Shown here in pieces: positions 1-47,759 of a DNA stretch of 47,759 nucleotides; the stretch's first letter is position 1; the number at the start of each line of letters is the position of its first letter. This DNA comes from Acidimicrobiales bacterium. Its GTDB lineage: Bacteria; Actinomycetota; Acidimicrobiia; Acidimicrobiales; RAAP-2. The position numbers and the translations under genes are program-made. Below the pieces are notes generated by a model. The model made no database searches. It worked only from the letters and a program-made list of their open reading frames with translations, and was not told the origin of the DNA. The stretch covers positions 1 to 47,759 of the forward strand of contig JANXWA010000029.1 of the NCBI GenBank assembly GCA_025351385.1, in the 5' to 3' direction.

Positions 1-27
1 CCTCGTCCTAGATGATGAAAGGAGCTA

Positions 28-1923
28 CTAGCTCTTCCAGATCTGATCCCACCGAGCCGAGCCGCCATCGGGGCTGAGCACCGGTGTGACGCCGTCGGCG
101 GCCGTTCCCGAGATCCAGTTCTGGACGTTCTTGCGAGCCGCGAACGCGGTGACCGTCGTGTCCAGCCAGAGGTAGGGGATGTCCTTGGCGAACGTGCTGT
201 TCACCAGCTGCCACTGACCGACCTGAGCGGCCGAGTTCGGTGGCGACGCCAGCGCGTTCAGCATCGCCGCCTCGATGGCCGCGTCGCCCAAGTGGGCGAA
301 GTTCACCGCACCGGCGATCATCGTCCCGGTGGGGAGTGCGGCCATGCCGAGCCCGGACGGTGGGTTCTCGCCCGCCGAGAACGAGTTGAACCACACGTAG
401 TTGAGCGCCGGGTCAACGGTGCCGAACTGGTTCCACGTCGCGCAGTCGTAGGTTCCGTAGATCACGTTGTTGATCAACGTGCTCTGGACCACCGGGCGAG
501 AGGTCACTGTGATGCCGACCGCGGCCAACTGCTGCTGGAAGAAGGAGAACGCCTTCGTCGCGGCGGAGTTGCCCGAGACGATGTCGATCACGAAGCTGAC
601 CGCCGACACGTTGTTCTTCGACTTGTACGCCTGGACCAGGGCCTTGGCTCCGGCTGGGTTGTACGCCGGGTAGCCCGGGTTCTTGTAGTAGCGCGACGTC
701 TTCTTGTAGATGCCGTCGGCGACCACGCCGGTCATGCCGTCGACCACCTTCCAGTAGGTCGTGCGGTTGATCGCCATTGCGCAGGCCTGGCGGATCGTCA
801 CGTCGTTCAGCACGGGGCTCAACTTGGTGTTCCACTGCAGCGTCGACGGGTCGACGGCACCCTTCGTTCCCTGCCAGTCAGCAAACTGCACCTGGGCCGG
901 CGGTGCCTGACCCTTCAGGATGTAGCTCAACGCTCCCGGCAGTCCAATGGCCGCGGTGAACTGACCGGCCCACGCGAAGTACTGGTTCATCGTACCGGTC
1001 GTGTTGATGATCAGGCAGTTGACCGACGGGTCCCTGAACGAGTTGACATCGGTGACGTAGTTGATGCCGCTGATGTGCTTCAAGTTCGCAATAGCGCCAC
1101 CGTCCTGGGTCAGGATCATGTCGACATCGCCAGCCTGCAACGCCTGGTTGCGGGCGTTGTCGTCGGCGATGGTCTTGAAGTTGATCGCGTTGAGGTACGG
1201 CAGCTTGCGGTGGTGGGCGTCCGAACGCCAGTACTTGGCGTTGCGGACCAGCTGGGACTCGACGCCCACCTGCCACGTCTTGATCTTGAACGGACCGGTG
1301 CCCAGAGGCGTTCCGGCGAATCCGGCCGCGAGCGAGTTCGGGTGGGCCATGTAGGAGACCTGCTGCTCCGCCAAGGAGACCGGAAACGTCGAATAGGCGA
1401 TGACCAGGGTGTACTTGACCGTGTTGGTGTCGATCTTCTCGCACTTGGCGATGATCGGACGAATGGCCAGGCCCACCGTCGGGTCGGCGGCGGAGGCGGC
1501 CCAGTTGGCCACTACGACGTCGGCGTTGAACGGGTCACCATTGGAAAACTTGACACCTTGTCGAAGAGCGACGGTCCACTGGGTGTAGTTGGAGTTGGGA
1601 GTTGCCGACAGGGCCAGCATCGGCAGTGCGGTTCGGCCACTCTTCGACATGACGAAGAGGGGGTCGTAGAGCGCATTGGCCACGCAGAATCCCGAAGCGT
1701 CCATCTTGCCTTGCGCGCCATTGAACTTATGGAAGTTCGGCACGTCGGAGATGAGGGCGATGGTCAGTTTCCCGCCCTTCTTCGGTGTGCCGTGGTTTAC
1801 ACCCGTCGTCGCACCGGCCACTCCGGCGAGGAGGCCGTCAACGACGGTGCCAGCCATCGCGACGCCACCGATAGTTGCGGCCGAGTGAGTAAGGAACGAT
1901 CGACGATCGAACGTTGGTGACAT
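28..1923 (-). CDS. ABC transporter substrate-binding protein, family 5 (peptide/opine/nickel type), Tat-exported
   Basis: Extracytoplasmic solute receptor of the SBP_bac_5 family, which usually delivers peptides or related solutes to a Dpp/Opp-type importer. The N-terminus carries a twin-arginine signal (DRRSFLTHSAA) followed by a hydrophobic stretch and a probable AGA cleavage region. There is no lipobox cysteine, so it is predicted to be Tat-secreted rather than lipid-anchored. The mature part (about 590 residues) is the usual length and contains typical blocks such as ALRQGVKFSNGDPF and GTGPFKIKTW. Two adjacent ATGs exist at 1926 and 1923. The second is preferred because an AGGA lies at better spacing, and an upstream extension to 2001 would bury the Tat signal. 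No permease gene follows inside the window, but the strand runs off its left edge. A 13-nt inverted repeat (GAGCTA-C-TAGCTC, 22-34) spans the stop codon. The substrate cannot be told from sequence. Confidence 0.88.
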   Translation of the reverse strand: MSPTFDRRSFLTHSAATIGGVAMAGTVVDGLLAGVAGATTGVNHGTPKKGGKLTIALISDVPNFHKFNGAQGKMDASGFCVANALYDPLFVMSKSGRTALPMLALSATPNSNYTQWTVALRQGVKFSNGDPFNADVVVANWAASAADPTVGLAIRPIIAKCEKIDTNTVKYTLVIAYSTFPVSLAEQQVSYMAHPNSLAAGFAGTPLGTGPFKIKTWQVGVESQLVRNAKYWRSDAHHRKLPYLNAINFKTIADDNARNQALQAGDVDMILTQDGGAIANLKHISGINYVTDVNSFRDPSVNCLIINTTGTMNQYFAWAGQFTAAIGLPGALSYILKGQAPPAQVQFADWQGTKGAVDPSTLQWNTKLSPVLNDVTIRQACAMAINRTTYWKVVDGMTGVVADGIYKKTSRYYKNPGYPAYNPAGAKALVQAYKSKNNVSAVSFVIDIVSGNSAATKAFSFFQQQLAAVGITVTSRPVVQSTLINNVIYGTYDCATWNQFGTVDPALNYVWFNSFSAGENPPSGLGMAALPTGTMIAGAVNFAHLGDAAIEAAMLNALASPPNSAAQVGQWQLVNSTFAKDIPYLWLDTTVTAFAARKNVQNWISGTAADGVTPVLSPDGGSARWDQIWKS

Positions 1924-2040
1924 CATGTTCCTGCTTTCCCCCGAAGAACCGGCCTTGTGCTGGTTCTCCTTTTGAGGCAACTTAGCAAGAACTTTAAGCA
2001 AAACAAGTTCACGGGCCCAAACTCTCCCTCAGGAACTGCT

Positions 2041-2080
2041 TCAGGGCCCAGGCGGAAGGGAGGAACCGCCTGGACCCTGA
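2041..2080 (-). terminator. hairpin 1 of a tandem pair (intergenic)
   Basis: A 15-bp stem with one internal C/A mismatch (TCAGGGCCCAGGCGG against CCGCCTGGACCCTGA) and a 10-nt loop. It lies downstream of the DUF5666-like gene and upstream of the solute-binding protein gene, both on the minus strand. No clear T-run follows, so it could be a Rho-independent-like terminator, an mRNA 3'-end stabiliser or a leader element. Confidence 0.6.
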
Positions 2081-2099
2081 AAATCTGATGACGAATGCG

Positions 2100-2139
2100 T
2101 CAGGACCCAGACGGCCGGGAGGAGTCGCCTGGGTCCTGA
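2100..2139 (-). terminator. hairpin 2 of a tandem pair (intergenic)
   Basis: A diverged second copy of the neighbouring hairpin: an 11-bp perfect outer stem (TCAGGACCCAG with CTGGGTCCTGA) and a further weak inner stem. The sixth base pair is A-T here but G-C in the other copy, and the loop core GGGAGGA (plus-strand sense) is shared. On the transcribed minus strand the loop reads as a CCUCC-type sequence. Confidence 0.6.
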
Positions 2140-2155
2140 GAAATCGGCCTGCGGC

Positions 2156-3148
2156 CTAGCGATTGCCGCCCTGGCCGCCAAAGCCACCCATGCCGCCAAA
2201 CCCACCCATATAACCGTGGTCTGCGTGACCGTGACGTCCGATTCCGCCTCCGGCGCCCATCATGGCGAAGCCGTCATGGCCTCCGGTGAACTTGGGCTGG
2301 CCAATTCCGACTGTGGTGGCCGTCAACACGGTATTGGCGGAGTCGAAGACCCCCTCCGCGAAAACGATCGAGCCCACGGTGACGTCAGCCAACGTGGCGC
2401 TCGCCCCGTTCTTGGAGTACTTCGTGGTGCCGGTGACGTCGATGGTGACGTTCGGACCTACGTGGTCAGTGACCGTGATCGTGCTCGCGGTGACCGCCAC
2501 AACCTGGCCCGCGGCGTGAGCCAGCTCGATCTCCACGCTCGACGCGGTGGTCGAACTGGTGGAGCTGATCGTGATTCGGACGTGCTCGCCGACGGCAAGG
2601 TCGCCCGAGGTCGCGGCGGTGCGCTCCTTGGTCACCGTCGTGGACGAGTCCAGCGCGAACGTCGTGGTCGTTCCCGCTCGGTCCTTCACCGTGATCGACG
2701 TGCCGGTGACGGCCGTGACGACGCCGCCGGCGCGCTTGTCGGTGTTCCAGCCATGAGCTTTGGCGATGTCGATGTCGACGCTAGAAGCGGTAGTCGAACC
2801 GGGAGCGCTCAGCGTGACGTCAACCCTCTGGCCAACGGCCAGGTCGGTCAGCAACGCGGTCGCTCCGTCCTTGGTCACCGTGGTCGTCGAGCCGATCGTG
2901 TACGTCGTGGACGCACCACTGCGGTTCTGCACGGTGATCGAGGTGCCAGTGACGGCGGTCACGAGACCACCCAGGCCTCTCGCCTGGTCGGCCAGTGGTG
3001 AGGCGGTGGCCGAAAGTGGGCCGTCGATCTTGGAATGGTGATGCGTTGAAGCACCTGCGATACCAGCGCCGGTAGCGAGCGCGCCGATGGCGACGGCGCT
3101 CGTGATTCCGACGCGCCTTGTCATCGTCTGCTTGTTTGTGCGGTACAT
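2156..3148 (-). CDS. secreted DUF5666-like beta-repeat protein with Gly-rich tail
   Basis: Exported protein of 330 residues with no assignable enzymatic role. An N-terminal signal-like segment (RRVGITSAVAIGALATGAG) ends near an AGAS site. It is followed by three tandem modules of about 65-70 residues (around 57-125, 136-205 and 206-275), each built on the pattern GxVTAVTGTSITVxxRxG, then a TTTVTK strand and an AVGxxVxxT strand. This resembles DUF5666 domains, which are small beta-barrel modules. The last 45 residues are rich in Gly, His and Met (MGAGGGIGRHGHADHG and GGFGGMGGFGGQGG) and might bind metal or act as a flexible surface tail; that is inference. The ATG at 3148 has AGGT upstream. 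An alternative ATG lies eight codons inside. The gene sits upstream of, and co-directional with, the solute-binding protein, separated from it by two hairpins. Confidence 0.75.
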   Translation of the reverse strand: MYRTNKQTMTRRVGITSAVAIGALATGAGIAGASTHHHSKIDGPLSATASPLADQARGLGGLVTAVTGTSITVQNRSGASTTYTIGSTTTVTKDGATALLTDLAVGQRVDVTLSAPGSTTASSVDIDIAKAHGWNTDKRAGGVVTAVTGTSITVKDRAGTTTTFALDSSTTVTKERTAATSGDLAVGEHVRITISSTSSTTASSVEIELAHAAGQVVAVTASTITVTDHVGPNVTIDVTGTTKYSKNGASATLADVTVGSIVFAEGVFDSANTVLTATTVGIGQPKFTGGHDGFAMMGAGGGIGRHGHADHGYMGGFGGMGGFGGQGGNR

Positions 3149-3320
3149 GGGGTTGACCTACTTTCCGTCCCGACTCGGTTGAGATCGGCACACAACCATC
3201 TTGGAGGGCGAGATTGTGGATGTCTTGTGGGGTCGATAAGAAGGAAGTAAATGTCGCGGCGCGGCGCGCGACCGGCACAATGCCCCAATATCCCTTACAA
3301 ACAAAGGCCTTTAGATTCTT

Positions 3321-3342
3321 GTCACGAAACCGTCACGATTCC
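3321..3342. promoter_or_regulatory. tandem 11-bp direct repeat, candidate OmpR-type (MtrA/PhoP-like) operator
   Basis: Two contiguous 11-nt units, GTCACGAAACC and GTCACGATTCC, identical at 9 of 11 positions. One-helical-turn direct repeats are the usual layout for OmpR-family response regulators. The unit resembles the GTCACA-type half-sites reported for mycobacterial MtrA. The repeat lies in the divergent region between the DUF5666-like gene and the NCS1 permease gene, about 100 bp upstream of the latter's start. The 292-nt intergenic region holds no other feature I can support. Confidence 0.4.
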
Positions 3343-3440
3343 CCGACAACGCAATCCCAATCAGCAATACTTGGCGCGTACGTCCAGCACCCCACGGAGC
3401 CGTAGCAGTTAAACACCATCTATTAGGGAGGACCACAACA

Positions 3441-4997
3441 GTGGCAACAGGCATCGAGATGCATGATGGATCATCGGGAGACCAGGTCTTCCACGTCGAA
3501 CGAAGGGGCATTGACTACGTCCCGGAGAATGAACGCTGGGCGACACCCCGAAATATCGGTGCCCTGTGGGGCGGATCGGCGATCAACGTCGAGTACTTCA
3601 TCTACGGCGCACTGCTCATGGGCTTCGGCTTCAGCTTCTACACCGCGCTCAGCATCATCATCATTGGCAATCTCTCGTACTTCTTCCTCGGACTCGCCTC
3701 GTTGCAGGGCCCCGAGACCGGTACGACCGCGTTTACCGTCAGCCGGGCTCCCTTCGGCTCCCACGGGTCGCGTTTAGTCGCCTTCTTCAACTGGATCACG
3801 CAGATCGGGTTCGAGACCGAGGGACTGATCCTCATCGTCGGAGCGGCGATCGTGCTCTGCCAGATGGCCGGCATCCACGTCTCGAGCACGCTCAAGGTGG
3901 TCTTCATCATCCTGGCGGCGGCCATCCAGGCGGTGGTCCCCTACCTCGGCCACGCCACCATGGTGAAGGTCTTGCGGGCCCTGATCATCCCGTTCGCGGC
4001 GATCTTCGTGCTCCTGACGTTCTACGACATCAAGCACGGTTCAGCCAACTTCTCGGGCTCGGGTTACGCCAACTGGGAGCTCTACACCGCTGGTCTCGCG
4101 TTTACGTTCGCCCTCTCGGGCCTCGGCTGGACCGAGGTCGGCAACGACTACACGCGCTACGTGCCGCGTGACGCGAGCAAGAAGGCGATCGTCGGGTGGA
4201 TCTTCGTCGGCACGGCCATCCCGGAGATCTCCATGATGGTCCTGGGGGCGGCGACGTTCACCTTCCTCTCATCGAAAGGACAGGTCGCCGCGTGGAACGG
4301 CGCGAACCCCTTCGAGGCCCTCCACGGCCAGCACTTCATCCCGAGCTGGGTCGTCGCGATCTTCCTCATCTTCGCGATCGTGCAGCTCTTCGGCATCAAC
4401 TCGCTCGACCTCTACTCTTCGGGCGTGTCACTCCAGGCGATGGGTCTACGTCTGCAGCGCTACCAGGCCGTCGTGCTTGACAGCTTCATCGCGTGCGGCC
4501 TGACCATCTGGGCGATGTTCCAGTCGACCTTCTCGCTCTACATGAAGGAGTTCGTCGGCGTCATCATCGTGTGGATCGCCCCGTGGTTCGGCATTCTGAT
4601 CACGGACTGGATCATGCGCAAGTACCGCTACAACGCGGCCGAACTGCAGCGAACCGACAAGGACGGCCTCTACTACGTCGGCTCGACCGGCATCAACTGG
4701 AACGCCATCGTGGCCTTCGTAGCCGGTCTGGTCACCGCGACCATCGCCTTCTCGAAGGCGCCGCCCCCGGTCAACCTCCCGTTCCACTGGATGACTCCGA
4801 TCTCGAACCACTTCGGTGGGGCCTGTGCGGCCACGCCGGTGAACGGCATCTGTACCGCCGGCTGGTACGGCGGCGCCGACTTCTCGGTACCCACCGGGAT
4901 CATCATCGCGGGACTCGTGTACTTCCTGCTCGAGCGCGCGACGGGCAACGTGGCACGCCAGGTCACTCGCCAGAAGGAGCTAGAGCCCAACCTCTAG
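3441..4997 (+). CDS. NCS1-family nucleobase permease (cytosine/purine type, CodB-like)
   Basis: Integral membrane protein of 518 residues with about twelve hydrophobic segments. It belongs to the nucleobase:cation symporter-1 family, which imports cytosine, purines, uracil, allantoin or related solutes with H+ or Na+. Supporting signs are the family-like N-terminal block ending RWATPRNIGALWGG, the following INVEYFIYGALLMGFG helix, and the SGLGWTEVGNDYTRYVP loop. It starts at a GTG preceded by a strong AGGGAGGA. The next three genes encode a phosphoribosyltransferase, a cytosine deaminase and uracil phosphoribosyltransferase, so cytosine is the likeliest substrate. This rests on context rather than on binding-site residues. 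A perfect 15-bp terminator follows directly. Confidence 0.88.
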   Translation: MATGIEMHDGSSGDQVFHVERRGIDYVPENERWATPRNIGALWGGSAINVEYFIYGALLMGFGFSFYTALSIIIIGNLSYFFLGLASLQGPETGTTAFTVSRAPFGSHGSRLVAFFNWITQIGFETEGLILIVGAAIVLCQMAGIHVSSTLKVVFIILAAAIQAVVPYLGHATMVKVLRALIIPFAAIFVLLTFYDIKHGSANFSGSGYANWELYTAGLAFTFALSGLGWTEVGNDYTRYVPRDASKKAIVGWIFVGTAIPEISMMVLGAATFTFLSSKGQVAAWNGANPFEALHGQHFIPSWVVAIFLIFAIVQLFGINSLDLYSSGVSLQAMGLRLQRYQAVVLDSFIACGLTIWAMFQSTFSLYMKEFVGVIIVWIAPWFGILITDWIMRKYRYNAAELQRTDKDGLYYVGSTGINWNAIVAFVAGLVTATIAFSKAPPPVNLPFHWMTPISNHFGGACAATPVNGICTAGWYGGADFSVPTGIIIAGLVYFLLERATGNVARQVTRQKELEPNL

Positions 4998-5008
4998 AGA
5001 GGTTGTCC

Positions 5009-5043
5009 ACAATGGCCCCGAGCATCTCGCTCGGGGCCATTGT
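5009..5043. terminator. bidirectional intrinsic terminator-like hairpin
   Basis: A perfect 15-bp stem (ACAATGGCCCCGAGC and its complement) around a 5-nt ATCTC loop. It lies between the convergent NCS1 permease and phosphoribosyltransferase genes. The stem ends in ACAAT/ATTGT, giving a short A/T tract on either strand. Confidence 0.85.
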
Positions 5044-5054
5044 CGTGCACTGAC

Positions 5055-5663
5055 TCAGCCGACCCAGTCCTCGACCAGGCCACCCGATCCGTCCGGTCGA
5101 AAGACCGGGATCGACCCGAGTGCGCGCACCATCCGCGCGTCGTCACCCAGCGAGCTACGCCACACCGAGGCCTCGGTCACCAGCGTGCCGATCACCACGA
5201 TGTCAGCGCCGACCCGGCGCAGCAATCGCAGGGCCGCGCCGGTCGACGCACCGGTCGAGATCACGTCGTCGACGATCGCCACTCGACGGCCCTCGACGTC
5301 CTTGATTCGGGCTCGGTCGAAGAGGAGACGCTGCTCCGCGTCGGTCGTAATGGAGCGCACCGGCTCGGACACGGCGTCGGCGAGGTGGATCTTGGGAGTC
5401 TTGTGCAGGATCACGTATTGGTCGAGGCCCAGGTGGCGGGTCACCTCCACGACGACGGGGATGCCCATCGTCGCCACGGTCGCGACTATCTCGACGTCGT
5501 AGGGGCGCAGGATGTCGGCGAGCTCCTCGCCCGCTCGCGACATGAACTCGACGCCCATGTCCACGGTGATCAGTAGGGCCAGCGCCAATTGGTCGTTCAG
5601 CGACTCCAGAGGGAGGTCCACTCGTTGCGAGCCGATCTCCACTGAATACGTGCGTTCGCCCAC
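5055..5663 (-). CDS. type I phosphoribosyltransferase (purine/Apt-like)
   Basis: PRPP-dependent transferase of 202 residues. The diagnostic 13-residue PRPP motif is present as VAIVDDVISTGAS (around 127-139), preceded by GIPVVVEVTRHLGLDQYVILHKT and by a flexible-loop region. It resembles adenine/hypoxanthine-type PRTases more than Upp, but base specificity cannot be read from sequence. Its position in a nucleobase salvage group supports conversion of an imported or released base to its nucleotide. The start is a GTG with no Shine-Dalgarno. A TATGCT hexamer sits 8 nt upstream (5672-5677, minus strand), which suggests a leaderless mRNA. Only 22 bp separate it from the divergent cytosine deaminase. 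Confidence 0.8.
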   Translation of the reverse strand: MGERTYSVEIGSQRVDLPLESLNDQLALALLITVDMGVEFMSRAGEELADILRPYDVEIVATVATMGIPVVVEVTRHLGLDQYVILHKTPKIHLADAVSEPVRSITTDAEQRLLFDRARIKDVEGRRVAIVDDVISTGASTGAALRLLRRVGADIVVIGTLVTEASVWRSSLGDDARMVRALGSIPVFRPDGSGGLVEDWVG

Positions 5664-5685
5664 GGTGCTGGAGCATACTTAGCCG
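5664..5685. promoter_or_regulatory. 22-bp divergent promoter region
   Basis: The whole space between the GTG of the phosphoribosyltransferase (minus) and the ATG of the deaminase (plus). A TATGCT -10-like box for the minus gene (5672-5677) overlaps a CATACT -10-like box for the plus gene (5674-5679), 8 and 6 nt from the respective start codons. No ribosome-binding sites fit, so both transcripts would be leaderless. Assigned by inspection only. Confidence 0.45.
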
Positions 5686-6156
5686 ATGACGCCATCTCGA
5701 CCACCAATTGATCGCTCGCTCGCTGCGACGATGCTCGCCACCGCCTACGACGAGGCCGTCCTCGGCCTCGAGGAGGGCGGCATCCCAATCGGCGCCGCCC
5801 TCTTCACGCGCGACGGCACGCTCATCAGCTCGGGCCACAATCGCCGAGTGCAGGAGGACGACACGTCGGTCCACGCCGAGACCGACGCCTTCCGACGGGG
5901 GGGCCGACGGCGCGACTACCCGGACTGCGTCATGGTCACGACGCTCTCACCGTGCTGGTACTGCTCGGGCCTCGTGCGACAGTTCAACATCGGGGCCGTG
6001 GTGATTGGCGAAGCGCAGAACTTCCACGGCGGACACGACTGGCTCAGTGAACTTGGCGTCGAGATCGTCGTGCTCGACGACCCCGGCTGCACGGAGTTGC
6101 TCGCCACGTTCATCGCCGCTCACGCCGAGCTCTGGAACGAGGACATCGGCCTCTGA
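5686..6156 (+). CDS. cytosine deaminase, Fcy1-type (CDA superfamily)
   Basis: Zinc-dependent hydrolytic deaminase of 156 residues, close in length to the yeast Fcy1 cytosine deaminase and unlike the large CodA amidohydrolase of E. coli. The zinc and proton-shuttle motif HAETDAF (His plus catalytic Glu, around 64-70) pairs with PCWYCSG (two Cys, around 88-94). The C-terminus WNEDIG matches the ending seen in fungal cytosine deaminases. The expected reaction is cytosine to uracil plus ammonia, with uracil then used by the adjacent Upp. The ATG start has no clear Shine-Dalgarno. It is divergent from the phosphoribosyltransferase and convergent with upp, with only one base between the two stop codons. 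A guanine deaminase or another small nucleobase deaminase remains possible. Confidence 0.82.
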   Translation: MTPSRPPIDRSLAATMLATAYDEAVLGLEEGGIPIGAALFTRDGTLISSGHNRRVQEDDTSVHAETDAFRRGGRRRDYPDCVMVTTLSPCWYCSGLVRQFNIGAVVIGEAQNFHGGHDWLSELGVEIVVLDDPGCTELLATFIAAHAELWNEDIGL

Positions 6157-6157
6157 T

Positions 6158-6793
6158 TCAGCGTGCGGGAGGTCCGAAGAGACGGTCGCCCGCGTCGCCC
6201 AGGCCGGGCGTGATGTAGCCGACGTCGTTCAGCTCAGCGTCCAGCGCGGCGGCCACGATGGCCACGTCGGGGTGGCGCGAGAAAACGAAATCCACGCCCG
6301 GCTGCGCTGCGATCAGGCAGAGCACCGTGACGTCACCGGCCCCACGGGACCTCAGCATGTCGAGCACGCAGACCAGGGAGCCACCAGTCGCGAGCATCGG
6401 ATCGCAGAGCACCACGTGCACGCCGGTCAATGACTCGGGCAGCCCGTCGAGGTACACGTCGGGTTGCAACGTCGTCTCGTTGCGTCGAAGACCGACGAGG
6501 CAGACCCGATGGTGCGGCAGGACCTCTTGGACGGCCGGGCTCATGCCGAGGCCCGCCCGGAGGATGGGAACGATCAGGTACTCGGTGTCGATGCGCACCG
6601 CGGGCGCACCCTTCAGCACCGGCGTGTCGACGGTCGTGCGGGTGACCGGAGTATCGCGAAAGGCCTCGTAGGCGACGAATCGCGAGATCTCCCCCGCCAG
6701 ACGAAGGAAGTCGGCGTTCGATGTCGAGGCGTCACGCAACTGGCGCACCTTGTCGGCCACGACCGGATGGTTGATCACATGCAGTGAGGGCAC
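6158..6793 (-). CDS. upp: uracil phosphoribosyltransferase
   Basis: Converts uracil and PRPP to UMP in pyrimidine salvage. The 211-residue length and sequence blocks fit Upp: LIVPILRAGLGMSPAVQEVLP, GLRRNETTLQP, the PRPP-binding loop LCDPMLATGGS (around 132-142), and the C-terminal YITPGLGDAGDRLFG that closes over uracil. It is convergent with the cytosine deaminase, whose product it would use. With the NCS1 permease it completes a plausible cytosine to uracil to UMP route. Confidence 0.96.
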   Translation of the reverse strand: MPSLHVINHPVVADKVRQLRDASTSNADFLRLAGEISRFVAYEAFRDTPVTRTTVDTPVLKGAPAVRIDTEYLIVPILRAGLGMSPAVQEVLPHHRVCLVGLRRNETTLQPDVYLDGLPESLTGVHVVLCDPMLATGGSLVCVLDMLRSRGAGDVTVLCLIAAQPGVDFVFSRHPDVAIVAAALDAELNDVGYITPGLGDAGDRLFGPPAR

Positions 6794-6886
6794 GAGGTCA
6801 CACTACGTCGTCTGGTCGTCGCTCGTCGGCGTCTCACCGGCCGCTCAACGGAGTTCGTCGACGTAGGCGACCGGTACGATTGCGAG

Positions 6887-8731
6887 GTGGTCACCCCTCT
6901 TTCAACACGTGTCGAACGTGACCGTGACGCCGGACCGGCCAATCCCCTGGGCGGAGTGACTTCGAAGTACCCCGGTCCGCGCGTGCGCATCTCGCGGGAC
7001 CGAAACCTGGCCTGGTGGCGCCGGATACTGCCGGTGATGGCCTCGCACCGGGCGACCTTCCTACTGGCGATCGGGCTCTCGTTCCTCAGCCTCGTGTTCC
7101 AGACTCTGGTGCCGAACATGCTGAACGGAGCTATCGACCACGATCTGGTACGCCACTCCACCGCCCTGCACTCCGACGTCGTGCGTATCCTCATCGTCGG
7201 CCTGCTGGCCGGCGTCTCGGGAATCGTCTCGCGCCAGTACGTCTTTCGCACGGCCTACAACGTCGAGGCCGACCTGCGGTCGCTGATCTACGAGCATCTC
7301 ACCTGGCTCTCGTTCGGCTTCTACGACCGGGTGCAGTCCGGCCAGCTCATCAGCCGCGCCAACAGCGACATCCGCAGCGTCCAGATGTACTCGACCTTCG
7401 CCCCACTGATCCTGGTCCAGTGCTGCATCGGGGTGCTCGCATTCGGCTTCATGCTGAGCATCAGCCCACTTCTGGCCTGCATTGCGATGACGGTCATGCC
7501 GATCCTCTACTTCGTGGGCATCCGGATGCGCCGCGTGATGTTCCCGATCTCGTGGATCACCCAGGCGCGCCTCGCCGACGTCGCCACGATCGTCGACGAG
7601 AACGTGAACGGCGTGCGGGTTGTCAAGTCCTTCGCCCAAGAGGAGGCCGAGGTCAATCGGCTGGCCGACGCCGCTGAGCGAGTGGCCTGGGCGTACGTGA
7701 AGGACGCCCAGATCCGGGGCAAGTGGTCGCCGTGGGTGCAGAACCTCCCCCAACTCGGTCTCGCCCTCGTCCTCTTCTTCGGCGGCTGGATGGTCATCGA
7801 CGGCCACCTCGGCATCGGGGCGATCCTGGCCTTCAATGCGTACCTTTTGATGCTCCAGGCCCCCTTCATGATGCTGGGCCAGCTGGTCATGATGGGCCAG
7901 CGGGCCCGGGCGAGCGCGGAGCGCATCTTCGAGATCCTCGATGAGACCCCCGAGATCATGGAGCGTCCGGGCGCCTACGACCTCGCCGACGTGCGGGGCT
8001 CGATTGACTTCGACCACGTGCGCTTCTCGTATTCGGACGACGCCGAGATCCTGCACGATTTCGACGCCCACATCGAGCCTGGCGAGTCGGTCGCCATCGT
8101 CGGGCGCACCGGGTCGGGCAAGTCCACCGTGGCGCGACTGGTGACGCGGTTCTACGACGTCGACGATGGCGTGATCCGCATCGACGGCCACGACGTGCGC
8201 GACGTCACGCTGCCCTCGCTACGCGACCACGTCGGCGTGGTGCTCGACGAGCCCTTCCTCTTCTCGATCTCGATCCACGACAACATCGCCTACGGCCGGC
8301 CCGACGCGAGTCCCGAGCAGGTCGAGGCTGCCGCCCGGGCCGCCAACGCGCACGAGTTCATCGAGCGTTTGCCCGAGGGCTACGGGACCGTCGTGGGCGA
8401 ACGGGGCTACACCCTGTCGGGTGGCCAGCGCCAGCGGATCGCAATCGCGCGCACGCTGCTCGTGAACCCACCCATATTGATCCTCGATGACGCCACGAGC
8501 TCGGTCGACGTCCACGTCGAGGCGGGGATCTACGAGGCGCTCAATCGGCTCCTCGCCCAGCGCACGACGATCGTCATTGCGCACCGCATCTCGACGATCG
8601 CCCTCGCGAGCCGGGTCCTGCTGCTCGACGAGGGACGGGTCGTGGCGAGCGGCACCCACGAGCAACTCCTCGCTTCGACCCCCCTCTACGCCGAAGTCCT
8701 CGCCCAGAGCACGAAGCCGGAGGAGGACTGA
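6887..8731 (+). CDS. ABC exporter half-transporter, degenerate-site subunit
   Basis: ABC half-transporter of 614 residues: an N-terminal six-helix transmembrane domain (about 45-330) fused to a nucleotide-binding domain. Visible motifs are Walker A GRTGSGKST (about 405), signature LSGGQRQR (about 510), Walker B ILILDDATSSVD (about 531) and an H-loop in IAHRIST (about 562). Two departures stand out. The catalytic Walker B glutamate is Asp (LDDATS instead of LDEATS), and the Q-loop reads VVLDEPFLF instead of VVxQExxLF. These mark the degenerate-site partner of a heterodimeric exporter. It overlaps the next ABC gene by one base (TGATG), implying equimolar translation. The GTG start is weakly supported; internal starts before the first helix are possible. 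The substrate is unknown. Confidence 0.88.
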   Translation: MVTPLSTRVERDRDAGPANPLGGVTSKYPGPRVRISRDRNLAWWRRILPVMASHRATFLLAIGLSFLSLVFQTLVPNMLNGAIDHDLVRHSTALHSDVVRILIVGLLAGVSGIVSRQYVFRTAYNVEADLRSLIYEHLTWLSFGFYDRVQSGQLISRANSDIRSVQMYSTFAPLILVQCCIGVLAFGFMLSISPLLACIAMTVMPILYFVGIRMRRVMFPISWITQARLADVATIVDENVNGVRVVKSFAQEEAEVNRLADAAERVAWAYVKDAQIRGKWSPWVQNLPQLGLALVLFFGGWMVIDGHLGIGAILAFNAYLLMLQAPFMMLGQLVMMGQRARASAERIFEILDETPEIMERPGAYDLADVRGSIDFDHVRFSYSDDAEILHDFDAHIEPGESVAIVGRTGSGKSTVARLVTRFYDVDDGVIRIDGHDVRDVTLPSLRDHVGVVLDEPFLFSISIHDNIAYGRPDASPEQVEAAARAANAHEFIERLPEGYGTVVGERGYTLSGGQRQRIAIARTLLVNPPILILDDATSSVDVHVEAGIYEALNRLLAQRTTIVIAHRISTIALASRVLLLDEGRVVASGTHEQLLASTPLYAEVLAQSTKPEED

Positions 8732-10680
8732 TGGCCTGGGGCGGCGGCTGGAGCGGCGGCGGGGCCATGTTCGGATCGAGCCAGGTGGCGGGACTGCCCT
8801 TCGGCGGCATCCCCAGCGAGCTGATGGATGAGGCGACCAAGTTGCTCGCCCACGAGCCCGACCACCCACCGTCGGACCTCACGTTCACGCAACGTCCCAG
8901 CGAGCGCGAGCGCCAGCGCCTGACTCTGGCGCGGCTGATCGGCGCCTACCCCAAGTGGGTGGTCAGTGGCTCCGTCCTCGTGATCGTCACCAGCCTCATC
9001 CTGCAGGCCGGCCCGTTGCTCACCGAGTACGCAATCAACCACGGCATGGTCGCGGGCCACCGGTCGCTCGGTGTCGTCGCCGCCTGCGGGATCGGATACC
9101 TCGTGCTCGCGCTCGCCAGCGCCCTCTTGCAGCGCGTGCAGGTCGACGTGACCGGCATGCTCGCCTCGCGGGTCATGCACGACCTGCGTATCCGGGTCTT
9201 CACCCACTTCCAGCGTCTCAGCCTCGACTTCTTCACCGACGAGAAGGCCGGCGTCCTGATGAGCCGCATGACGAGCGACATCGAGAACCTCCAGCAGCTC
9301 ATCCAGGACGGCATCAGCCAGTTCGCGGCGCAGGGTCTGACGATGATCGTGATCACCGCGGTCCTGTTCTGGTTGAACGCCACCTTGGCGGCCTGGACCG
9401 TCCTGCTCGTCGTGCCACTGCTCTTCGTCATCTCGATCTGGTTCCACCGGGCGTCGGAGAAGGGGTACCTCCTCAGCCGCGACCGCATCGCGAACGTTCT
9501 GGCCGACCTCTCCGAGTCGCTCTACGGCATCCGGGTCGTCACCGCCAACAACCGCCAACGCCGTAACATCCGCAACCACCGCCACGTCGTGGGCGCCTAC
9601 CGCGACGCCAACCTCTACACCGGACGCGTCAACTCCATCTACGGGCCGGCCACGATCATGATCGGCATCCTCGGCCAGGGGCTGCTGCTCGGCATCGGCG
9701 GCGACATGGTTCTGAAGGGCCATCTGAGCCTCGGTGCACTGGTGGCCTTCTTCTTGTACCTGAACCGCTTCTTCGGCCCGATCCAGCTCCTGGTCCAGCA
9801 GTACAACGCGCTCCAGCAGGGCCGCTCGTCCATCATCCGGCTGCGCGAGCTGCTCGAGGTCCCACCCACCGTCGACGAGGTCGAGGGAGCGACCGAGCTC
9901 GCGACCATCGAGGGGCGGATCTCGTTCGAGGACGTGAGCTTCGGCTACGACGACGAGCACCTCGTCCTGCGCCACATCAACCTGGAGATCGCCTCGGGTG
10001 AATCGGTCGCCTTCGTCGGCCCGACGGGCGCGGGCAAGTCGACAATGGCCAAGCTCGCGAACCGCTTCTACGACCCGACCTCGGGCCGGGTCCTGCTTGA
10101 CGGTGTCGACATCCGAACCGTGACCCTGCGCTCACTGCGCTCCCAGCTCGGCGTGGTGCCCCAAGAGGCGTTCCTCTTCGCCGGCTCGATCCGCTCGAAC
10201 CTCTCCTTCGGGCGTCCCCACATCACCGGCGCCGAGATCGAGGAGGCCATCGACGTCGTCGGCCTGCGCGACCTCGTCGACCGCCTCCCCCAGGGGATCG
10301 ACACCGTCGTGCACGAGCGCGGCCAAACCCTTTCGGCCGGCGAGCGCCAGCTGCTCGCGCTCGCACGGGCCTTCCTCGCACGTCCGAGGGTCCTGATTCT
10401 CGACGAGGCGACGTCCTCGCTCGACCTGCAGAGTGAGACGACGATCGAGCGCGCCCTCGACCGCCTGCTCGAGGGGCGCTCGGCGATTCTGATCGCCCAC
10501 CGGCTCACCACCGCCCAGCGCGCCGATCGCATCGTCGTCATCGACCGCGGTGGCGTCGTCGAGATGGGCACGCCCGGCGAGCTGCTCGCCGCCGGCGGCG
10601 CCTACGCCGCGATGTTCGACGCCTGGCTCGCCTCGGGCGGACGCGACTCGACGCGCCCCGACGACGAGCAAACCGATTAG
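8731..10680 (+). CDS. ABC exporter half-transporter, canonical-site subunit
   Basis: Partner half-transporter of 649 residues. It starts with a Gly/Trp-rich stretch (WGGGWSGGGAMFG) and a linker of about 50 residues before the transmembrane domain (about 70-360). The nucleotide-binding domain follows: Walker A GPTGAGKST (about 430), Q-loop VVPQEAFLF (about 475), signature LSAGERQ (about 533), Walker B ILDEATSSLD with the catalytic Glu (about 557) and H-loop LIAHRLTT (about 588). Its own Walker motifs are intact while its signature deviates from LSGGQ. The consensus ATP site would therefore pair its Walker motifs with the upstream subunit's LSGGQ. GGAGGAGG precedes the ATG. The stop codon overlaps the convergent DJ-1-like gene. 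Multidrug, lipid or peptide export are all possible. Confidence 0.9.
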   Translation: MAWGGGWSGGGAMFGSSQVAGLPFGGIPSELMDEATKLLAHEPDHPPSDLTFTQRPSERERQRLTLARLIGAYPKWVVSGSVLVIVTSLILQAGPLLTEYAINHGMVAGHRSLGVVAACGIGYLVLALASALLQRVQVDVTGMLASRVMHDLRIRVFTHFQRLSLDFFTDEKAGVLMSRMTSDIENLQQLIQDGISQFAAQGLTMIVITAVLFWLNATLAAWTVLLVVPLLFVISIWFHRASEKGYLLSRDRIANVLADLSESLYGIRVVTANNRQRRNIRNHRHVVGAYRDANLYTGRVNSIYGPATIMIGILGQGLLLGIGGDMVLKGHLSLGALVAFFLYLNRFFGPIQLLVQQYNALQQGRSSIIRLRELLEVPPTVDEVEGATELATIEGRISFEDVSFGYDDEHLVLRHINLEIASGESVAFVGPTGAGKSTMAKLANRFYDPTSGRVLLDGVDIRTVTLRSLRSQLGVVPQEAFLFAGSIRSNLSFGRPHITGAEIEEAIDVVGLRDLVDRLPQGIDTVVHERGQTLSAGERQLLALARAFLARPRVLILDEATSSLDLQSETTIERALDRLLEGRSAILIAHRLTTAQRADRIVVIDRGGVVEMGTPGELLAAGGAYAAMFDAWLASGGRDSTRPDDEQTD

Positions 10681-11333
10681 GGCTCCTGCTCGAACATCTC
10701 GACCGGCACGACGAACAGGCTGGGCACGCCGTCGGGCGGCGGGAGGCTGGGGCGGAACCACGGGTACTCGATGACCCGCGAGATCTGCTCGGCCAGATCG
10801 GCGCCGAGCTCACGTTCGACGAGCCACAGGGCCAGGTCGATCCCGCTCGTCACGCCGCCGCTGGTGAGCAGGTCGCCGTCGTCGACGACCCGGTCTGCGA
10901 CCACCTCCACGCCGAGGGCGGCGAGCTCGCCTAGGGCCGCGTGGTGCGTGCTCGCGCGGCGGCCCTCGATGACCCCGGCGTGGGCCAGCAGCATCGTCCC
11001 GGTGCAGACACCGGCCATAATCCGGGCGTTGGCCGCGGCGACGACCAGCTGGGGCTCCAGCTCGCCTCGCAGGTGCTCGCCCCACGCGCCCACCGGCGCC
11101 CGGGCAACCCACCCTCCCCCGGGCACGACCACGACCTCGGCCCCCGTCGTCTCGAACGGGCCGTCGGTCGAAAAGACCAGGCCGGCGGCACCACGCACCT
11201 TCTTCTGTCCCGTGGGAGAGAGGAGTCGGACCTCGAAGTCGTCACGAAGTGACTGGACCTTTCGCAGGACCTCGAGCGGTCCGAGCGCGTCCATCTCGTC
11301 CACCCCGTCGTACACGATGATGTCCACCAACAT
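10677..11333 (-). CDS. DJ-1/PfpI family protein (isonitrile-hydratase-like)
   Basis: Cytoplasmic class-I-glutamine-amidotransferase-fold protein of about 218 residues. The nucleophile elbow is GVCTGTMLLAHAGVIEGRRAS, with the reactive Cys in VCTG, followed by HHAALGELAALG and a TSGGVTSGIDLALWLVE segment. This arrangement is typical of the isocyanide hydratase / ThiJ-like branch and of the sensory domain of GlxA-type regulators. There is no DNA-binding domain, so a stand-alone hydratase or amidase-like enzyme is most likely, with substrate unassigned. The start chosen is the ATG at MLVDIIVYDG; the reading frame extends 14 codons further upstream without family similarity. It is convergent with, and overlaps by 4 nt, the ABC exporter gene. 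Confidence 0.8.
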   Translation of the reverse strand: MLVDIIVYDGVDEMDALGPLEVLRKVQSLRDDFEVRLLSPTGQKKVRGAAGLVFSTDGPFETTGAEVVVVPGGGWVARAPVGAWGEHLRGELEPQLVVAAANARIMAGVCTGTMLLAHAGVIEGRRASTHHAALGELAALGVEVVADRVVDDGDLLTSGGVTSGIDLALWLVERELGADLAEQISRVIEYPWFRPSLPPPDGVPSLFVVPVEMFEQEP

Positions 11334-11380
11334 CCCCTGATTGTAGGTGGGGTTCGCCCGGCGAGCCGGGGTCACGACGG

Positions 11381-12427
11381 CTACGACATTGCCCTCACGG
11401 TCTCGATGAGCGAGGCTGCGGTCTGTTCGCCCACGGGGGCCGGGTGGACCTGCAGGTGGGTGACGCCGACCTCCTTGAACGCGGCGACGCGCTCGGCGAC
11501 GTAGCTCTGGGGCCCACAGAGCGTCGTGAGCTCGAGGAACTCGGCCGGGATCGCCGCTTCGGCCTCGCGCTTCTTGCCGTCGAGGTACAGGTCCTGAATG
11601 AGTTCAGCCTCCTTCTCGAATCCGTAGCGTACGAAGAGCTCGTTGTAGAAGTTCTTGCCCTTGGCGCCCATCCCGCCGACGTAGAGCGCCGTCATCGGGC
11701 GCATCAGGTCGCGCAACGCGACGACGTCATCTCCCTCACCGATCGCGAGCAGCCCGCCCGCGGTGATCATGAGCTCGTCGAGTGCCGCGCTCCTCTTCGC
11801 GCGACCCATCGCGAGCGACGCGCCCCACACGTCGTTGGCCCGCTCGGGGATGAAGAAGACGGGAATCCAGCCGTCCGCGATCTCGGCGGTCATCGCGACG
11901 TTCTTCTCACCGAGCGACGCGATCCAGATCGGGATCTCGCTTCGCACGGGGTGAGTGATCATCTTCAGCGCCTTGCCGAGCCCCGTCCCCTGGTCGGCCG
12001 GCAGCGGCAACGTGAAGTTCTTGCCGTGGTGCTCGAGCGGTGCCTCACGGCGCCATACGTCGCGACAGATCTCGATGATCTCGCGGGTCCGCCCGAGCGG
12101 GTTGGTGTAGGGCACCCCGTGGAATCCCTCGATCACCTGAGGTCCCGAGGCTCCGAGGCCCAGGTGGAAACGTCCATCCGAAAGGGCGTCGATCCCGGCG
12201 GCGGTCATGGCCAGCAGGGAGGGCGTCCGCGTGTAGATCGGCAGGATCGCCGAGCCGATCTCGACCCGCTCGGTCAGCGCCGCGAGGTAACCCATCAGGG
12301 AGGGGCTGTCGTAGCCGTAGACCTCGGCGACCCACACCAGGTCGAGGCCCGCCTTCTCCATTTCGGCGACGTTGCGGGCCGCCTGCTTGAAGCCGCCGGA
12401 GTAGCTGAGCATGGTCGATATTTTCAT
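11381..12427 (-). CDS. LLM-class (F420-dependent) oxidoreductase
   Basis: Luciferase-like monooxygenase superfamily TIM-barrel enzyme of about 348 residues, most like the actinobacterial F420-dependent group. Typical blocks are the N-terminal MKISTML strand, LDLVWVAEVYGYDSPSLMGYLA, the AILPIYTRTPSLLAMTAAG segment, GRFHLGLGASGPQVIEGFHG, and PIWIASLGEKNVAMTAEIADGW. Actinobacterial relatives use F420 rather than FMN, but cofactor choice is inferred. The start is set at the ATG before KISTML because AGAGG sits upstream and this is where family members begin. The extra 47 codons upstream overlap the divergent gdh region and look non-coding. The 133 bp to the divergent glutamate dehydrogenase should hold both promoters; I could not place them confidently. 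Confidence 0.88.
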   Translation of the reverse strand: MKISTMLSYSGGFKQAARNVAEMEKAGLDLVWVAEVYGYDSPSLMGYLAALTERVEIGSAILPIYTRTPSLLAMTAAGIDALSDGRFHLGLGASGPQVIEGFHGVPYTNPLGRTREIIEICRDVWRREAPLEHHGKNFTLPLPADQGTGLGKALKMITHPVRSEIPIWIASLGEKNVAMTAEIADGWIPVFFIPERANDVWGASLAMGRAKRSAALDELMITAGGLLAIGEGDDVVALRDLMRPMTALYVGGMGAKGKNFYNELFVRYGFEKEAELIQDLYLDGKKREAEAAIPAEFLELTTLCGPQSYVAERVAAFKEVGVTHLQVHPAPVGEQTAASLIETVRAMS

Positions 12428-12560
12428 GAATGGTCTTTCGCCTCTAGTTGGATGAGAGAGTACCTGGCGTACTTTGCTGGTGCATTCGAGGCCGAAACCT
12501 GCCCTACGCTGGTGGGTGGAAGCAACGTCGCTTTCACCTATCCCAAAGGCTGGTGACAAC

Positions 12561-13835
12561 GTGGTCACGCATCCGACCGAGGCCCATCCTCACGAGTTCA
12601 ATCCGTGGTTGCACGTCACGTCGCTGATTGAAAAGGCCGGTGCGGTGCTCGGACTCAACGAGGGGCTGATCAAGCGGATCGTGACTCCCGAGAGGATCCT
12701 CGAAGTCGCGGTCCCGGTTCGCATGGACTCGGGCGACGTCGAGATGTTCCACGGCTGGCGCATCCAGCACGACACGTCGCGCGGTCCCGGCAAGGGCGGC
12801 ATCCGCTTCCACCCCAGCGTCAACGTCGACGAGATCGCCGCCCTGAGTGCGGACATGTCGATCAAGTGCGCCGTCGTCAACATCCCTTACGGCGGCGCCA
12901 AGGGCGGCATCAAGGTCGACCCGGCGACGCTGTCGCGCGCCGAGCTCGAGCGGCTGACTCGCCGCTACGCCTTCTCCATCGCACCGATGATCGGACCCGA
13001 CCGCGACATCCCCGCCCCCGACATCAACACCGACCCCCAAGTCATGAGTTGGATCATGGACACCGTGTCGATGCTGCGCGGCCACAACACGCCCGGCGTC
13101 GTCACTGGAAAGCCGCTCGCCATCGGCGGGACCCTCGGCCACGCCGGCGCCACGTCGCTCGGCGTCACCATCTGCACGAGCGCACTCCTCCAACGCATGG
13201 GCCGACTGGCCAACGAGCAGCGCGTCGTCATCCAGGGCTACGGCAAAGTGGGCGCTCCCCTCGTCAAGCTACTGAGCGAGCGGGGCATGAAGGTCGTCGG
13301 CGTCGCGGACATTCGCGGCGCGATCCACGTGCCCGGCGGCATCAACCACCTCACGATGTCCGAGCACTACAAGGAAGCCGGCACCGTCATGGGCTACCCC
13401 GGCGCCGAGGAGATCCCCTCGGACCTCCTGTTCACCCTGCCGAGCGACATCGCGATACCCGCGGCGCTCGGGGGCGTCATCGATGAGGACGTCGCCAAGA
13501 CCATGGCCGCGTCGATCATGGTCGAGGCGGCCAACGGACCGACGACCGGCGAGGGTGCGGCGGTGCTCGCCGGTCGGGGCATCCCGGTGGTGCCCGACGT
13601 GCTCGCGAACGCCGGCGGCGTCGTCGCCTCGTACTTCGAATGGGCCCAGGACATGCAGGGCTACCTCTGGGAGACCGAGTTGTTCCAGCAGCGCCTCGAG
13701 AAGACTATGCACGAGGCGTTCAACCACATCTGGACGCGCCACCAGCAACTCGAGCTGACGTTGCGCGAGACCGCCATCGTCGTGGGCGTCGAACGGATCG
13801 CCGAGGCGACCGAACTTCGGGGCCTCTTCCCATGA
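12561..13835 (+). CDS. gdhA: glutamate dehydrogenase (Glu/Leu/Phe/Val dehydrogenase family)
   Basis: Interconverts glutamate and 2-oxoglutarate plus ammonia with NAD(P). The 424-residue length and motifs match hexameric GDH: the substrate-binding Lys block GPGKGGIRFHP, the catalytic-lysine region NIPYGGAKGGIKVDP, DIPAPDINTD, the Rossmann loop VVIQGYGKVGAPLVKLL, and ANGPTTGEGAAVL. The chosen GTG begins VVTHPTEAHPHEFNP. An in-frame ATG 29 codons upstream gives an unlikely extension. No strong Shine-Dalgarno is seen at the GTG. A TetR regulator follows 44 bp downstream on the same strand, and an APC amino-acid permease lies convergent beyond it, suggesting a small amino-acid nitrogen unit. Coenzyme preference is undetermined. 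Confidence 0.93.
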   Translation: MVTHPTEAHPHEFNPWLHVTSLIEKAGAVLGLNEGLIKRIVTPERILEVAVPVRMDSGDVEMFHGWRIQHDTSRGPGKGGIRFHPSVNVDEIAALSADMSIKCAVVNIPYGGAKGGIKVDPATLSRAELERLTRRYAFSIAPMIGPDRDIPAPDINTDPQVMSWIMDTVSMLRGHNTPGVVTGKPLAIGGTLGHAGATSLGVTICTSALLQRMGRLANEQRVVIQGYGKVGAPLVKLLSERGMKVVGVADIRGAIHVPGGINHLTMSEHYKEAGTVMGYPGAEEIPSDLLFTLPSDIAIPAALGGVIDEDVAKTMAASIMVEAANGPTTGEGAAVLAGRGIPVVPDVLANAGGVVASYFEWAQDMQGYLWETELFQQRLEKTMHEAFNHIWTRHQQLELTLRETAIVVGVERIAEATELRGLFP

Positions 13836-13879
13836 TCACTGGCGGTACGACCCCGAACTAAGAAGAAGATGGGTACAGC

Positions 13880-14509
13880 ATGATGATTGAGACAACCACG
13901 AAACCCAAGGCACGTATGAAGAAGCCCTCCCAGGCCCGATCGGTCGCCACGTTCGCGAACATCCTCAACGCCGCGACCGAGGTGGTCGTGGAACGCGGAA
14001 TCCAGGGCCTCAACACCAACATCGTCGCCGAGCTCGCCGGCGTCAACATCGGCACGGTGTACCACTACTTCCCCGACAAGACGGCGATTCTGGTCGAGCT
14101 CTTCCGCCTCGACCAGCAGCAACGCTCCGTCTACCTGCTCGGGAAGCTGAGCGAGTTGCCAACGGCTCCGGACCTCACCGAGTGGAGCCACGAGCTCTTC
14201 GTCCTGGTGCGCCGACTGCGCAACGAGCACCCGACGACGGCCGTTATGCGCCGGGCCTTCCAGTCAGTGCCCGAGCTGGTCGAGATCGACAACGCCGACA
14301 CCGCCGACACCACGAACTTCGTGGCGCGCCTGCTGCGCGAGCGATTCGCCACACTCGACGACGAGCGGGCTCACTTCGCCGCGCGCCTGCTGGTAGAGAC
14401 GACCATGACCATCATGGACAGCGAGCTCGCTGAGGGTCCCCAGTCGGGTGCCTTCTTCGACGAGGCGCTGCACCTCATCAACACCTACCTCGAGGCGATC
14501 GACAGGTAG
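13880..14509 (+). CDS. TetR-family transcriptional regulator
   Basis: DNA-binding repressor-type protein of 209 residues. A Lys-rich tail precedes a TetR_N helix-turn-helix: RSVATFANILNAATEVVVERGIQGLNTNIVAELAGVNIGTVYHYFPDK (about 20-70), including the signature GTVYHYFPDKTAIL. The C-terminal helical ligand domain has no recognisable specificity. It lies downstream of gdhA in the same direction and is separated from the APC permease by a strong bidirectional terminator, so control of either neighbour is plausible but unproven. Two ATGs (13880 and 13883) are equally good starts after a purine-rich AGAAGAAGATGGG. Confidence 0.9.
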   Translation: MMIETTTKPKARMKKPSQARSVATFANILNAATEVVVERGIQGLNTNIVAELAGVNIGTVYHYFPDKTAILVELFRLDQQQRSVYLLGKLSELPTAPDLTEWSHELFVLVRRLRNEHPTTAVMRRAFQSVPELVEIDNADTADTTNFVARLLRERFATLDDERAHFAARLLVETTMTIMDSELAEGPQSGAFFDEALHLINTYLEAIDR

Positions 14510-14517
14510 AACGACCA

Positions 14518-14555
14518 GATGCTCCCGACACCGCGCATGCGGTGTCGGGAGCATC
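14518..14555. terminator. bidirectional terminator-like hairpin
   Basis: A perfect 16-bp stem (GATGCTCCCGACACCG and its complement) around a CGCATG loop, between the convergent TetR and APC permease genes. No long T-run follows, as is common in high-GC actinobacteria. Confidence 0.8.
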
Positions 14556-14561
14556 GTCGAT

Positions 14562-16118
14562 CTACTCCTCGATGCGGTGCGTCGCCACCGTTTTGTCCGG
14601 TCGTGCCAGCCCCTCGTAGACGCCTCCGACCACGACGATGAGGAGCATGACGAGTAACGTCACCCACCCGTAGTTGAAGTACGCCGCCCGGCCGCTGGTG
14701 AGCGCACTCGGCCAGACGATGTTGAGCAGCATCACGAAGAGGTACAGCGCTCCGCCTATCGTCACCGGGTAACCCCACTTGCCGAGCGTGAACGAGCCAC
14801 TGGGCACCCAGCCGCGGCTGCGGGCGATGAGCGCTCCGAGCACCGTCAACAGGAACGACAGGTAGATGCCCGACGTCGCGAACGAGACGAGCGCGTAGAG
14901 GGCATTCACTTTGGCCGGGTAGTCAAACCACAGAATGTGGATGTTGTGCGACGGGTTGACGAGCACCAGTAGCAAGAAGAGGAACGGGACGATCGTGCCG
15001 ACGATAATCGCGTTCACCGGCGTCTTGTGCCTGGGGTGGACCTTGCGGACCTGGGCGGCGAACGGAATCGCCCCGTCGCGGGCCAGACCGAACGCCACGC
15101 GGGCGCCGGCACCTTGGACGGCCGTGCCGCAGCTGAAGAACGCGATGATCACCATCACGAGGAAGAAGTCCTGGAGCCAGCTCGGCAATACTGCGAGCAG
15201 CGAAGGGATGCCGCCGCTGATCACGCTGCCGATGCCCGACTTAGGCGTCGCGAGCAAAAGACCGAGGACGAGCACGAACGACGCGATTCCGCCGTAGAGC
15301 AAGGCGTTGCGCATCGCGCGGGGCACCTGACGTCCAGCCTCCTTCGTCTCCTCGGCGATGTCGCCCGCCGACTCGAACCCGTAGAAGATGTAGACGTTGG
15401 CGAGCACGGCGACGAGGGCCGCGCCAGTCAACCAGTGGCCGCCGAAGTTGACGCCCAACGAGTTGGTCGCGGCGTTTTGGACGCCCTGGGTGGTGAAGGT
15501 GTAGCCGAGGCCGTGGTGGAAGCCGTGAATCGCCAGTGCGATGGCGACCCCGAAGGTCCCGATCGTCTCGACGTAGACGCCGAGACCCGCGACGCGGCCC
15601 ATGATCTTGGCTCCGACCGAGTTCAAGACGGCAGAGAAGATGATGACGATGGCCACGACTACGAAGATCGTGACGTGGTTCGCGGGGTCGAGATGAGTCT
15701 TGAACCAGATATTGGAGAGGCTCGTCACGTAACCGACGATGCCCGAGTCGACCGACGCCACCGTTGCCAGCAGCGCGAAGCCGTAGATCCAACCGACGAA
15801 CCAGCCGTAGCGAGCCCCGACGTTGTACTTGCCGTACTGGTAGAGGGCACCCGAGAGGGGATACTCGCTGGCGAGCTCTCCGAAGACGAGCGCGACCAGC
15901 AACATGAGTCCGACGACGACGGGCATCGTCCAGATGTAGCGCGGACCACCCATGCCGAGGCCGAGTGTGTACAGCGAGTAGATGCCCACCATCGGGCTCA
16001 GGTACGCGAACGCCACCGAGAAGTTGTCGAAGAGTGAGAGCACCCTCGACAGCTCCTGCTTGTAGCCCAGTGCCGCTAGGCGGTCGCTGTCCTGCACGTC
16101 CAGATCGTTGATTGCCAT
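14562..16118 (-). CDS. APC-superfamily amino-acid permease
   Basis: Integral membrane transporter of 518 residues with about twelve hydrophobic helices. The N-terminal block RLAALGYKQELSRVLSLFDN, followed by FSVAFAYLSPMVGIYSLY, is characteristic of amino-acid/GABA/choline-type (ACT-like) APC permeases. Further family hallmarks are GELASEYPLSGALYQYGKYN and the FGFESAGDIAEETKEAGRQVPRAM-type helix-6/loop region (here YGFESAGDIAEETKEAG). The ATG follows GAGGGGGA at good spacing. Substrate is not determinable; the neighbouring glutamate dehydrogenase makes an amino acid or GABA plausible. The 164-bp region upstream holds its promoter and that of the small gene on the other strand; I identified no operator. 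Confidence 0.88.
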   Translation of the reverse strand: MAINDLDVQDSDRLAALGYKQELSRVLSLFDNFSVAFAYLSPMVGIYSLYTLGLGMGGPRYIWTMPVVVGLMLLVALVFGELASEYPLSGALYQYGKYNVGARYGWFVGWIYGFALLATVASVDSGIVGYVTSLSNIWFKTHLDPANHVTIFVVVAIVIIFSAVLNSVGAKIMGRVAGLGVYVETIGTFGVAIALAIHGFHHGLGYTFTTQGVQNAATNSLGVNFGGHWLTGAALVAVLANVYIFYGFESAGDIAEETKEAGRQVPRAMRNALLYGGIASFVLVLGLLLATPKSGIGSVISGGIPSLLAVLPSWLQDFFLVMVIIAFFSCGTAVQGAGARVAFGLARDGAIPFAAQVRKVHPRHKTPVNAIIVGTIVPFLFLLLVLVNPSHNIHILWFDYPAKVNALYALVSFATSGIYLSFLLTVLGALIARSRGWVPSGSFTLGKWGYPVTIGGALYLFVMLLNIVWPSALTSGRAAYFNYGWVTLLVMLLIVVVGGVYEGLARPDKTVATHRIEE

Positions 16119-16282
16119 GGAGTCCCCCTCAGTGCCGGCGCCTCACTGGGCCAGGCAGCCCTCACGCTAATGAACATCGCGGCGCGCGTGTTGGATGCGC
16201 TCGGGCGAGGTCCGAGTTCAAGCGCTCACTTGAATCGACCGTCGAAACCCGCGTAAAGCTCGGCGTGTGCGAGCATTGGGAC

Positions 16283-16417
16283 ATGACCGCGACGGAGCCG
16301 ACCCGCGACGAGTTGGTCGAGACGATCGCTGAACTCCGCGACGAGGTCGCCCGACTGAAGGAAGAGATCCGCCGGATTCGTCGCGATTCGCACGAGGTCC
16401 CCCCTCACTACCTCTAG
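16283..16417 (+). CDS. small coiled-coil protein (44 aa)
   Basis: A short hypothetical protein. It consists mainly of one charged amphipathic helix with leucine/isoleucine heptads (DELVETIAELRDEVARLKEE) and ends in VPPHYL. The Glu/Arg/Lys pattern strongly suggests a coiled coil, perhaps a small dimerising partner. The start is the ATG at MTATEP; sequence in the same frame upstream looks non-coding. Support is the protein-like amino-acid pattern and high third-position GC; the ribosome-binding site is weak (GGGA). Its stop lies five bases from the convergent GH3 gene. Function unknown. Confidence 0.5.
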   Translation: MTATEPTRDELVETIAELRDEVARLKEEIRRIRRDSHEVPPHYL

Positions 16418-16421
16418 CCGA

Positions 16422-17564
16422 CTACCCCGCCGGTGTCGGGCAGGCCACCGTGTTGCGGGCCGCCAGCACCTGGGCGGCGGCGTCGACCAACGTGGTCTTG
16501 GCGAGCGTCCCGTCGGTGACTGCAGCGACGATGGCGCTCGAGATCAGGCCGGCCCGGGCCAATGACGACGCCGGCGAGCTCGGCGAGCCGAAGAGGATGA
16601 GGTCGGCCCCAGCCCCAAGCGCCCTCACGGCGGCGGCCGGTTCGGCCAGGTGCAGGGCGCTGATCGCACCGGCCGAGAGCGAGTCGGTGACGATGAGTCC
16701 GTGGAAGCCCAGGGTCTGGCGCAGCACCTTGATCACGGCCGGTGAGATGCTCGACGGGAGCGAAGACAGGCCTGGGACCCGTGCGTTCGACAGCATCACG
16801 GCCGTGGCTCCGTGGGCGATCGCCTGGCGGAATGGCACGAGGCCGGTCGACTGCAGCGTCGACCACGGCAGCGTGGCCGCCGGACCGTAGTCGGTATTGC
16901 GCGTCGAGTAGCCGAGTCCCGGGAAGTGCTTGACGACCGACGTCACGTTGGCCCGCATGAGGCCTTCCATGAACGCCGCGCCGTCGGCGGCGGCCACGGC
17001 GGGAACTCCGCTGAACGAGCGAAAGCCGTCGGGGTTCGCCGATCCGGGATAAACGGCCCGGCCGTCGACGTCGAGGACCGGGGCGAGATCTGTATTGACG
17101 CCAGCGCCGGTCAATTGAGTACCGACCCGACGGGCGATCGCACTGATTCGAGCGACGGTTGCAGAGTGGCCCATGGTCTGAGCCCAAGGGAACGGGCTCA
17201 CGAGATTGGTGAGGCGCATGACGCCACCTCCCTCCTCGTCGGTCATCACCATCATCGTGAAATGGCCCGGTCGCTGGCCCTGGAGTGTCGCGAGGATCGA
17301 GCTCAGCGTCGGTGGTGCAGTGGTACCGAAGAGCAAAAGTCCCCCATAGCCAGCCCGCGCGGCGGGCCCCATCGAACCGATGCTCGTGGCGTTCACCGGC
17401 ACGACAATCGTCTCGTTGGCGATCTGGGGAAGCGTCCACGTGGCGACCACTTGGGTCGCGCACGCCAGATTGGCGCTGGCGTCGGCGCCCGCATTCGAGC
17501 CTGTCGTGACGGCGAGCAGCGAGGCCAGAAGGGCTGACGCCCCCAACGTCCGACGCGTGCGCAT
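16422..17564 (-). CDS. GH3-family (NagZ-like) secreted protein with altered catalytic loop
   Basis: Glycoside hydrolase family 3 N-terminal TIM-barrel protein of 380 residues with a Sec-type signal peptide (RRTLGASALLASLLAVTTG, cleavage near NAGA). Family motifs include MTDEEGGGVMRL, FPWAQTMGH, AGVNTDLAPVLDVDG, VVKHFPGLGYS and the nucleophile region LIVTDSLSAGAI, with Asp in TDSL. NagZ enzymes release N-acetylglucosamine from muropeptides and use an Asp-His dyad in a loop after KHFPGHG. Here that loop reads STRNTDYGPA and lacks the His, so either activity or the acid/base strategy differs. It is exported and unlinked to other cell-wall genes here. Its short 3' neighbour is convergent. The fold is clear, the activity uncertain. 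Confidence 0.85.
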   Translation of the reverse strand: MRTRRTLGASALLASLLAVTTGSNAGADASANLACATQVVATWTLPQIANETIVVPVNATSIGSMGPAARAGYGGLLLFGTTAPPTLSSILATLQGQRPGHFTMMVMTDEEGGGVMRLTNLVSPFPWAQTMGHSATVARISAIARRVGTQLTGAGVNTDLAPVLDVDGRAVYPGSANPDGFRSFSGVPAVAAADGAAFMEGLMRANVTSVVKHFPGLGYSTRNTDYGPAATLPWSTLQSTGLVPFRQAIAHGATAVMLSNARVPGLSSLPSSISPAVIKVLRQTLGFHGLIVTDSLSAGAISALHLAEPAAAVRALGAGADLILFGSPSSPASSLARAGLISSAIVAAVTDGTLAKTTLVDAAAQVLAARNTVACPTPAG

Positions 17565-17632
17565 ACCAAAGGCTACGGCGACGAACGGCGAATTGCCGAC
17601 CGCTACGATGAGTAAATCGAAACGAGGACTTT

Positions 17633-18415
17633 ATGACTCTCTTGATGCCCGCAGCATTCGTCGGCCACGGCAGTCCAATGAACGCCCTCGAACACAATCG
17701 CTACACCGACGCGTGGTCCAACTTCGCGTCGTCGATGCCCAAGCCGAAAGCGATCCTCGTGATCTCCGCCCACTGGTTCGTCAACATCACCGCCGTGACC
17801 GCGATGGCCGTGCCGCGTACCATCCACGACTTCTACGGCTTCCCGTCCTCACTCTTCGACGTCCGGTATCCAGCGCCCGGGGACCCGGGCGTGGCCCAGA
17901 GGATCGTCGACGTGGTCCAGCCGACCTACGTGGGGCTCGACGAGGACAGCTGGGGCATCGATCACGGCACCTGGTCCGTGCTCGTGCACATGTTCCCCGA
18001 CGCCGACGTGCCCGTCCTTCAGCTCTCGATCAACGCGAGCCTCCCCTACGAGTACCACTTCAACCTCGGGGCTCAGCTCCACGCACTTCGCTCCGAAGGC
18101 GTCTTGATCATCGGAAGTGGCAACGTGGTTCACAACCTTCGGCTCATGGACTGGAACTCGCCCGGTCAGGGCACATACTGGGCCCAACGATTCGACGAGG
18201 ACGTGCGCGCCATCATGACCTCGGACAGCTCCGAGCTGGGCCGGGCCGGTGACCACGTCGACTACCGCCTCGCCGTCCCGACGCCGGACCACTTCTTGCC
18301 CCTCGCCTACATCGCCGGACTCTCGGCGGCGGCGGCGACCCCGACGCGAACCCTGGTCGACGGCTACGAGATGGGATCGCTGTCGATGACCGCCTACGAG
18401 CTGCCGGCGACCTGA
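17633..18415 (+). CDS. extradiol ring-cleavage dioxygenase, YgiD/4,5-DOPA dioxygenase (DODA) type
   Basis: Class III extradiol dioxygenase-like enzyme of 260 residues that resembles E. coli YgiD and plant DODA. Conserved metal-site histidines are visible in [11 protein letters not shown] (His12), VISAHWF (His47), [11 protein letters not shown] and the [11 protein letters not shown] segment. Other family blocks are [26 protein letters not shown] and [11 protein letters not shown] near the C-terminus. Family members cleave DOPA or related catechols; the physiological substrate in bacteria is usually unknown. GAGGA precedes the ATG at good spacing. The gene stands alone between a divergent GH3 gene and a convergent membrane-protein pair. 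Confidence 0.9.
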
Positions 18416-18416
18416 G

Positions 18417-18659
18417 TCACTTTCGACGTGCCGCGCGGACAGCGCGCCGAACCGAGATGCCCAGCGCCACGACCGCGAGCAGGGGCAGAGCCACGACGGC
18501 GGCGGCATTGAAGTGGCCAGCCTCGCTGAGCAGCGCGATCACCCCGATGATGACGAGTGCCGCAACGAAGAGCTCGGGCGTGTCGCCGACGAGGAAGTCC
18601 CACCAAAACGTGGCGAAGCCCCTCACCAGACGGACCGGCAACGATGATCCGCGCCTCAC
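18417..18659 (-). CDS. small two-helix membrane protein (80 aa)
   Basis: Predicted inner-membrane protein with an arginine-rich N-terminus, two hydrophobic helices (about 29-47 and 50-69) and a basic C-terminus. A WWDFLVGDTPELFVAALVI segment leads into the first helix. It begins with a GTG that overlaps the stop of the preceding COG4280 gene (GTGA), so the two are translationally coupled and probably act together. I recognise no defined function; similar small proteins often accompany COG4280-type transporters. Confidence 0.7.
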   Translation of the reverse strand: MRRGSSLPVRLVRGFATFWWDFLVGDTPELFVAALVIIGVIALLSEAGHFNAAAVVALPLLAVVALGISVRRAVRAARRK

Positions 18660-19417
18660 GCCACCACCTCGGTCACCACCGGTGACTCGCGGCGCACGAG
18701 GGCGACGATCAGCCAGGTGACCAGCAGGTACGTCGCGACCAGCACGGGGATCATGGTGTCGTTGCCGGGCCAGCTGACCTTCAGGCCCTCACCGGTCCAG
18801 AACGTTCCGAAGCTGACGAGCATGACCCCGACGCCCATTTTCATTGCGTTCTCCGGGACGTTCGAGAGCTGCTTGGCAACGACGACCCCGACGATGCCGA
18901 CCAGGACGACAGCGATCGCCGCCACCGTCGCCGCCAGTCCGAGGCGGTGGGCGGACGTCCCCAGGGTCAAGACGGTGATAACCACCTCGAGCCCTTCGAG
19001 GAAGACGCCCTTGAAGGCCATGACGAAGGCGACGTGGTCGCGGCCGACACCAGAGCCAGCAGCTTGCAACTCGGCCACCTTGGCCCGGTAGATTGCGTCC
19101 TCGTCGTGCTTCGCCTTTAGTCCGGTCGAACGAAGGATCGCCTTGCGCAGCCACTGCATCCCGAATATCAGCAAGACGCCACCGACGACGAGTCGTAGGA
19201 CGCTTAGTGGAACGTGGACCAGCGCGGGCCCGAACGCCGCCACCAGGGCGGTGAGCACGACCAGGGCGACGGCCGTTCCTTCAAAGGCCGACCGCCAACC
19301 CCTCGTGTGGCCGACCGCGAGAACGATGGTCAGTGCCTCGACCATCTCAACGGCGCACGCGAGAAAGACCGCTCCGACGAGGACGACCACGCCGGACGAC
19401 ACCGAGGTGGCGATCAC
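18656..19417 (-). CDS. COG4280-like predicted membrane transporter
   Basis: Membrane protein of 253 residues with about seven hydrophobic segments arranged as two related halves. The first half has FLACAVEMVEALTIVLAVGHTRGWRSA and the second FKGVFLEGLEVVITVLTLG. Each carries paired acidic residues inside a helix, and the second (EGLE) is reminiscent of the REGLE iron-binding motif of FTR1-type permeases. A metal or cation transport role is therefore a guess supported by pattern only. The GTG start overlaps the stop of a 20-codon open frame with a good ribosome-binding site (see that entry). The small two-helix gene follows with a 4-nt overlap. Confidence 0.7.
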   Translation of the reverse strand: MIATSVSSGVVVLVGAVFLACAVEMVEALTIVLAVGHTRGWRSAFEGTAVALVVLTALVAAFGPALVHVPLSVLRLVVGGVLLIFGMQWLRKAILRSTGLKAKHDEDAIYRAKVAELQAAGSGVGRDHVAFVMAFKGVFLEGLEVVITVLTLGTSAHRLGLAATVAAIAVVLVGIVGVVVAKQLSNVPENAMKMGVGVMLVSFGTFWTGEGLKVSWPGNDTMIPVLVATYLLVTWLIVALVRRESPVVTEVVA

Positions 19418-19476
19418 TGCCCACCCGGCTCGACGGTCCGGGTGACGTGACCCGGTCGTGACGCAGCTGTCGACAT
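19414..19476 (-). CDS. possible 20-aa leader peptide ahead of the COG4280-like gene
   Basis: A 20-codon frame starting at an ATG with a well-spaced GAAGGAG. Its TGA stop overlaps the GTG of the downstream transporter gene (GTGA). It begins MSTAASRP and ends EPGGQ, with no amino-acid run that would suggest attenuation. An 8-bp inverted repeat (GGCCGGGA at 19492-19499 and TCCCGGCC at 19527-19534) lies just upstream of the ribosome-binding site. It may be a coupling or regulatory upstream ORF, or chance. Confidence 0.35.
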   Translation of the reverse strand: MSTAASRPGHVTRTVEPGGQ

Positions 19477-19591
19477 CGCGAACTCCTTCACGGCCGGGAA
19501 TGAGATGCGGGCCAAGGACGTCAGGCTCCCGGCCAACCTCTCCACGCTAGTTCTCGGGACTGGACCTTCGCATCGAACGACGCAGGGAGGG

Positions 19592-20137
19592 TCAGCGGTC
19601 CCGTTGGCGCAGCTCGTCCTCGAGCGCCGCGGGGTCGAGCCCGCGGCTTCGCAAGAGCACCAGGAGATGGAACCAGAGGTCGGCGGCTTCACTGACGACT
19701 CGCTCGTCATTCTCGTTCAGGGCGGCGACGACCAGCTCAACGGCCTCCTCGCCGACCTTGCGCGCGATCTGGGGCGTTCCCTCGTTCAACAGCGACACCA
19801 CGTACGAGCCCTCCGTCGCGTCGCTCTCTCGCTGGAGAATCCGTCGCCACAGCCAGGGCGTGAAGCACGATGTGGAACCGTCGTGGCAGGTCGGCCCATC
19901 GGGGCTGGCCCGCACCAGCACGGCGTCGTCGTCGCAGTCCGGCACCACCTCGACGACACGCAGCGTGTTGCCCGACGTCTCGCCCTTCTTCCAGAGTCGC
20001 TGGCGCGAGCGCGAGAAGAAGTGGACCAGGCCGCTCGAGCGCGTGAGCGCCAGCGCCTCGTCGTCCATCCAGCCCAGCATCAGCACCCGTCCAGTGGCGT
20101 CGTCCTGCACGATCGCCGCACGAAGTTCCTGACTCAT
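19592..20137 (-). CDS. hisIE: bifunctional phosphoribosyl-AMP cyclohydrolase / phosphoribosyl-ATP pyrophosphatase
   Basis: Catalyses steps 2 and 3 of histidine biosynthesis. The N-terminal HisI domain (about 1-100) has LMLGWMDDEALALT, SRSRQRLWKKGETSGN and the zinc motifs DCDDDAVL and GPTCHDGSTSCF. The C-terminal HisE domain (about 105-181) has KVGEEAVELVVAALNE and SEAADLWFHLLVLL. A fused HisI-HisE is common in bacteria generally. It is the last gene of the minus-strand his operon and overlaps hisF by 4 nt (ATGA). The 175 bp after it contain the leader of the next minus-strand gene, and no convincing terminator was found there. Confidence 0.96.
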   Translation of the reverse strand: MSQELRAAIVQDDATGRVLMLGWMDDEALALTRSSGLVHFFSRSRQRLWKKGETSGNTLRVVEVVPDCDDDAVLVRASPDGPTCHDGSTSCFTPWLWRRILQRESDATEGSYVVSLLNEGTPQIARKVGEEAVELVVAALNENDERVVSEAADLWFHLLVLLRSRGLDPAALEDELRQRDR

Positions 20138-20886
20138 CTGCCGTCCTTTAGTGGTCGAAGTTGGATGCCCAGATTCTCGATCTCTCGCCGAAGCCCGGGT
20201 AGACCGGTGGGGTTCTCGTGCACGATCGACGCCACCAACGCCGCGTCGGCGATCTGCAGCGCGGCCGCGACGTGCTCGGCCGAACCGGCACCGCCCGAGG
20301 CGATCACCGGCACCGAGATGGCGCCGCGCACCGCCGCAGTCAATTCCAGGTCGTAGCCCTGGCGTCGTCCGTCGCAGCGGATCGACGTCAAGAGGATCTC
20401 ACCGGCTCCCCGCTCGGCCGCCTCGATCGCCCACGGGACGGTCGGAGTCGTGGTCGCCACCCGCCCGCCGTGCGTGTGGACGACCCCGTCACCCGCGTCG
20501 ATCGAGATGACCACGGCCTGGCTGCCGTAGCGATCGGCGATGGCGGTAATGAGCGAAGGGTCGGCGAGCGCCGCGGAGTTGAGCGCAACGCGGTCGGCGC
20601 CGGACTCGATGATCCGAGTCGCGTCCTCGACACTTCGCACCCCGCCCCCGACCGTGAACGGGATCTCGAGCACGTCGGCCACCCGTGCGACCACCGAGGT
20701 CATCGTCACGGCCTCTTCGGGCGTGGCACTGATGTCGAGGAAGACGAGCTCGTCGGCGCCGCCGTCGCTGTAGAACCTCGCGAGCTCGACGGGGTCGCCC
20801 ACGTCGCGCAGACCGACGAAGCTGACACCCTTGACGACCCGACCGTGAGCCACGTCGAGACAGGGGATTAGGCGGGCGAAAGGCAT
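20134..20886 (-). CDS. hisF: imidazole glycerol phosphate synthase, cyclase subunit
   Basis: TIM-barrel synthase subunit of 250 residues. It uses ammonia from HisH to turn PRFAR into imidazole glycerol phosphate and AICAR. Catalytic aspartates are seen in LIPCLDV (Asp11) and VVISIDAGDG (around 130). Phosphate-binding loops VGGGVRS and ASGGAGSAEH are present. The ATG lies 19 nt inside the end of hisH, consistent with tight coupling of the two subunits of one complex. Length and motifs are normal. Confidence 0.97.
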   Translation of the reverse strand: MPFARLIPCLDVAHGRVVKGVSFVGLRDVGDPVELARFYSDGGADELVFLDISATPEEAVTMTSVVARVADVLEIPFTVGGGVRSVEDATRIIESGADRVALNSAALADPSLITAIADRYGSQAVVISIDAGDGVVHTHGGRVATTTPTVPWAIEAAERGAGEILLTSIRCDGRRQGYDLELTAAVRGAISVPVIASGGAGSAEHVAAALQIADAALVASIVHENPTGLPGLRREIENLGIQLRPLKDGR

Positions 20887-21422
20887 CGCTCGAGGAAGTT
20901 CAGGCCGGCCGGGCCGCTCTTCTCAGGGTGGAACTGCACCCCGAGGAACGGGCCGCGACGAACGGCGACGGTAACCCCGTCGGAGGTGGCGACCGCGTCA
21001 GCCGATTCGACGGCGTAGGAGTGCGCGAAGTAGTAGGTGTCGCCCCACGGCTCGACTCGGGCCCAGCCGAGGCGCGGCACCCGCTCTCCGTGCAGACGAC
21101 GCACATAGCCCGCCAACAGCCCGAGGCCCGCGACGCCCCCGTCCTCCTCGGTCGTCTCGAGCGCCAGTTGCATGCCGAGGCAGATCCCGAGGGTCGAAAC
21201 GCCTCCGTCGAAACGCTCGTGGAGGGCCCGGGACGCGCCCGTCCGGTCGAGGTGCTCCATCGCACTGCGCGCCGAGCCGACGCCGGGCAGAATGACGAAC
21301 TCGGCGTCGCGAATCGACGAAGGGTCGCTGCTCACGATGCTCGTTCGTCCGATGTGCGTGAGGGCCGCGCGGACCGAGCGAGTGTTGCCCGCGCCGTAGT
21401 CGACGACGACGACGTCGCTCAC
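20868..21422 (-). CDS. hisH: imidazole glycerol phosphate synthase, glutaminase subunit
   Basis: Class I glutamine amidotransferase of 184 residues, partner of HisF. The VVVDYGAGNTRSV start, oxyanion region LPGVGSARSAM, nucleophile GICLGMQLALE (Cys) and the His of VQFHPEKSG are all present. The start is a GTG overlapping the hisCB stop by 4 nt (GTGA); its 3' end overlaps hisF by 19 nt. It is slightly shorter than the usual roughly 200 residues but complete. Confidence 0.97.
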   Translation of the reverse strand: MSDVVVVDYGAGNTRSVRAALTHIGRTSIVSSDPSSIRDAEFVILPGVGSARSAMEHLDRTGASRALHERFDGGVSTLGICLGMQLALETTEEDGGVAGLGLLAGYVRRLHGERVPRLGWARVEPWGDTYYFAHSYAVESADAVATSDGVTVAVRRGPFLGVQFHPEKSGPAGLNFLERCLSPA

Positions 21423-22936
21423 AGGGAACCCTTCGTCGAGCGCACGAGCGAGCCGTCACGCGTCAACGCCTGGGCGAGTGCCCGACCGACCGCCTTGAAG
21501 GCCGCCTCGGCGACGTGATGGTCGTTCTGGCCGGTGGCCGTGACGTGCAGCGTGATGCGCGCCGTCTGGGCGAGCGACTCGAAGGCGTGCGCGGCCATCC
21601 CCGGATCGGGGCTGATGGAGATGTTGGCCGTGGCCCGCCCCGAGAGATCCACGACGGCGTGGGCCAAGGCCTCGTCCATGGGCACGCGCGCCTCGCCGTA
21701 GCGGGTGAGTCCTCGACGGTCGCCGAGGGCCTCGTCGAGAGCCTCGCCGAAGGTACGCATCATGTCCTCCACGATGTGGTGGTCACCGGTCTCGAGGTCG
21801 CCGACTCCCTCCATGCGCAGATCCATCCCCCCGTGAAAGGCCAGTTGTTGGAGCATGTGATCGTAGAAGCCGGCGCCGGTGTTGACGTAGACCCGACCTT
21901 CGCCCGGCACGCGCAATCGCACCGTCAGTAGCGTCTCGGCGGTGGCGCGACGGTGGCGAAGCGCCTGCTCGGGCATCGGCACGCCCGAGAGCACCGCGCG
22001 CAGCGCGTCGAGCAGGATGTCGTCGTCGAGCTCGTCCTTCACGCTGATGCGTAGTCCGCCCTCGTAGGCGCGAACGACCACGCCGTAGGCCATGAGCCGA
22101 TCGACCAGTGACTGGGGGTCTTCCATCGGGATGAACAGGAAGTTCGTGTATGAGGGCACGGGCGCGAGGCCGAGGGTTCGCAGCTCGCCGGCCAGTCGCT
22201 CGCGCTCGGCGACCTGGGCCGACACGTCGAGCGGTGTTGCGAGCGCGGTCAACGCGAGGGAGGCCGAGAGGGATGACACCGAGAGCGGCGCCTGGCGCGA
22301 GGTGATGATCTCGGTCAGCTCGGGAGTGGCGAGGGCGTAGCCGACGCGCGCGCCGGCGAGCCCGTAGGCCTTGGAGAAGGTGCGCAGGATGATGGCCCCT
22401 CCGTTGATCCGGTCGAGCGCGTCGACGCCGGCGTAGTCGGCGTAGGCCTCGTCGATGATCAGCTGACCCGCCACGTTGGGAATGGGCGGTAGTTCCCCAG
22501 TCGGGTTGTTGGGGCGACAGACGAACACGACGTCGGCCTCTCGTGGGTCGTCGATCACGGTGGCGTTCGCCATCGCGGCCGCGAAGCGATACATCGAATA
22601 TGAGAACGCCGGGACTGTGGCGATCGTCCCTCCCTCGGCGAAGATGCGCGCGAGCAGCACGATGAACTCGTCGCTCCCCGCGCCGAGCGCCACCTGGTCG
22701 ACACCGACCTCGTGGCGCGCGGCAATCGCCTCGCGCAGCGAGAGGTACCGACTCCGGTCGTACTCGTTGATGTCGGCGAGGGCGCGGGCGAGGGCGGCCG
22801 GTCGGGCGCTCGCGGGCGGCGTCGCGGCGACATTGCCGTCGAATCGCAGGATCGACCTCGGGTCGAGACCGACCCGCTCGGCGATGACCTCGTTCGAGGG
22901 CGGCCACTGGTAGGCGACGAGCGCGACCGGCTTCAT
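21419..22936 (-). CDS. hisCB: HisC-HisB fusion: histidinol-phosphate aminotransferase / imidazoleglycerol-phosphate dehydratase
   Basis: One 505-residue frame carrying two consecutive his-pathway enzymes. Residues about 1-318 form a PLP aminotransferase: LGAGSDEFIVLL, CRPNNPTGELP, IIDEAYADYAG, TFSKAYGLAGARVGYA with the Schiff-base Lys near 189, and GLRISV. Residues about 328-505 form IGP dehydratase: RRATAETLL, NTGAGFYDHML, GDHHIVEDMM, PMDEALAHAVVDLSGR and GQNDHHVAEAAFKA, retaining the metal-binding His/Glu sets. The junction GVPMPEQALRH is short, with no stop or frame change. HisC and HisB are encoded next to each other in many actinobacteria, so a stop-loss fusion is the simple explanation. 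Reactions 6 (HisB) and 7 (HisC) are adjacent in the pathway. It overlaps hisD and hisH by 4 nt on either side. Confidence 0.93.
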   Translation of the reverse strand: MKPVALVAYQWPPSNEVIAERVGLDPRSILRFDGNVAATPPASARPAALARALADINEYDRSRYLSLREAIAARHEVGVDQVALGAGSDEFIVLLARIFAEGGTIATVPAFSYSMYRFAAAMANATVIDDPREADVVFVCRPNNPTGELPPIPNVAGQLIIDEAYADYAGVDALDRINGGAIILRTFSKAYGLAGARVGYALATPELTEIITSRQAPLSVSSLSASLALTALATPLDVSAQVAERERLAGELRTLGLAPVPSYTNFLFIPMEDPQSLVDRLMAYGVVVRAYEGGLRISVKDELDDDILLDALRAVLSGVPMPEQALRHRRATAETLLTVRLRVPGEGRVYVNTGAGFYDHMLQQLAFHGGMDLRMEGVGDLETGDHHIVEDMMRTFGEALDEALGDRRGLTRYGEARVPMDEALAHAVVDLSGRATANISISPDPGMAAHAFESLAQTARITLHVTATGQNDHHVAEAAFKAVGRALAQALTRDGSLVRSTKGSL

Positions 22937-23991
22937 CGGCGGGCCGTGGCCTTGTGGGCCGTCATGCCTTCTAGGTCGGCGAGGGCCTCGATCGTCGGAG
23001 CGAGGCGCTCCAGACCCTCCTTCGTCACCCGTTGGACGGTCACCGTCTTCATGAAGGCCTCAAGGCCGAGACCGCCGGTCGAGCGGGCCCAGCCCCCGGT
23101 CGGCAGGACGTGGTTTCCACCGGTCGCGTAGTCGCCCGCGGGCACCGGTGAGTAGGGGCCAACGAAGACCGCCCCCGCGTTCCGGATTCGTCCAGCGAGT
23201 GACTCGGCCCGGTCTCCGAGCAGCGCCACGTGCTCGGCTGCGTAGCCCTCGATCTCAGCCAATGCGGCGTCGAGGTCGTCCCCGACGCGCACGACGTAGG
23301 CCCGGGAGTCGGGCCCGTGCTCCATCTGGGCATCCAACTCCTGTTGGATGATTGTCTCGTCGAAGCCCAGGTCAGCGACGACGACGACCTCGCTGGGCCC
23401 GGCCGGCAGGTCAATCGCGACGTCGCGGCTCACCAACAGCTTGGCGGCGTTGACCGCCGCCCCACCCGGACCGAAGATCTTGTCGACCGGTGCGATCGAA
23501 TCAGTACCGTAGGCCATCGCGGCGATCGCCTGGGCTCCGCCAACCGCCCACACCTCGTCGATGCCGAGCAGCGCCGCGGCGGCGGCGACCGCTGCCGAGC
23601 CCTTGGGCGGCGTGCACACAACGATGCGCTCGACGCCGGCGACCTGCGCGGGGATCGCCACCATGACGAGTGACGACACCAATCCCTGGGGAACGTACAC
23701 GCCGACCGACCGCAGCGCCGACCATCGGCGCTCGAGAGTGACGCCGGGCGATACTTCGAGCATGAGGTCGGCCGGACGCTGCGCGGCGTGCCACGTGCGA
23801 ACGGCGTCGGCCGCAGCGAGCACGGCCGCCGTGGGGATGTCTCCGTAGGCAACGGCTCGCTCGGGCGCGGTCGCGCTGGTGCCGTCGAAGCGTCGAGACC
23901 ACTCCATCAGGGCGGCGTCACCGCGTTGGCGCACGTCGCTCACGATGTCCTCGATGGACACCGGGCGGTCGGTCTTCACGGGCTTGCTCAC
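22933..23991 (-). CDS. hisD: histidinol dehydrogenase, compact form
   Basis: Oxidises histidinol to histidine with two NAD+ and Zn2+. At 352 residues it is roughly 80 shorter than the usual 430-440. All key residues survive. By alignment to the E. coli numbering I recall, zinc ligands Gln259, His262, Asp360 and His419 correspond to Gln222, His225, Asp287 and His346, and the catalytic pair Glu326/His327 to Glu253/His254 (AAEHV). The offset is 37 before residue 225 and 73 after 253, so about 36 residues are missing between them, plus a shorter N-terminus. The YVPQGLVSSLVM loop is also shortened relative to the usual YVPGG...PSSVLM. It starts with a GTG overlapping the hisG stop. No frameshift is visible. 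Confidence 0.92.
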   Translation of the reverse strand: MSKPVKTDRPVSIEDIVSDVRQRGDAALMEWSRRFDGTSATAPERAVAYGDIPTAAVLAAADAVRTWHAAQRPADLMLEVSPGVTLERRWSALRSVGVYVPQGLVSSLVMVAIPAQVAGVERIVVCTPPKGSAAVAAAAALLGIDEVWAVGGAQAIAAMAYGTDSIAPVDKIFGPGGAAVNAAKLLVSRDVAIDLPAGPSEVVVVADLGFDETIIQQELDAQMEHGPDSRAYVVRVGDDLDAALAEIEGYAAEHVALLGDRAESLAGRIRNAGAVFVGPYSPVPAGDYATGGNHVLPTGGWARSTGGLGLEAFMKTVTVQRVTKEGLERLAPTIEALADLEGMTAHKATARR

Positions 23992-24845
23992 GGCACCATC
24001 CGCTCAACCGGCAACGTGAGGATCGAGCTGGCGCCGCAGGCCTCCAACTTGGGCAGCAGCCGCCATATGTCCGCGGCGGGCACGAGAGCGTGGACCGCGA
24101 CCACGCCGGGCGTCGCCAGATCCATCACCGTCGGCGATCCCGACGTCGGCAGAAGTGCGGTGACCTCCTTCAAGCGGTCCTTCGACACGTTGCACAAGAG
24201 GTACCGGTTGGCTCGGGCGTTCACGACCGAGCCGAGCACCATCGTAAGGATCCGGCGGGCTTCGTGGTCGACCGAGCCGGCGCGGCCGACTAGCACGGCC
24301 TCGGACTCGAACAGCACCCCGACGGAGCGCAGTCCGTTAGTACGCAGCGTGCTCCCCGTCGACACCAGATCGATGATCGCGTCGGCGAGACCTAGTCGAG
24401 GTGAGATCTCGACCGAGCCGGCCACCCGCACGATCTCAGCCTTGACTCCCCGGTCGGCCAACATCTTGGCCGCGATGTTCGGGTGCGACGTCGCGATGCG
24501 ACGTCCATCGAGGTCCTCGATTCGGGTCGCGTCGTCCTCCATCGGGACGGCCGCTTGCAACGAGCAGCTCCCGAAGCCGAGCCGCAGCAGGACCTCGACG
24601 TCGCACTCACGCTCGTGAATCAGATCGAGACCGGTGATGCCGCAATCAACCACTCCGTCCTGCACGTACTCGGGCACGTCGTCGGCGCGCACGAACAAGA
24701 GGTCGATGTCGGCATTTCGACAGTGCGACTGTAGGACGCGCTCGCCCGGCTCCTGGGGTGAGACGCCGCTGGCTTCGAGGAGCGACCACGACGGCTCGCG
24801 GAGTCGTCCCTTCGAAGGGAGCGCCAGGGTGAGGCGGCGATTCAT
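23988..24845 (-). CDS. hisG: ATP phosphoribosyltransferase, long form
   Basis: First, committed enzyme of histidine synthesis (ATP + PRPP). The 285-residue length indicates the long HisG with a C-terminal ACT-like regulatory domain (about 210-285), the type normally inhibited by histidine. Motifs are LALPSKGRL at the N-terminus, DCGITGLDLI, RIATSHPNIAAKML and the PRPP loop DLVSTGSTLRTNGL. The start is the ATG at MNRRLTLALPSKGRL with GAAGAGGGG upstream, overlapping the yerC-like stop (ATGA). An 18-codon longer frame upstream is rejected because it overlaps that gene. Confidence 0.96.
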   Translation of the reverse strand: MNRRLTLALPSKGRLREPSWSLLEASGVSPQEPGERVLQSHCRNADIDLLFVRADDVPEYVQDGVVDCGITGLDLIHERECDVEVLLRLGFGSCSLQAAVPMEDDATRIEDLDGRRIATSHPNIAAKMLADRGVKAEIVRVAGSVEISPRLGLADAIIDLVSTGSTLRTNGLRSVGVLFESEAVLVGRAGSVDHEARRILTMVLGSVVNARANRYLLCNVSKDRLKEVTALLPTSGSPTVMDLATPGVVAVHALVPAADIWRLLPKLEACGASSILTLPVERMVP

Positions 24846-25156
24846 CGACGGCCCCTCTTCAGGACGGCCTGGTAGCCGCCCTCGCCGTGGTGAAGCCACT
24901 GAGCGACCCGAGTGACGGTCGCGGTGGAGGCGCCGGTTCGCCGCGAGATCTCCTGGTAGTGGACGCCCTCGTCGACCATCCGGGCCACCTGGAGGCGCTG
25001 ACCCATCGCGTCGAGCTCCGTCGCCGTACAGAGGTCCCGGAGGAATGCTGCAACGACCTCAGGGTCGCGCAGGCGGACGAATGCGGCCACGAGATCGTCG
25101 AATCGGGTCGCGGTCTCCGGATTGGCTCCGGCCGAAATTACCTTGCCACTAGTCAT
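24842..25156 (-). CDS. YerC/TrpR-like regulator at the head of the his operon
   Basis: Small DNA-binding protein of 104 residues in the TrpR/YerC superfamily. The helix-turn-helix is visible in MVDEGVHYQEISRRTGASTATVTRVAQWLHHGEGGY (about 60-95), preceded by RDLCTATELDAMGQRLQVARM. YerC-type genes sit next to his genes in several Gram-positive groups and have been proposed as his regulators (HisR). Its position as first gene of the operon, with a repeat-rich 30-bp divergent region upstream, supports autoregulation and control of hisA. The ATG has no ribosome-binding site but has TAGCAT 6 nt upstream, suggesting a leaderless transcript. Confidence 0.85.
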   Translation of the reverse strand: MTSGKVISAGANPETATRFDDLVAAFVRLRDPEVVAAFLRDLCTATELDAMGQRLQVARMVDEGVHYQEISRRTGASTATVTRVAQWLHHGEGGYQAVLKRGRR

Positions 25157-25189
25157 TGCATCATGCTAACATGCTAACACGCTGCTATG
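25154..25189. promoter_or_regulatory. octamer-repeat operator/promoter between yerC-like and hisA
   Basis: The 30-bp gap between divergent start codons contains the perfect tandem octamer CATGCTAA (25162-25169 and 25170-25177). It is flanked in the same 8-bp register by CATTGCAT, CACGCTGC and TATGCAAA. TTGCAT and ATGCAA at the edges are inverted. TrpR is known to bind in tandem with 8-bp offset, so a TrpR-like regulator is a natural reader. -10-like boxes lie inside: TAGCAT for the minus gene, 6 nt from its ATG, and TAACAT (25167-25172) with TTGCCA 18 bp upstream for hisA. An ACTAGT adjoins at 25149-25153 region, within the first codons of the regulator. Confidence 0.55.
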
Positions 25190-25879
25190 CAAATCATCCC
25201 CGCCATCGACCTTCTCGGCAACGACGCCGTCCGCCTGGAGCAGGGTGACTACGCGCGTGTCCTCTTCCGTCAGCCGATCGAGCAGTTCATGGGACGGATC
25301 GTCGCGACGGCTCCCTCACTTATCCATATCGTCGACCTCGAAGGCGCTCGCGACGGGGCACTCCGCTCCGACGTCGTGCGACGATGTGTGGCTGTGTCGA
25401 ACGGTATCCCCCTCCAGGTCTCGGGGGGCATCCGTTCGATTGATGCCGCGCACGACGCGCTCGTCGCCGGCGCGTCACGGGTCATCGTCGGCACCGCAGT
25501 CTGGGCCGACGACACCGCGTTAGGGCGTTACGTCTCGTCACTCGGCGAGCGATTGGTGGTCGCCTTCGACGTGAGAGACGGTGCGCTCGCGGTTCGTGGT
25601 TGGGCCGAGTCGAGCGGGCTCGGCGTCGCCGAGGCGCTCGAGCGATGCCTGCGCATGGGCGTCACCCGACTACACGTCACCGCAATCGAGCGCGATGGCA
25701 CGATGCGCGGCCCGGACCTCGAGCTCTACCGCCAGGTCTGCGCCAGCGGCATCGCGGTCGTGGCGGCCGGAGGGGTGCGCGACGACACCGACGTCGAGGC
25801 GCTCGCGACGGTCGGCTGCGAGGCGGCGGTGATGGGCCTCGGCTACCTCACTCGTCTCGGACTCTCGATCGAGTCATAG
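25187..25879 (+). CDS. hisA: phosphoribosylformimino-5-aminoimidazole carboxamide ribotide isomerase
   Basis: TIM-barrel isomerase of 230 residues (ProFAR to PRFAR), step 4 of histidine synthesis. Catalytic Asp residues are seen in IIPAIDLLGNDAVRLEQGDY (Asp8) and VVAFDVRDG (around 128). Phosphate loops are VSGGIRS and AAGGVRDDTD. The N-terminus reads as HisA rather than the PriA dual HisA/TrpF enzyme of many actinobacteria, though this was judged by eye. It is the only his gene here outside the minus-strand operon, so the split operon depends on the shared 30-bp control region. The ATG has no clear Shine-Dalgarno. Confidence 0.94.
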   Translation: MQIIPAIDLLGNDAVRLEQGDYARVLFRQPIEQFMGRIVATAPSLIHIVDLEGARDGALRSDVVRRCVAVSNGIPLQVSGGIRSIDAAHDALVAGASRVIVGTAVWADDTALGRYVSSLGERLVVAFDVRDGALAVRGWAESSGLGVAEALERCLRMGVTRLHVTAIERDGTMRGPDLELYRQVCASGIAVVAAGGVRDDTDVEALATVGCEAAVMGLGYLTRLGLSIES

Positions 25880-25900
25880 TCGCGCCGCGGACGGTGACGT

Positions 25901-25919
25901 AAGTCCCGCGTTGGGACTT
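25901..25919 (+). terminator. short hairpin after hisA
   Basis: A perfect 7-bp inverted repeat, AAGTCCC-GCGTT-GGGACTT, 22 bp after the hisA stop and followed by a T. It overlaps the first DosR-like box, so it may be a regulatory half-site cluster rather than a terminator. Confidence 0.35.
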
Positions 25920-25981
25920 TGTCCCCTACGCAGGTCGTCCGATCGCGCTCGTCACACAGCCCAAAAGGGACCTTCTGCCCT
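25913..25981 (+). promoter_or_regulatory. two DosR/DevR-like boxes upstream of the 181-aa membrane protein
   Basis: Box 1, GGGACTTTGTCCCCT (25913-25927), matches 11 of the 12 fixed positions of the mycobacterial DosR consensus GGGACTTNNGNCCCT. Box 2, GGGACCTTCTGCCCT (25967-25981), matches 10 of 12. Their centres are 54 bp apart, about five helical turns, and box 2 ends 64 bp before the start codon. Paired boxes at such spacing are usual for DosR-controlled promoters. No dosR gene is in the window. Confidence 0.5.
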
Positions 25982-26045
25982 AGGACCCACACCATGACGG
26001 GTGTCAGTCTGGAGTCATCGGAAAATCATTCAATCGGGAGTAATC

Positions 26046-26591
26046 ATGCGCCGCAAGACTCTGGACCTCATACTCAACTGGGTTGGCCTGCTGCTAACCG
26101 TCTCCTTCCTACTCGGTGGAGTCGGAATGCTCGTCGGGTACAACTTCACGAGCTCGCAGGTCAGGTCGCAGCTGGTCGAACAGAAGGTCTTCTTCCCCAC
26201 GTCGACCGAGCGTGACTACCAGGACCTCGTCAAGGCGAACCTCACCCAGTACGCGGGCAAGCAAGTCCTCAACGGCTCCCAGGCCCAGATCTTCGCGAAC
26301 GACATCATCGCGGTCGACACCGCCTTGATCAGCGGTGGCAAGACCTACGCGCAGCTGAGCAACGCCGCCCTGGCCGACCCTTCCAACAAGGCGCTCGCCA
26401 GCCAGGTCGAGTTGGTCTTCCGTGGCGACACCCTGCGCGGCCTTCTCCTCAACGCCTACGCCTTCGGCTTCATCGGCGAGATCGCCCTGTACGGCTCGTT
26501 CGGCATGTTCTTCGCCGCACTCATCATGCTCGTGCTCACGCTTCTCGGCATCCGCCACTACAAGCAGGCCGACCCCTCGGACATCGTCTAA
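26046..26591 (+). CDS. conserved actinobacterial membrane protein, N- and C-terminal helices
   Basis: A 181-residue protein with an N-terminal helix (about 10-32), an extracytoplasmic domain of about 100 residues and one or two C-terminal helices (about 135-172) ending in a basic tail. The outer domain contains LTQYAGKQVLNGSQAQIFANDIIAVD, GGKTYAQLS and FRGDTLRGLLLNAYAFG. I associate this pattern with an uncharacterised family widespread in actinobacteria; no function is assigned. The start is the ATG behind CGGGAG at 5-nt spacing, not the earlier in-frame start at 26001. Two DosR-like boxes upstream hint at control by hypoxia or redox. It is monocistronic, ending at a strong hairpin. Confidence 0.72.
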   Translation: MRRKTLDLILNWVGLLLTVSFLLGGVGMLVGYNFTSSQVRSQLVEQKVFFPTSTERDYQDLVKANLTQYAGKQVLNGSQAQIFANDIIAVDTALISGGKTYAQLSNAALADPSNKALASQVELVFRGDTLRGLLLNAYAFGFIGEIALYGSFGMFFAALIMLVLTLLGIRHYKQADPSDIV

Positions 26592-26612
26592 CAGGTTTGG
26601 TTCCCCCCAAAG

Positions 26613-26647
26613 CAACTCCGCCCGGGCCGAGTGCCCGGGCGGAGTTG
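26613..26647. terminator. bidirectional terminator-like hairpin
   Basis: A perfect 15-bp stem, CAACTCCGCCCGGGC with its complement, around a CGAGT loop and followed by TCTTT. It lies between the 181-aa membrane protein gene and the convergent zinc dehydrogenase gene. Confidence 0.85.
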
Positions 26648-26688
26648 TCTTTGCTGACGTCAGGAACGACGCCCCGTGCTCGGCCCGA

Positions 26689-27687
26689 CTAGAGCGTGAC
26701 GACGACCTTTCCACGCGGCTCGGATTGGCTCACGTTGCCGCGCAAGACCGACAGGGCCTCGATCGCCTCGTCGAGTTCGAAGTGATGCGTGACGAGGAAG
26801 GAGGGTCGGAGCTCGCCGGCGTTCACCCGGTGCACCACCTGCGTCCAGGAGAGCTGGGTGTACGAAAAGCTCCCCTGGATGACGATGTCGTTGTTCACGA
26901 CGTCGTCGGGGGCGATTTCGATCACCGTCCCGTGCGCCGGCAGACCGAGCAAGATCACCATGCCTCCACGTTCGGCGAGTGCGACGGCGGTCGCGGCCGA
27001 CGACGCGCTGCCCGCCGCCTCGATCACGAGGTCGAACGTACCCTCGGGAGTGGAGGTGGTGAAGGTGTCGGCCCCCGCCCGCGTTGCGAGGTCGGACTGG
27101 GCATCGCGCCGGCCGACGACCACGACCTCGCTGGGCTCGAAGAGACGGACCATGTGGGCCGCGAGCAGCGCGATCGTGCCGTCACCGATGACCGCCACCC
27201 GCAACCCCCGACGCAGCGCGAACCGGGTGAGCGCCCGCCATACGACGGCCATCGGCTCGATGAGCGCGGCGTCGAAGGGGTCGACCGACGGGTCGATCCG
27301 GTGCACGAGCCTTGACGGCACGGCGATTCGCCCGGCGATCGCGCCCGGTCTCGTGAATCCGATCTCGTCGTAGGTGACGCAACGATTCGTGTCACCGCGA
27401 CGGCACTCGGGACAGATGCCACAGGGGATCACGCCCTCGACGACGACGCGCTCCCCCGCCGCCGCCACGCCGACGACGTCGGCCTCGAGTACTCCGACCC
27501 ATTCGTGGCCGAGGACCAGCGGGTAGCGAACGTACGCAGGGTCGATGCTGCCGTCGATGAGCTCGAGGTCAGTGCCGCACATCCCCACTATCTGAGGCGC
27601 GACGACGACTTCGCCCTTTGCCGCGGTCGGCTCGTCGACATGGACGAGCGAGACGATCCCGGGTGACGCGACCACGAGGGCCTTCAT
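26689..27687 (-). CDS. zinc-dependent medium-chain alcohol/polyol/sugar dehydrogenase
   Basis: MDR-superfamily NAD(P) oxidoreductase of 332 residues. Catalytic-zinc residues are in GMCGTDLELIDG (Cys) and VLGHEWVGVLE (His-Glu). The structural-zinc lobe has four Cys, CGICPECRRGDTNRC. The nucleotide-binding loop is VIGDGTIALLAAHM. Relatives include sorbitol, threonine and glucose dehydrogenases. Next to a sugar importer, a lactonase and a sugar-acid dehydratase, oxidation of an aldose to a lactone or of a polyol is likely. The ATG with AGGAG upstream is chosen over the adjacent TTG. The start codon overlaps the IclR stop (TGATG), so regulator and enzyme are one transcript. Confidence 0.88.
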   Translation of the reverse strand: MKALVVASPGIVSLVHVDEPTAAKGEVVVAPQIVGMCGTDLELIDGSIDPAYVRYPLVLGHEWVGVLEADVVGVAAAGERVVVEGVIPCGICPECRRGDTNRCVTYDEIGFTRPGAIAGRIAVPSRLVHRIDPSVDPFDAALIEPMAVVWRALTRFALRRGLRVAVIGDGTIALLAAHMVRLFEPSEVVVVGRRDAQSDLATRAGADTFTTSTPEGTFDLVIEAAGSASSAATAVALAERGGMVILLGLPAHGTVIEIAPDDVVNNDIVIQGSFSYTQLSWTQVVHRVNAGELRPSFLVTHHFELDEAIEALSVLRGNVSQSEPRGKVVVTL

Positions 27688-28487
27688 CAACCACTCCTAA
27701 GGCGAGCACCGCCGAGCAGCATCGTCACGCGGTCGGCGTGGTTCTTCACGATGTTTCCGAGTCGCTGAACCTCACGCAGGGGGACGTCAACCTTCAGACC
27801 CGTGATACTGAGGGCACCGGCGCATCGTCCCTGGTGGTCAAGGAAGGCCGCACCGACGCAGAACACACCTTCGGCCTCCTCCTCGTCGTCGGTCGCGTAG
27901 CCCTCGCGGCGGACCCGTTCGAGGTCGTCGAGCAGCGCCTCCACGTTCGTCAACGTCTTGGAGGTGTGCACCGCCATGCCCGCGTCGGTGATGAGGCTTC
28001 GGACTTCGTTCTCGAGCATCTGGGCGAGGATGGCCTTACCGGCTGCGGTCGCATGGGGCTCTTCCCGCTGCCCGAGTGGGGCGTGGAAGCGGATCGAACC
28101 TTCGCCGTCGATTCGCTCGAGAAAGACGGGATACCCGTTCTCGTTCATCGCGAGCCGCGCAGTGAGTCCAGTGACGCTGGAGAGCTCGCGCAGCGTCGGC
28201 AGTCCCAGTTCGGCAACCGAGGTCTGTTGGGCGACGAGGTCGCCGAGACGCAGCAGATTGAGGCCCAACACGTACCGCGGGCCCGGGTCTACCGATCGCA
28301 GAAGTCCGGCGGCACTGAGGGTTCGCGCCAGTGAGAGCGCAGTGCTCTTGGCGACCTTCAAGTGGCCGGCGATCTCGGTGACGCCCAGTCCGGCGCCTCC
28401 GGCGTTGCCCACCAGGTCCAACAACGTCGCGGCCCGGGCAACCGATTGGACCTCGTAGCGCTTGTCGGGTTCGATGTTGTTCGGCAC
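27687..28487 (-). CDS. IclR-family transcriptional regulator
   Basis: Regulator of 266 residues: an N-terminal winged helix (VQSVARAATLLDLVGN, LGVTEIAGHLKVAKSTALSLARTL, about 13-75) and a C-terminal IclR effector domain (ERIDGEGSIRFHAPLGQREEPHATAAGKAILA and the Cys-containing EGVFCVGAAFLDHQG). IclR proteins commonly control catabolism of sugars and aromatics and sense a pathway intermediate. I place the start at the GTG of VPNNIEPDKR: a TTGACA-18-TATTGT promoter ends 8 nt before it, giving a leaderless mRNA, and the preceding ten codons overlap that promoter. It is divergent from the M24-like/dehydratase/transporter genes it probably regulates. Confidence 0.85.
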   Translation of the reverse strand: MPNNIEPDKRYEVQSVARAATLLDLVGNAGGAGLGVTEIAGHLKVAKSTALSLARTLSAAGLLRSVDPGPRYVLGLNLLRLGDLVAQQTSVAELGLPTLRELSSVTGLTARLAMNENGYPVFLERIDGEGSIRFHAPLGQREEPHATAAGKAILAQMLENEVRSLITDAGMAVHTSKTLTNVEALLDDLERVRREGYATDDEEEAEGVFCVGAAFLDHQGRCAGALSITGLKVDVPLREVQRLGNIVKNHADRVTMLLGGARLRSG

Positions 28488-28602
28488 AGTCCAACACAAT
28501 ACGGTTGCGCCGACCAAATTGTCAACAATCGGCTTGACGGGCAGTGGAATACCTGCTTGTATGTCGTAATCAATACCGACAAGCGTTTTGTTGTGCCGAA
28601 CA
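28478..28602. promoter_or_regulatory. divergent IclR/sugar-operon control region with three TTGTGCCGAACA-like sites
   Basis: TGTTCGGCACA (28478-28488) and its exact inverse TGTGCCGAACA (28592-28602) bracket the region. A third, diverged copy TGCGCCGACCA lies at 28506-28516. The minus promoter is TTGACA (28520-28525), an 18-bp spacer and TATTGT (28496-28501); the third site sits in its spacer. A plus promoter candidate is TTGACG (28534-28539), 17 bp, TTGTAT (28557-28562). The outer sites each contain a GTG start codon and are 114 bp apart, near eleven helical turns, which would allow a DNA loop. Confidence 0.6.
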
Positions 28603-29732
28603 GACAGTTGAGTATCGGCGATCGGACGGACGCCGCGCGTCCGCGCGCCTCGGCGCTCCGGGCGATGTTCGACGACCGGCCTCTGCTCTTGACCCGATCA
28701 GGATCCGTGAACTGGATCACCGGTGGGATGTCCGACCCCATCGACCTCACCGCCGCGAGTGATCCGGTGTGGGTGGTCGAGACGGACCGTGGGCGCACAC
28801 TCATCACCACCGAGATCGAGGCACCGCGACTGGCCCATGACTTCGACCTCCCGGCGCTCGGTTGGAACGTCATTGGCGTGCCGTGGTTCGACGCCGACGC
28901 ACCGCTCGCGGCCGCCGTCGCCTTTAGCGGAGAACCCTCCGACAGATTCATCACCGACCGTGATTCGATCGGGCGTGACGTCTCCAACGACCTCGTGATC
29001 GAGCGGATGGTCCTCTCACCCGCGGACCTCGACGAGCTGCGGTTCCTCGGCGCTCTCGCCGGCCACGCCCTCGGCACGGGCATCGAGTCCTGGCACCCGG
29101 GCGTCTCGACGGACTTCGACGTCGCGGCCGTCGTCAGTGCCGAGCTCGAACGTCACGGCGCCAAGGCCGTCTGCCTCATCGTCGGAGGTGACGAGCGACT
29201 GCGCGAACTACGCCACCCGCTCGCCATTGGACGGACGGTCGACGACGCCGTGATGGCAGTCGTGGTGGCCCGTCGAGGGGGCCTTCACGTGGCCGCGACC
29301 CGCATCGCGGTTCGCCGACCCGACGACCCGATCATCCAGTTGGCCAATGAGTTGAGCGTCGTGAACCGTGACGTGCTCGCGGCGTCGCTGCCCGGCGGCA
29401 CCTGGGGTGGTGCGATTGAGACGCTCGCTGCCAGCTACGCGTCGATCGGGCGCACCGGCACGTGGCGCGAGCACTTTCAAGGCGGGCCCATCGCCTTTGA
29501 CCAGCGCGAGTTCGAGCTCGCCCCGGGACAGGAGACCTCGCCGTTCTGGAACCTCCAGTGCGTGGCCGACTCCGCGGTGGCGTGGAATCCCAGCGTGCAC
29601 GGTGGGGCGAAGATCGAAGAGACCTACCTCGTCAGGGACGGTGACGTCGAGCTGCTCACGGCGACCGAAGGGTGGCCGTTGACGACGTACGAGGATGGTC
29701 CGCAGCACAGCCAGGTCAAGGTCGTCGGATGA
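28593..29732 (+). CDS. M24-fold (creatinase/aminopeptidase-P-like) protein lacking most metal ligands
   Basis: A protein of about 379 residues. An N-terminal creatinase-like half contains LLLTRSGSVNWITGGM and a C-terminal pita-bread half ends near NPSVHGGAKIEETYLV. M24 peptidases bind two metals through Asp, Asp, His, Glu, Glu. Here the first two positions read VVVARRGGLHVAATR (both Asp absent), the usual GHGxG/HExP region reads HFQGGPIAFDQRE, and only the last Glu (IEE) is kept. Peptidase activity is therefore unlikely. Similar proteins are seen among sugar-acid genes in other actinobacteria, by my recollection. The start is uncertain: the GTG at 28593 keeps the full N-terminal helix, but there is no ribosome-binding site. 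A TTG at 28608 or the ATG at 28665 are alternatives. Confidence 0.7.
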   Translation: MPNRQLSIGDRTDAARPRASALRAMFDDRPLLLTRSGSVNWITGGMSDPIDLTAASDPVWVVETDRGRTLITTEIEAPRLAHDFDLPALGWNVIGVPWFDADAPLAAAVAFSGEPSDRFITDRDSIGRDVSNDLVIERMVLSPADLDELRFLGALAGHALGTGIESWHPGVSTDFDVAAVVSAELERHGAKAVCLIVGGDERLRELRHPLAIGRTVDDAVMAVVVARRGGLHVAATRIAVRRPDDPIIQLANELSVVNRDVLAASLPGGTWGGAIETLAASYASIGRTGTWREHFQGGPIAFDQREFELAPGQETSPFWNLQCVADSAVAWNPSVHGGAKIEETYLVRDGDVELLTATEGWPLTTYEDGPQHSQVKVVG

Positions 29733-29743
29733 GGAGGGGAAGC

Positions 29744-30685
29744 ATGGTTAGAGGTACTGGAAGTCCGCGGGGCACTGCAGCGCTCGAGCGCCATGTCGGG
29801 ACCCTCGTCGGCGAACCGGGGGCCAGCCCGGCGCGCTTCCCCGACGGGGCTCACTACCGCATCGAGATCCCGAGTGTCGAGAATCCGGCGGCGCTTCGCG
29901 CCGTCGTCGAGGAGGCCCGCCTCTACAAGGTACCGATCCACCGGGTGTCGCAAGGCAGTGGGGCGATGCTGCTCACCAAGTCCGACCTGACGACGATGGC
30001 GCAAATTGGCGCCGACGAGGGACTCGAGGTCAACCTCTTCGTCGGTCCCCGCGAGGAGTTCGGCATTGGCGGCTCGGTCCGCAGTCCGGACGGGATGCTC
30101 CTCTCGGGCCGACTTCGCGGCTTCGACCAGCTGCGCTACGCCATCGACGACATCTTTCGCGCCGCCGACCTCGGTATCCGGGGCTTCCTGATCGCCGACA
30201 CCGGCCTCATGCAGATTCTCCGAGCGATCGTCGCCGACGGCGAGTTGCCCAGCAACATCGTCTGGAAGATCTCCGCGGTGCTCGCGCCCTCCAATCCAGT
30301 GACCTTCCGCCAGCTGGTCGATGTCGGGGGCACCACCGTCAACGTGCCGAGCGACTTCAGCCTCAGCGAGATCGCCGAGATCCGTTCAATCAGCGACGCC
30401 CCCATCGACCTCTACGTGGAGGCGCCCGACGCCCTGGGTGGCATGGTGCGCGGCCACGAGCTAGCCGAGATCGCCACGGTCGCGGCGCCGCTCTACGCCA
30501 AGTTCGGCCTACGCAACGCGCGCGCGGTGTACCCGGCCGGCGAGCAGGTGCTGGCCGACGTTGTCGCGAACGTCCGCGAGAAGGTCCGCCGCGCGGCCAT
30601 CGCCCTCGAGTGGCTCGACGACTCGGGCCTGGACCTGACCATCTCCAAGCCGGGCGCCGAAGGGATCGGGGTCCCCGAGCCATGA
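29744..30685 (+). CDS. U32-peptidase-like TIM-barrel protein, function unassigned
   Basis: A protein of 313 residues whose alternating strand/helix pattern suggests a TIM barrel: YRIEIPSVENPAALRAVVEEA, VPIHRVSQGSGAML, DLGIRGFLIADTGLMQIL, VWKISAVLAPSNPVTFRQL, TTVNVPSDFSLSEIAEIR and APIDLYVEAPD. Related actinobacterial proteins are often labelled U32 peptidases, but I see no basis for peptidase chemistry. A good GAGGAGGGG precedes the ATG. It lies 11 bp after the M24-like gene and overlaps the IlvD/Edd dehydratase by 4 nt (ATGA), tying it to sugar-acid metabolism. A lyase or dehydratase acting on a 2-keto-3-deoxy sugar acid is a testable guess. Confidence 0.65.
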   Translation: MVRGTGSPRGTAALERHVGTLVGEPGASPARFPDGAHYRIEIPSVENPAALRAVVEEARLYKVPIHRVSQGSGAMLLTKSDLTTMAQIGADEGLEVNLFVGPREEFGIGGSVRSPDGMLLSGRLRGFDQLRYAIDDIFRAADLGIRGFLIADTGLMQILRAIVADGELPSNIVWKISAVLAPSNPVTFRQLVDVGGTTVNVPSDFSLSEIAEIRSISDAPIDLYVEAPDALGGMVRGHELAEIATVAAPLYAKFGLRNARAVYPAGEQVLADVVANVREKVRRAAIALEWLDDSGLDLTISKPGAEGIGVPEP

Positions 30686-32397
30686 CCTTGCGCAGTGATC
30701 GGTGGGTGCGGGGCGACGACGAAGTCGCCCTCGACAGTCGCGTCGCGCTGAAGATGGGCGGCGCCGCGGTCGACGCACGGGGTGGGCGGCCGATCATCGG
30801 TATCGCCAACTCCGCCAGCGATCTGAACCCCTGCAACCAGCCGCTCGCCCTCTTGATACGTCCGCTGCGCGAAGCCATCAACGAGGCGGGCGGCGTGGCC
30901 GTCGAGTTCCCGGTCCTTTCCCTGGGCGAGGACCTGATGAAGCCGTCGTCGATGCTGTACCGCAACTTGCTGGCCATGGAGCTCGAGGAGTCGGTGCGCA
31001 GCCAGCCCATCGACGCGGTCGTCGTGCTCGCCGCCTGCGACAAGTCGGTGCCCGGCGCGCTGATGGGCGCCTTCAGCACCACCGTGCCGTGCCTCTTGAT
31101 GGTCTCGGGCCCGAGGCCCGTGGCGACGTTCGAGGGTCGGCGCATCGGCACCGGCACCGACCTATGGCGGATGTGGGACGAACGGCGCCGTGGCGATCTC
31201 ACCGACGAGCAGTGGAGCGACCTCGAAGACGCCCTGACACTGGGCAAGGGCTCGTGCAACACGATGGGCACTGCGTCGTCAATGGGCGCGATCGCCGAGG
31301 CACTGGGACTCTCGTGGCCCGGATCGACCTCGATTCCCGCCGGCGACATCCGCCACGCCGACGTCGCGCGCCTCGTCGGACGACGGATCGTCGAACTCGC
31401 CAGCGCCGGCGCGACGTCCTCGAGCCAGGTGAGCCAGGCCTCGGTTCAAAACGCCCTGGTGATGCTCGGCGCGCTCGGCGGTTCGACCAACGCCGTCATC
31501 CACCTCACGGCCATGGCCCGGCGTCTCGGACTGCGCCTGGACCTCTCAATGGTGGACGCTGTCGGACGCTCGGTACCGGTCATCGCCGACGTCGAGCCCT
31601 CGGGGTCGGGTCTCATGGAGGACTTCGACGCCGTTGGCGGCGTGCCGACGGTGATGGGCGCTTTGGGCGACCGGCTCGACGGCACGGTGGTGCTCGCCGA
31701 CGGTCGCACGACCAGCGAGGTCCAGCGCCAAGCTCCGCTCCCGAACGGCGTCGTGCGTTCGTGCGATGACCCAATCGACGCGCAGGGCGCCTTTCGCGTG
31801 GTTCGCGGCAACCTCGCACCTGACGGGGCGCTGATCAAGCGATCGGCCGCCACCGCGACGCTGCTCGCCCACCGCGGACCGGCCTACGTCATGCACGGGG
31901 CCGACGACGTCGCGGCACGAACGGGCGCCGACGCCACGGCCTCGCCCGACGCGGTTCTCGTGCTCAGTGGCACCGGCCCCGTGGGAGGGCCCGGCATGCC
32001 CGAATGGGGCATGATACCGATCCCGGCGCCGCTGCTCGACGCGGGCGTGTCGGACATGGTGCGCGTCACCGACGCTCGAATGAGCGGCACCAGCTTCGGC
32101 ACAGTGTTCCTCCACGTGGCCCCCGAAGGGGCCGTGGGTGGAGCCATTGGTCTCGTGCGCGACGGCGACATCATCAACGTCGACGCCGATGCCGGGGTGC
32201 TCGACGTCGAACTTTCCGACGAGGAACTGGCCGCTCGCCGCGGTGCTCGTGACGAAACCCGAGCGGTCCACCGGGGATATGTTGAACTCTACCGACGGCA
32301 TGTCAACCAGGCCCCGTCCGGCTGCGACTTCGATTTTTTGGCGCTCGAGCAGGGCCAACGGCCCCACCTCGAAGAGCCGGTGGTAGGGAGATCTTGA
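30682..32397 (+). CDS. IlvD/Edd-family dehydratase, probably sugar-acid dehydratase
   Basis: Fe-S and Mg-dependent dehydratase of 571 residues. Cluster cysteines are seen in ASDLNPCNQPL (about 49), LAACDKSVPGALM (about 117) and GKGSCNTMGTASSM (about 192). Other blocks are GGSTNAVIHLTAMARR and ARMSGTSFGTVFLHVAPE. The family includes dihydroxy-acid dehydratase, 6-phosphogluconate dehydratase and pentonate/hexonate dehydratases. The surroundings (sugar importer, lactonase, semialdehyde dehydrogenase) argue for a sugar-acid substrate rather than IlvD. It starts at an ATG overlapping the previous stop. The next gene begins after 67 bp. Confidence 0.88.
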   Translation: MTLRSDRWVRGDDEVALDSRVALKMGGAAVDARGGRPIIGIANSASDLNPCNQPLALLIRPLREAINEAGGVAVEFPVLSLGEDLMKPSSMLYRNLLAMELEESVRSQPIDAVVVLAACDKSVPGALMGAFSTTVPCLLMVSGPRPVATFEGRRIGTGTDLWRMWDERRRGDLTDEQWSDLEDALTLGKGSCNTMGTASSMGAIAEALGLSWPGSTSIPAGDIRHADVARLVGRRIVELASAGATSSSQVSQASVQNALVMLGALGGSTNAVIHLTAMARRLGLRLDLSMVDAVGRSVPVIADVEPSGSGLMEDFDAVGGVPTVMGALGDRLDGTVVLADGRTTSEVQRQAPLPNGVVRSCDDPIDAQGAFRVVRGNLAPDGALIKRSAATATLLAHRGPAYVMHGADDVAARTGADATASPDAVLVLSGTGPVGGPGMPEWGMIPIPAPLLDAGVSDMVRVTDARMSGTSFGTVFLHVAPEGAVGGAIGLVRDGDIINVDADAGVLDVELSDEELAARRGARDETRAVHRGYVELYRRHVNQAPSGCDFDFLALEQGQRPHLEEPVVGRS

Positions 32398-32464
32398 TGG
32401 GCGAACGCTCTGAAAGGACCGGGGTTCAAGGCGAGCTCCGGATAGTTAAGGGGGAAGTGCGACT

Positions 32465-33763
32465 TTGAAAAAGATACGAATGAGGAGTTTCGGCGCCGCT
32501 GCCGCATCGCTTGTTCTCGCCGGTACGTTCTACGCGTCGGGACCGGCTTCGGCGAGCGCCAAGACGACCTTGACCTTGTGGCAGAACTACGGCACCGAGC
32601 AGAACGCCGTCGCGACGACCAATCTCGTGAAGGCCTTCGAGAAGGCGAACCCGAACATCGCGATCAAGATCGTCGCCCAGCCCGGGACGAGCTACTTCGC
32701 CCAGCTGCAGGCGGCCGCGATTTCAGGCAACGGACCCGACCTCGCCGTCATGTGGACCGGGATCTTCGACCTCCAGTACTCGAAGTTTCTCGTGAACATG
32801 AAGGGCAACGTCCCGGCGGCCGACCTGGCGAAGATGGGCGGACTCCAGTGGGAGTCCCCGAATTTCAATAAGGCGAATGGTCCGTTGACGATGCCTTTGG
32901 AGACCCAGTTCTACATCGGCTTCTACAACAAGGCCCTCTTTAGGCGGGCCGGCATCACGAGCGTGCCGACCGACTGGAGCCAGTTGTTCGCGGCCTGCGC
33001 CAAGTTGAAGGCGATCGGCGTGACGCCCATGGTCTACGGCAATGGCGGCCAGGCGATCAGCACGGAGTTCTACCCGTGGTACGACATGAGCTACCTGATG
33101 ATCGGCGCGCACTCGCTCGCCGACTGGAAGGGCCTCTACGACGGCGCCATCCCGTGGACGTCGGCGGCCAACGTCACCCAGCTGAAGAACTGGGCGTCGC
33201 TGCAGTCGAAGGGCTACACCAACAAGGACGTGTTGACGAACACCACCAACATCCAGACGTTCGAGAAGGGCAAGGCGGCCATGCTGGTCGACGGCACCTG
33301 GGACACGGCGCAGTACACGAGCAAGATGGGCTCGAACGTGGCGGCTTTCGTGCCACCGTTTTCGACGACGCCGATCAATGGGGTCGTCCAGTACCCCGGT
33401 GACGGATTCTCGGTCATGAAGTACTCGAAGAACAAGGCGGCGGCCTTCAAGTTCATCGACTTCCTGACGACGAACCAAGCGGGCCACATCATCGACCAGG
33501 CGGGGCTCATCCCGGACATTGCCGGCCTCACGACGTCGAATCCGGTGAACCAGCAGATGTTGGACTTCGTCACGAAGGGCCACATGGTGGCGTACCCGAT
33601 GATGGACAACTTCGTCCAGGTCAATGTCGGTAACGCCGCGGACAAGGTGCTTCCCGCAGTGCTCGGCAACCAGCAGTCGGCGAAGTCAGCGCTGCAGAAC
33701 ATGCAGCAGACCTGGCAGCAGTTGCCCGCCGCCCAACGCAGTCCCACGGGCTACGGCTTCTAA
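32465..33763 (+). CDS. sugar ABC transporter substrate-binding protein, family 1
   Basis: Extracellular sugar receptor (SBP_bac_1) of 432 residues: LTLWQNYGTEQNAVATTNLVKAFEKANPNI, GNGPDLAVMWTG, MPLETQFYIGFYNKALF and the C-terminal hinge KAAAFKFIDFLTTNQAG are typical. A signal peptide is present (RSFGAAAASLVLAGTFYASG), cleaved near ASA. The lipobox-like VLAG is followed by Thr instead of Cys, so it should be secreted rather than lipid-anchored. The start is a TTG behind GGGGGAAG, or the ATG at 32480. It heads the transport genes and is followed by a very stable hairpin, a usual way to give binding proteins more message than permeases. Confidence 0.92.
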   Translation: MKKIRMRSFGAAAASLVLAGTFYASGPASASAKTTLTLWQNYGTEQNAVATTNLVKAFEKANPNIAIKIVAQPGTSYFAQLQAAAISGNGPDLAVMWTGIFDLQYSKFLVNMKGNVPAADLAKMGGLQWESPNFNKANGPLTMPLETQFYIGFYNKALFRRAGITSVPTDWSQLFAACAKLKAIGVTPMVYGNGGQAISTEFYPWYDMSYLMIGAHSLADWKGLYDGAIPWTSAANVTQLKNWASLQSKGYTNKDVLTNTTNIQTFEKGKAAMLVDGTWDTAQYTSKMGSNVAAFVPPFSTTPINGVVQYPGDGFSVMKYSKNKAAAFKFIDFLTTNQAGHIIDQAGLIPDIAGLTTSNPVNQQMLDFVTKGHMVAYPMMDNFVQVNVGNAADKVLPAVLGNQQSAKSALQNMQQTWQQLPAAQRSPTGYGF

Positions 33764-33778
33764 GCAGTACTCAACGTC

Positions 33779-33819
33779 GCATCCCCACCCCGGTCCCGCG
33801 CGGACCGGGGTGGGGATGC
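33779..33819 (+). terminator. strong intra-operon hairpin after the sugar-binding protein gene
   Basis: A perfect 18-bp stem, GCATCCCCACCCCGGTCC with its complement, around a CGCGC loop, followed by CCCTTT. It sits 15 bp after the binding-protein stop and 35 bp before the first permease ATG. It probably causes partial termination or protects the upstream message. Confidence 0.8.
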
Positions 33820-33854
33820 CCCTTTCGACGGGACCCGAATGACCGCAGTGCCCC

Positions 33855-34757
33855 ATGAGTAGCGTCACCGTGGCGCCAACTCGCCGACGAATGACCCTCG
33901 CACGGCGTCGCCAATTCGCCGGCGCGGTCTTCGCACTGCCGGCCATCTTGCTGGTGCTCGGGTTCATTGTCGTGCCCATTGGCCAGGCCGTCTACTACTC
34001 CATGACCCAGTGGGACGGCATTACCGCCTCATGGATCGGACCGTCGACGTGGAACCAGGCCTTCCACAACCCGACGCTGTGGACCGCGCTGCGCAACAAT
34101 GCCTTGCTCCTGCTGTCGGTCCCGTTCGCCCTCGGCCTCCCGCTCGCCATCGCGGTGCTGTTGCACCAACGCGTCGCGGGATGGCGGATCTTTCGTTCGA
34201 TCTACTTCCTGCCCACGGCCATCTCCTGGGTAGTCCTGGGTCTCGTCGCCCAGCGGTTCTTCGCGTACCAGGGCACGCTCAACTCTCTCATCCACTTCTT
34301 CGGGTTCTCCGCGACCAACACCAACATGCTCGGTTACGAGTCGACGGCCCTCAGTGCGCTCGGCATCACCTTCATCTTCACGATGATCGGGACCAACACC
34401 ATGCTGTTCCTCACTGGACTGGCGACCCTCGACACCAGCCTCGAGGAGGCCGCGCGCATCGACGGGGCCGGGCGTTGGCGGATCTTCCGGTCGATCACGC
34501 TGCCCCACCTGCGCCGCTTCATCCAGTTGGCCTTCGTGATGACGGTCATCGCACTGTTCTCCGCCCTCTTCAGCCTGATCTTTGTCATGACCGGCGGCGG
34601 TCCGGGCTACGCCACGACGACCATGGAGTTCCTCATCTACCAGACCGGCTTCAACCAGGGCGACTTCGGCACCGCAGCCCTGTACGGGCTCATCTTGTTC
34701 GTGCTCACCGCCATCGTCGGCGTCGTGCAACTACGACTCATCGGGTCCGACGAGTGA
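33855..34757 (+). CDS. sugar ABC transporter permease, MalF/UgpA type
   Basis: Inner-membrane permease of 300 residues with about six helices. The EAA loop, EEAARIDGAGRWRIFRSITLPHL (about 197-219), docks on the ATPase. N-terminal FALPAILLVLGFIVVPIGQAVYYSM and the C-terminal MTGGGPGYATTTMEFLIYQTGF are family hallmarks. The ribosome-binding site is weak. It overlaps the next permease by 4 nt (GTGA) and forms with it a heterodimeric channel for the sugar bound by the upstream receptor. Confidence 0.93.
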   Translation: MSSVTVAPTRRRMTLARRRQFAGAVFALPAILLVLGFIVVPIGQAVYYSMTQWDGITASWIGPSTWNQAFHNPTLWTALRNNALLLLSVPFALGLPLAIAVLLHQRVAGWRIFRSIYFLPTAISWVVLGLVAQRFFAYQGTLNSLIHFFGFSATNTNMLGYESTALSALGITFIFTMIGTNTMLFLTGLATLDTSLEEAARIDGAGRWRIFRSITLPHLRRFIQLAFVMTVIALFSALFSLIFVMTGGGPGYATTTMEFLIYQTGFNQGDFGTAALYGLILFVLTAIVGVVQLRLIGSDE

Positions 34758-35620
34758 CGACGCCGCTGCTGGACCCTTCCGAGTCCCCCGTCATCGCACC
34801 GGTGAGGCGACGACGTCGATTGAAGTCCGGGCGCGTCACGCTCTTCGTCGTCATGGTCGGCGTCGCCGTCGTGATGCTCTACCCCTTCTGGGTCATGATC
34901 TACAACAGCCTGATGACCGAGGCGCAGTTCCTCGCCGGCAAGGGTTTCTCGCTCGGCAGCTGGTCGGCGCTCACGTCGGTCATCCCCGTCGGCCAGGAGG
35001 TCCTCAGTTCGACGATCATCTGCAGCGCCTCGATCGTCATCATCCTGCTCATCGGACTGCCGGCCGGCTTCGCCTTCTCCAAACTTCGCTTTCGCCTGTC
35101 GACCGTCGTCTTCCTGGTCATCGTCTCGGCGATGATGGTGCCCCTGCAGGCGATCCTGATGCCCGAGTTCGTGAACGTGACCAAGCTCGGCCTCACCGGC
35201 GGCTACGCCGGCGCCGTTCTCGTCTACGCCGCGCTGGGCACGCCCTTCTCCGTGTTCCTCTTCACGACCTACTTCCGAGGCGTGCCCGACGAGTTGATAG
35301 AGGCGGGCATCGTCGACGGCCTCGGCTACTTCGGGGTGCTGTGGCGACTGGTCGTGCCCATTGCGGTCCCGGCGATCGCCACGGTGACGGTGCTGCAGTT
35401 CATCCAGATCTGGGACGACCTGCTCGTCGGCCTGCTCTTCATCCAGAACACCTCGGAGCGACCGATCACCGTCGGCCTCGCGGTCCTCTCGGCCGGGCGC
35501 ACGACGTCGATCCCCCAACTGATGGCCGGTTCGATCATCAGCGCGCTGCCAGCCATGGTCGTATACCTCGGCTTCCAGCGCTACCTCGTCAAGGGCCTCA
35601 CGATGGGCATCGACCGATGA
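34754..35620 (+). CDS. sugar ABC transporter permease, MalG/UgpE type
   Basis: Second channel subunit, 288 residues with about six helices: VVMLYPFWVMIYNSLM, IGLPAGFAFSKLRFRL, MMVPLQAILMPEFVNVTKLGL, the EAA-loop region PDELIEAGIVDGLGYFGVLWRLVVPIAVPA and the C-terminal FQRYLVKGLTMGIDR (typically ending GAVKG). The start is a GTG overlapping the upstream stop. The open frame extends far upstream but without similarity, so the overlap start is preferred. The EAA loop has Gly-Ile at the position where many relatives have Ala-Arg. Confidence 0.92.
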   Translation: MTTPLLDPSESPVIAPVRRRRRLKSGRVTLFVVMVGVAVVMLYPFWVMIYNSLMTEAQFLAGKGFSLGSWSALTSVIPVGQEVLSSTIICSASIVIILLIGLPAGFAFSKLRFRLSTVVFLVIVSAMMVPLQAILMPEFVNVTKLGLTGGYAGAVLVYAALGTPFSVFLFTTYFRGVPDELIEAGIVDGLGYFGVLWRLVVPIAVPAIATVTVLQFIQIWDDLLVGLLFIQNTSERPITVGLAVLSAGRTTSIPQLMAGSIISALPAMVVYLGFQRYLVKGLTMGIDR

Positions 35621-35654
35621 CCGCGCGACCCACCCCACCAAGAAGCACCCACTA

Positions 35655-36815
35655 ATGGCAGAGATCACCTTCGACGGGGTCACCAAGATCTTCGGCGACG
35701 ACATCCGCGCGGTGGACGAGCTGACGTTGCACGTCGCCGAGGGCGAGTTCATGGTCCTCGTCGGGCCGTCGGGATGCGGCAAGACGACCGCGCTGCGGAT
35801 GCTCGCGGGCCTCGAGGAGATCACGTCGGGCACGCTCATGATTGGCGACACCGTCGTGAACGACGTGCTGCCGAAGGACCGTGACGTCGCCATGGTCTTC
35901 CAGAACTACGCCCTCTACCCCCATATGACCGTCGCCCAGAACATGGGTTTCGCCCTCAAGGTCCGGCGTGAGTCCAAGGTCGAGATCGACCGCAAGGTCC
36001 GCGAGGCGGCCGCGATACTGCGCCTCACCGACTACCTCGAGCGTCGACCGAAGGCCCTCTCGGGGGGTCAGCGCCAGCGCGTCGCCATGGGCCGGGCCAT
36101 TGTGCGGAGTCCCCAGGCCTTCTTGATGGATGAGCCCCTCTCGAACCTCGACGCCCAGCTGCGCGTCGAGATGCGCCTCGAGATCGCGCGAATCCAGCGT
36201 CTCCTCGGAGTGGCGACGGTCTACGTCACCCACGACCAGATCGAGGCGATGACGATGGGCGACCGCGTCGCGGTGATGCGCGGCGGCCAGCTCCAGCAGG
36301 TCGCCACGCCCCAGGACCTCTACGACCATCCGGCCAACGAATTCGTCGCTGGCTTCATGGGCTCGCCGCCGATGAACCTGCTGCGCGCGGGCGTCGAGGG
36401 CGAGGGCGAGAACGCGTTCCTCGTGCTCGGTGCCCAACGACTCGCCATCCCCGCGAGCTACAACACCAGTCACGACCTCGCGGCGGTGCGCGGCGCCGGC
36501 ATTGTCTTCGGGTCCCGCCCCGAGGACGTGGAGGTCCTCGCCGGCGAGGGCGGCGACGCCATCATGACGCGCGTCGAGCGACGAGAGGCCCTCGGCGCGG
36601 AGATCCTGGTGCACCTCTCGCTCCTCGACGCCGAGGGGACGAGCGCCTTCGTCGTGACTGACGAGGGCAAGGTCGTGACCCGACCCTCCACGTTGGTCGC
36701 CAAGATGGGTCCGCGCGCCGACGTGAAGGTCGGCGACATCCTGAAGGTCCGCTTCAATCCCGAGCGCTTCCACTTCTTCGACGCCGACTCGGGCGCGAGC
36801 CTCCGTAGGGTGTAG
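35655..36815 (+). CDS. sugar ABC transporter ATP-binding protein, MalK/UgpC/MsiK type
   Basis: ATPase of 386 residues: Walker A GPSGCGKTTALRML (about 38), Q-loop MVFQNYALYPHMTV, signature LSGGQRQRVAMGRAI (about 136), Walker B AFLMDEPLSNLDAQLR (about 156) and H-loop VYVTHDQIEAMTMGDR. The C-terminal regulatory OB-like domain (about 240-386) is present. Many actinobacteria share one MsiK ATPase among several sugar importers; here a dedicated one is linked to its permeases. It starts 34 bp after the second permease and is followed within 3 bp by the lactonase gene. Confidence 0.95.
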   Translation: MAEITFDGVTKIFGDDIRAVDELTLHVAEGEFMVLVGPSGCGKTTALRMLAGLEEITSGTLMIGDTVVNDVLPKDRDVAMVFQNYALYPHMTVAQNMGFALKVRRESKVEIDRKVREAAAILRLTDYLERRPKALSGGQRQRVAMGRAIVRSPQAFLMDEPLSNLDAQLRVEMRLEIARIQRLLGVATVYVTHDQIEAMTMGDRVAVMRGGQLQQVATPQDLYDHPANEFVAGFMGSPPMNLLRAGVEGEGENAFLVLGAQRLAIPASYNTSHDLAAVRGAGIVFGSRPEDVEVLAGEGGDAIMTRVERREALGAEILVHLSLLDAEGTSAFVVTDEGKVVTRPSTLVAKMGPRADVKVGDILKVRFNPERFHFFDADSGASLRRV

Positions 36816-36818
36816 GTC

Positions 36819-37634
36819 GTGAGCCCCCTTAACACATCGTTCCAACGTTCGGTGCTCGCCTCCGACCTCGACCACGTCGAGGGCGTCTGCTGGGACCCGG
36901 TGCGACGCTGCCTCTGGGCCGGCGGCGAGGCCGGCCAGGTCTACCGCGTCGGGCTCGACGGCACCGTCGACGTCGTGACGGTGATCGAGGGCGGAGCCCT
37001 GCTCGGAATGGCGCTCGACGGCGCCGGTGCGCTCTACGTCTGCGACCCGGGCAACCACCAGGTGTGGCGGATGGACGCCGACTTCACGGTGACCCCCTTC
37101 GGCGCGGCGATCGACTACCCCAACTACCCGGCCTTCGCTCCCGACGGGCGGCTCTTCGTCTCGGACTCGGGTTCGTTCCACGAGCCCTCGGGCCGGATCG
37201 TCGTGATCGACCCCGACGGCACCACGACCGAGGTGGCGACCAGGGCGCTCGCCTTCGCCAACGGGCTCGCCATCGACGAGACGACGCTCTACGTCGTCGA
37301 GTCCGCGGCGCCCGGGGTGAGCGCGATGCCCCTCGCCGGCGGGCCCCTCGAGATGGTCATCCCGATGGAGCGGTGCGTCCCCGACGGGTTGGCCTTCGAC
37401 GCGCACGGCGGCCTGCTGATCTCGTGCTACCAGCCCAACCAGATCTGGCGATTCGCCAGTGACTCCGGGCTGGAGCTGGTCGTCGACGAGTGGACGGGCG
37501 AGCTGATCCTCTCACCGACCAACATCGCCTTTTACGGTGAGCGTCTCGAGCGGCTCGCGCTCGCGTCGCTCTGCGGACACGACCTGGTGACCATCGCGCC
37601 ACCACACCCCGGCGCCGCCCTACGGCGTCCCTAG
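36819..37634 (+). CDS. SMP-30/gluconolactonase-family lactonase
   Basis: Six-bladed beta-propeller hydrolase of 271 residues. Metal ligands equivalent to Glu18, Asn154 and Asp204 of SMP-30 are visible as Glu21 (DHVEGVCWD), Asn148 (FANGLAID) and Asp189 (VPDGLAFD). Such enzymes open aldonolactones to aldonic acids. Placed between a sugar importer and a semialdehyde dehydrogenase, it fits hydrolysis of the lactone made by a sugar dehydrogenase. The GTG start is preceded by GTAGG, 3 bp after the ATPase stop. Confidence 0.88.
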   Translation: MSPLNTSFQRSVLASDLDHVEGVCWDPVRRCLWAGGEAGQVYRVGLDGTVDVVTVIEGGALLGMALDGAGALYVCDPGNHQVWRMDADFTVTPFGAAIDYPNYPAFAPDGRLFVSDSGSFHEPSGRIVVIDPDGTTTEVATRALAFANGLAIDETTLYVVESAAPGVSAMPLAGGPLEMVIPMERCVPDGLAFDAHGGLLISCYQPNQIWRFASDSGLELVVDEWTGELILSPTNIAFYGERLERLALASLCGHDLVTIAPPHPGAALRRP

Positions 37635-37650
37635 ATACGAAGAGAGACCC

Positions 37651-39165
37651 ATGTCCGTTACCAGCACCAATCCCGTCTCCGGCGCCCAGCGCGTCCTCGA
37701 CATCGCCGAGGCGACCGACGCCGACGTCCTCGCGGTCACCGAGCTGGCTCGCAGCGTCGTCGCCGACTACTCGAGGCGTCCACTCGAGTGGCGAGCCGAG
37801 ATGCTGCGCGCGATGGCCGACGAGCTCGAAGGCGACGCCGAGAGCCTGGTGGCGACGGCGGCCGAGGAGACGGCGTTGCCGCTGGCCCGCCTCCAGGGCG
37901 AGCTCCGTCGCACGGCCTTCCAACTTCGCTTCTTCGCCGACGTCGTCACCGACGGCGCGTTCCTCGGAGCGTCCATCGACCACGCGACGGACTCGCCCAT
38001 GGGGCCGCTCCCGGACCTTCGCCGGATGAGGGTGCCGCTCGGCGTCGTCGCGGTGTTCGGCAGCTCCAACTTCCCCTTCGCCTTCTCCGTGCCCGGCGGC
38101 GACACCGCCTCGGCCCTCGCCGCCGGATGTCCGGTCGTCGTGAAAGCCCACCCCGCCCATCCGGCGACGAGCGCCGCCACCTTCGCCGCGCTCGAGCGCG
38201 GCGCTCGACGGTGCGACGCACCCGAAGGGACCCTCAGCCTCGTCTTCGGCTTCGACGCGGGCGTCGCCCTCGTCGAGGCGCCGGCCGTCAGCGCCGCCAG
38301 CTTCACCGGCTCGGTGAGGGCCGGACGCGCGCTTTGGGAGCGAGCCAACGCGCGGACCGTGCCGATCCCTTTCTACGGTGAGTTGGGCGCGGCCAACCCG
38401 CTCGTGGTGACGCGCGCCGCGGCACTCGAGCGCGGCGTCGAGATCGGGGGCGGCCTCGCCGGATCGATGACGCTCGGCGCCGGCCAGTTCTGCACGAAGC
38501 CGGGCCTGTTCTTCGTCCCAACCGGCGCCGGGGGCGACGCACTCGTCGCGACCGCCGTGTCGGCCCTCGACGACCTGGACGGCTTCACGATGCTCAGCGC
38601 CGGCATCGCCGAGAACTACCGGGTCGCCACCCGGTCGATCAGCACGGTCGAGGGCGTGCGCGCCCTCGTGCACTCCGCACTCGGCCACGCCGCACAGACC
38701 TCGGCCCAACTCTTCGAGGTCGACGCCGTGACGTTCGGCGCGCCCGGCGCCGGCACCCTTCGCGAGGAGTGTTTCGGCCCCCTCGCCCTCGTCGTTCGCT
38801 ACGCGTCCGAGGAGGAGCTGGTGACCGCGCTCGAGACGAGCGAGCCGGCGCTCACCTTCAGCCTCTTCGCCACCGTGAACGACCCCGACGCGCCGTCACT
38901 GCTCGACGTGGGCTCGCGACACGCGGGACGGGTCATCGTCAACGGCTTCCCGACCGGCGTCGGCGTTAGTTGGTCCATGCAGCACGGCGGTCCATGGCCC
39001 TCAACGACCTCGTCGGCCACGACCTCGGTCGGCGCGGCGGCGATCGAACGGTGGCTGCGTCCCGTCGCCTACCAGACTGTGCCCGACGACCTGCTGCCGG
39101 ACGCTCTGCGGGAGTCCAATCCCCTCGACATCCCCCGGCGGGTCGACGGCCAACTCCAGGTCTGA
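37651..39165 (+). CDS. alpha-ketoglutarate-semialdehyde (2,5-dioxovalerate) dehydrogenase-type ALDH
   Basis: NAD(P)-dependent aldehyde dehydrogenase of 504 residues. Active-site residues are the Glu in FYGELGAANP (about 244) and the Cys in GAGQFCTKPGLFFVP (about 281). The cofactor region is VFGSSNFPFAFSVPGGDTASAL. The GVGVSWSMQHGGPWPSTTSS, TTSVGAAAIERWLRPVAYQ and NPLDIPRRVDG blocks are typical of the KGSADH subgroup, the last enzyme of Weimberg-type pentose, hexarate and hydroxyproline pathways, giving 2-oxoglutarate. Specificity within the subgroup is inferred. It ends the catabolic run. Confidence 0.88.
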   Translation: MSVTSTNPVSGAQRVLDIAEATDADVLAVTELARSVVADYSRRPLEWRAEMLRAMADELEGDAESLVATAAEETALPLARLQGELRRTAFQLRFFADVVTDGAFLGASIDHATDSPMGPLPDLRRMRVPLGVVAVFGSSNFPFAFSVPGGDTASALAAGCPVVVKAHPAHPATSAATFAALERGARRCDAPEGTLSLVFGFDAGVALVEAPAVSAASFTGSVRAGRALWERANARTVPIPFYGELGAANPLVVTRAAALERGVEIGGGLAGSMTLGAGQFCTKPGLFFVPTGAGGDALVATAVSALDDLDGFTMLSAGIAENYRVATRSISTVEGVRALVHSALGHAAQTSAQLFEVDAVTFGAPGAGTLREECFGPLALVVRYASEEELVTALETSEPALTFSLFATVNDPDAPSLLDVGSRHAGRVIVNGFPTGVGVSWSMQHGGPWPSTTSSATTSVGAAAIERWLRPVAYQTVPDDLLPDALRESNPLDIPRRVDGQLQV

Positions 39166-39277
39166 CGTCGCTCAACCGGCGGACACGATCGACGCAGACC
39201 AAGCAATTCGAAGGCTGGCGCTGTAGCGTTCTCTCGAGTGAGTTCGAGGCGATTCTCGAAGAGGGGCGGAAGAGGTG

Positions 39278-39805
39278 ATGGCAACCCCGTCGGTGAGTGG
39301 CGCCATTCTGGCCGCGACTTCCAAGGTCAGTGTCGGACCGATCATCCTGCTCGGCGCGGCCGTCGTCATCCTCGCGGCCCTGGCCTTCGCCTTCGTCACG
39401 ACGACTCGTCGCAAGAAGCCCCCCTCCGCGTGCGCGGAGCAGCAAGAGGCCCTCGAATCGGCCGAGCGGGCGCTGCGCTACTGGGAGGCGGCGGTGGCGC
39501 ACCTGCGCGTGGTCGACCTAGAGAGCGGCGCCCACCAGGGCTCGGACGCGACCGGCCCGGCGAGGGAGTTCAAGTACGGCCACACCGCCGACATGACCGG
39601 TGGGGAGTTCGCCGAGCTTCTGAAGCGCGCCGTCGACGGGCGCGACGGCGCCGTGCGGTACCGCGACCAGTGCCAGGTCGACCTCGTGAACTGCATTGGC
39701 AAGCCCGCGGTGGGACCTCACATCACGCCCTACGCCCACGAGCCCCTTCGCCCCACGTTCGACACTGACGCCACCGGCCCCCGCCGGTTCTCCGAGGACG
39801 GCTGA
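39278..39805 (+). CDS. single-pass membrane protein, unknown function
   Basis: A hypothetical protein of 175 residues. A short N-terminus precedes one transmembrane helix (SVGPIILLGAAVVILAALAFAFV, about 19-41) followed by basic RRKK, so the rest is probably cytoplasmic. That part begins with a helix rich in Glu/Ala (EQQEALESAERALRYWEAAVAHL). It contains four cysteines including DQCQVDLVNCIG. I recognise no domain. The start is the ATG behind GGAAGAGG; the overlapping GTG three bases upstream is less likely. It stands alone between the aldehyde dehydrogenase gene and the convergent por operon. Confidence 0.65.
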   Translation: MATPSVSGAILAATSKVSVGPIILLGAAVVILAALAFAFVTTTRRKKPPSACAEQQEALESAERALRYWEAAVAHLRVVDLESGAHQGSDATGPAREFKYGHTADMTGGEFAELLKRAVDGRDGAVRYRDQCQVDLVNCIGKPAVGPHITPYAHEPLRPTFDTDATGPRRFSEDG

Positions 39806-39806
39806 G

Positions 39807-39830
39807 GGTCCGTCGTCGCCGCGACGGATC
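39807..39830. terminator. weak hairpin between convergent genes
   Basis: A 7-bp perfect stem TCCGTCG/CGACGGA, extended by a G-T and a G-C pair, with loop TCGCCG. It lies between the membrane protein gene and the end of the por operon. No T-run follows. Confidence 0.4.
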
Positions 39831-39848
39831 GAATGGCTCGGCGGCGGA

Positions 39849-41483
39849 TCAGTGGTGCTCGGGCACCATGTCGATCGCGCCGCACGGGCACTCCTTGGCG
39901 CAGATGCCACAGCCCTTGCAGTAGTCGAGGTTGAACTCGTAGCGCAGTCCCGGGCCGAGCTTGATCACGGCGTTGTCCGGGCAGACCCCGAAACAGTTGT
40001 CGCACTCGAAGCAGTTGCCGCACGACATGCACCGGCGGGCCTCGAAGAGGGCGTCCTCGGCCGTGAGCCCCCCGACGACCTCGTCGAAGTTCGAGCGGCG
40101 CCGGATCGCCTCGAGGCGCGGCCGCAGCGTGCGCGGGGCGTCGGCGTAGTACCAGGAGTTGAGCCGCTCGACCGTGGCCGGAGCCCGCTCGGGGGCCGGT
40201 GCCACCGAGCGACCGTCGACCCACGCGTCGATCGCCGCGGCCGCGCGGGCGCCGTGACCGACGGCGGCCGTGACGGTCCGCTCGGCGGCGTTGCCTGAGG
40301 CGTCACCGCCGGCGAAGACTCCGGGCCGTCCGGTCATCTGATTGGCGTCGACGTTGATCACGCCGCCCGCCAGGTCGACGTCGCCCAGGTCGTCGAGTAG
40401 TCCGAGGTCGGTGTCCTGACCGAGCGCGAGGATCAGCGAGTCGACTTCGAGCTCCTCGAACTCGCCCGTCGACTCGGCCTTGCCCTCCGCGTTCAGGACC
40501 ATCTTCTCCAGCATCAGCCGACCGCCGTCGGCGCGGGTGACCGTCGAGAGCCAGCGCATCTGCACCCCCTCGGCCTGGGCGTCGAGGACCTCCTCGTCGT
40601 GGGCCGGCATCCGGTCACGGGTGCGCCGGTAGACCACGATGGTCTCGGTCGCCCCGAGTCGCTGGGCGGTGCGCGCCGCGTCCATCGCCGTGTCACCGCC
40701 GCCGTAGACGACGACGCGACGCCCAAGGACGGGGCCCTCGCCCTCCTCGAAGCCGTGCAGCATCGAGACGGCGTCGAGGACCTTGGCGGCGTCGCCCGAC
40801 GGGATCTCCGGGTTCTTGCCGCGCTGGGCGCCGATGCCAACGAAGGCGGCGTCGAAGTGGCCCGTGGCCATCGTCACGTCGACGTGCTCGACGGGGCTAT
40901 TGAGCACGAACGTCACGCCCATTCCGGCGATGCGCGCGACCTCGGCGTCGACGACGTCGCGCGGTAGGCGGTACTGCGGGATCCCGTAGCGCAGCATTCC
41001 CCCGGCCTGGGGGGCGGCCTCGTGGACCTCGACCTCGTGTCCGAGCAGCGCCAGGTGGTAGGCGGCCGACAGCCCGGCCGGACCGGACCCGACGACGAGC
41101 ACGCGCTTGCCGGTGGGCGGATGCTCGACCCGGACCGTCCAGCCCTCCTCGATCGCGCGGTCGCCGAGGAAGCGCTCGACGGCGTTGATGCCGACGGCCT
41201 CGTCGATCTGGACCCGGTTACAGGACGTCTCGCAGGGGTGAAAGCAGGCCCGGCCCATCACGGCCGGCAGCGGGTTCGCTCGCATCAACAGTCGCCACGC
41301 CGCCTCGTAGTTCCCCTCCTCGGCCTCGTAGAGCCAGCCCTGGATGTCCTCGTGGGCGGGGCAGGCCCCGTTGCACGGCGGGAGACGGTCGACGTAGACC
41401 GGCCGCTCGACGCGCCACGAGCCGGTCTTGTTAGCGAGGCTCGTGCCGACGCCCAGCGTGATGGCGAACGGCTTGGTGGTCAC
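39849..41483 (-). CDS. GltD-like NAD(P)H:ferredoxin-type oxidoreductase fused to PorD-like 2x[4Fe-4S] domain
   Basis: Electron-transfer subunit of 544 residues for the adjacent 2-oxoacid:ferredoxin oxidoreductase. An N-terminal Cys-rich domain (CNGACPAHEDIQGWL, CFHPCETSCNR) and the FAD (VVGSGPAGLSAAYHLALLG) and NAD(P) (VVYGGGDTAMDAAR) folds resemble the glutamate synthase small subunit. The C-terminus (about 470-544) has two ferredoxin-type clusters, CMSCGNCFECDNCFGVCP and CKGCGICAKECPCGA. The layout suggests direct transfer of electrons from oxoacid oxidation to NAD(P), or the reverse. It begins with a GTG overlapping the porB stop (GTGA) and ends the operon. Confidence 0.9.
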   Translation of the reverse strand: MTTKPFAITLGVGTSLANKTGSWRVERPVYVDRLPPCNGACPAHEDIQGWLYEAEEGNYEAAWRLLMRANPLPAVMGRACFHPCETSCNRVQIDEAVGINAVERFLGDRAIEEGWTVRVEHPPTGKRVLVVGSGPAGLSAAYHLALLGHEVEVHEAAPQAGGMLRYGIPQYRLPRDVVDAEVARIAGMGVTFVLNSPVEHVDVTMATGHFDAAFVGIGAQRGKNPEIPSGDAAKVLDAVSMLHGFEEGEGPVLGRRVVVYGGGDTAMDAARTAQRLGATETIVVYRRTRDRMPAHDEEVLDAQAEGVQMRWLSTVTRADGGRLMLEKMVLNAEGKAESTGEFEELEVDSLILALGQDTDLGLLDDLGDVDLAGGVINVDANQMTGRPGVFAGGDASGNAAERTVTAAVGHGARAAAAIDAWVDGRSVAPAPERAPATVERLNSWYYADAPRTLRPRLEAIRRRSNFDEVVGGLTAEDALFEARRCMSCGNCFECDNCFGVCPDNAVIKLGPGLRYEFNLDYCKGCGICAKECPCGAIDMVPEHH

Positions 41484-42496
41484 GAGGGCTCCTCGGTGAG
41501 TAGGGCGTAGCGCTCGATGTTGCGATTGGCGAGCGCCTGGAGGTGGGCCACGGTCTCGGCGTCCTTGACCTCACCGTTCTTGTCGAAGAGGTGGGCGAAG
41601 CGCTTCTGGAGCTTCAGGTACTCCTCGACCGGCGTGTGGCGGCGGATCGGCAGTGACGAGGTGACCTCGCCGTGCTCGGCCTCGAAGACCGGGAAGATCC
41701 CCGTCTCGTGGGCGAGGCGCGCGAGGCGGATCGTGTCGCTCGAGAGCGACCCCCAGCCGAGGGGGCACGGCACGAGGATGTGCAGGAACCGCGCGCCGTG
41801 GAAGGTCATGGCCTTTTCGACCTTGGACTCGAGGTCGAACAGGTCCGCGACGGTCGCGGTGGCGACGTAGGGGATCTCGTGGGCCATGGCGATCCTCGGC
41901 ATGTCCTTGCCCTGGCCAAAGACGTTGCCCGGGTGCGGACCGACGGCCTGGGTCGTGGCGGTGCGCGCCGCCGGCGGCGTGGCGCTCGAGCGCTGGACCC
42001 CGGTGTTCATGTAGCCCCCGTTGTCGTAGCAGATGTAGAGCACGTCGTCGTTGCGCTCGAACATCCCCGAGAGCGCGCCGAACCCGATGTCGGCCGTGCC
42101 GCCGTCACCGCCCTGGGCGACGACGCGCACGTCGCTACGGCCCTGAGCGCGCAGCCCCGCCGCGACGCCGGTGGCGACCGAGGAGGCGTTGGCGAAGAGC
42201 GAGTGCAGCCACGCGATGCGCCACGACGTCTCCGGGTACGGCGTCGAGAAGACCTCGAGACAGCCGGTCGCGTTCACCGCCACGAGTTGGCCGTGCGTGG
42301 CGCGCATCGCGGCGTCGAGCGCGTAGCGCGCTCCGAGCGCCTCGCCGCACCCGGCGCAGGCCCGGTGGCCCGAGGTCAGCGAGTTGGCCCGCTCGGGGTC
42401 GGACTGGGCGCTGCGCTGGTCGAGGGCGACCAGTCGGTTACCCACCGCGAAACTGCCGACCTGGTAAAAGCGCACGGGAGTGCGCTCACTGACCAT
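41480..42496 (-). CDS. porB: 2-oxoacid:ferredoxin oxidoreductase, beta (thiamine-PP) subunit
   Basis: TPP-binding subunit of 338 residues. TPP/Mg motif GGDGGTADIGFGAL and downstream YDNGGYMNTG match PorB. Proximal-cluster cysteines are CAGCGEALG, NATGCLEVFS and VPCPLGWGS. The first 40 residues are an extension before the usual start at SLTSGHRACAGCG. Pyruvate is the likeliest substrate from the TPATARTTT-like segment (here TPPAARTATTQAV), though related oxoacids cannot be excluded. It overlaps porA by one base. Confidence 0.92.
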   Translation of the reverse strand: MVSERTPVRFYQVGSFAVGNRLVALDQRSAQSDPERANSLTSGHRACAGCGEALGARYALDAAMRATHGQLVAVNATGCLEVFSTPYPETSWRIAWLHSLFANASSVATGVAAGLRAQGRSDVRVVAQGGDGGTADIGFGALSGMFERNDDVLYICYDNGGYMNTGVQRSSATPPAARTATTQAVGPHPGNVFGQGKDMPRIAMAHEIPYVATATVADLFDLESKVEKAMTFHGARFLHILVPCPLGWGSLSSDTIRLARLAHETGIFPVFEAEHGEVTSSLPIRRHTPVEEYLKLQKRFAHLFDKNGEVKDAETVAHLQALANRNIERYALLTEEPS

Positions 42497-43746
42497 CAGG
42501 CACGACCCGTCTGGGTCGCCAGGTCGCGCAATACGTTCTCGGCGGGCGGGCCGGAGCGCCGGCGCAGCGCCATTCGCTCAATCTCGGCCTCGACGAGTCC
42601 GGTGTTGAGGTCGCAGTAGACGGTGTCGGCGAGCCGGCCCTCGTGAGCCTCGACGAAGAGCTTGCGCAACGAGGCCGCCCACACCGGTCGTCCGCCGAGG
42701 CCGGCGACGACCGTGTGGATCGGCACCGTCTGGCCGGTGAAGGCCATTGCGATGTCGGTCGAGAGGATCCCGCCGTAGCCAATGGAGAAGGCCTTCTCCA
42801 CCACGACGATGCGCTGGGCCCCGGCGAGGGCCTCGCGGACCTGCTCGACGGGGAAGGGCCGGAAGCACGAGATGCCGAGCACCCCGACGCGCACTCCCTC
42901 CTCGCGCAGGTCGTCGGCGACGTCCTTGATTGTGCCGAGCACCGAACCCATGGCCACGACGACGACGTCGGCGTCCTCGATGCGGTAGGGGTGCAGCAGG
43001 CCGGTCGCGGGACGACCGAGGACCTCGGCGTTGCGCTCGGCCAGCTCGGGGATGACCTCGAGGGCGCGGTGCATGCGCACCTGGGCGAGGTAGCGGACCT
43101 CGGTGAAGGCTTCGGGACCGACCATGGCGCCGATCGAGACGGGGTCGTCGGGGTCGAGCACCTGGCGGGGCTCGAAGGGCGGCACCAACTGGTCGACCTG
43201 CTCGGGCTCGGGCATGTCGACGCGCTCGATGGAGTGAGTGAGGATGAATCCGTCGACGCAGACCATCACCGGCACCGAGAGCTCCTCGGCGAGGGCGAAG
43301 GCGAGGATGTGCAGGTCGACGGCCTCCTGGTTGGTCTCGGCGAAGAGCTGCACCCAACCAGAGTCGCGCACCGCCATCGCGTCGGTGTGGTCGTTCCAGA
43401 TGTTGATCGGCGCGCCGATCGCGCGGTTGGCGAGGGTCATGACCACGGGCAGTCCGAGGCCGGCCGCGTTGTAGACGGCCTCGATCATGTAGAGGAGCCC
43501 CTGGCTCGACGTCGCGGTGAAGGCCCGTGCGCCCACGGCCGACGCGCCGATGGCGACCGACATCGCGGCCATCTCGGAGTCGACGTTGATGTACTCGCAG
43601 TGCTCGAGCTCGCCCTTCTTCACCATCGCGCCCAGGGCCTCGATGATATGGGTCTGGGGCGAGATCGGGTAGGCGCACACGACCCCCGGACGGCACATCG
43701 CCACCGTCTGGGCGATCGCCTGAGATCCCTCAATCTGACGCTGCAT
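42496..43746 (-). CDS. porA: 2-oxoacid:ferredoxin oxidoreductase, alpha subunit
   Basis: Core subunit of 416 residues: the N-terminal domain I has AYPISPQTHIIEALG, DSEMAAMSVAIGASAVGARAFTATSSQGL and NRAIGAPINIWNDHTDAMAVRDSGW; domain II starts near DADVVVVAMGSVLGTIKDV. Glu in DSEM activates TPP. The IWNDHTD signature is typical for pyruvate-type enzymes. It overlaps porG by 17 nt and porB by 1 nt. Confidence 0.94.
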   Translation of the reverse strand: MQRQIEGSQAIAQTVAMCRPGVVCAYPISPQTHIIEALGAMVKKGELEHCEYINVDSEMAAMSVAIGASAVGARAFTATSSQGLLYMIEAVYNAAGLGLPVVMTLANRAIGAPINIWNDHTDAMAVRDSGWVQLFAETNQEAVDLHILAFALAEELSVPVMVCVDGFILTHSIERVDMPEPEQVDQLVPPFEPRQVLDPDDPVSIGAMVGPEAFTEVRYLAQVRMHRALEVIPELAERNAEVLGRPATGLLHPYRIEDADVVVVAMGSVLGTIKDVADDLREEGVRVGVLGISCFRPFPVEQVREALAGAQRIVVVEKAFSIGYGGILSTDIAMAFTGQTVPIHTVVAGLGGRPVWAASLRKLFVEAHEGRLADTVYCDLNTGLVEAEIERMALRRRSGPPAENVLRDLATQTGRA

Positions 43747-44395
43747 GGTGGAACTCCTCGGTCTCGTGGCGCACGTACTCGTAGGCGGCGGTCGCGGCCG
43801 CGACGTTCGCTTCGCCCAGGGCGCCGGCGAAGCGGTGGCGGAAGGCCTGACAGACCGCCTCGAGCGTGACGACGCCCGTCATGGCGGCGAAGCCGCCCAG
43901 CAGGGCAGAGTTCGGTGTCGTGCGCCCGAGGTGCTCCCGGGCGATCTCGGTGGCGGGGACGGTGAGGAGCCGTTCGCGGCGAAAGGGGGCCAACTGATCG
44001 GCGAGGCCCTGCTCGTCGAAGCTCTCGACGCTATTGAGTAGCACGTAGCCGTCGGGCCGAAGGCCGCCGAACAGGTTGACTTGCCCCAAAAGCGTCGGGT
44101 CCTGGATGATGACGACGTCAGGCTGGCTGACGGGCTCGCGCGTGCGGATGACGTGACGCCCGATGCGACAGTACGCCTCGACGGGCGCGCCCATCCGTTC
44201 GGAGCCGAAGCTCGGGAAGGCCTGGGCGTAGAGTCCGTCCTCGAAGGCCGCGACCGACAGTAGTTCGGCACCTGTCACCGTCCCCTGTCCGCCCCGTCCG
44301 TGCAGACGCAGCTGGCAGTGGACCCCGTGCGAGCTGACAACGTGGCCGTCACCGGTCCCGGTGGACAGCTCCCCCTTCTCGACCTTGGCGTTCAT
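43730..44395 (-). CDS. porG: 2-oxoacid:ferredoxin oxidoreductase, gamma subunit
   Basis: Gamma subunit of 221 residues: LRLHGRGGQGTVTGAELLSVAA at about 30-51 and FGSERMGAPVEAYCRI are signature blocks, with PNSALLGGFAAMTGVV later. The N-terminal 28 residues are an unusual polar leader (NAKVEKGELSTGTGDG) before the usual start. First gene of the por operon. The start is an ATG with no close Shine-Dalgarno. The 193-bp divergent region upstream, with repeated CTACG/CGTAG half-sites, is shared with the PadR gene. Confidence 0.92.
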   Translation of the reverse strand: MNAKVEKGELSTGTGDGHVVSSHGVHCQLRLHGRGGQGTVTGAELLSVAAFEDGLYAQAFPSFGSERMGAPVEAYCRIGRHVIRTREPVSQPDVVIIQDPTLLGQVNLFGGLRPDGYVLLNSVESFDEQGLADQLAPFRRERLLTVPATEIAREHLGRTTPNSALLGGFAAMTGVVTLEAVCQAFRHRFAGALGEANVAAATAAYEYVRHETEEFHHAASD

Positions 44396-44457
44396 CGATC
44401 CGTTGCCCCGCTCCTACCCATCCGAAAGTTCACTAATCACTTCCGTTGCCGTACCCA

Positions 44458-44588
44458 ACCTACGTAGGGTGACGATGTGCCTGACAGGGCCAAAGGTCAC
44501 AGGGGGTCTGGAAGCGAGTCGAGCCGCGACCCGCGCCGGTGGGCGACACTACGGTGCACTACTACGCATCACGTAGTACTATTCTCCC
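44458..44588. promoter_or_regulatory. divergent por/padR control region with CTACG repeats
   Basis: The perfect palindrome CCTACGTAGG (44458-44467) and the inverted repeat ACTACG-CATCA-CGTAGT (44561-44577) share CTACG half-sites; a further CTACG is at 44549-44553. TACTAT (44577-44582) is a -10-like box exactly 6 nt before the padR GTG and overlaps the second inverted repeat, so a protein bound there would block the padR promoter. The obvious candidate is PadR itself. No ribosome-binding site precedes the GTG. Confidence 0.5.
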
Positions 44589-44927
44589 GTGACCCGATCC
44601 TCGAAGACCGACGGCTTGCGCCGGATGAACGACCCGCCGCTCCTGATCCTGACCAGCCTCGCCGACGGCCCCAAGCACGGCCACGCGCTCGCGAAGGACG
44701 TCGCCTCGTTCGCCGGCGTCGTACTCGGTCCCGGCGCCCTCTATGGCGCGATCACCCGCCTGGAAGAGCGCGGCCTCATCGAGCCGCTCGAGGGTGAGGA
44801 CCGCCGCCGCCCCTACCGCATCACCGGCACCGGAGAGACGGCGCTTTCCGAGGCCCTCGCCGACATGCGCCGGATCGCCGATGTCGGCGCGTCGAGGTTG
44901 AAGCTCGCCACGAGGGCCGTCGCGTGA
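44589..44927 (+). CDS. PadR-family transcriptional regulator
   Basis: Winged-helix regulator of 112 residues: LLILTSLADGPKHGHALAKDV, LGPGALYGAITRLEERGLIEPLEGEDRRRPYRITGTGETAL (about 47-88) is the family core. PadR proteins typically repress their own promoter and a neighbouring transporter or detoxification gene. The start is a GTG placed 6 nt after a TACTAT box, consistent with a leaderless transcript. It overlaps the downstream membrane-protein gene by 4 nt (GTGA), the usual PadR-partner arrangement. Confidence 0.9.
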   Translation: MTRSSKTDGLRRMNDPPLLILTSLADGPKHGHALAKDVASFAGVVLGPGALYGAITRLEERGLIEPLEGEDRRRPYRITGTGETALSEALADMRRIADVGASRLKLATRAVA

Positions 44928-45865
44928 GTCGTCGGCCCTCCGATCTCACCGGACTGCTGGCGTGGTATCCGCCCGCGTGGCGTGGACGCTACGGCGACGA
45001 GTTCGTTGCGCTGATGGAGGACGAACTGAACGGACGCCGCCCGACCATCCGGTGGCGGGCGTCGGTCGCCTGGTCGGGCCTGCGCGAGCGCGGTCACGAG
45101 GCCGGGCTCGTCGGCGACCAGTTGACACCATCTCGCCAGGTCCGAGCCGGGTCGCTCCTCGTGCTCTGCTCGTGGACGGCCTTCACTCTCGCCGGGGCCA
45201 GCTACGCCAAGCTCTCCGAGCATTTCGCCCGGTCCATGCCGGCGGGCACGCGGACCCTCGCCCAGGGCGCCTTCGACGCGGTGGTGTTGCTGGCCTTCGC
45301 CGGCGCCGCCGTCGTGGCGCTGGGCACGATCGTCGCACTCCCCTCGTTCGTGCGATTCGTGAGAGCAGGAGGCTGGCGTACGATGGGTCGACCCGTCGCC
45401 GTCGCGACGCTCCTGACGGCGTTCGTTGGGGCCCTGGCGATTCCCTTCGTTCTCTGGGCTCACCACCTCACGTCGTGGCAACGCAGCGGCGCCAACGGCG
45501 CCTATGCGAGCGCCTTCGTCGGACTCGCCGTGCTCATCGGCGCGGTCCTCGCACAGTGGACCGCCGTCGGCGTCACGGCGGCGCGGCGGATCGACCTCTC
45601 GCGACGCCTGCTGCGCGTTGAGGCGTCGCTCGCCACCACGCTGGCGGCGTTGATGGTCGCCATCGCCGGCTCCACGGCGATCTGGTGGGGAGCAATCGGC
45701 CGCGACGCTCCGTGGTTCCTCCAGGGCACGGCGACGGGGACCTCAGGCTCTCCCTTCACCGTGAACATCGTCCTCACGATGGCCTTGATGGTCGTCGCAG
45801 CCTCCACTGCCCTGTACGGCGTCTCGCGCATCACTCGTTCGTGGCGCGCCCTATCGGAAGCGTGA
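44924..45865 (+). CDS. PadR-associated integral membrane protein
   Basis: Hypothetical protein of 313 residues. The cytoplasmic N-terminus (about 1-75) has LLAWYPPAWRGRYGDEFVALMEDEL, a motif common in membrane proteins encoded beside PadR regulators. About six hydrophobic helices follow (around 77-97, 118-140, 153-176, 194-213, 230-253 and 275-298). No catalytic motif. GTG start overlapping the PadR stop. It probably functions in membrane stress or efflux under PadR control, judged by context only. Confidence 0.75.
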   Translation: MSRRPSDLTGLLAWYPPAWRGRYGDEFVALMEDELNGRRPTIRWRASVAWSGLRERGHEAGLVGDQLTPSRQVRAGSLLVLCSWTAFTLAGASYAKLSEHFARSMPAGTRTLAQGAFDAVVLLAFAGAAVVALGTIVALPSFVRFVRAGGWRTMGRPVAVATLLTAFVGALAIPFVLWAHHLTSWQRSGANGAYASAFVGLAVLIGAVLAQWTAVGVTAARRIDLSRRLLRVEASLATTLAALMVAIAGSTAIWWGAIGRDAPWFLQGTATGTSGSPFTVNIVLTMALMVVAASTALYGVSRITRSWRALSEA

Positions 45866-45943
45866 GACCGAAGATCGTGATCGGCTCGACGGGGCCGACG
45901 ACCTTCTGACTAGCGAGGCGAAGGAAAATGATGAAGCGTCCCT

Positions 45944-46515
45944 CTAGGATTCCGCCCATTGACGGATGATTTTCATCATCTCGAAGGTGAACGCGGGTAG
46001 GTCAGGGGGCCATCGAGAGCTTACGAGATTGCCGTCCACGACAACGGCCTGGTCAATCCACATACCGCCGGCCTTGACGACATCTTCCGGCACACCGTCG
46101 TGCCAATAGGAAGTCAGACGCTTTCCCTCGATGACATTGGCCGATGCCAAGAGCCAAGGACCATGGCAGATCGTCGCAATCGGCTTCCCCTTCGTGGAGA
46201 ACGATCGCACGATCGCTTGGCGAACTCGTTGCGGCGAACCACCGAGGGCGCGCCATCGGGCGCGCCGCCCGGAACCAGCACGGCATCGTAGTGGTCTGGA
46301 TCAACGCTTTCAATGGTCAGGTCAGGGAGAATCCGATAGCCATTCTCACCTTCGATTTCGTCCATCGTTGGAGCGGCGATATCGACTCTCGCGCCTTCGT
46401 CCAAGAGACGAAAGTACGGGGCCAGCAGCTCCAAGTCCTCGAACTTGTCGGCGGTGATGACCAGAACTCGCACATTCAACTTTCCGCCGCCGCTTTGCAC
46501 ACGTTCAATCCTCAT
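45944..46515 (-). pseudogene. DJ-1/PfpI-family protein gene interrupted by a frameshift
   Basis: Two minus-strand frames together encode one complete PfpI-type protein of roughly 190 residues. The first (from 46515) gives VRVLVITADKFEDLELLAPYF, MDEIEGENGYRILPDL and VLVPGGAPDGAPSVVRRNEFAK. The continuation in another frame gives FSTKGKPIATICHGPWLLAS, with the nucleophile Cys in ICHGPW, then LTSYWHDGVPEDVVKAGGMW and VVVDGNLVSSRWPPDLPAF. Homology jumps frames at about 46207-46216, around the AAGCGATCGTGCGATCG segment, as if one base were missing. This is either a real pseudogene or a sequencing error. PfpI relatives act as glyoxalase/deglycase- or protease-like stress proteins. The start may be the ATG at 46515 or a GTG about 13 codons inside, behind GGAAAG. 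Confidence 0.8.
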
Positions 46516-46629
46516 GTTGCGAACCCCGTCTCCAGTGATTTTCGGCCCTTTGACATCATTTCACCCTTGGATCCACTTTGCTCAGCTCGTCGTCCGACCT
46601 CACACTTGCGCGAAAGTGCTCAGCCTTGG

Positions 46630-46860
46630 TCAGTCGAATCGAACCGGTGACCAGTCATTGCATAAGTGTGCGTAGACGCCTCCGCGGGTGCCGCATTCAA
46701 TCACGAGGGCCGATGCGGGCATCCGACCAAGAAGTGACGAAGGACAACCATTGGGCCCACTCGAGGTTGCCGCAACGTCTGCCGCCGTGACGCCAAGAAC
46801 TCCCAGGACGACGGGCGAGAGACCCATGGCGCCGATCCAACCACCTCGCGTTCGACTCAT
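46630..46860 (-). CDS. possible small secreted protein (76 aa)
   Basis: Begins MSRTRGGW with GAAGGGA upstream of the ATG, then a hydrophobic stretch (MGLSPVVLGVLGVTAADVAA) that could be a signal peptide. The remaining 45 residues have three cysteines (GCPSS, IECGT, HLCND). No family recognised. Codon pattern is less GC-biased than in the rest of the window. The flanking stretches 46516-46629 and 46861-47092 show no supportable gene; a hydrophobic FIGGVLAFRSKISPPAIL frame near 47000 lacks a credible start. Confidence 0.35.
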   Translation of the reverse strand: MSRTRGGWIGAMGLSPVVLGVLGVTAADVAATSSGPNGCPSSLLGRMPASALVIECGTRGGVYAHLCNDWSPVRFD

Positions 46861-47092
46861 TGAGTCCCTTCGATTCAGGGAAACGTCTCTGACCAATCAT
46901 TGGCTGAACGGTGGTGAACAGACGCGCCGATGACGGTCGCCATTCAGCGCGCATCGCCTTAAGTATCGCGGGCGGACTGATCTTGCTTCTGAATGCGAGG
47001 ACGCCGCCGATGAACAACCATGACGCGAGGTTGCGTAGAGCTATAAGCGAAGGTAGGACTCTGCTGACGTCTCAATGCCAAACTTGGCGCGC

Positions 47093-47401
47093 TCAGCTCT
47101 GGGCGACCCGCGTCCCATTGACCTTGGAGGACGGGAGAATGCCGGCCTTTGACGTGCCGGTCATCGTGTCGCCGTCCACGGTGACGTCGAACTTCAGAGT
47201 GAGGCGCATCGGCGTCGTCACCGCCTGCGTCCAGGTCAGCCGATTGCCCTCGGCAACTGCGTCGTTGAAGTCCACGGACTCCGCGTCGGACCGCGCGATC
47301 CCCGTGATAGCTCCGTCCGATTCGGCGATCTCGAAGACCACTGCCATCTTGCCAATGGCAGTGTCGAGAGTCACGTCCCAGGTTCCCGCGAAAGTTGTCA
47401 T
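47093..47401 (-). CDS. small beta-rich hypothetical protein (102 aa)
   Basis: The whole length alternates polar and hydrophobic residues as short strands: AGTWDVTLDTAIGKMAVVFEI, GAITGIARS, NRLTWTQAVTTPMRLTLKFDVTVDGDTMTG and the end KVNGTRV. This recurring GxW...TP...G...W...PM.LTL...GDTxxG pattern belongs to a small beta-barrel/lipocalin-like family common in actinobacteria, without assigned function as far as I know. AAAGGA lies upstream of the ATG. Intact and probably expressed alone. The 214 bp upstream (47402-47615) contain only weak frames. Confidence 0.6.
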   Translation of the reverse strand: MTTFAGTWDVTLDTAIGKMAVVFEIAESDGAITGIARSDAESVDFNDAVAEGNRLTWTQAVTTPMRLTLKFDVTVDGDTMTGTSKAGILPSSKVNGTRVAQS

Positions 47402-47615
47402 GGTGATGGTTGTCCTTTGGAGTTTGGATGGGAATCTTCACGATGTCTCCGCAACAAGGCGGAATCCATCGCTCCACAGTAACGTTCAGCCAGTGCGGAC
47501 ATGGTCACCCTGCAAGGCCAGGTTTCAGTCGTTGCCGTGGCTAGGGACCGTAGTGACTTCTTCCGTAACACTGACCTTCCCCCCACTTGCCGGACACCTC
47601 ATATAGGAGGTAGAG

Positions 47616-47759
47616 ATGGCAGTCATGATGGAGGGTGTTGACGCCGGAGTCTCAATACGTTCGATCTACTGGCCCCAGGATCGCTCATCTTTCACCGTCA
47701 TTTCCAACACGTCAGCGGGAGCTTGGCCACTAGTGAGGATCATCCAGCAATATTTCGGC
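47616..47759 (+). CDS. partial frame at window end, possibly the tail of a broken serine-hydrolase gene
   Basis: A 48-codon frame open to the window end. It starts at an ATG behind an ideal AGGAGG (47605-47610). The translated GVDAGVSIRSIYWPQDRSSF continues into TVISNTSAGAWPLVRIIQQY, which looks like the C-terminal region of beta-lactamase-fold serine hydrolases (a G-rich turn, then P..., then VxxSN). In the frame one base upstream, RDGSHDGG directly precedes this match, and the two would join if one G of the GGG near 47631-47635 were removed. It may therefore be a degraded gene rather than a new start. Evidence is thin. Confidence 0.35.
   Translation, partial: MAVMMEGVDAGVSIRSIYWPQDRSSFTVISNTSAGAWPLVRIIQQYFG

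Follow-up and report, generated by a model that had tools for sequence, protein, structure and literature searches.

Our sequence analysis indicates that two tandem hairpins, HP1 and HP2, form a genuine structured RNA element that is found in one genus and has largely kept an anti-Shine-Dalgarno-like loop. Both lie on the minus strand of the window (the whole stretch of 47,759 nucleotides that was analysed), between an ORF with a DUF5666 domain and the gene of an extracellular solute-binding protein (SBP). We put the probability at roughly 0.55 that they act as a regulatory sRNA, either of the 3′UTR type or free-standing, whose loops would cover ribosome-binding sites. The features concerned are as follows.

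28..1926, minus strand: SBP, extracellular solute-binding protein family 5 (ABC; PF00496); candidate target.
1936..1942, minus strand: GGGGGAA in the SBP leader; pairing of 7 bp possible with the HP1 loop.
1979..2006, minus strand: promoter-like element of SBP (TTGTTT, 16 nt, TAAGTT), with TGC before TAAGTT (extended −10).
2040..2081, minus strand: HP1 stem-loop, a 16-bp stem with a 10-nt loop UUCCUCCCUU, from sequence, folding and covariation.
2082..2099, minus strand: linker between HP2 and HP1, 18 nt.
2100..2139, minus strand: HP2 stem-loop, loop region ACUCCUCCCGGC, beginning 16 nt past the DUF5666 stop codon.
2156..3148, minus strand: ORF UP330, 330 aa, DUF5666 domain (PF18914), directly upstream of the hairpins on the RNA strand.
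3425..3432, plus strand: Shine-Dalgarno-like site AGGGAGGA of the NCS1-type transporter gene, complementary to UCCUCCCU of the HP1 loop over all 8 nt; candidate target in trans.
3441..4997, plus strand: NCS1-type transporter (PF02133), divergent and beyond UP330; candidate target.

Along the minus strand, the order is thus the UP330 ORF, 16 nt, HP2, 18 nt, HP1, the promoter-like element, a short leader and SBP. The window sequence bore out the original prediction with respect to the coordinates of the two hairpins, their spacing (starts about 59 nt apart) and their shared loop: on the plus strand the loops read AAGGGAGGAA in HP1 and GGGAGGA in HP2, and on the minus strand UUCCUCCCUU and UCCUCCC. 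The predicted change of the sixth stem pair (counting from TCAGG) on both sides, from G-C in HP1 to A-T in HP2, was likewise present; one changed pair is by itself thin evidence for structure. All four 51-nt stretches, i.e. HP1 and HP2 on both strands, folded better than 200 out of 200 shuffles. The folding energy was −33.9 kcal/mol on the minus strand vs −28.6 on the plus strand for HP1 (minus-strand z −6.2), and −28.7 vs −27.7 kcal/mol for HP2 (minus-strand z −5.0). The pattern GGGAGGA(N0-2)CGCCTGG, which was derived from the two hairpins themselves, occurs 2 times in the window vs 0.01 expected.

Selection on the structure, proposed earlier from the window alone, is supported by the comparison of sequences across genomes. 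In an alignment of 13 hairpins (from 15, omitting a duplicate, G020, and the divergent-loop hairpin of G023), 7 of the 16 pairs vary on both sides. In a larger one of 45 hairpins (from 47 distinct ones, omitting G018 and one hairpin of the G033 clade; two rows, G026 and the second hairpin of G034, look misaligned), 12 of the 13 pairs do so, with 84 double-change cells vs 23.5 in shuffles, and the covariation score was 0.480 vs 0.241 when shuffled and at most 0.135 in slid controls. Since all the 47 hairpins were picked by their C-rich loop, the larger alignment is informative on the stem and not on the loop. The minus strand had also been predicted to be the transcribed one. Read on this strand, 43 distinct stems contained 32 G-U vs 6 A-C pairs by a strand-neutral finder that treated both alike, or 19 stems vs 2 when counted by stem (binomial p 2e-5 and 2e-4, respectively, with relatedness ignored); this count supersedes the 33 vs 4 given by an earlier finder that favoured G-U. 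The excess of G-U over A-C indicates that the minus strand is the RNA.

Loop identity was examined on hairpins chosen regardless of their loop. Among the 55 strong hairpins upstream of SBP, 40 carry CUCCC, 1 carries CCUCC, 2 carry CCCC and 12 carry none of these, in agreement with the shared loop core first noticed in HP1 and HP2. A 436-kb sample of the source genome (435,628 bases, window included, locus excluded) contained 14 other strong intergenic hairpins. CUCCC is absent from all of them on both strands, and the loops of 13 are 3–6 nt long. The hairpins of the locus do not show the random loops of generic terminators. A REP-like repeat, with the motif in many copies elsewhere in the genome, was rejected: HP1 and HP2 alone were found in the source genome among the first-look candidates scored (150 of 1508 in search R1 and 69 of 1435 in search R2).

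A DNA search with positions 1920–2160 gave matches in 16 out of 61 genomes including the source genome, all belonging to one genus. SBP was present at E≤1e-150 in 56 of the 99 genus genomes. The 56 upstream regions examined came from 54 of those (G066 and G002 have no upstream DNA) and from G062 and G036, whose SBP fell below this line. A strong hairpin was found between −420 and −75 of SBP in 48 of the 56. When whole intervals were searched with the strand-neutral finder, with a C-rich loop among the selection criteria, 46 of the 56 genomes had such a hairpin (56 hairpins in total) in the syntenic interval of NCS1 transporter, DUF5666 ORF where present, hairpin and SBP. No motif hairpin was found in the searched interval of the other ten, one of which (G023) has one just outside. 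Ten of the 46 (G000, G003, G010, G034, G070, G075, G076, G079, G107 and G121) have tandem pairs whose starts are 58–63 nt apart, and the second hairpins of some genomes have pure C loops (CCCCC). In three genomes the hairpin in place lacks the motif, its loop being GCGA in G021 and G030 and CAAAGACUU in G087; these hairpins lie near the SBP promoter-like element. Similarly, a second strong hairpin with no CUCCC loop is located 108–157 nt upstream of SBP in G010, G034 and G079 (L067, L064 and L124), just upstream of the promoter-like element, with the motif hairpins far away.

The R2 model search gave a match at E≤0.01 in 53 of the 99 genus genomes, including the 46 with a motif hairpin. The match in G023 has the loop CACUCCCA and follows, at a distance of 18 nt, the stop codon of a second ORF. 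This ORF (L065, G023:C44, 1–304) is truncated by the contig start, resembles the DUF5666 C-terminus and precedes a full DUF5666 gene. In G067, G069 and G120 both SBP and DUF5666 are at the matched locus; in G068 the match adjoins NCS1 and the contig end cuts the locus; in G019 and G114 the matches are plain tetraloop hairpins elsewhere. Further off-locus matches were one in G109 and two in G017, of which one has the loop UCCCCAAU and the other forms no clear hairpin. Outside the genus but within the same order, weak matches were found in 17 of 147 other genomes, and 7 of these 17 loci were flagged by a lenient rule (CUCC or CCCCC on either strand). The SBP-carrying relatives (51 loci) are mostly named as Acidimicrobiaceae, Acidimicrobiales or Actinomycetes, with a few under different names; nearly all are metagenome-assembled, and palsa, bog and fen occur in their isolate names; judging from the records examined, the genus is known almost only from metagenome assemblies.

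The position of the hairpin follows the DUF5666 ORF where there is one. The first motif hairpin begins a median of 17 nt past the DUF5666 stop codon (22 genomes, 21 of them within 2–37 nt), and in G005 it lies 221 nt past the stop of a truncated ORF. We had considered that the hairpin is tied to SBP rather than to this ORF, but genomes with a long distance between hairpin and SBP overturned this: the motif hairpins are about 260–900 nt from SBP in seven genomes, and adjoin the DUF5666 end in all the five that have the ORF (G010, G070, G075, G076 and G121). About 800 nt with no called gene separate the motif hairpins from SBP in G070, G121 and G076 (L177, L178 and L179).

At 22 of 52 loci, a motif hairpin was present with no DUF5666 match. 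Two of these retain truncated ORFs (74 aa in G018, 118 aa in G005), and the remaining 20 have no truncated DUF5666 ORF of at least 70 aa. A DUF5666-like start is kept in G034 (22 aa), G079 (40 aa) and perhaps G063 (43 aa), which suggests that the gene was degraded there and is not cleanly gone. A sense ORF of at least 20 aa ending within 60 nt before the hairpin was found at 14 of the 20 loci, no more than chance would give (11.5 loci by antisense positions, 17.8 by shuffling), and the six genomes of the G033 clade have none. On a quick tree of 46 SBP proteins, which cannot tell loss from gain and from which G097, G087, G028 (by a filter) and several loci are missing, the presence of the ORF switches at least 5 times and that of the hairpin 3 times. 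The hairpin is kept with the ORF missing or degraded in four tree groups, namely G107; G034/G079; G033/G088; and G007-G072-G063-G008-G078-G071-G014-G012 (support 80). G091/G092 have neither ORF nor hairpin. Persistence in four groups makes it unlikely, from these sequences, that the hairpin is solely the terminator of the DUF5666 ORF.

Between the hairpins and the SBP leader, the −10 pattern of the promoter-like element was found in 55 of the 56 genomes vs 4.8% of shuffled regions, while only 16 have TTG at the −35 position. We also tried the SBP leader as a riboswitch stem (UUCUUGCU with AGCAGGA), and dropped it: the UUCUUG(C/A/G)UAAGUU block is unchanged in the G033 clade despite its altered partner, which suits a promoter. 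The position of this element means that the hairpins may be off the SBP mRNA. A search for a sense promoter of the hairpin RNA found none. Many relatives share GGAGA..GCACAAGGC..TCTTCGGGGGAAAGCAGGA in the SBP leader behind the promoter-like element (1927–1975, minus strand); this may be a leader hairpin with the ribosome-binding site after it.

The pairing of the loop with the leader just downstream, as originally predicted, stands only in part. The SBP leader can form 7 bp with the HP1 loop in the source genome, but 32 of 334 gene leaders (starts predicted by an ORF caller) pair at least as well, the promoter-like element intervenes, and the NCS1 leader is the better match, with 8 bp and the 5th rank of the 334 for HP1 loop energy. 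Across genes, loop energy tracks the ordinary anti-Shine-Dalgarno energy (r 0.82), so that these energies do not single out specific targets. For the SBP-proximal loop, the mean duplex energy was −12.96 with the own SBP leader vs −11.76 with swapped leaders (the 40 of the 56 genomes with a C-rich loop). With all motif loops (46 genomes), none of 2000 permutations matched the own SBP pairing, and 82 of 2000 did as well when the six-genome G033 clade was left out. This clade shows one clear co-change, with ACGCCUCCCC in the loop and GGGGAGGCG in the SBP site; its loops, (AC/AU)GCCUCCCC, match the SBP site over 8–10 bp. As it is confined to one lineage, the co-change counts as at most one event. 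Co-evolution of NCS1 with the loop was rejected, since 346 of 2000 permutations did as well (41 genomes; 49 of 52 leaders, those showing a G-rich site) and 1601 of 2000 did so without the G033 clade. Among the 8 genomes with an NCS1 leader and without a motif hairpin, 7 also keep the NCS1 site AGGGAGGA. In view of the swap tests, the 32 better or equal leaders and these NCS1 sites, SBP and NCS1 are suggested as candidate targets.

Comparison with known RNAs gave likeness in design. No Rfam family matched the window at the gathering threshold. The best sub-threshold match, ar14 (RF02344), spans both hairpins (31.0 bits vs a cut-off of 58.8), and no ar14 match was found at E≤0.5 in the loci of 11 relatives. 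According to the available part of PMC10746234, ar14/NfeR1 are cuckoo-type sRNAs of Alphaproteobacteria with several hairpins, in which the same anti-Shine-Dalgarno motif is unpaired on differing stems; NfeR1 blocks the translation start of ntrB, and the mRNAs of two ABC-transporter periplasmic proteins are confirmed targets. Repeated anti-Shine-Dalgarno loops on differing stems are what HP1 and HP2 also show. As far as that part goes, however, ar14 has three motif hairpins on one sRNA with CCUCCUCCC in unpaired regions, whereas we found one or two per interval with CCUCCC loops, HP2 with CUCCUCCC being the nearest, and in Actinobacteria. The 6C/B11 RNA of Actinobacteria (RF01066) has, in the available part of PMC10470900, two repressing loops, whose cytosine strings pair with ribosome-binding sites. 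It resembles our element in its two C-rich-loop hairpins (CCUCCC in the window, tandem pairs in 10 genomes, some CCCCC). No match to 6C was found at E≤1 in the source genome, and none of 31 genus genomes exceeded its cut-off. By the tests made on sequence, the hairpins are thus not a member of either family. Away from the locus, near-threshold 6C-like RNAs were seen in G016 (L145, G016:C9, 41.3 bits) and G013 (L144, G013:C21, 46.6 bits; cut-off 47); the RNA of G016 has a pair of hairpins, both with ACCCCCC loops, close to what was read as a gene of the Mur-ligase family. In the CcaF1-CcsR locus of Rhodobacter, a row of sRNAs is co-transcribed behind a small-protein gene, as given in the accessible text of PMC10253847. 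The layout, hairpin RNA behind an ORF, is alike; there it is DUF1127 with four sRNAs and here DUF5666. Among open-licence papers, none was found linking DUF5666 with a small RNA, and no listed title on Acidimicrobiia sRNAs concerned this element.

By analogy with ar14/NfeR1 and 6C/B11, the hairpin RNA probably acts by placing C-rich loops on ribosome-binding sites. HP1 and HP2 would form the working part of a small regulatory RNA. In the source genome this RNA would either be released from the 3′UTR of the DUF5666 mRNA or make up the end of it, and in genomes with a missing or degraded ORF it would apparently have been kept as a non-coding transcript. The stems would keep the loops open, and the loops, displaying (U)CCUCCC(U), would base-pair with G-rich ribosome-binding sites and so lower the translation of target mRNAs. 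The likely targets would be the transport genes of the same locus (through GGGGGAA of the SBP leader and AGGGAGGA of NCS1), and further genes may be targeted through GGGAGG sites. The sequences show the structure and its strand, the retained loop, the synteny and the persistence beside a missing or degraded ORF; the transcription, processing, pairing and repressive effect of the RNA are what we infer from these comparisons. A terminator role for the upstream transcript is likely alongside the regulatory one. More tentatively, the hairpins may represent a new actinobacterial sRNA family at the 3′ end of DUF5666 mRNAs, a lasting anti-Shine-Dalgarno module which regulates flanking transport genes, has come to be (or was from the outset) what selection acts on, outlives an ORF lost or gained several times, and is convergent with ar14 and 6C. 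RNAs with C-rich loops covering ribosome-binding sites are already known from Alphaproteobacteria and mycobacteria. If our reading is true, this would be another, probably convergent, case, a separate family at one locus of one actinobacterial genus and below Rfam thresholds, and would document hairpin modules that outlasted the ORF in front of them. With its compensating changes and two named neighbours, the element lends itself directly to a test of the regulatory reading.

A terminator role alone, with HP1 and HP2 as a U-less strong intrinsic terminator pair for the DUF5666 transcript and the loop conserved by inheritance or folding preference, is the chief rival reading; it is unlikely, though it deserves serious weight. 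Like tandem intrinsic terminators, the hairpins are stable, with long GC-rich stems, and follow the stop codon (at 16 nt in the window, at the median given above among the 22 genomes) ahead of a promoter-like element; single, double or clustered hairpins after stop codons are described as terminators in the available portion of PMC8355165. No U-tract follows the stem in the window, while the second hairpin of G010 has a TTTTTT tail, and other long U-less hairpins stand between genes in the genome sample. The relatives with GCGA or CAAAGACUU loops in place and the ORF-start traces in G063, G034 and G079, where the loss may be recent, also fit termination. Against this, CUCCC is mostly retained while the stems diverge at nearly all pairs, none of the 14 other strong intergenic hairpins has it, and the hairpin is kept without an intact upstream ORF, in the G033 clade without a nearby sense ORF of at least 20 aa.

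We consider it improbable that the hairpins are a cis-acting element of the SBP leader, in which a single long transcript would carry both the loop and the SBP ribosome-binding site that it pairs with. The better pairing of own than of swapped leaders and the long match of the G033 clade are in its favour; the extended −10 conserved between hairpin and leader, and the genomes in which the hairpins adjoin the DUF5666 end far from SBP, speak against it. Slightly less probable still is a 3′ element that binds a protein or stabilises the mRNA, or a plus-strand site for a CsrA-like protein. GGA in a hairpin loop is the type of site bound by such proteins, and a conserved loop on a stable stem, with AAGGGAGGAA on the plus strand, would fit; the G-U vs A-C counts favour the minus strand over a plus-strand site. 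The regulatory sRNA remains our preferred reading.

Several other conserved or stable elements were noted nearby. The NCS1 leader (3366–3440, plus strand) contains CATACTGGGCGCGTACGAC..CACCTCAC..TTAGGGAGGACCAC, conserved across much of the genus; an Rfam search with it gave nothing at E≤5, and a guessed pseudoknot was unsupported, the consensus fold having 4 pairs only (a 4-bp stem). The block TTTAGnnnnTTCTTA, which many relatives have 131–139 nt ahead of the NCS1 start (190 nt in the source genome), occurs in genus members both with and without DUF5666 and may be a promoter for either strand. Long near-perfect intergenic hairpins with 3–5-nt loops and no U-tract were found at 5009, 14518, 26609 and 33779 of the window and at loci of the genome sample, and are probably the usual terminators of this organism.
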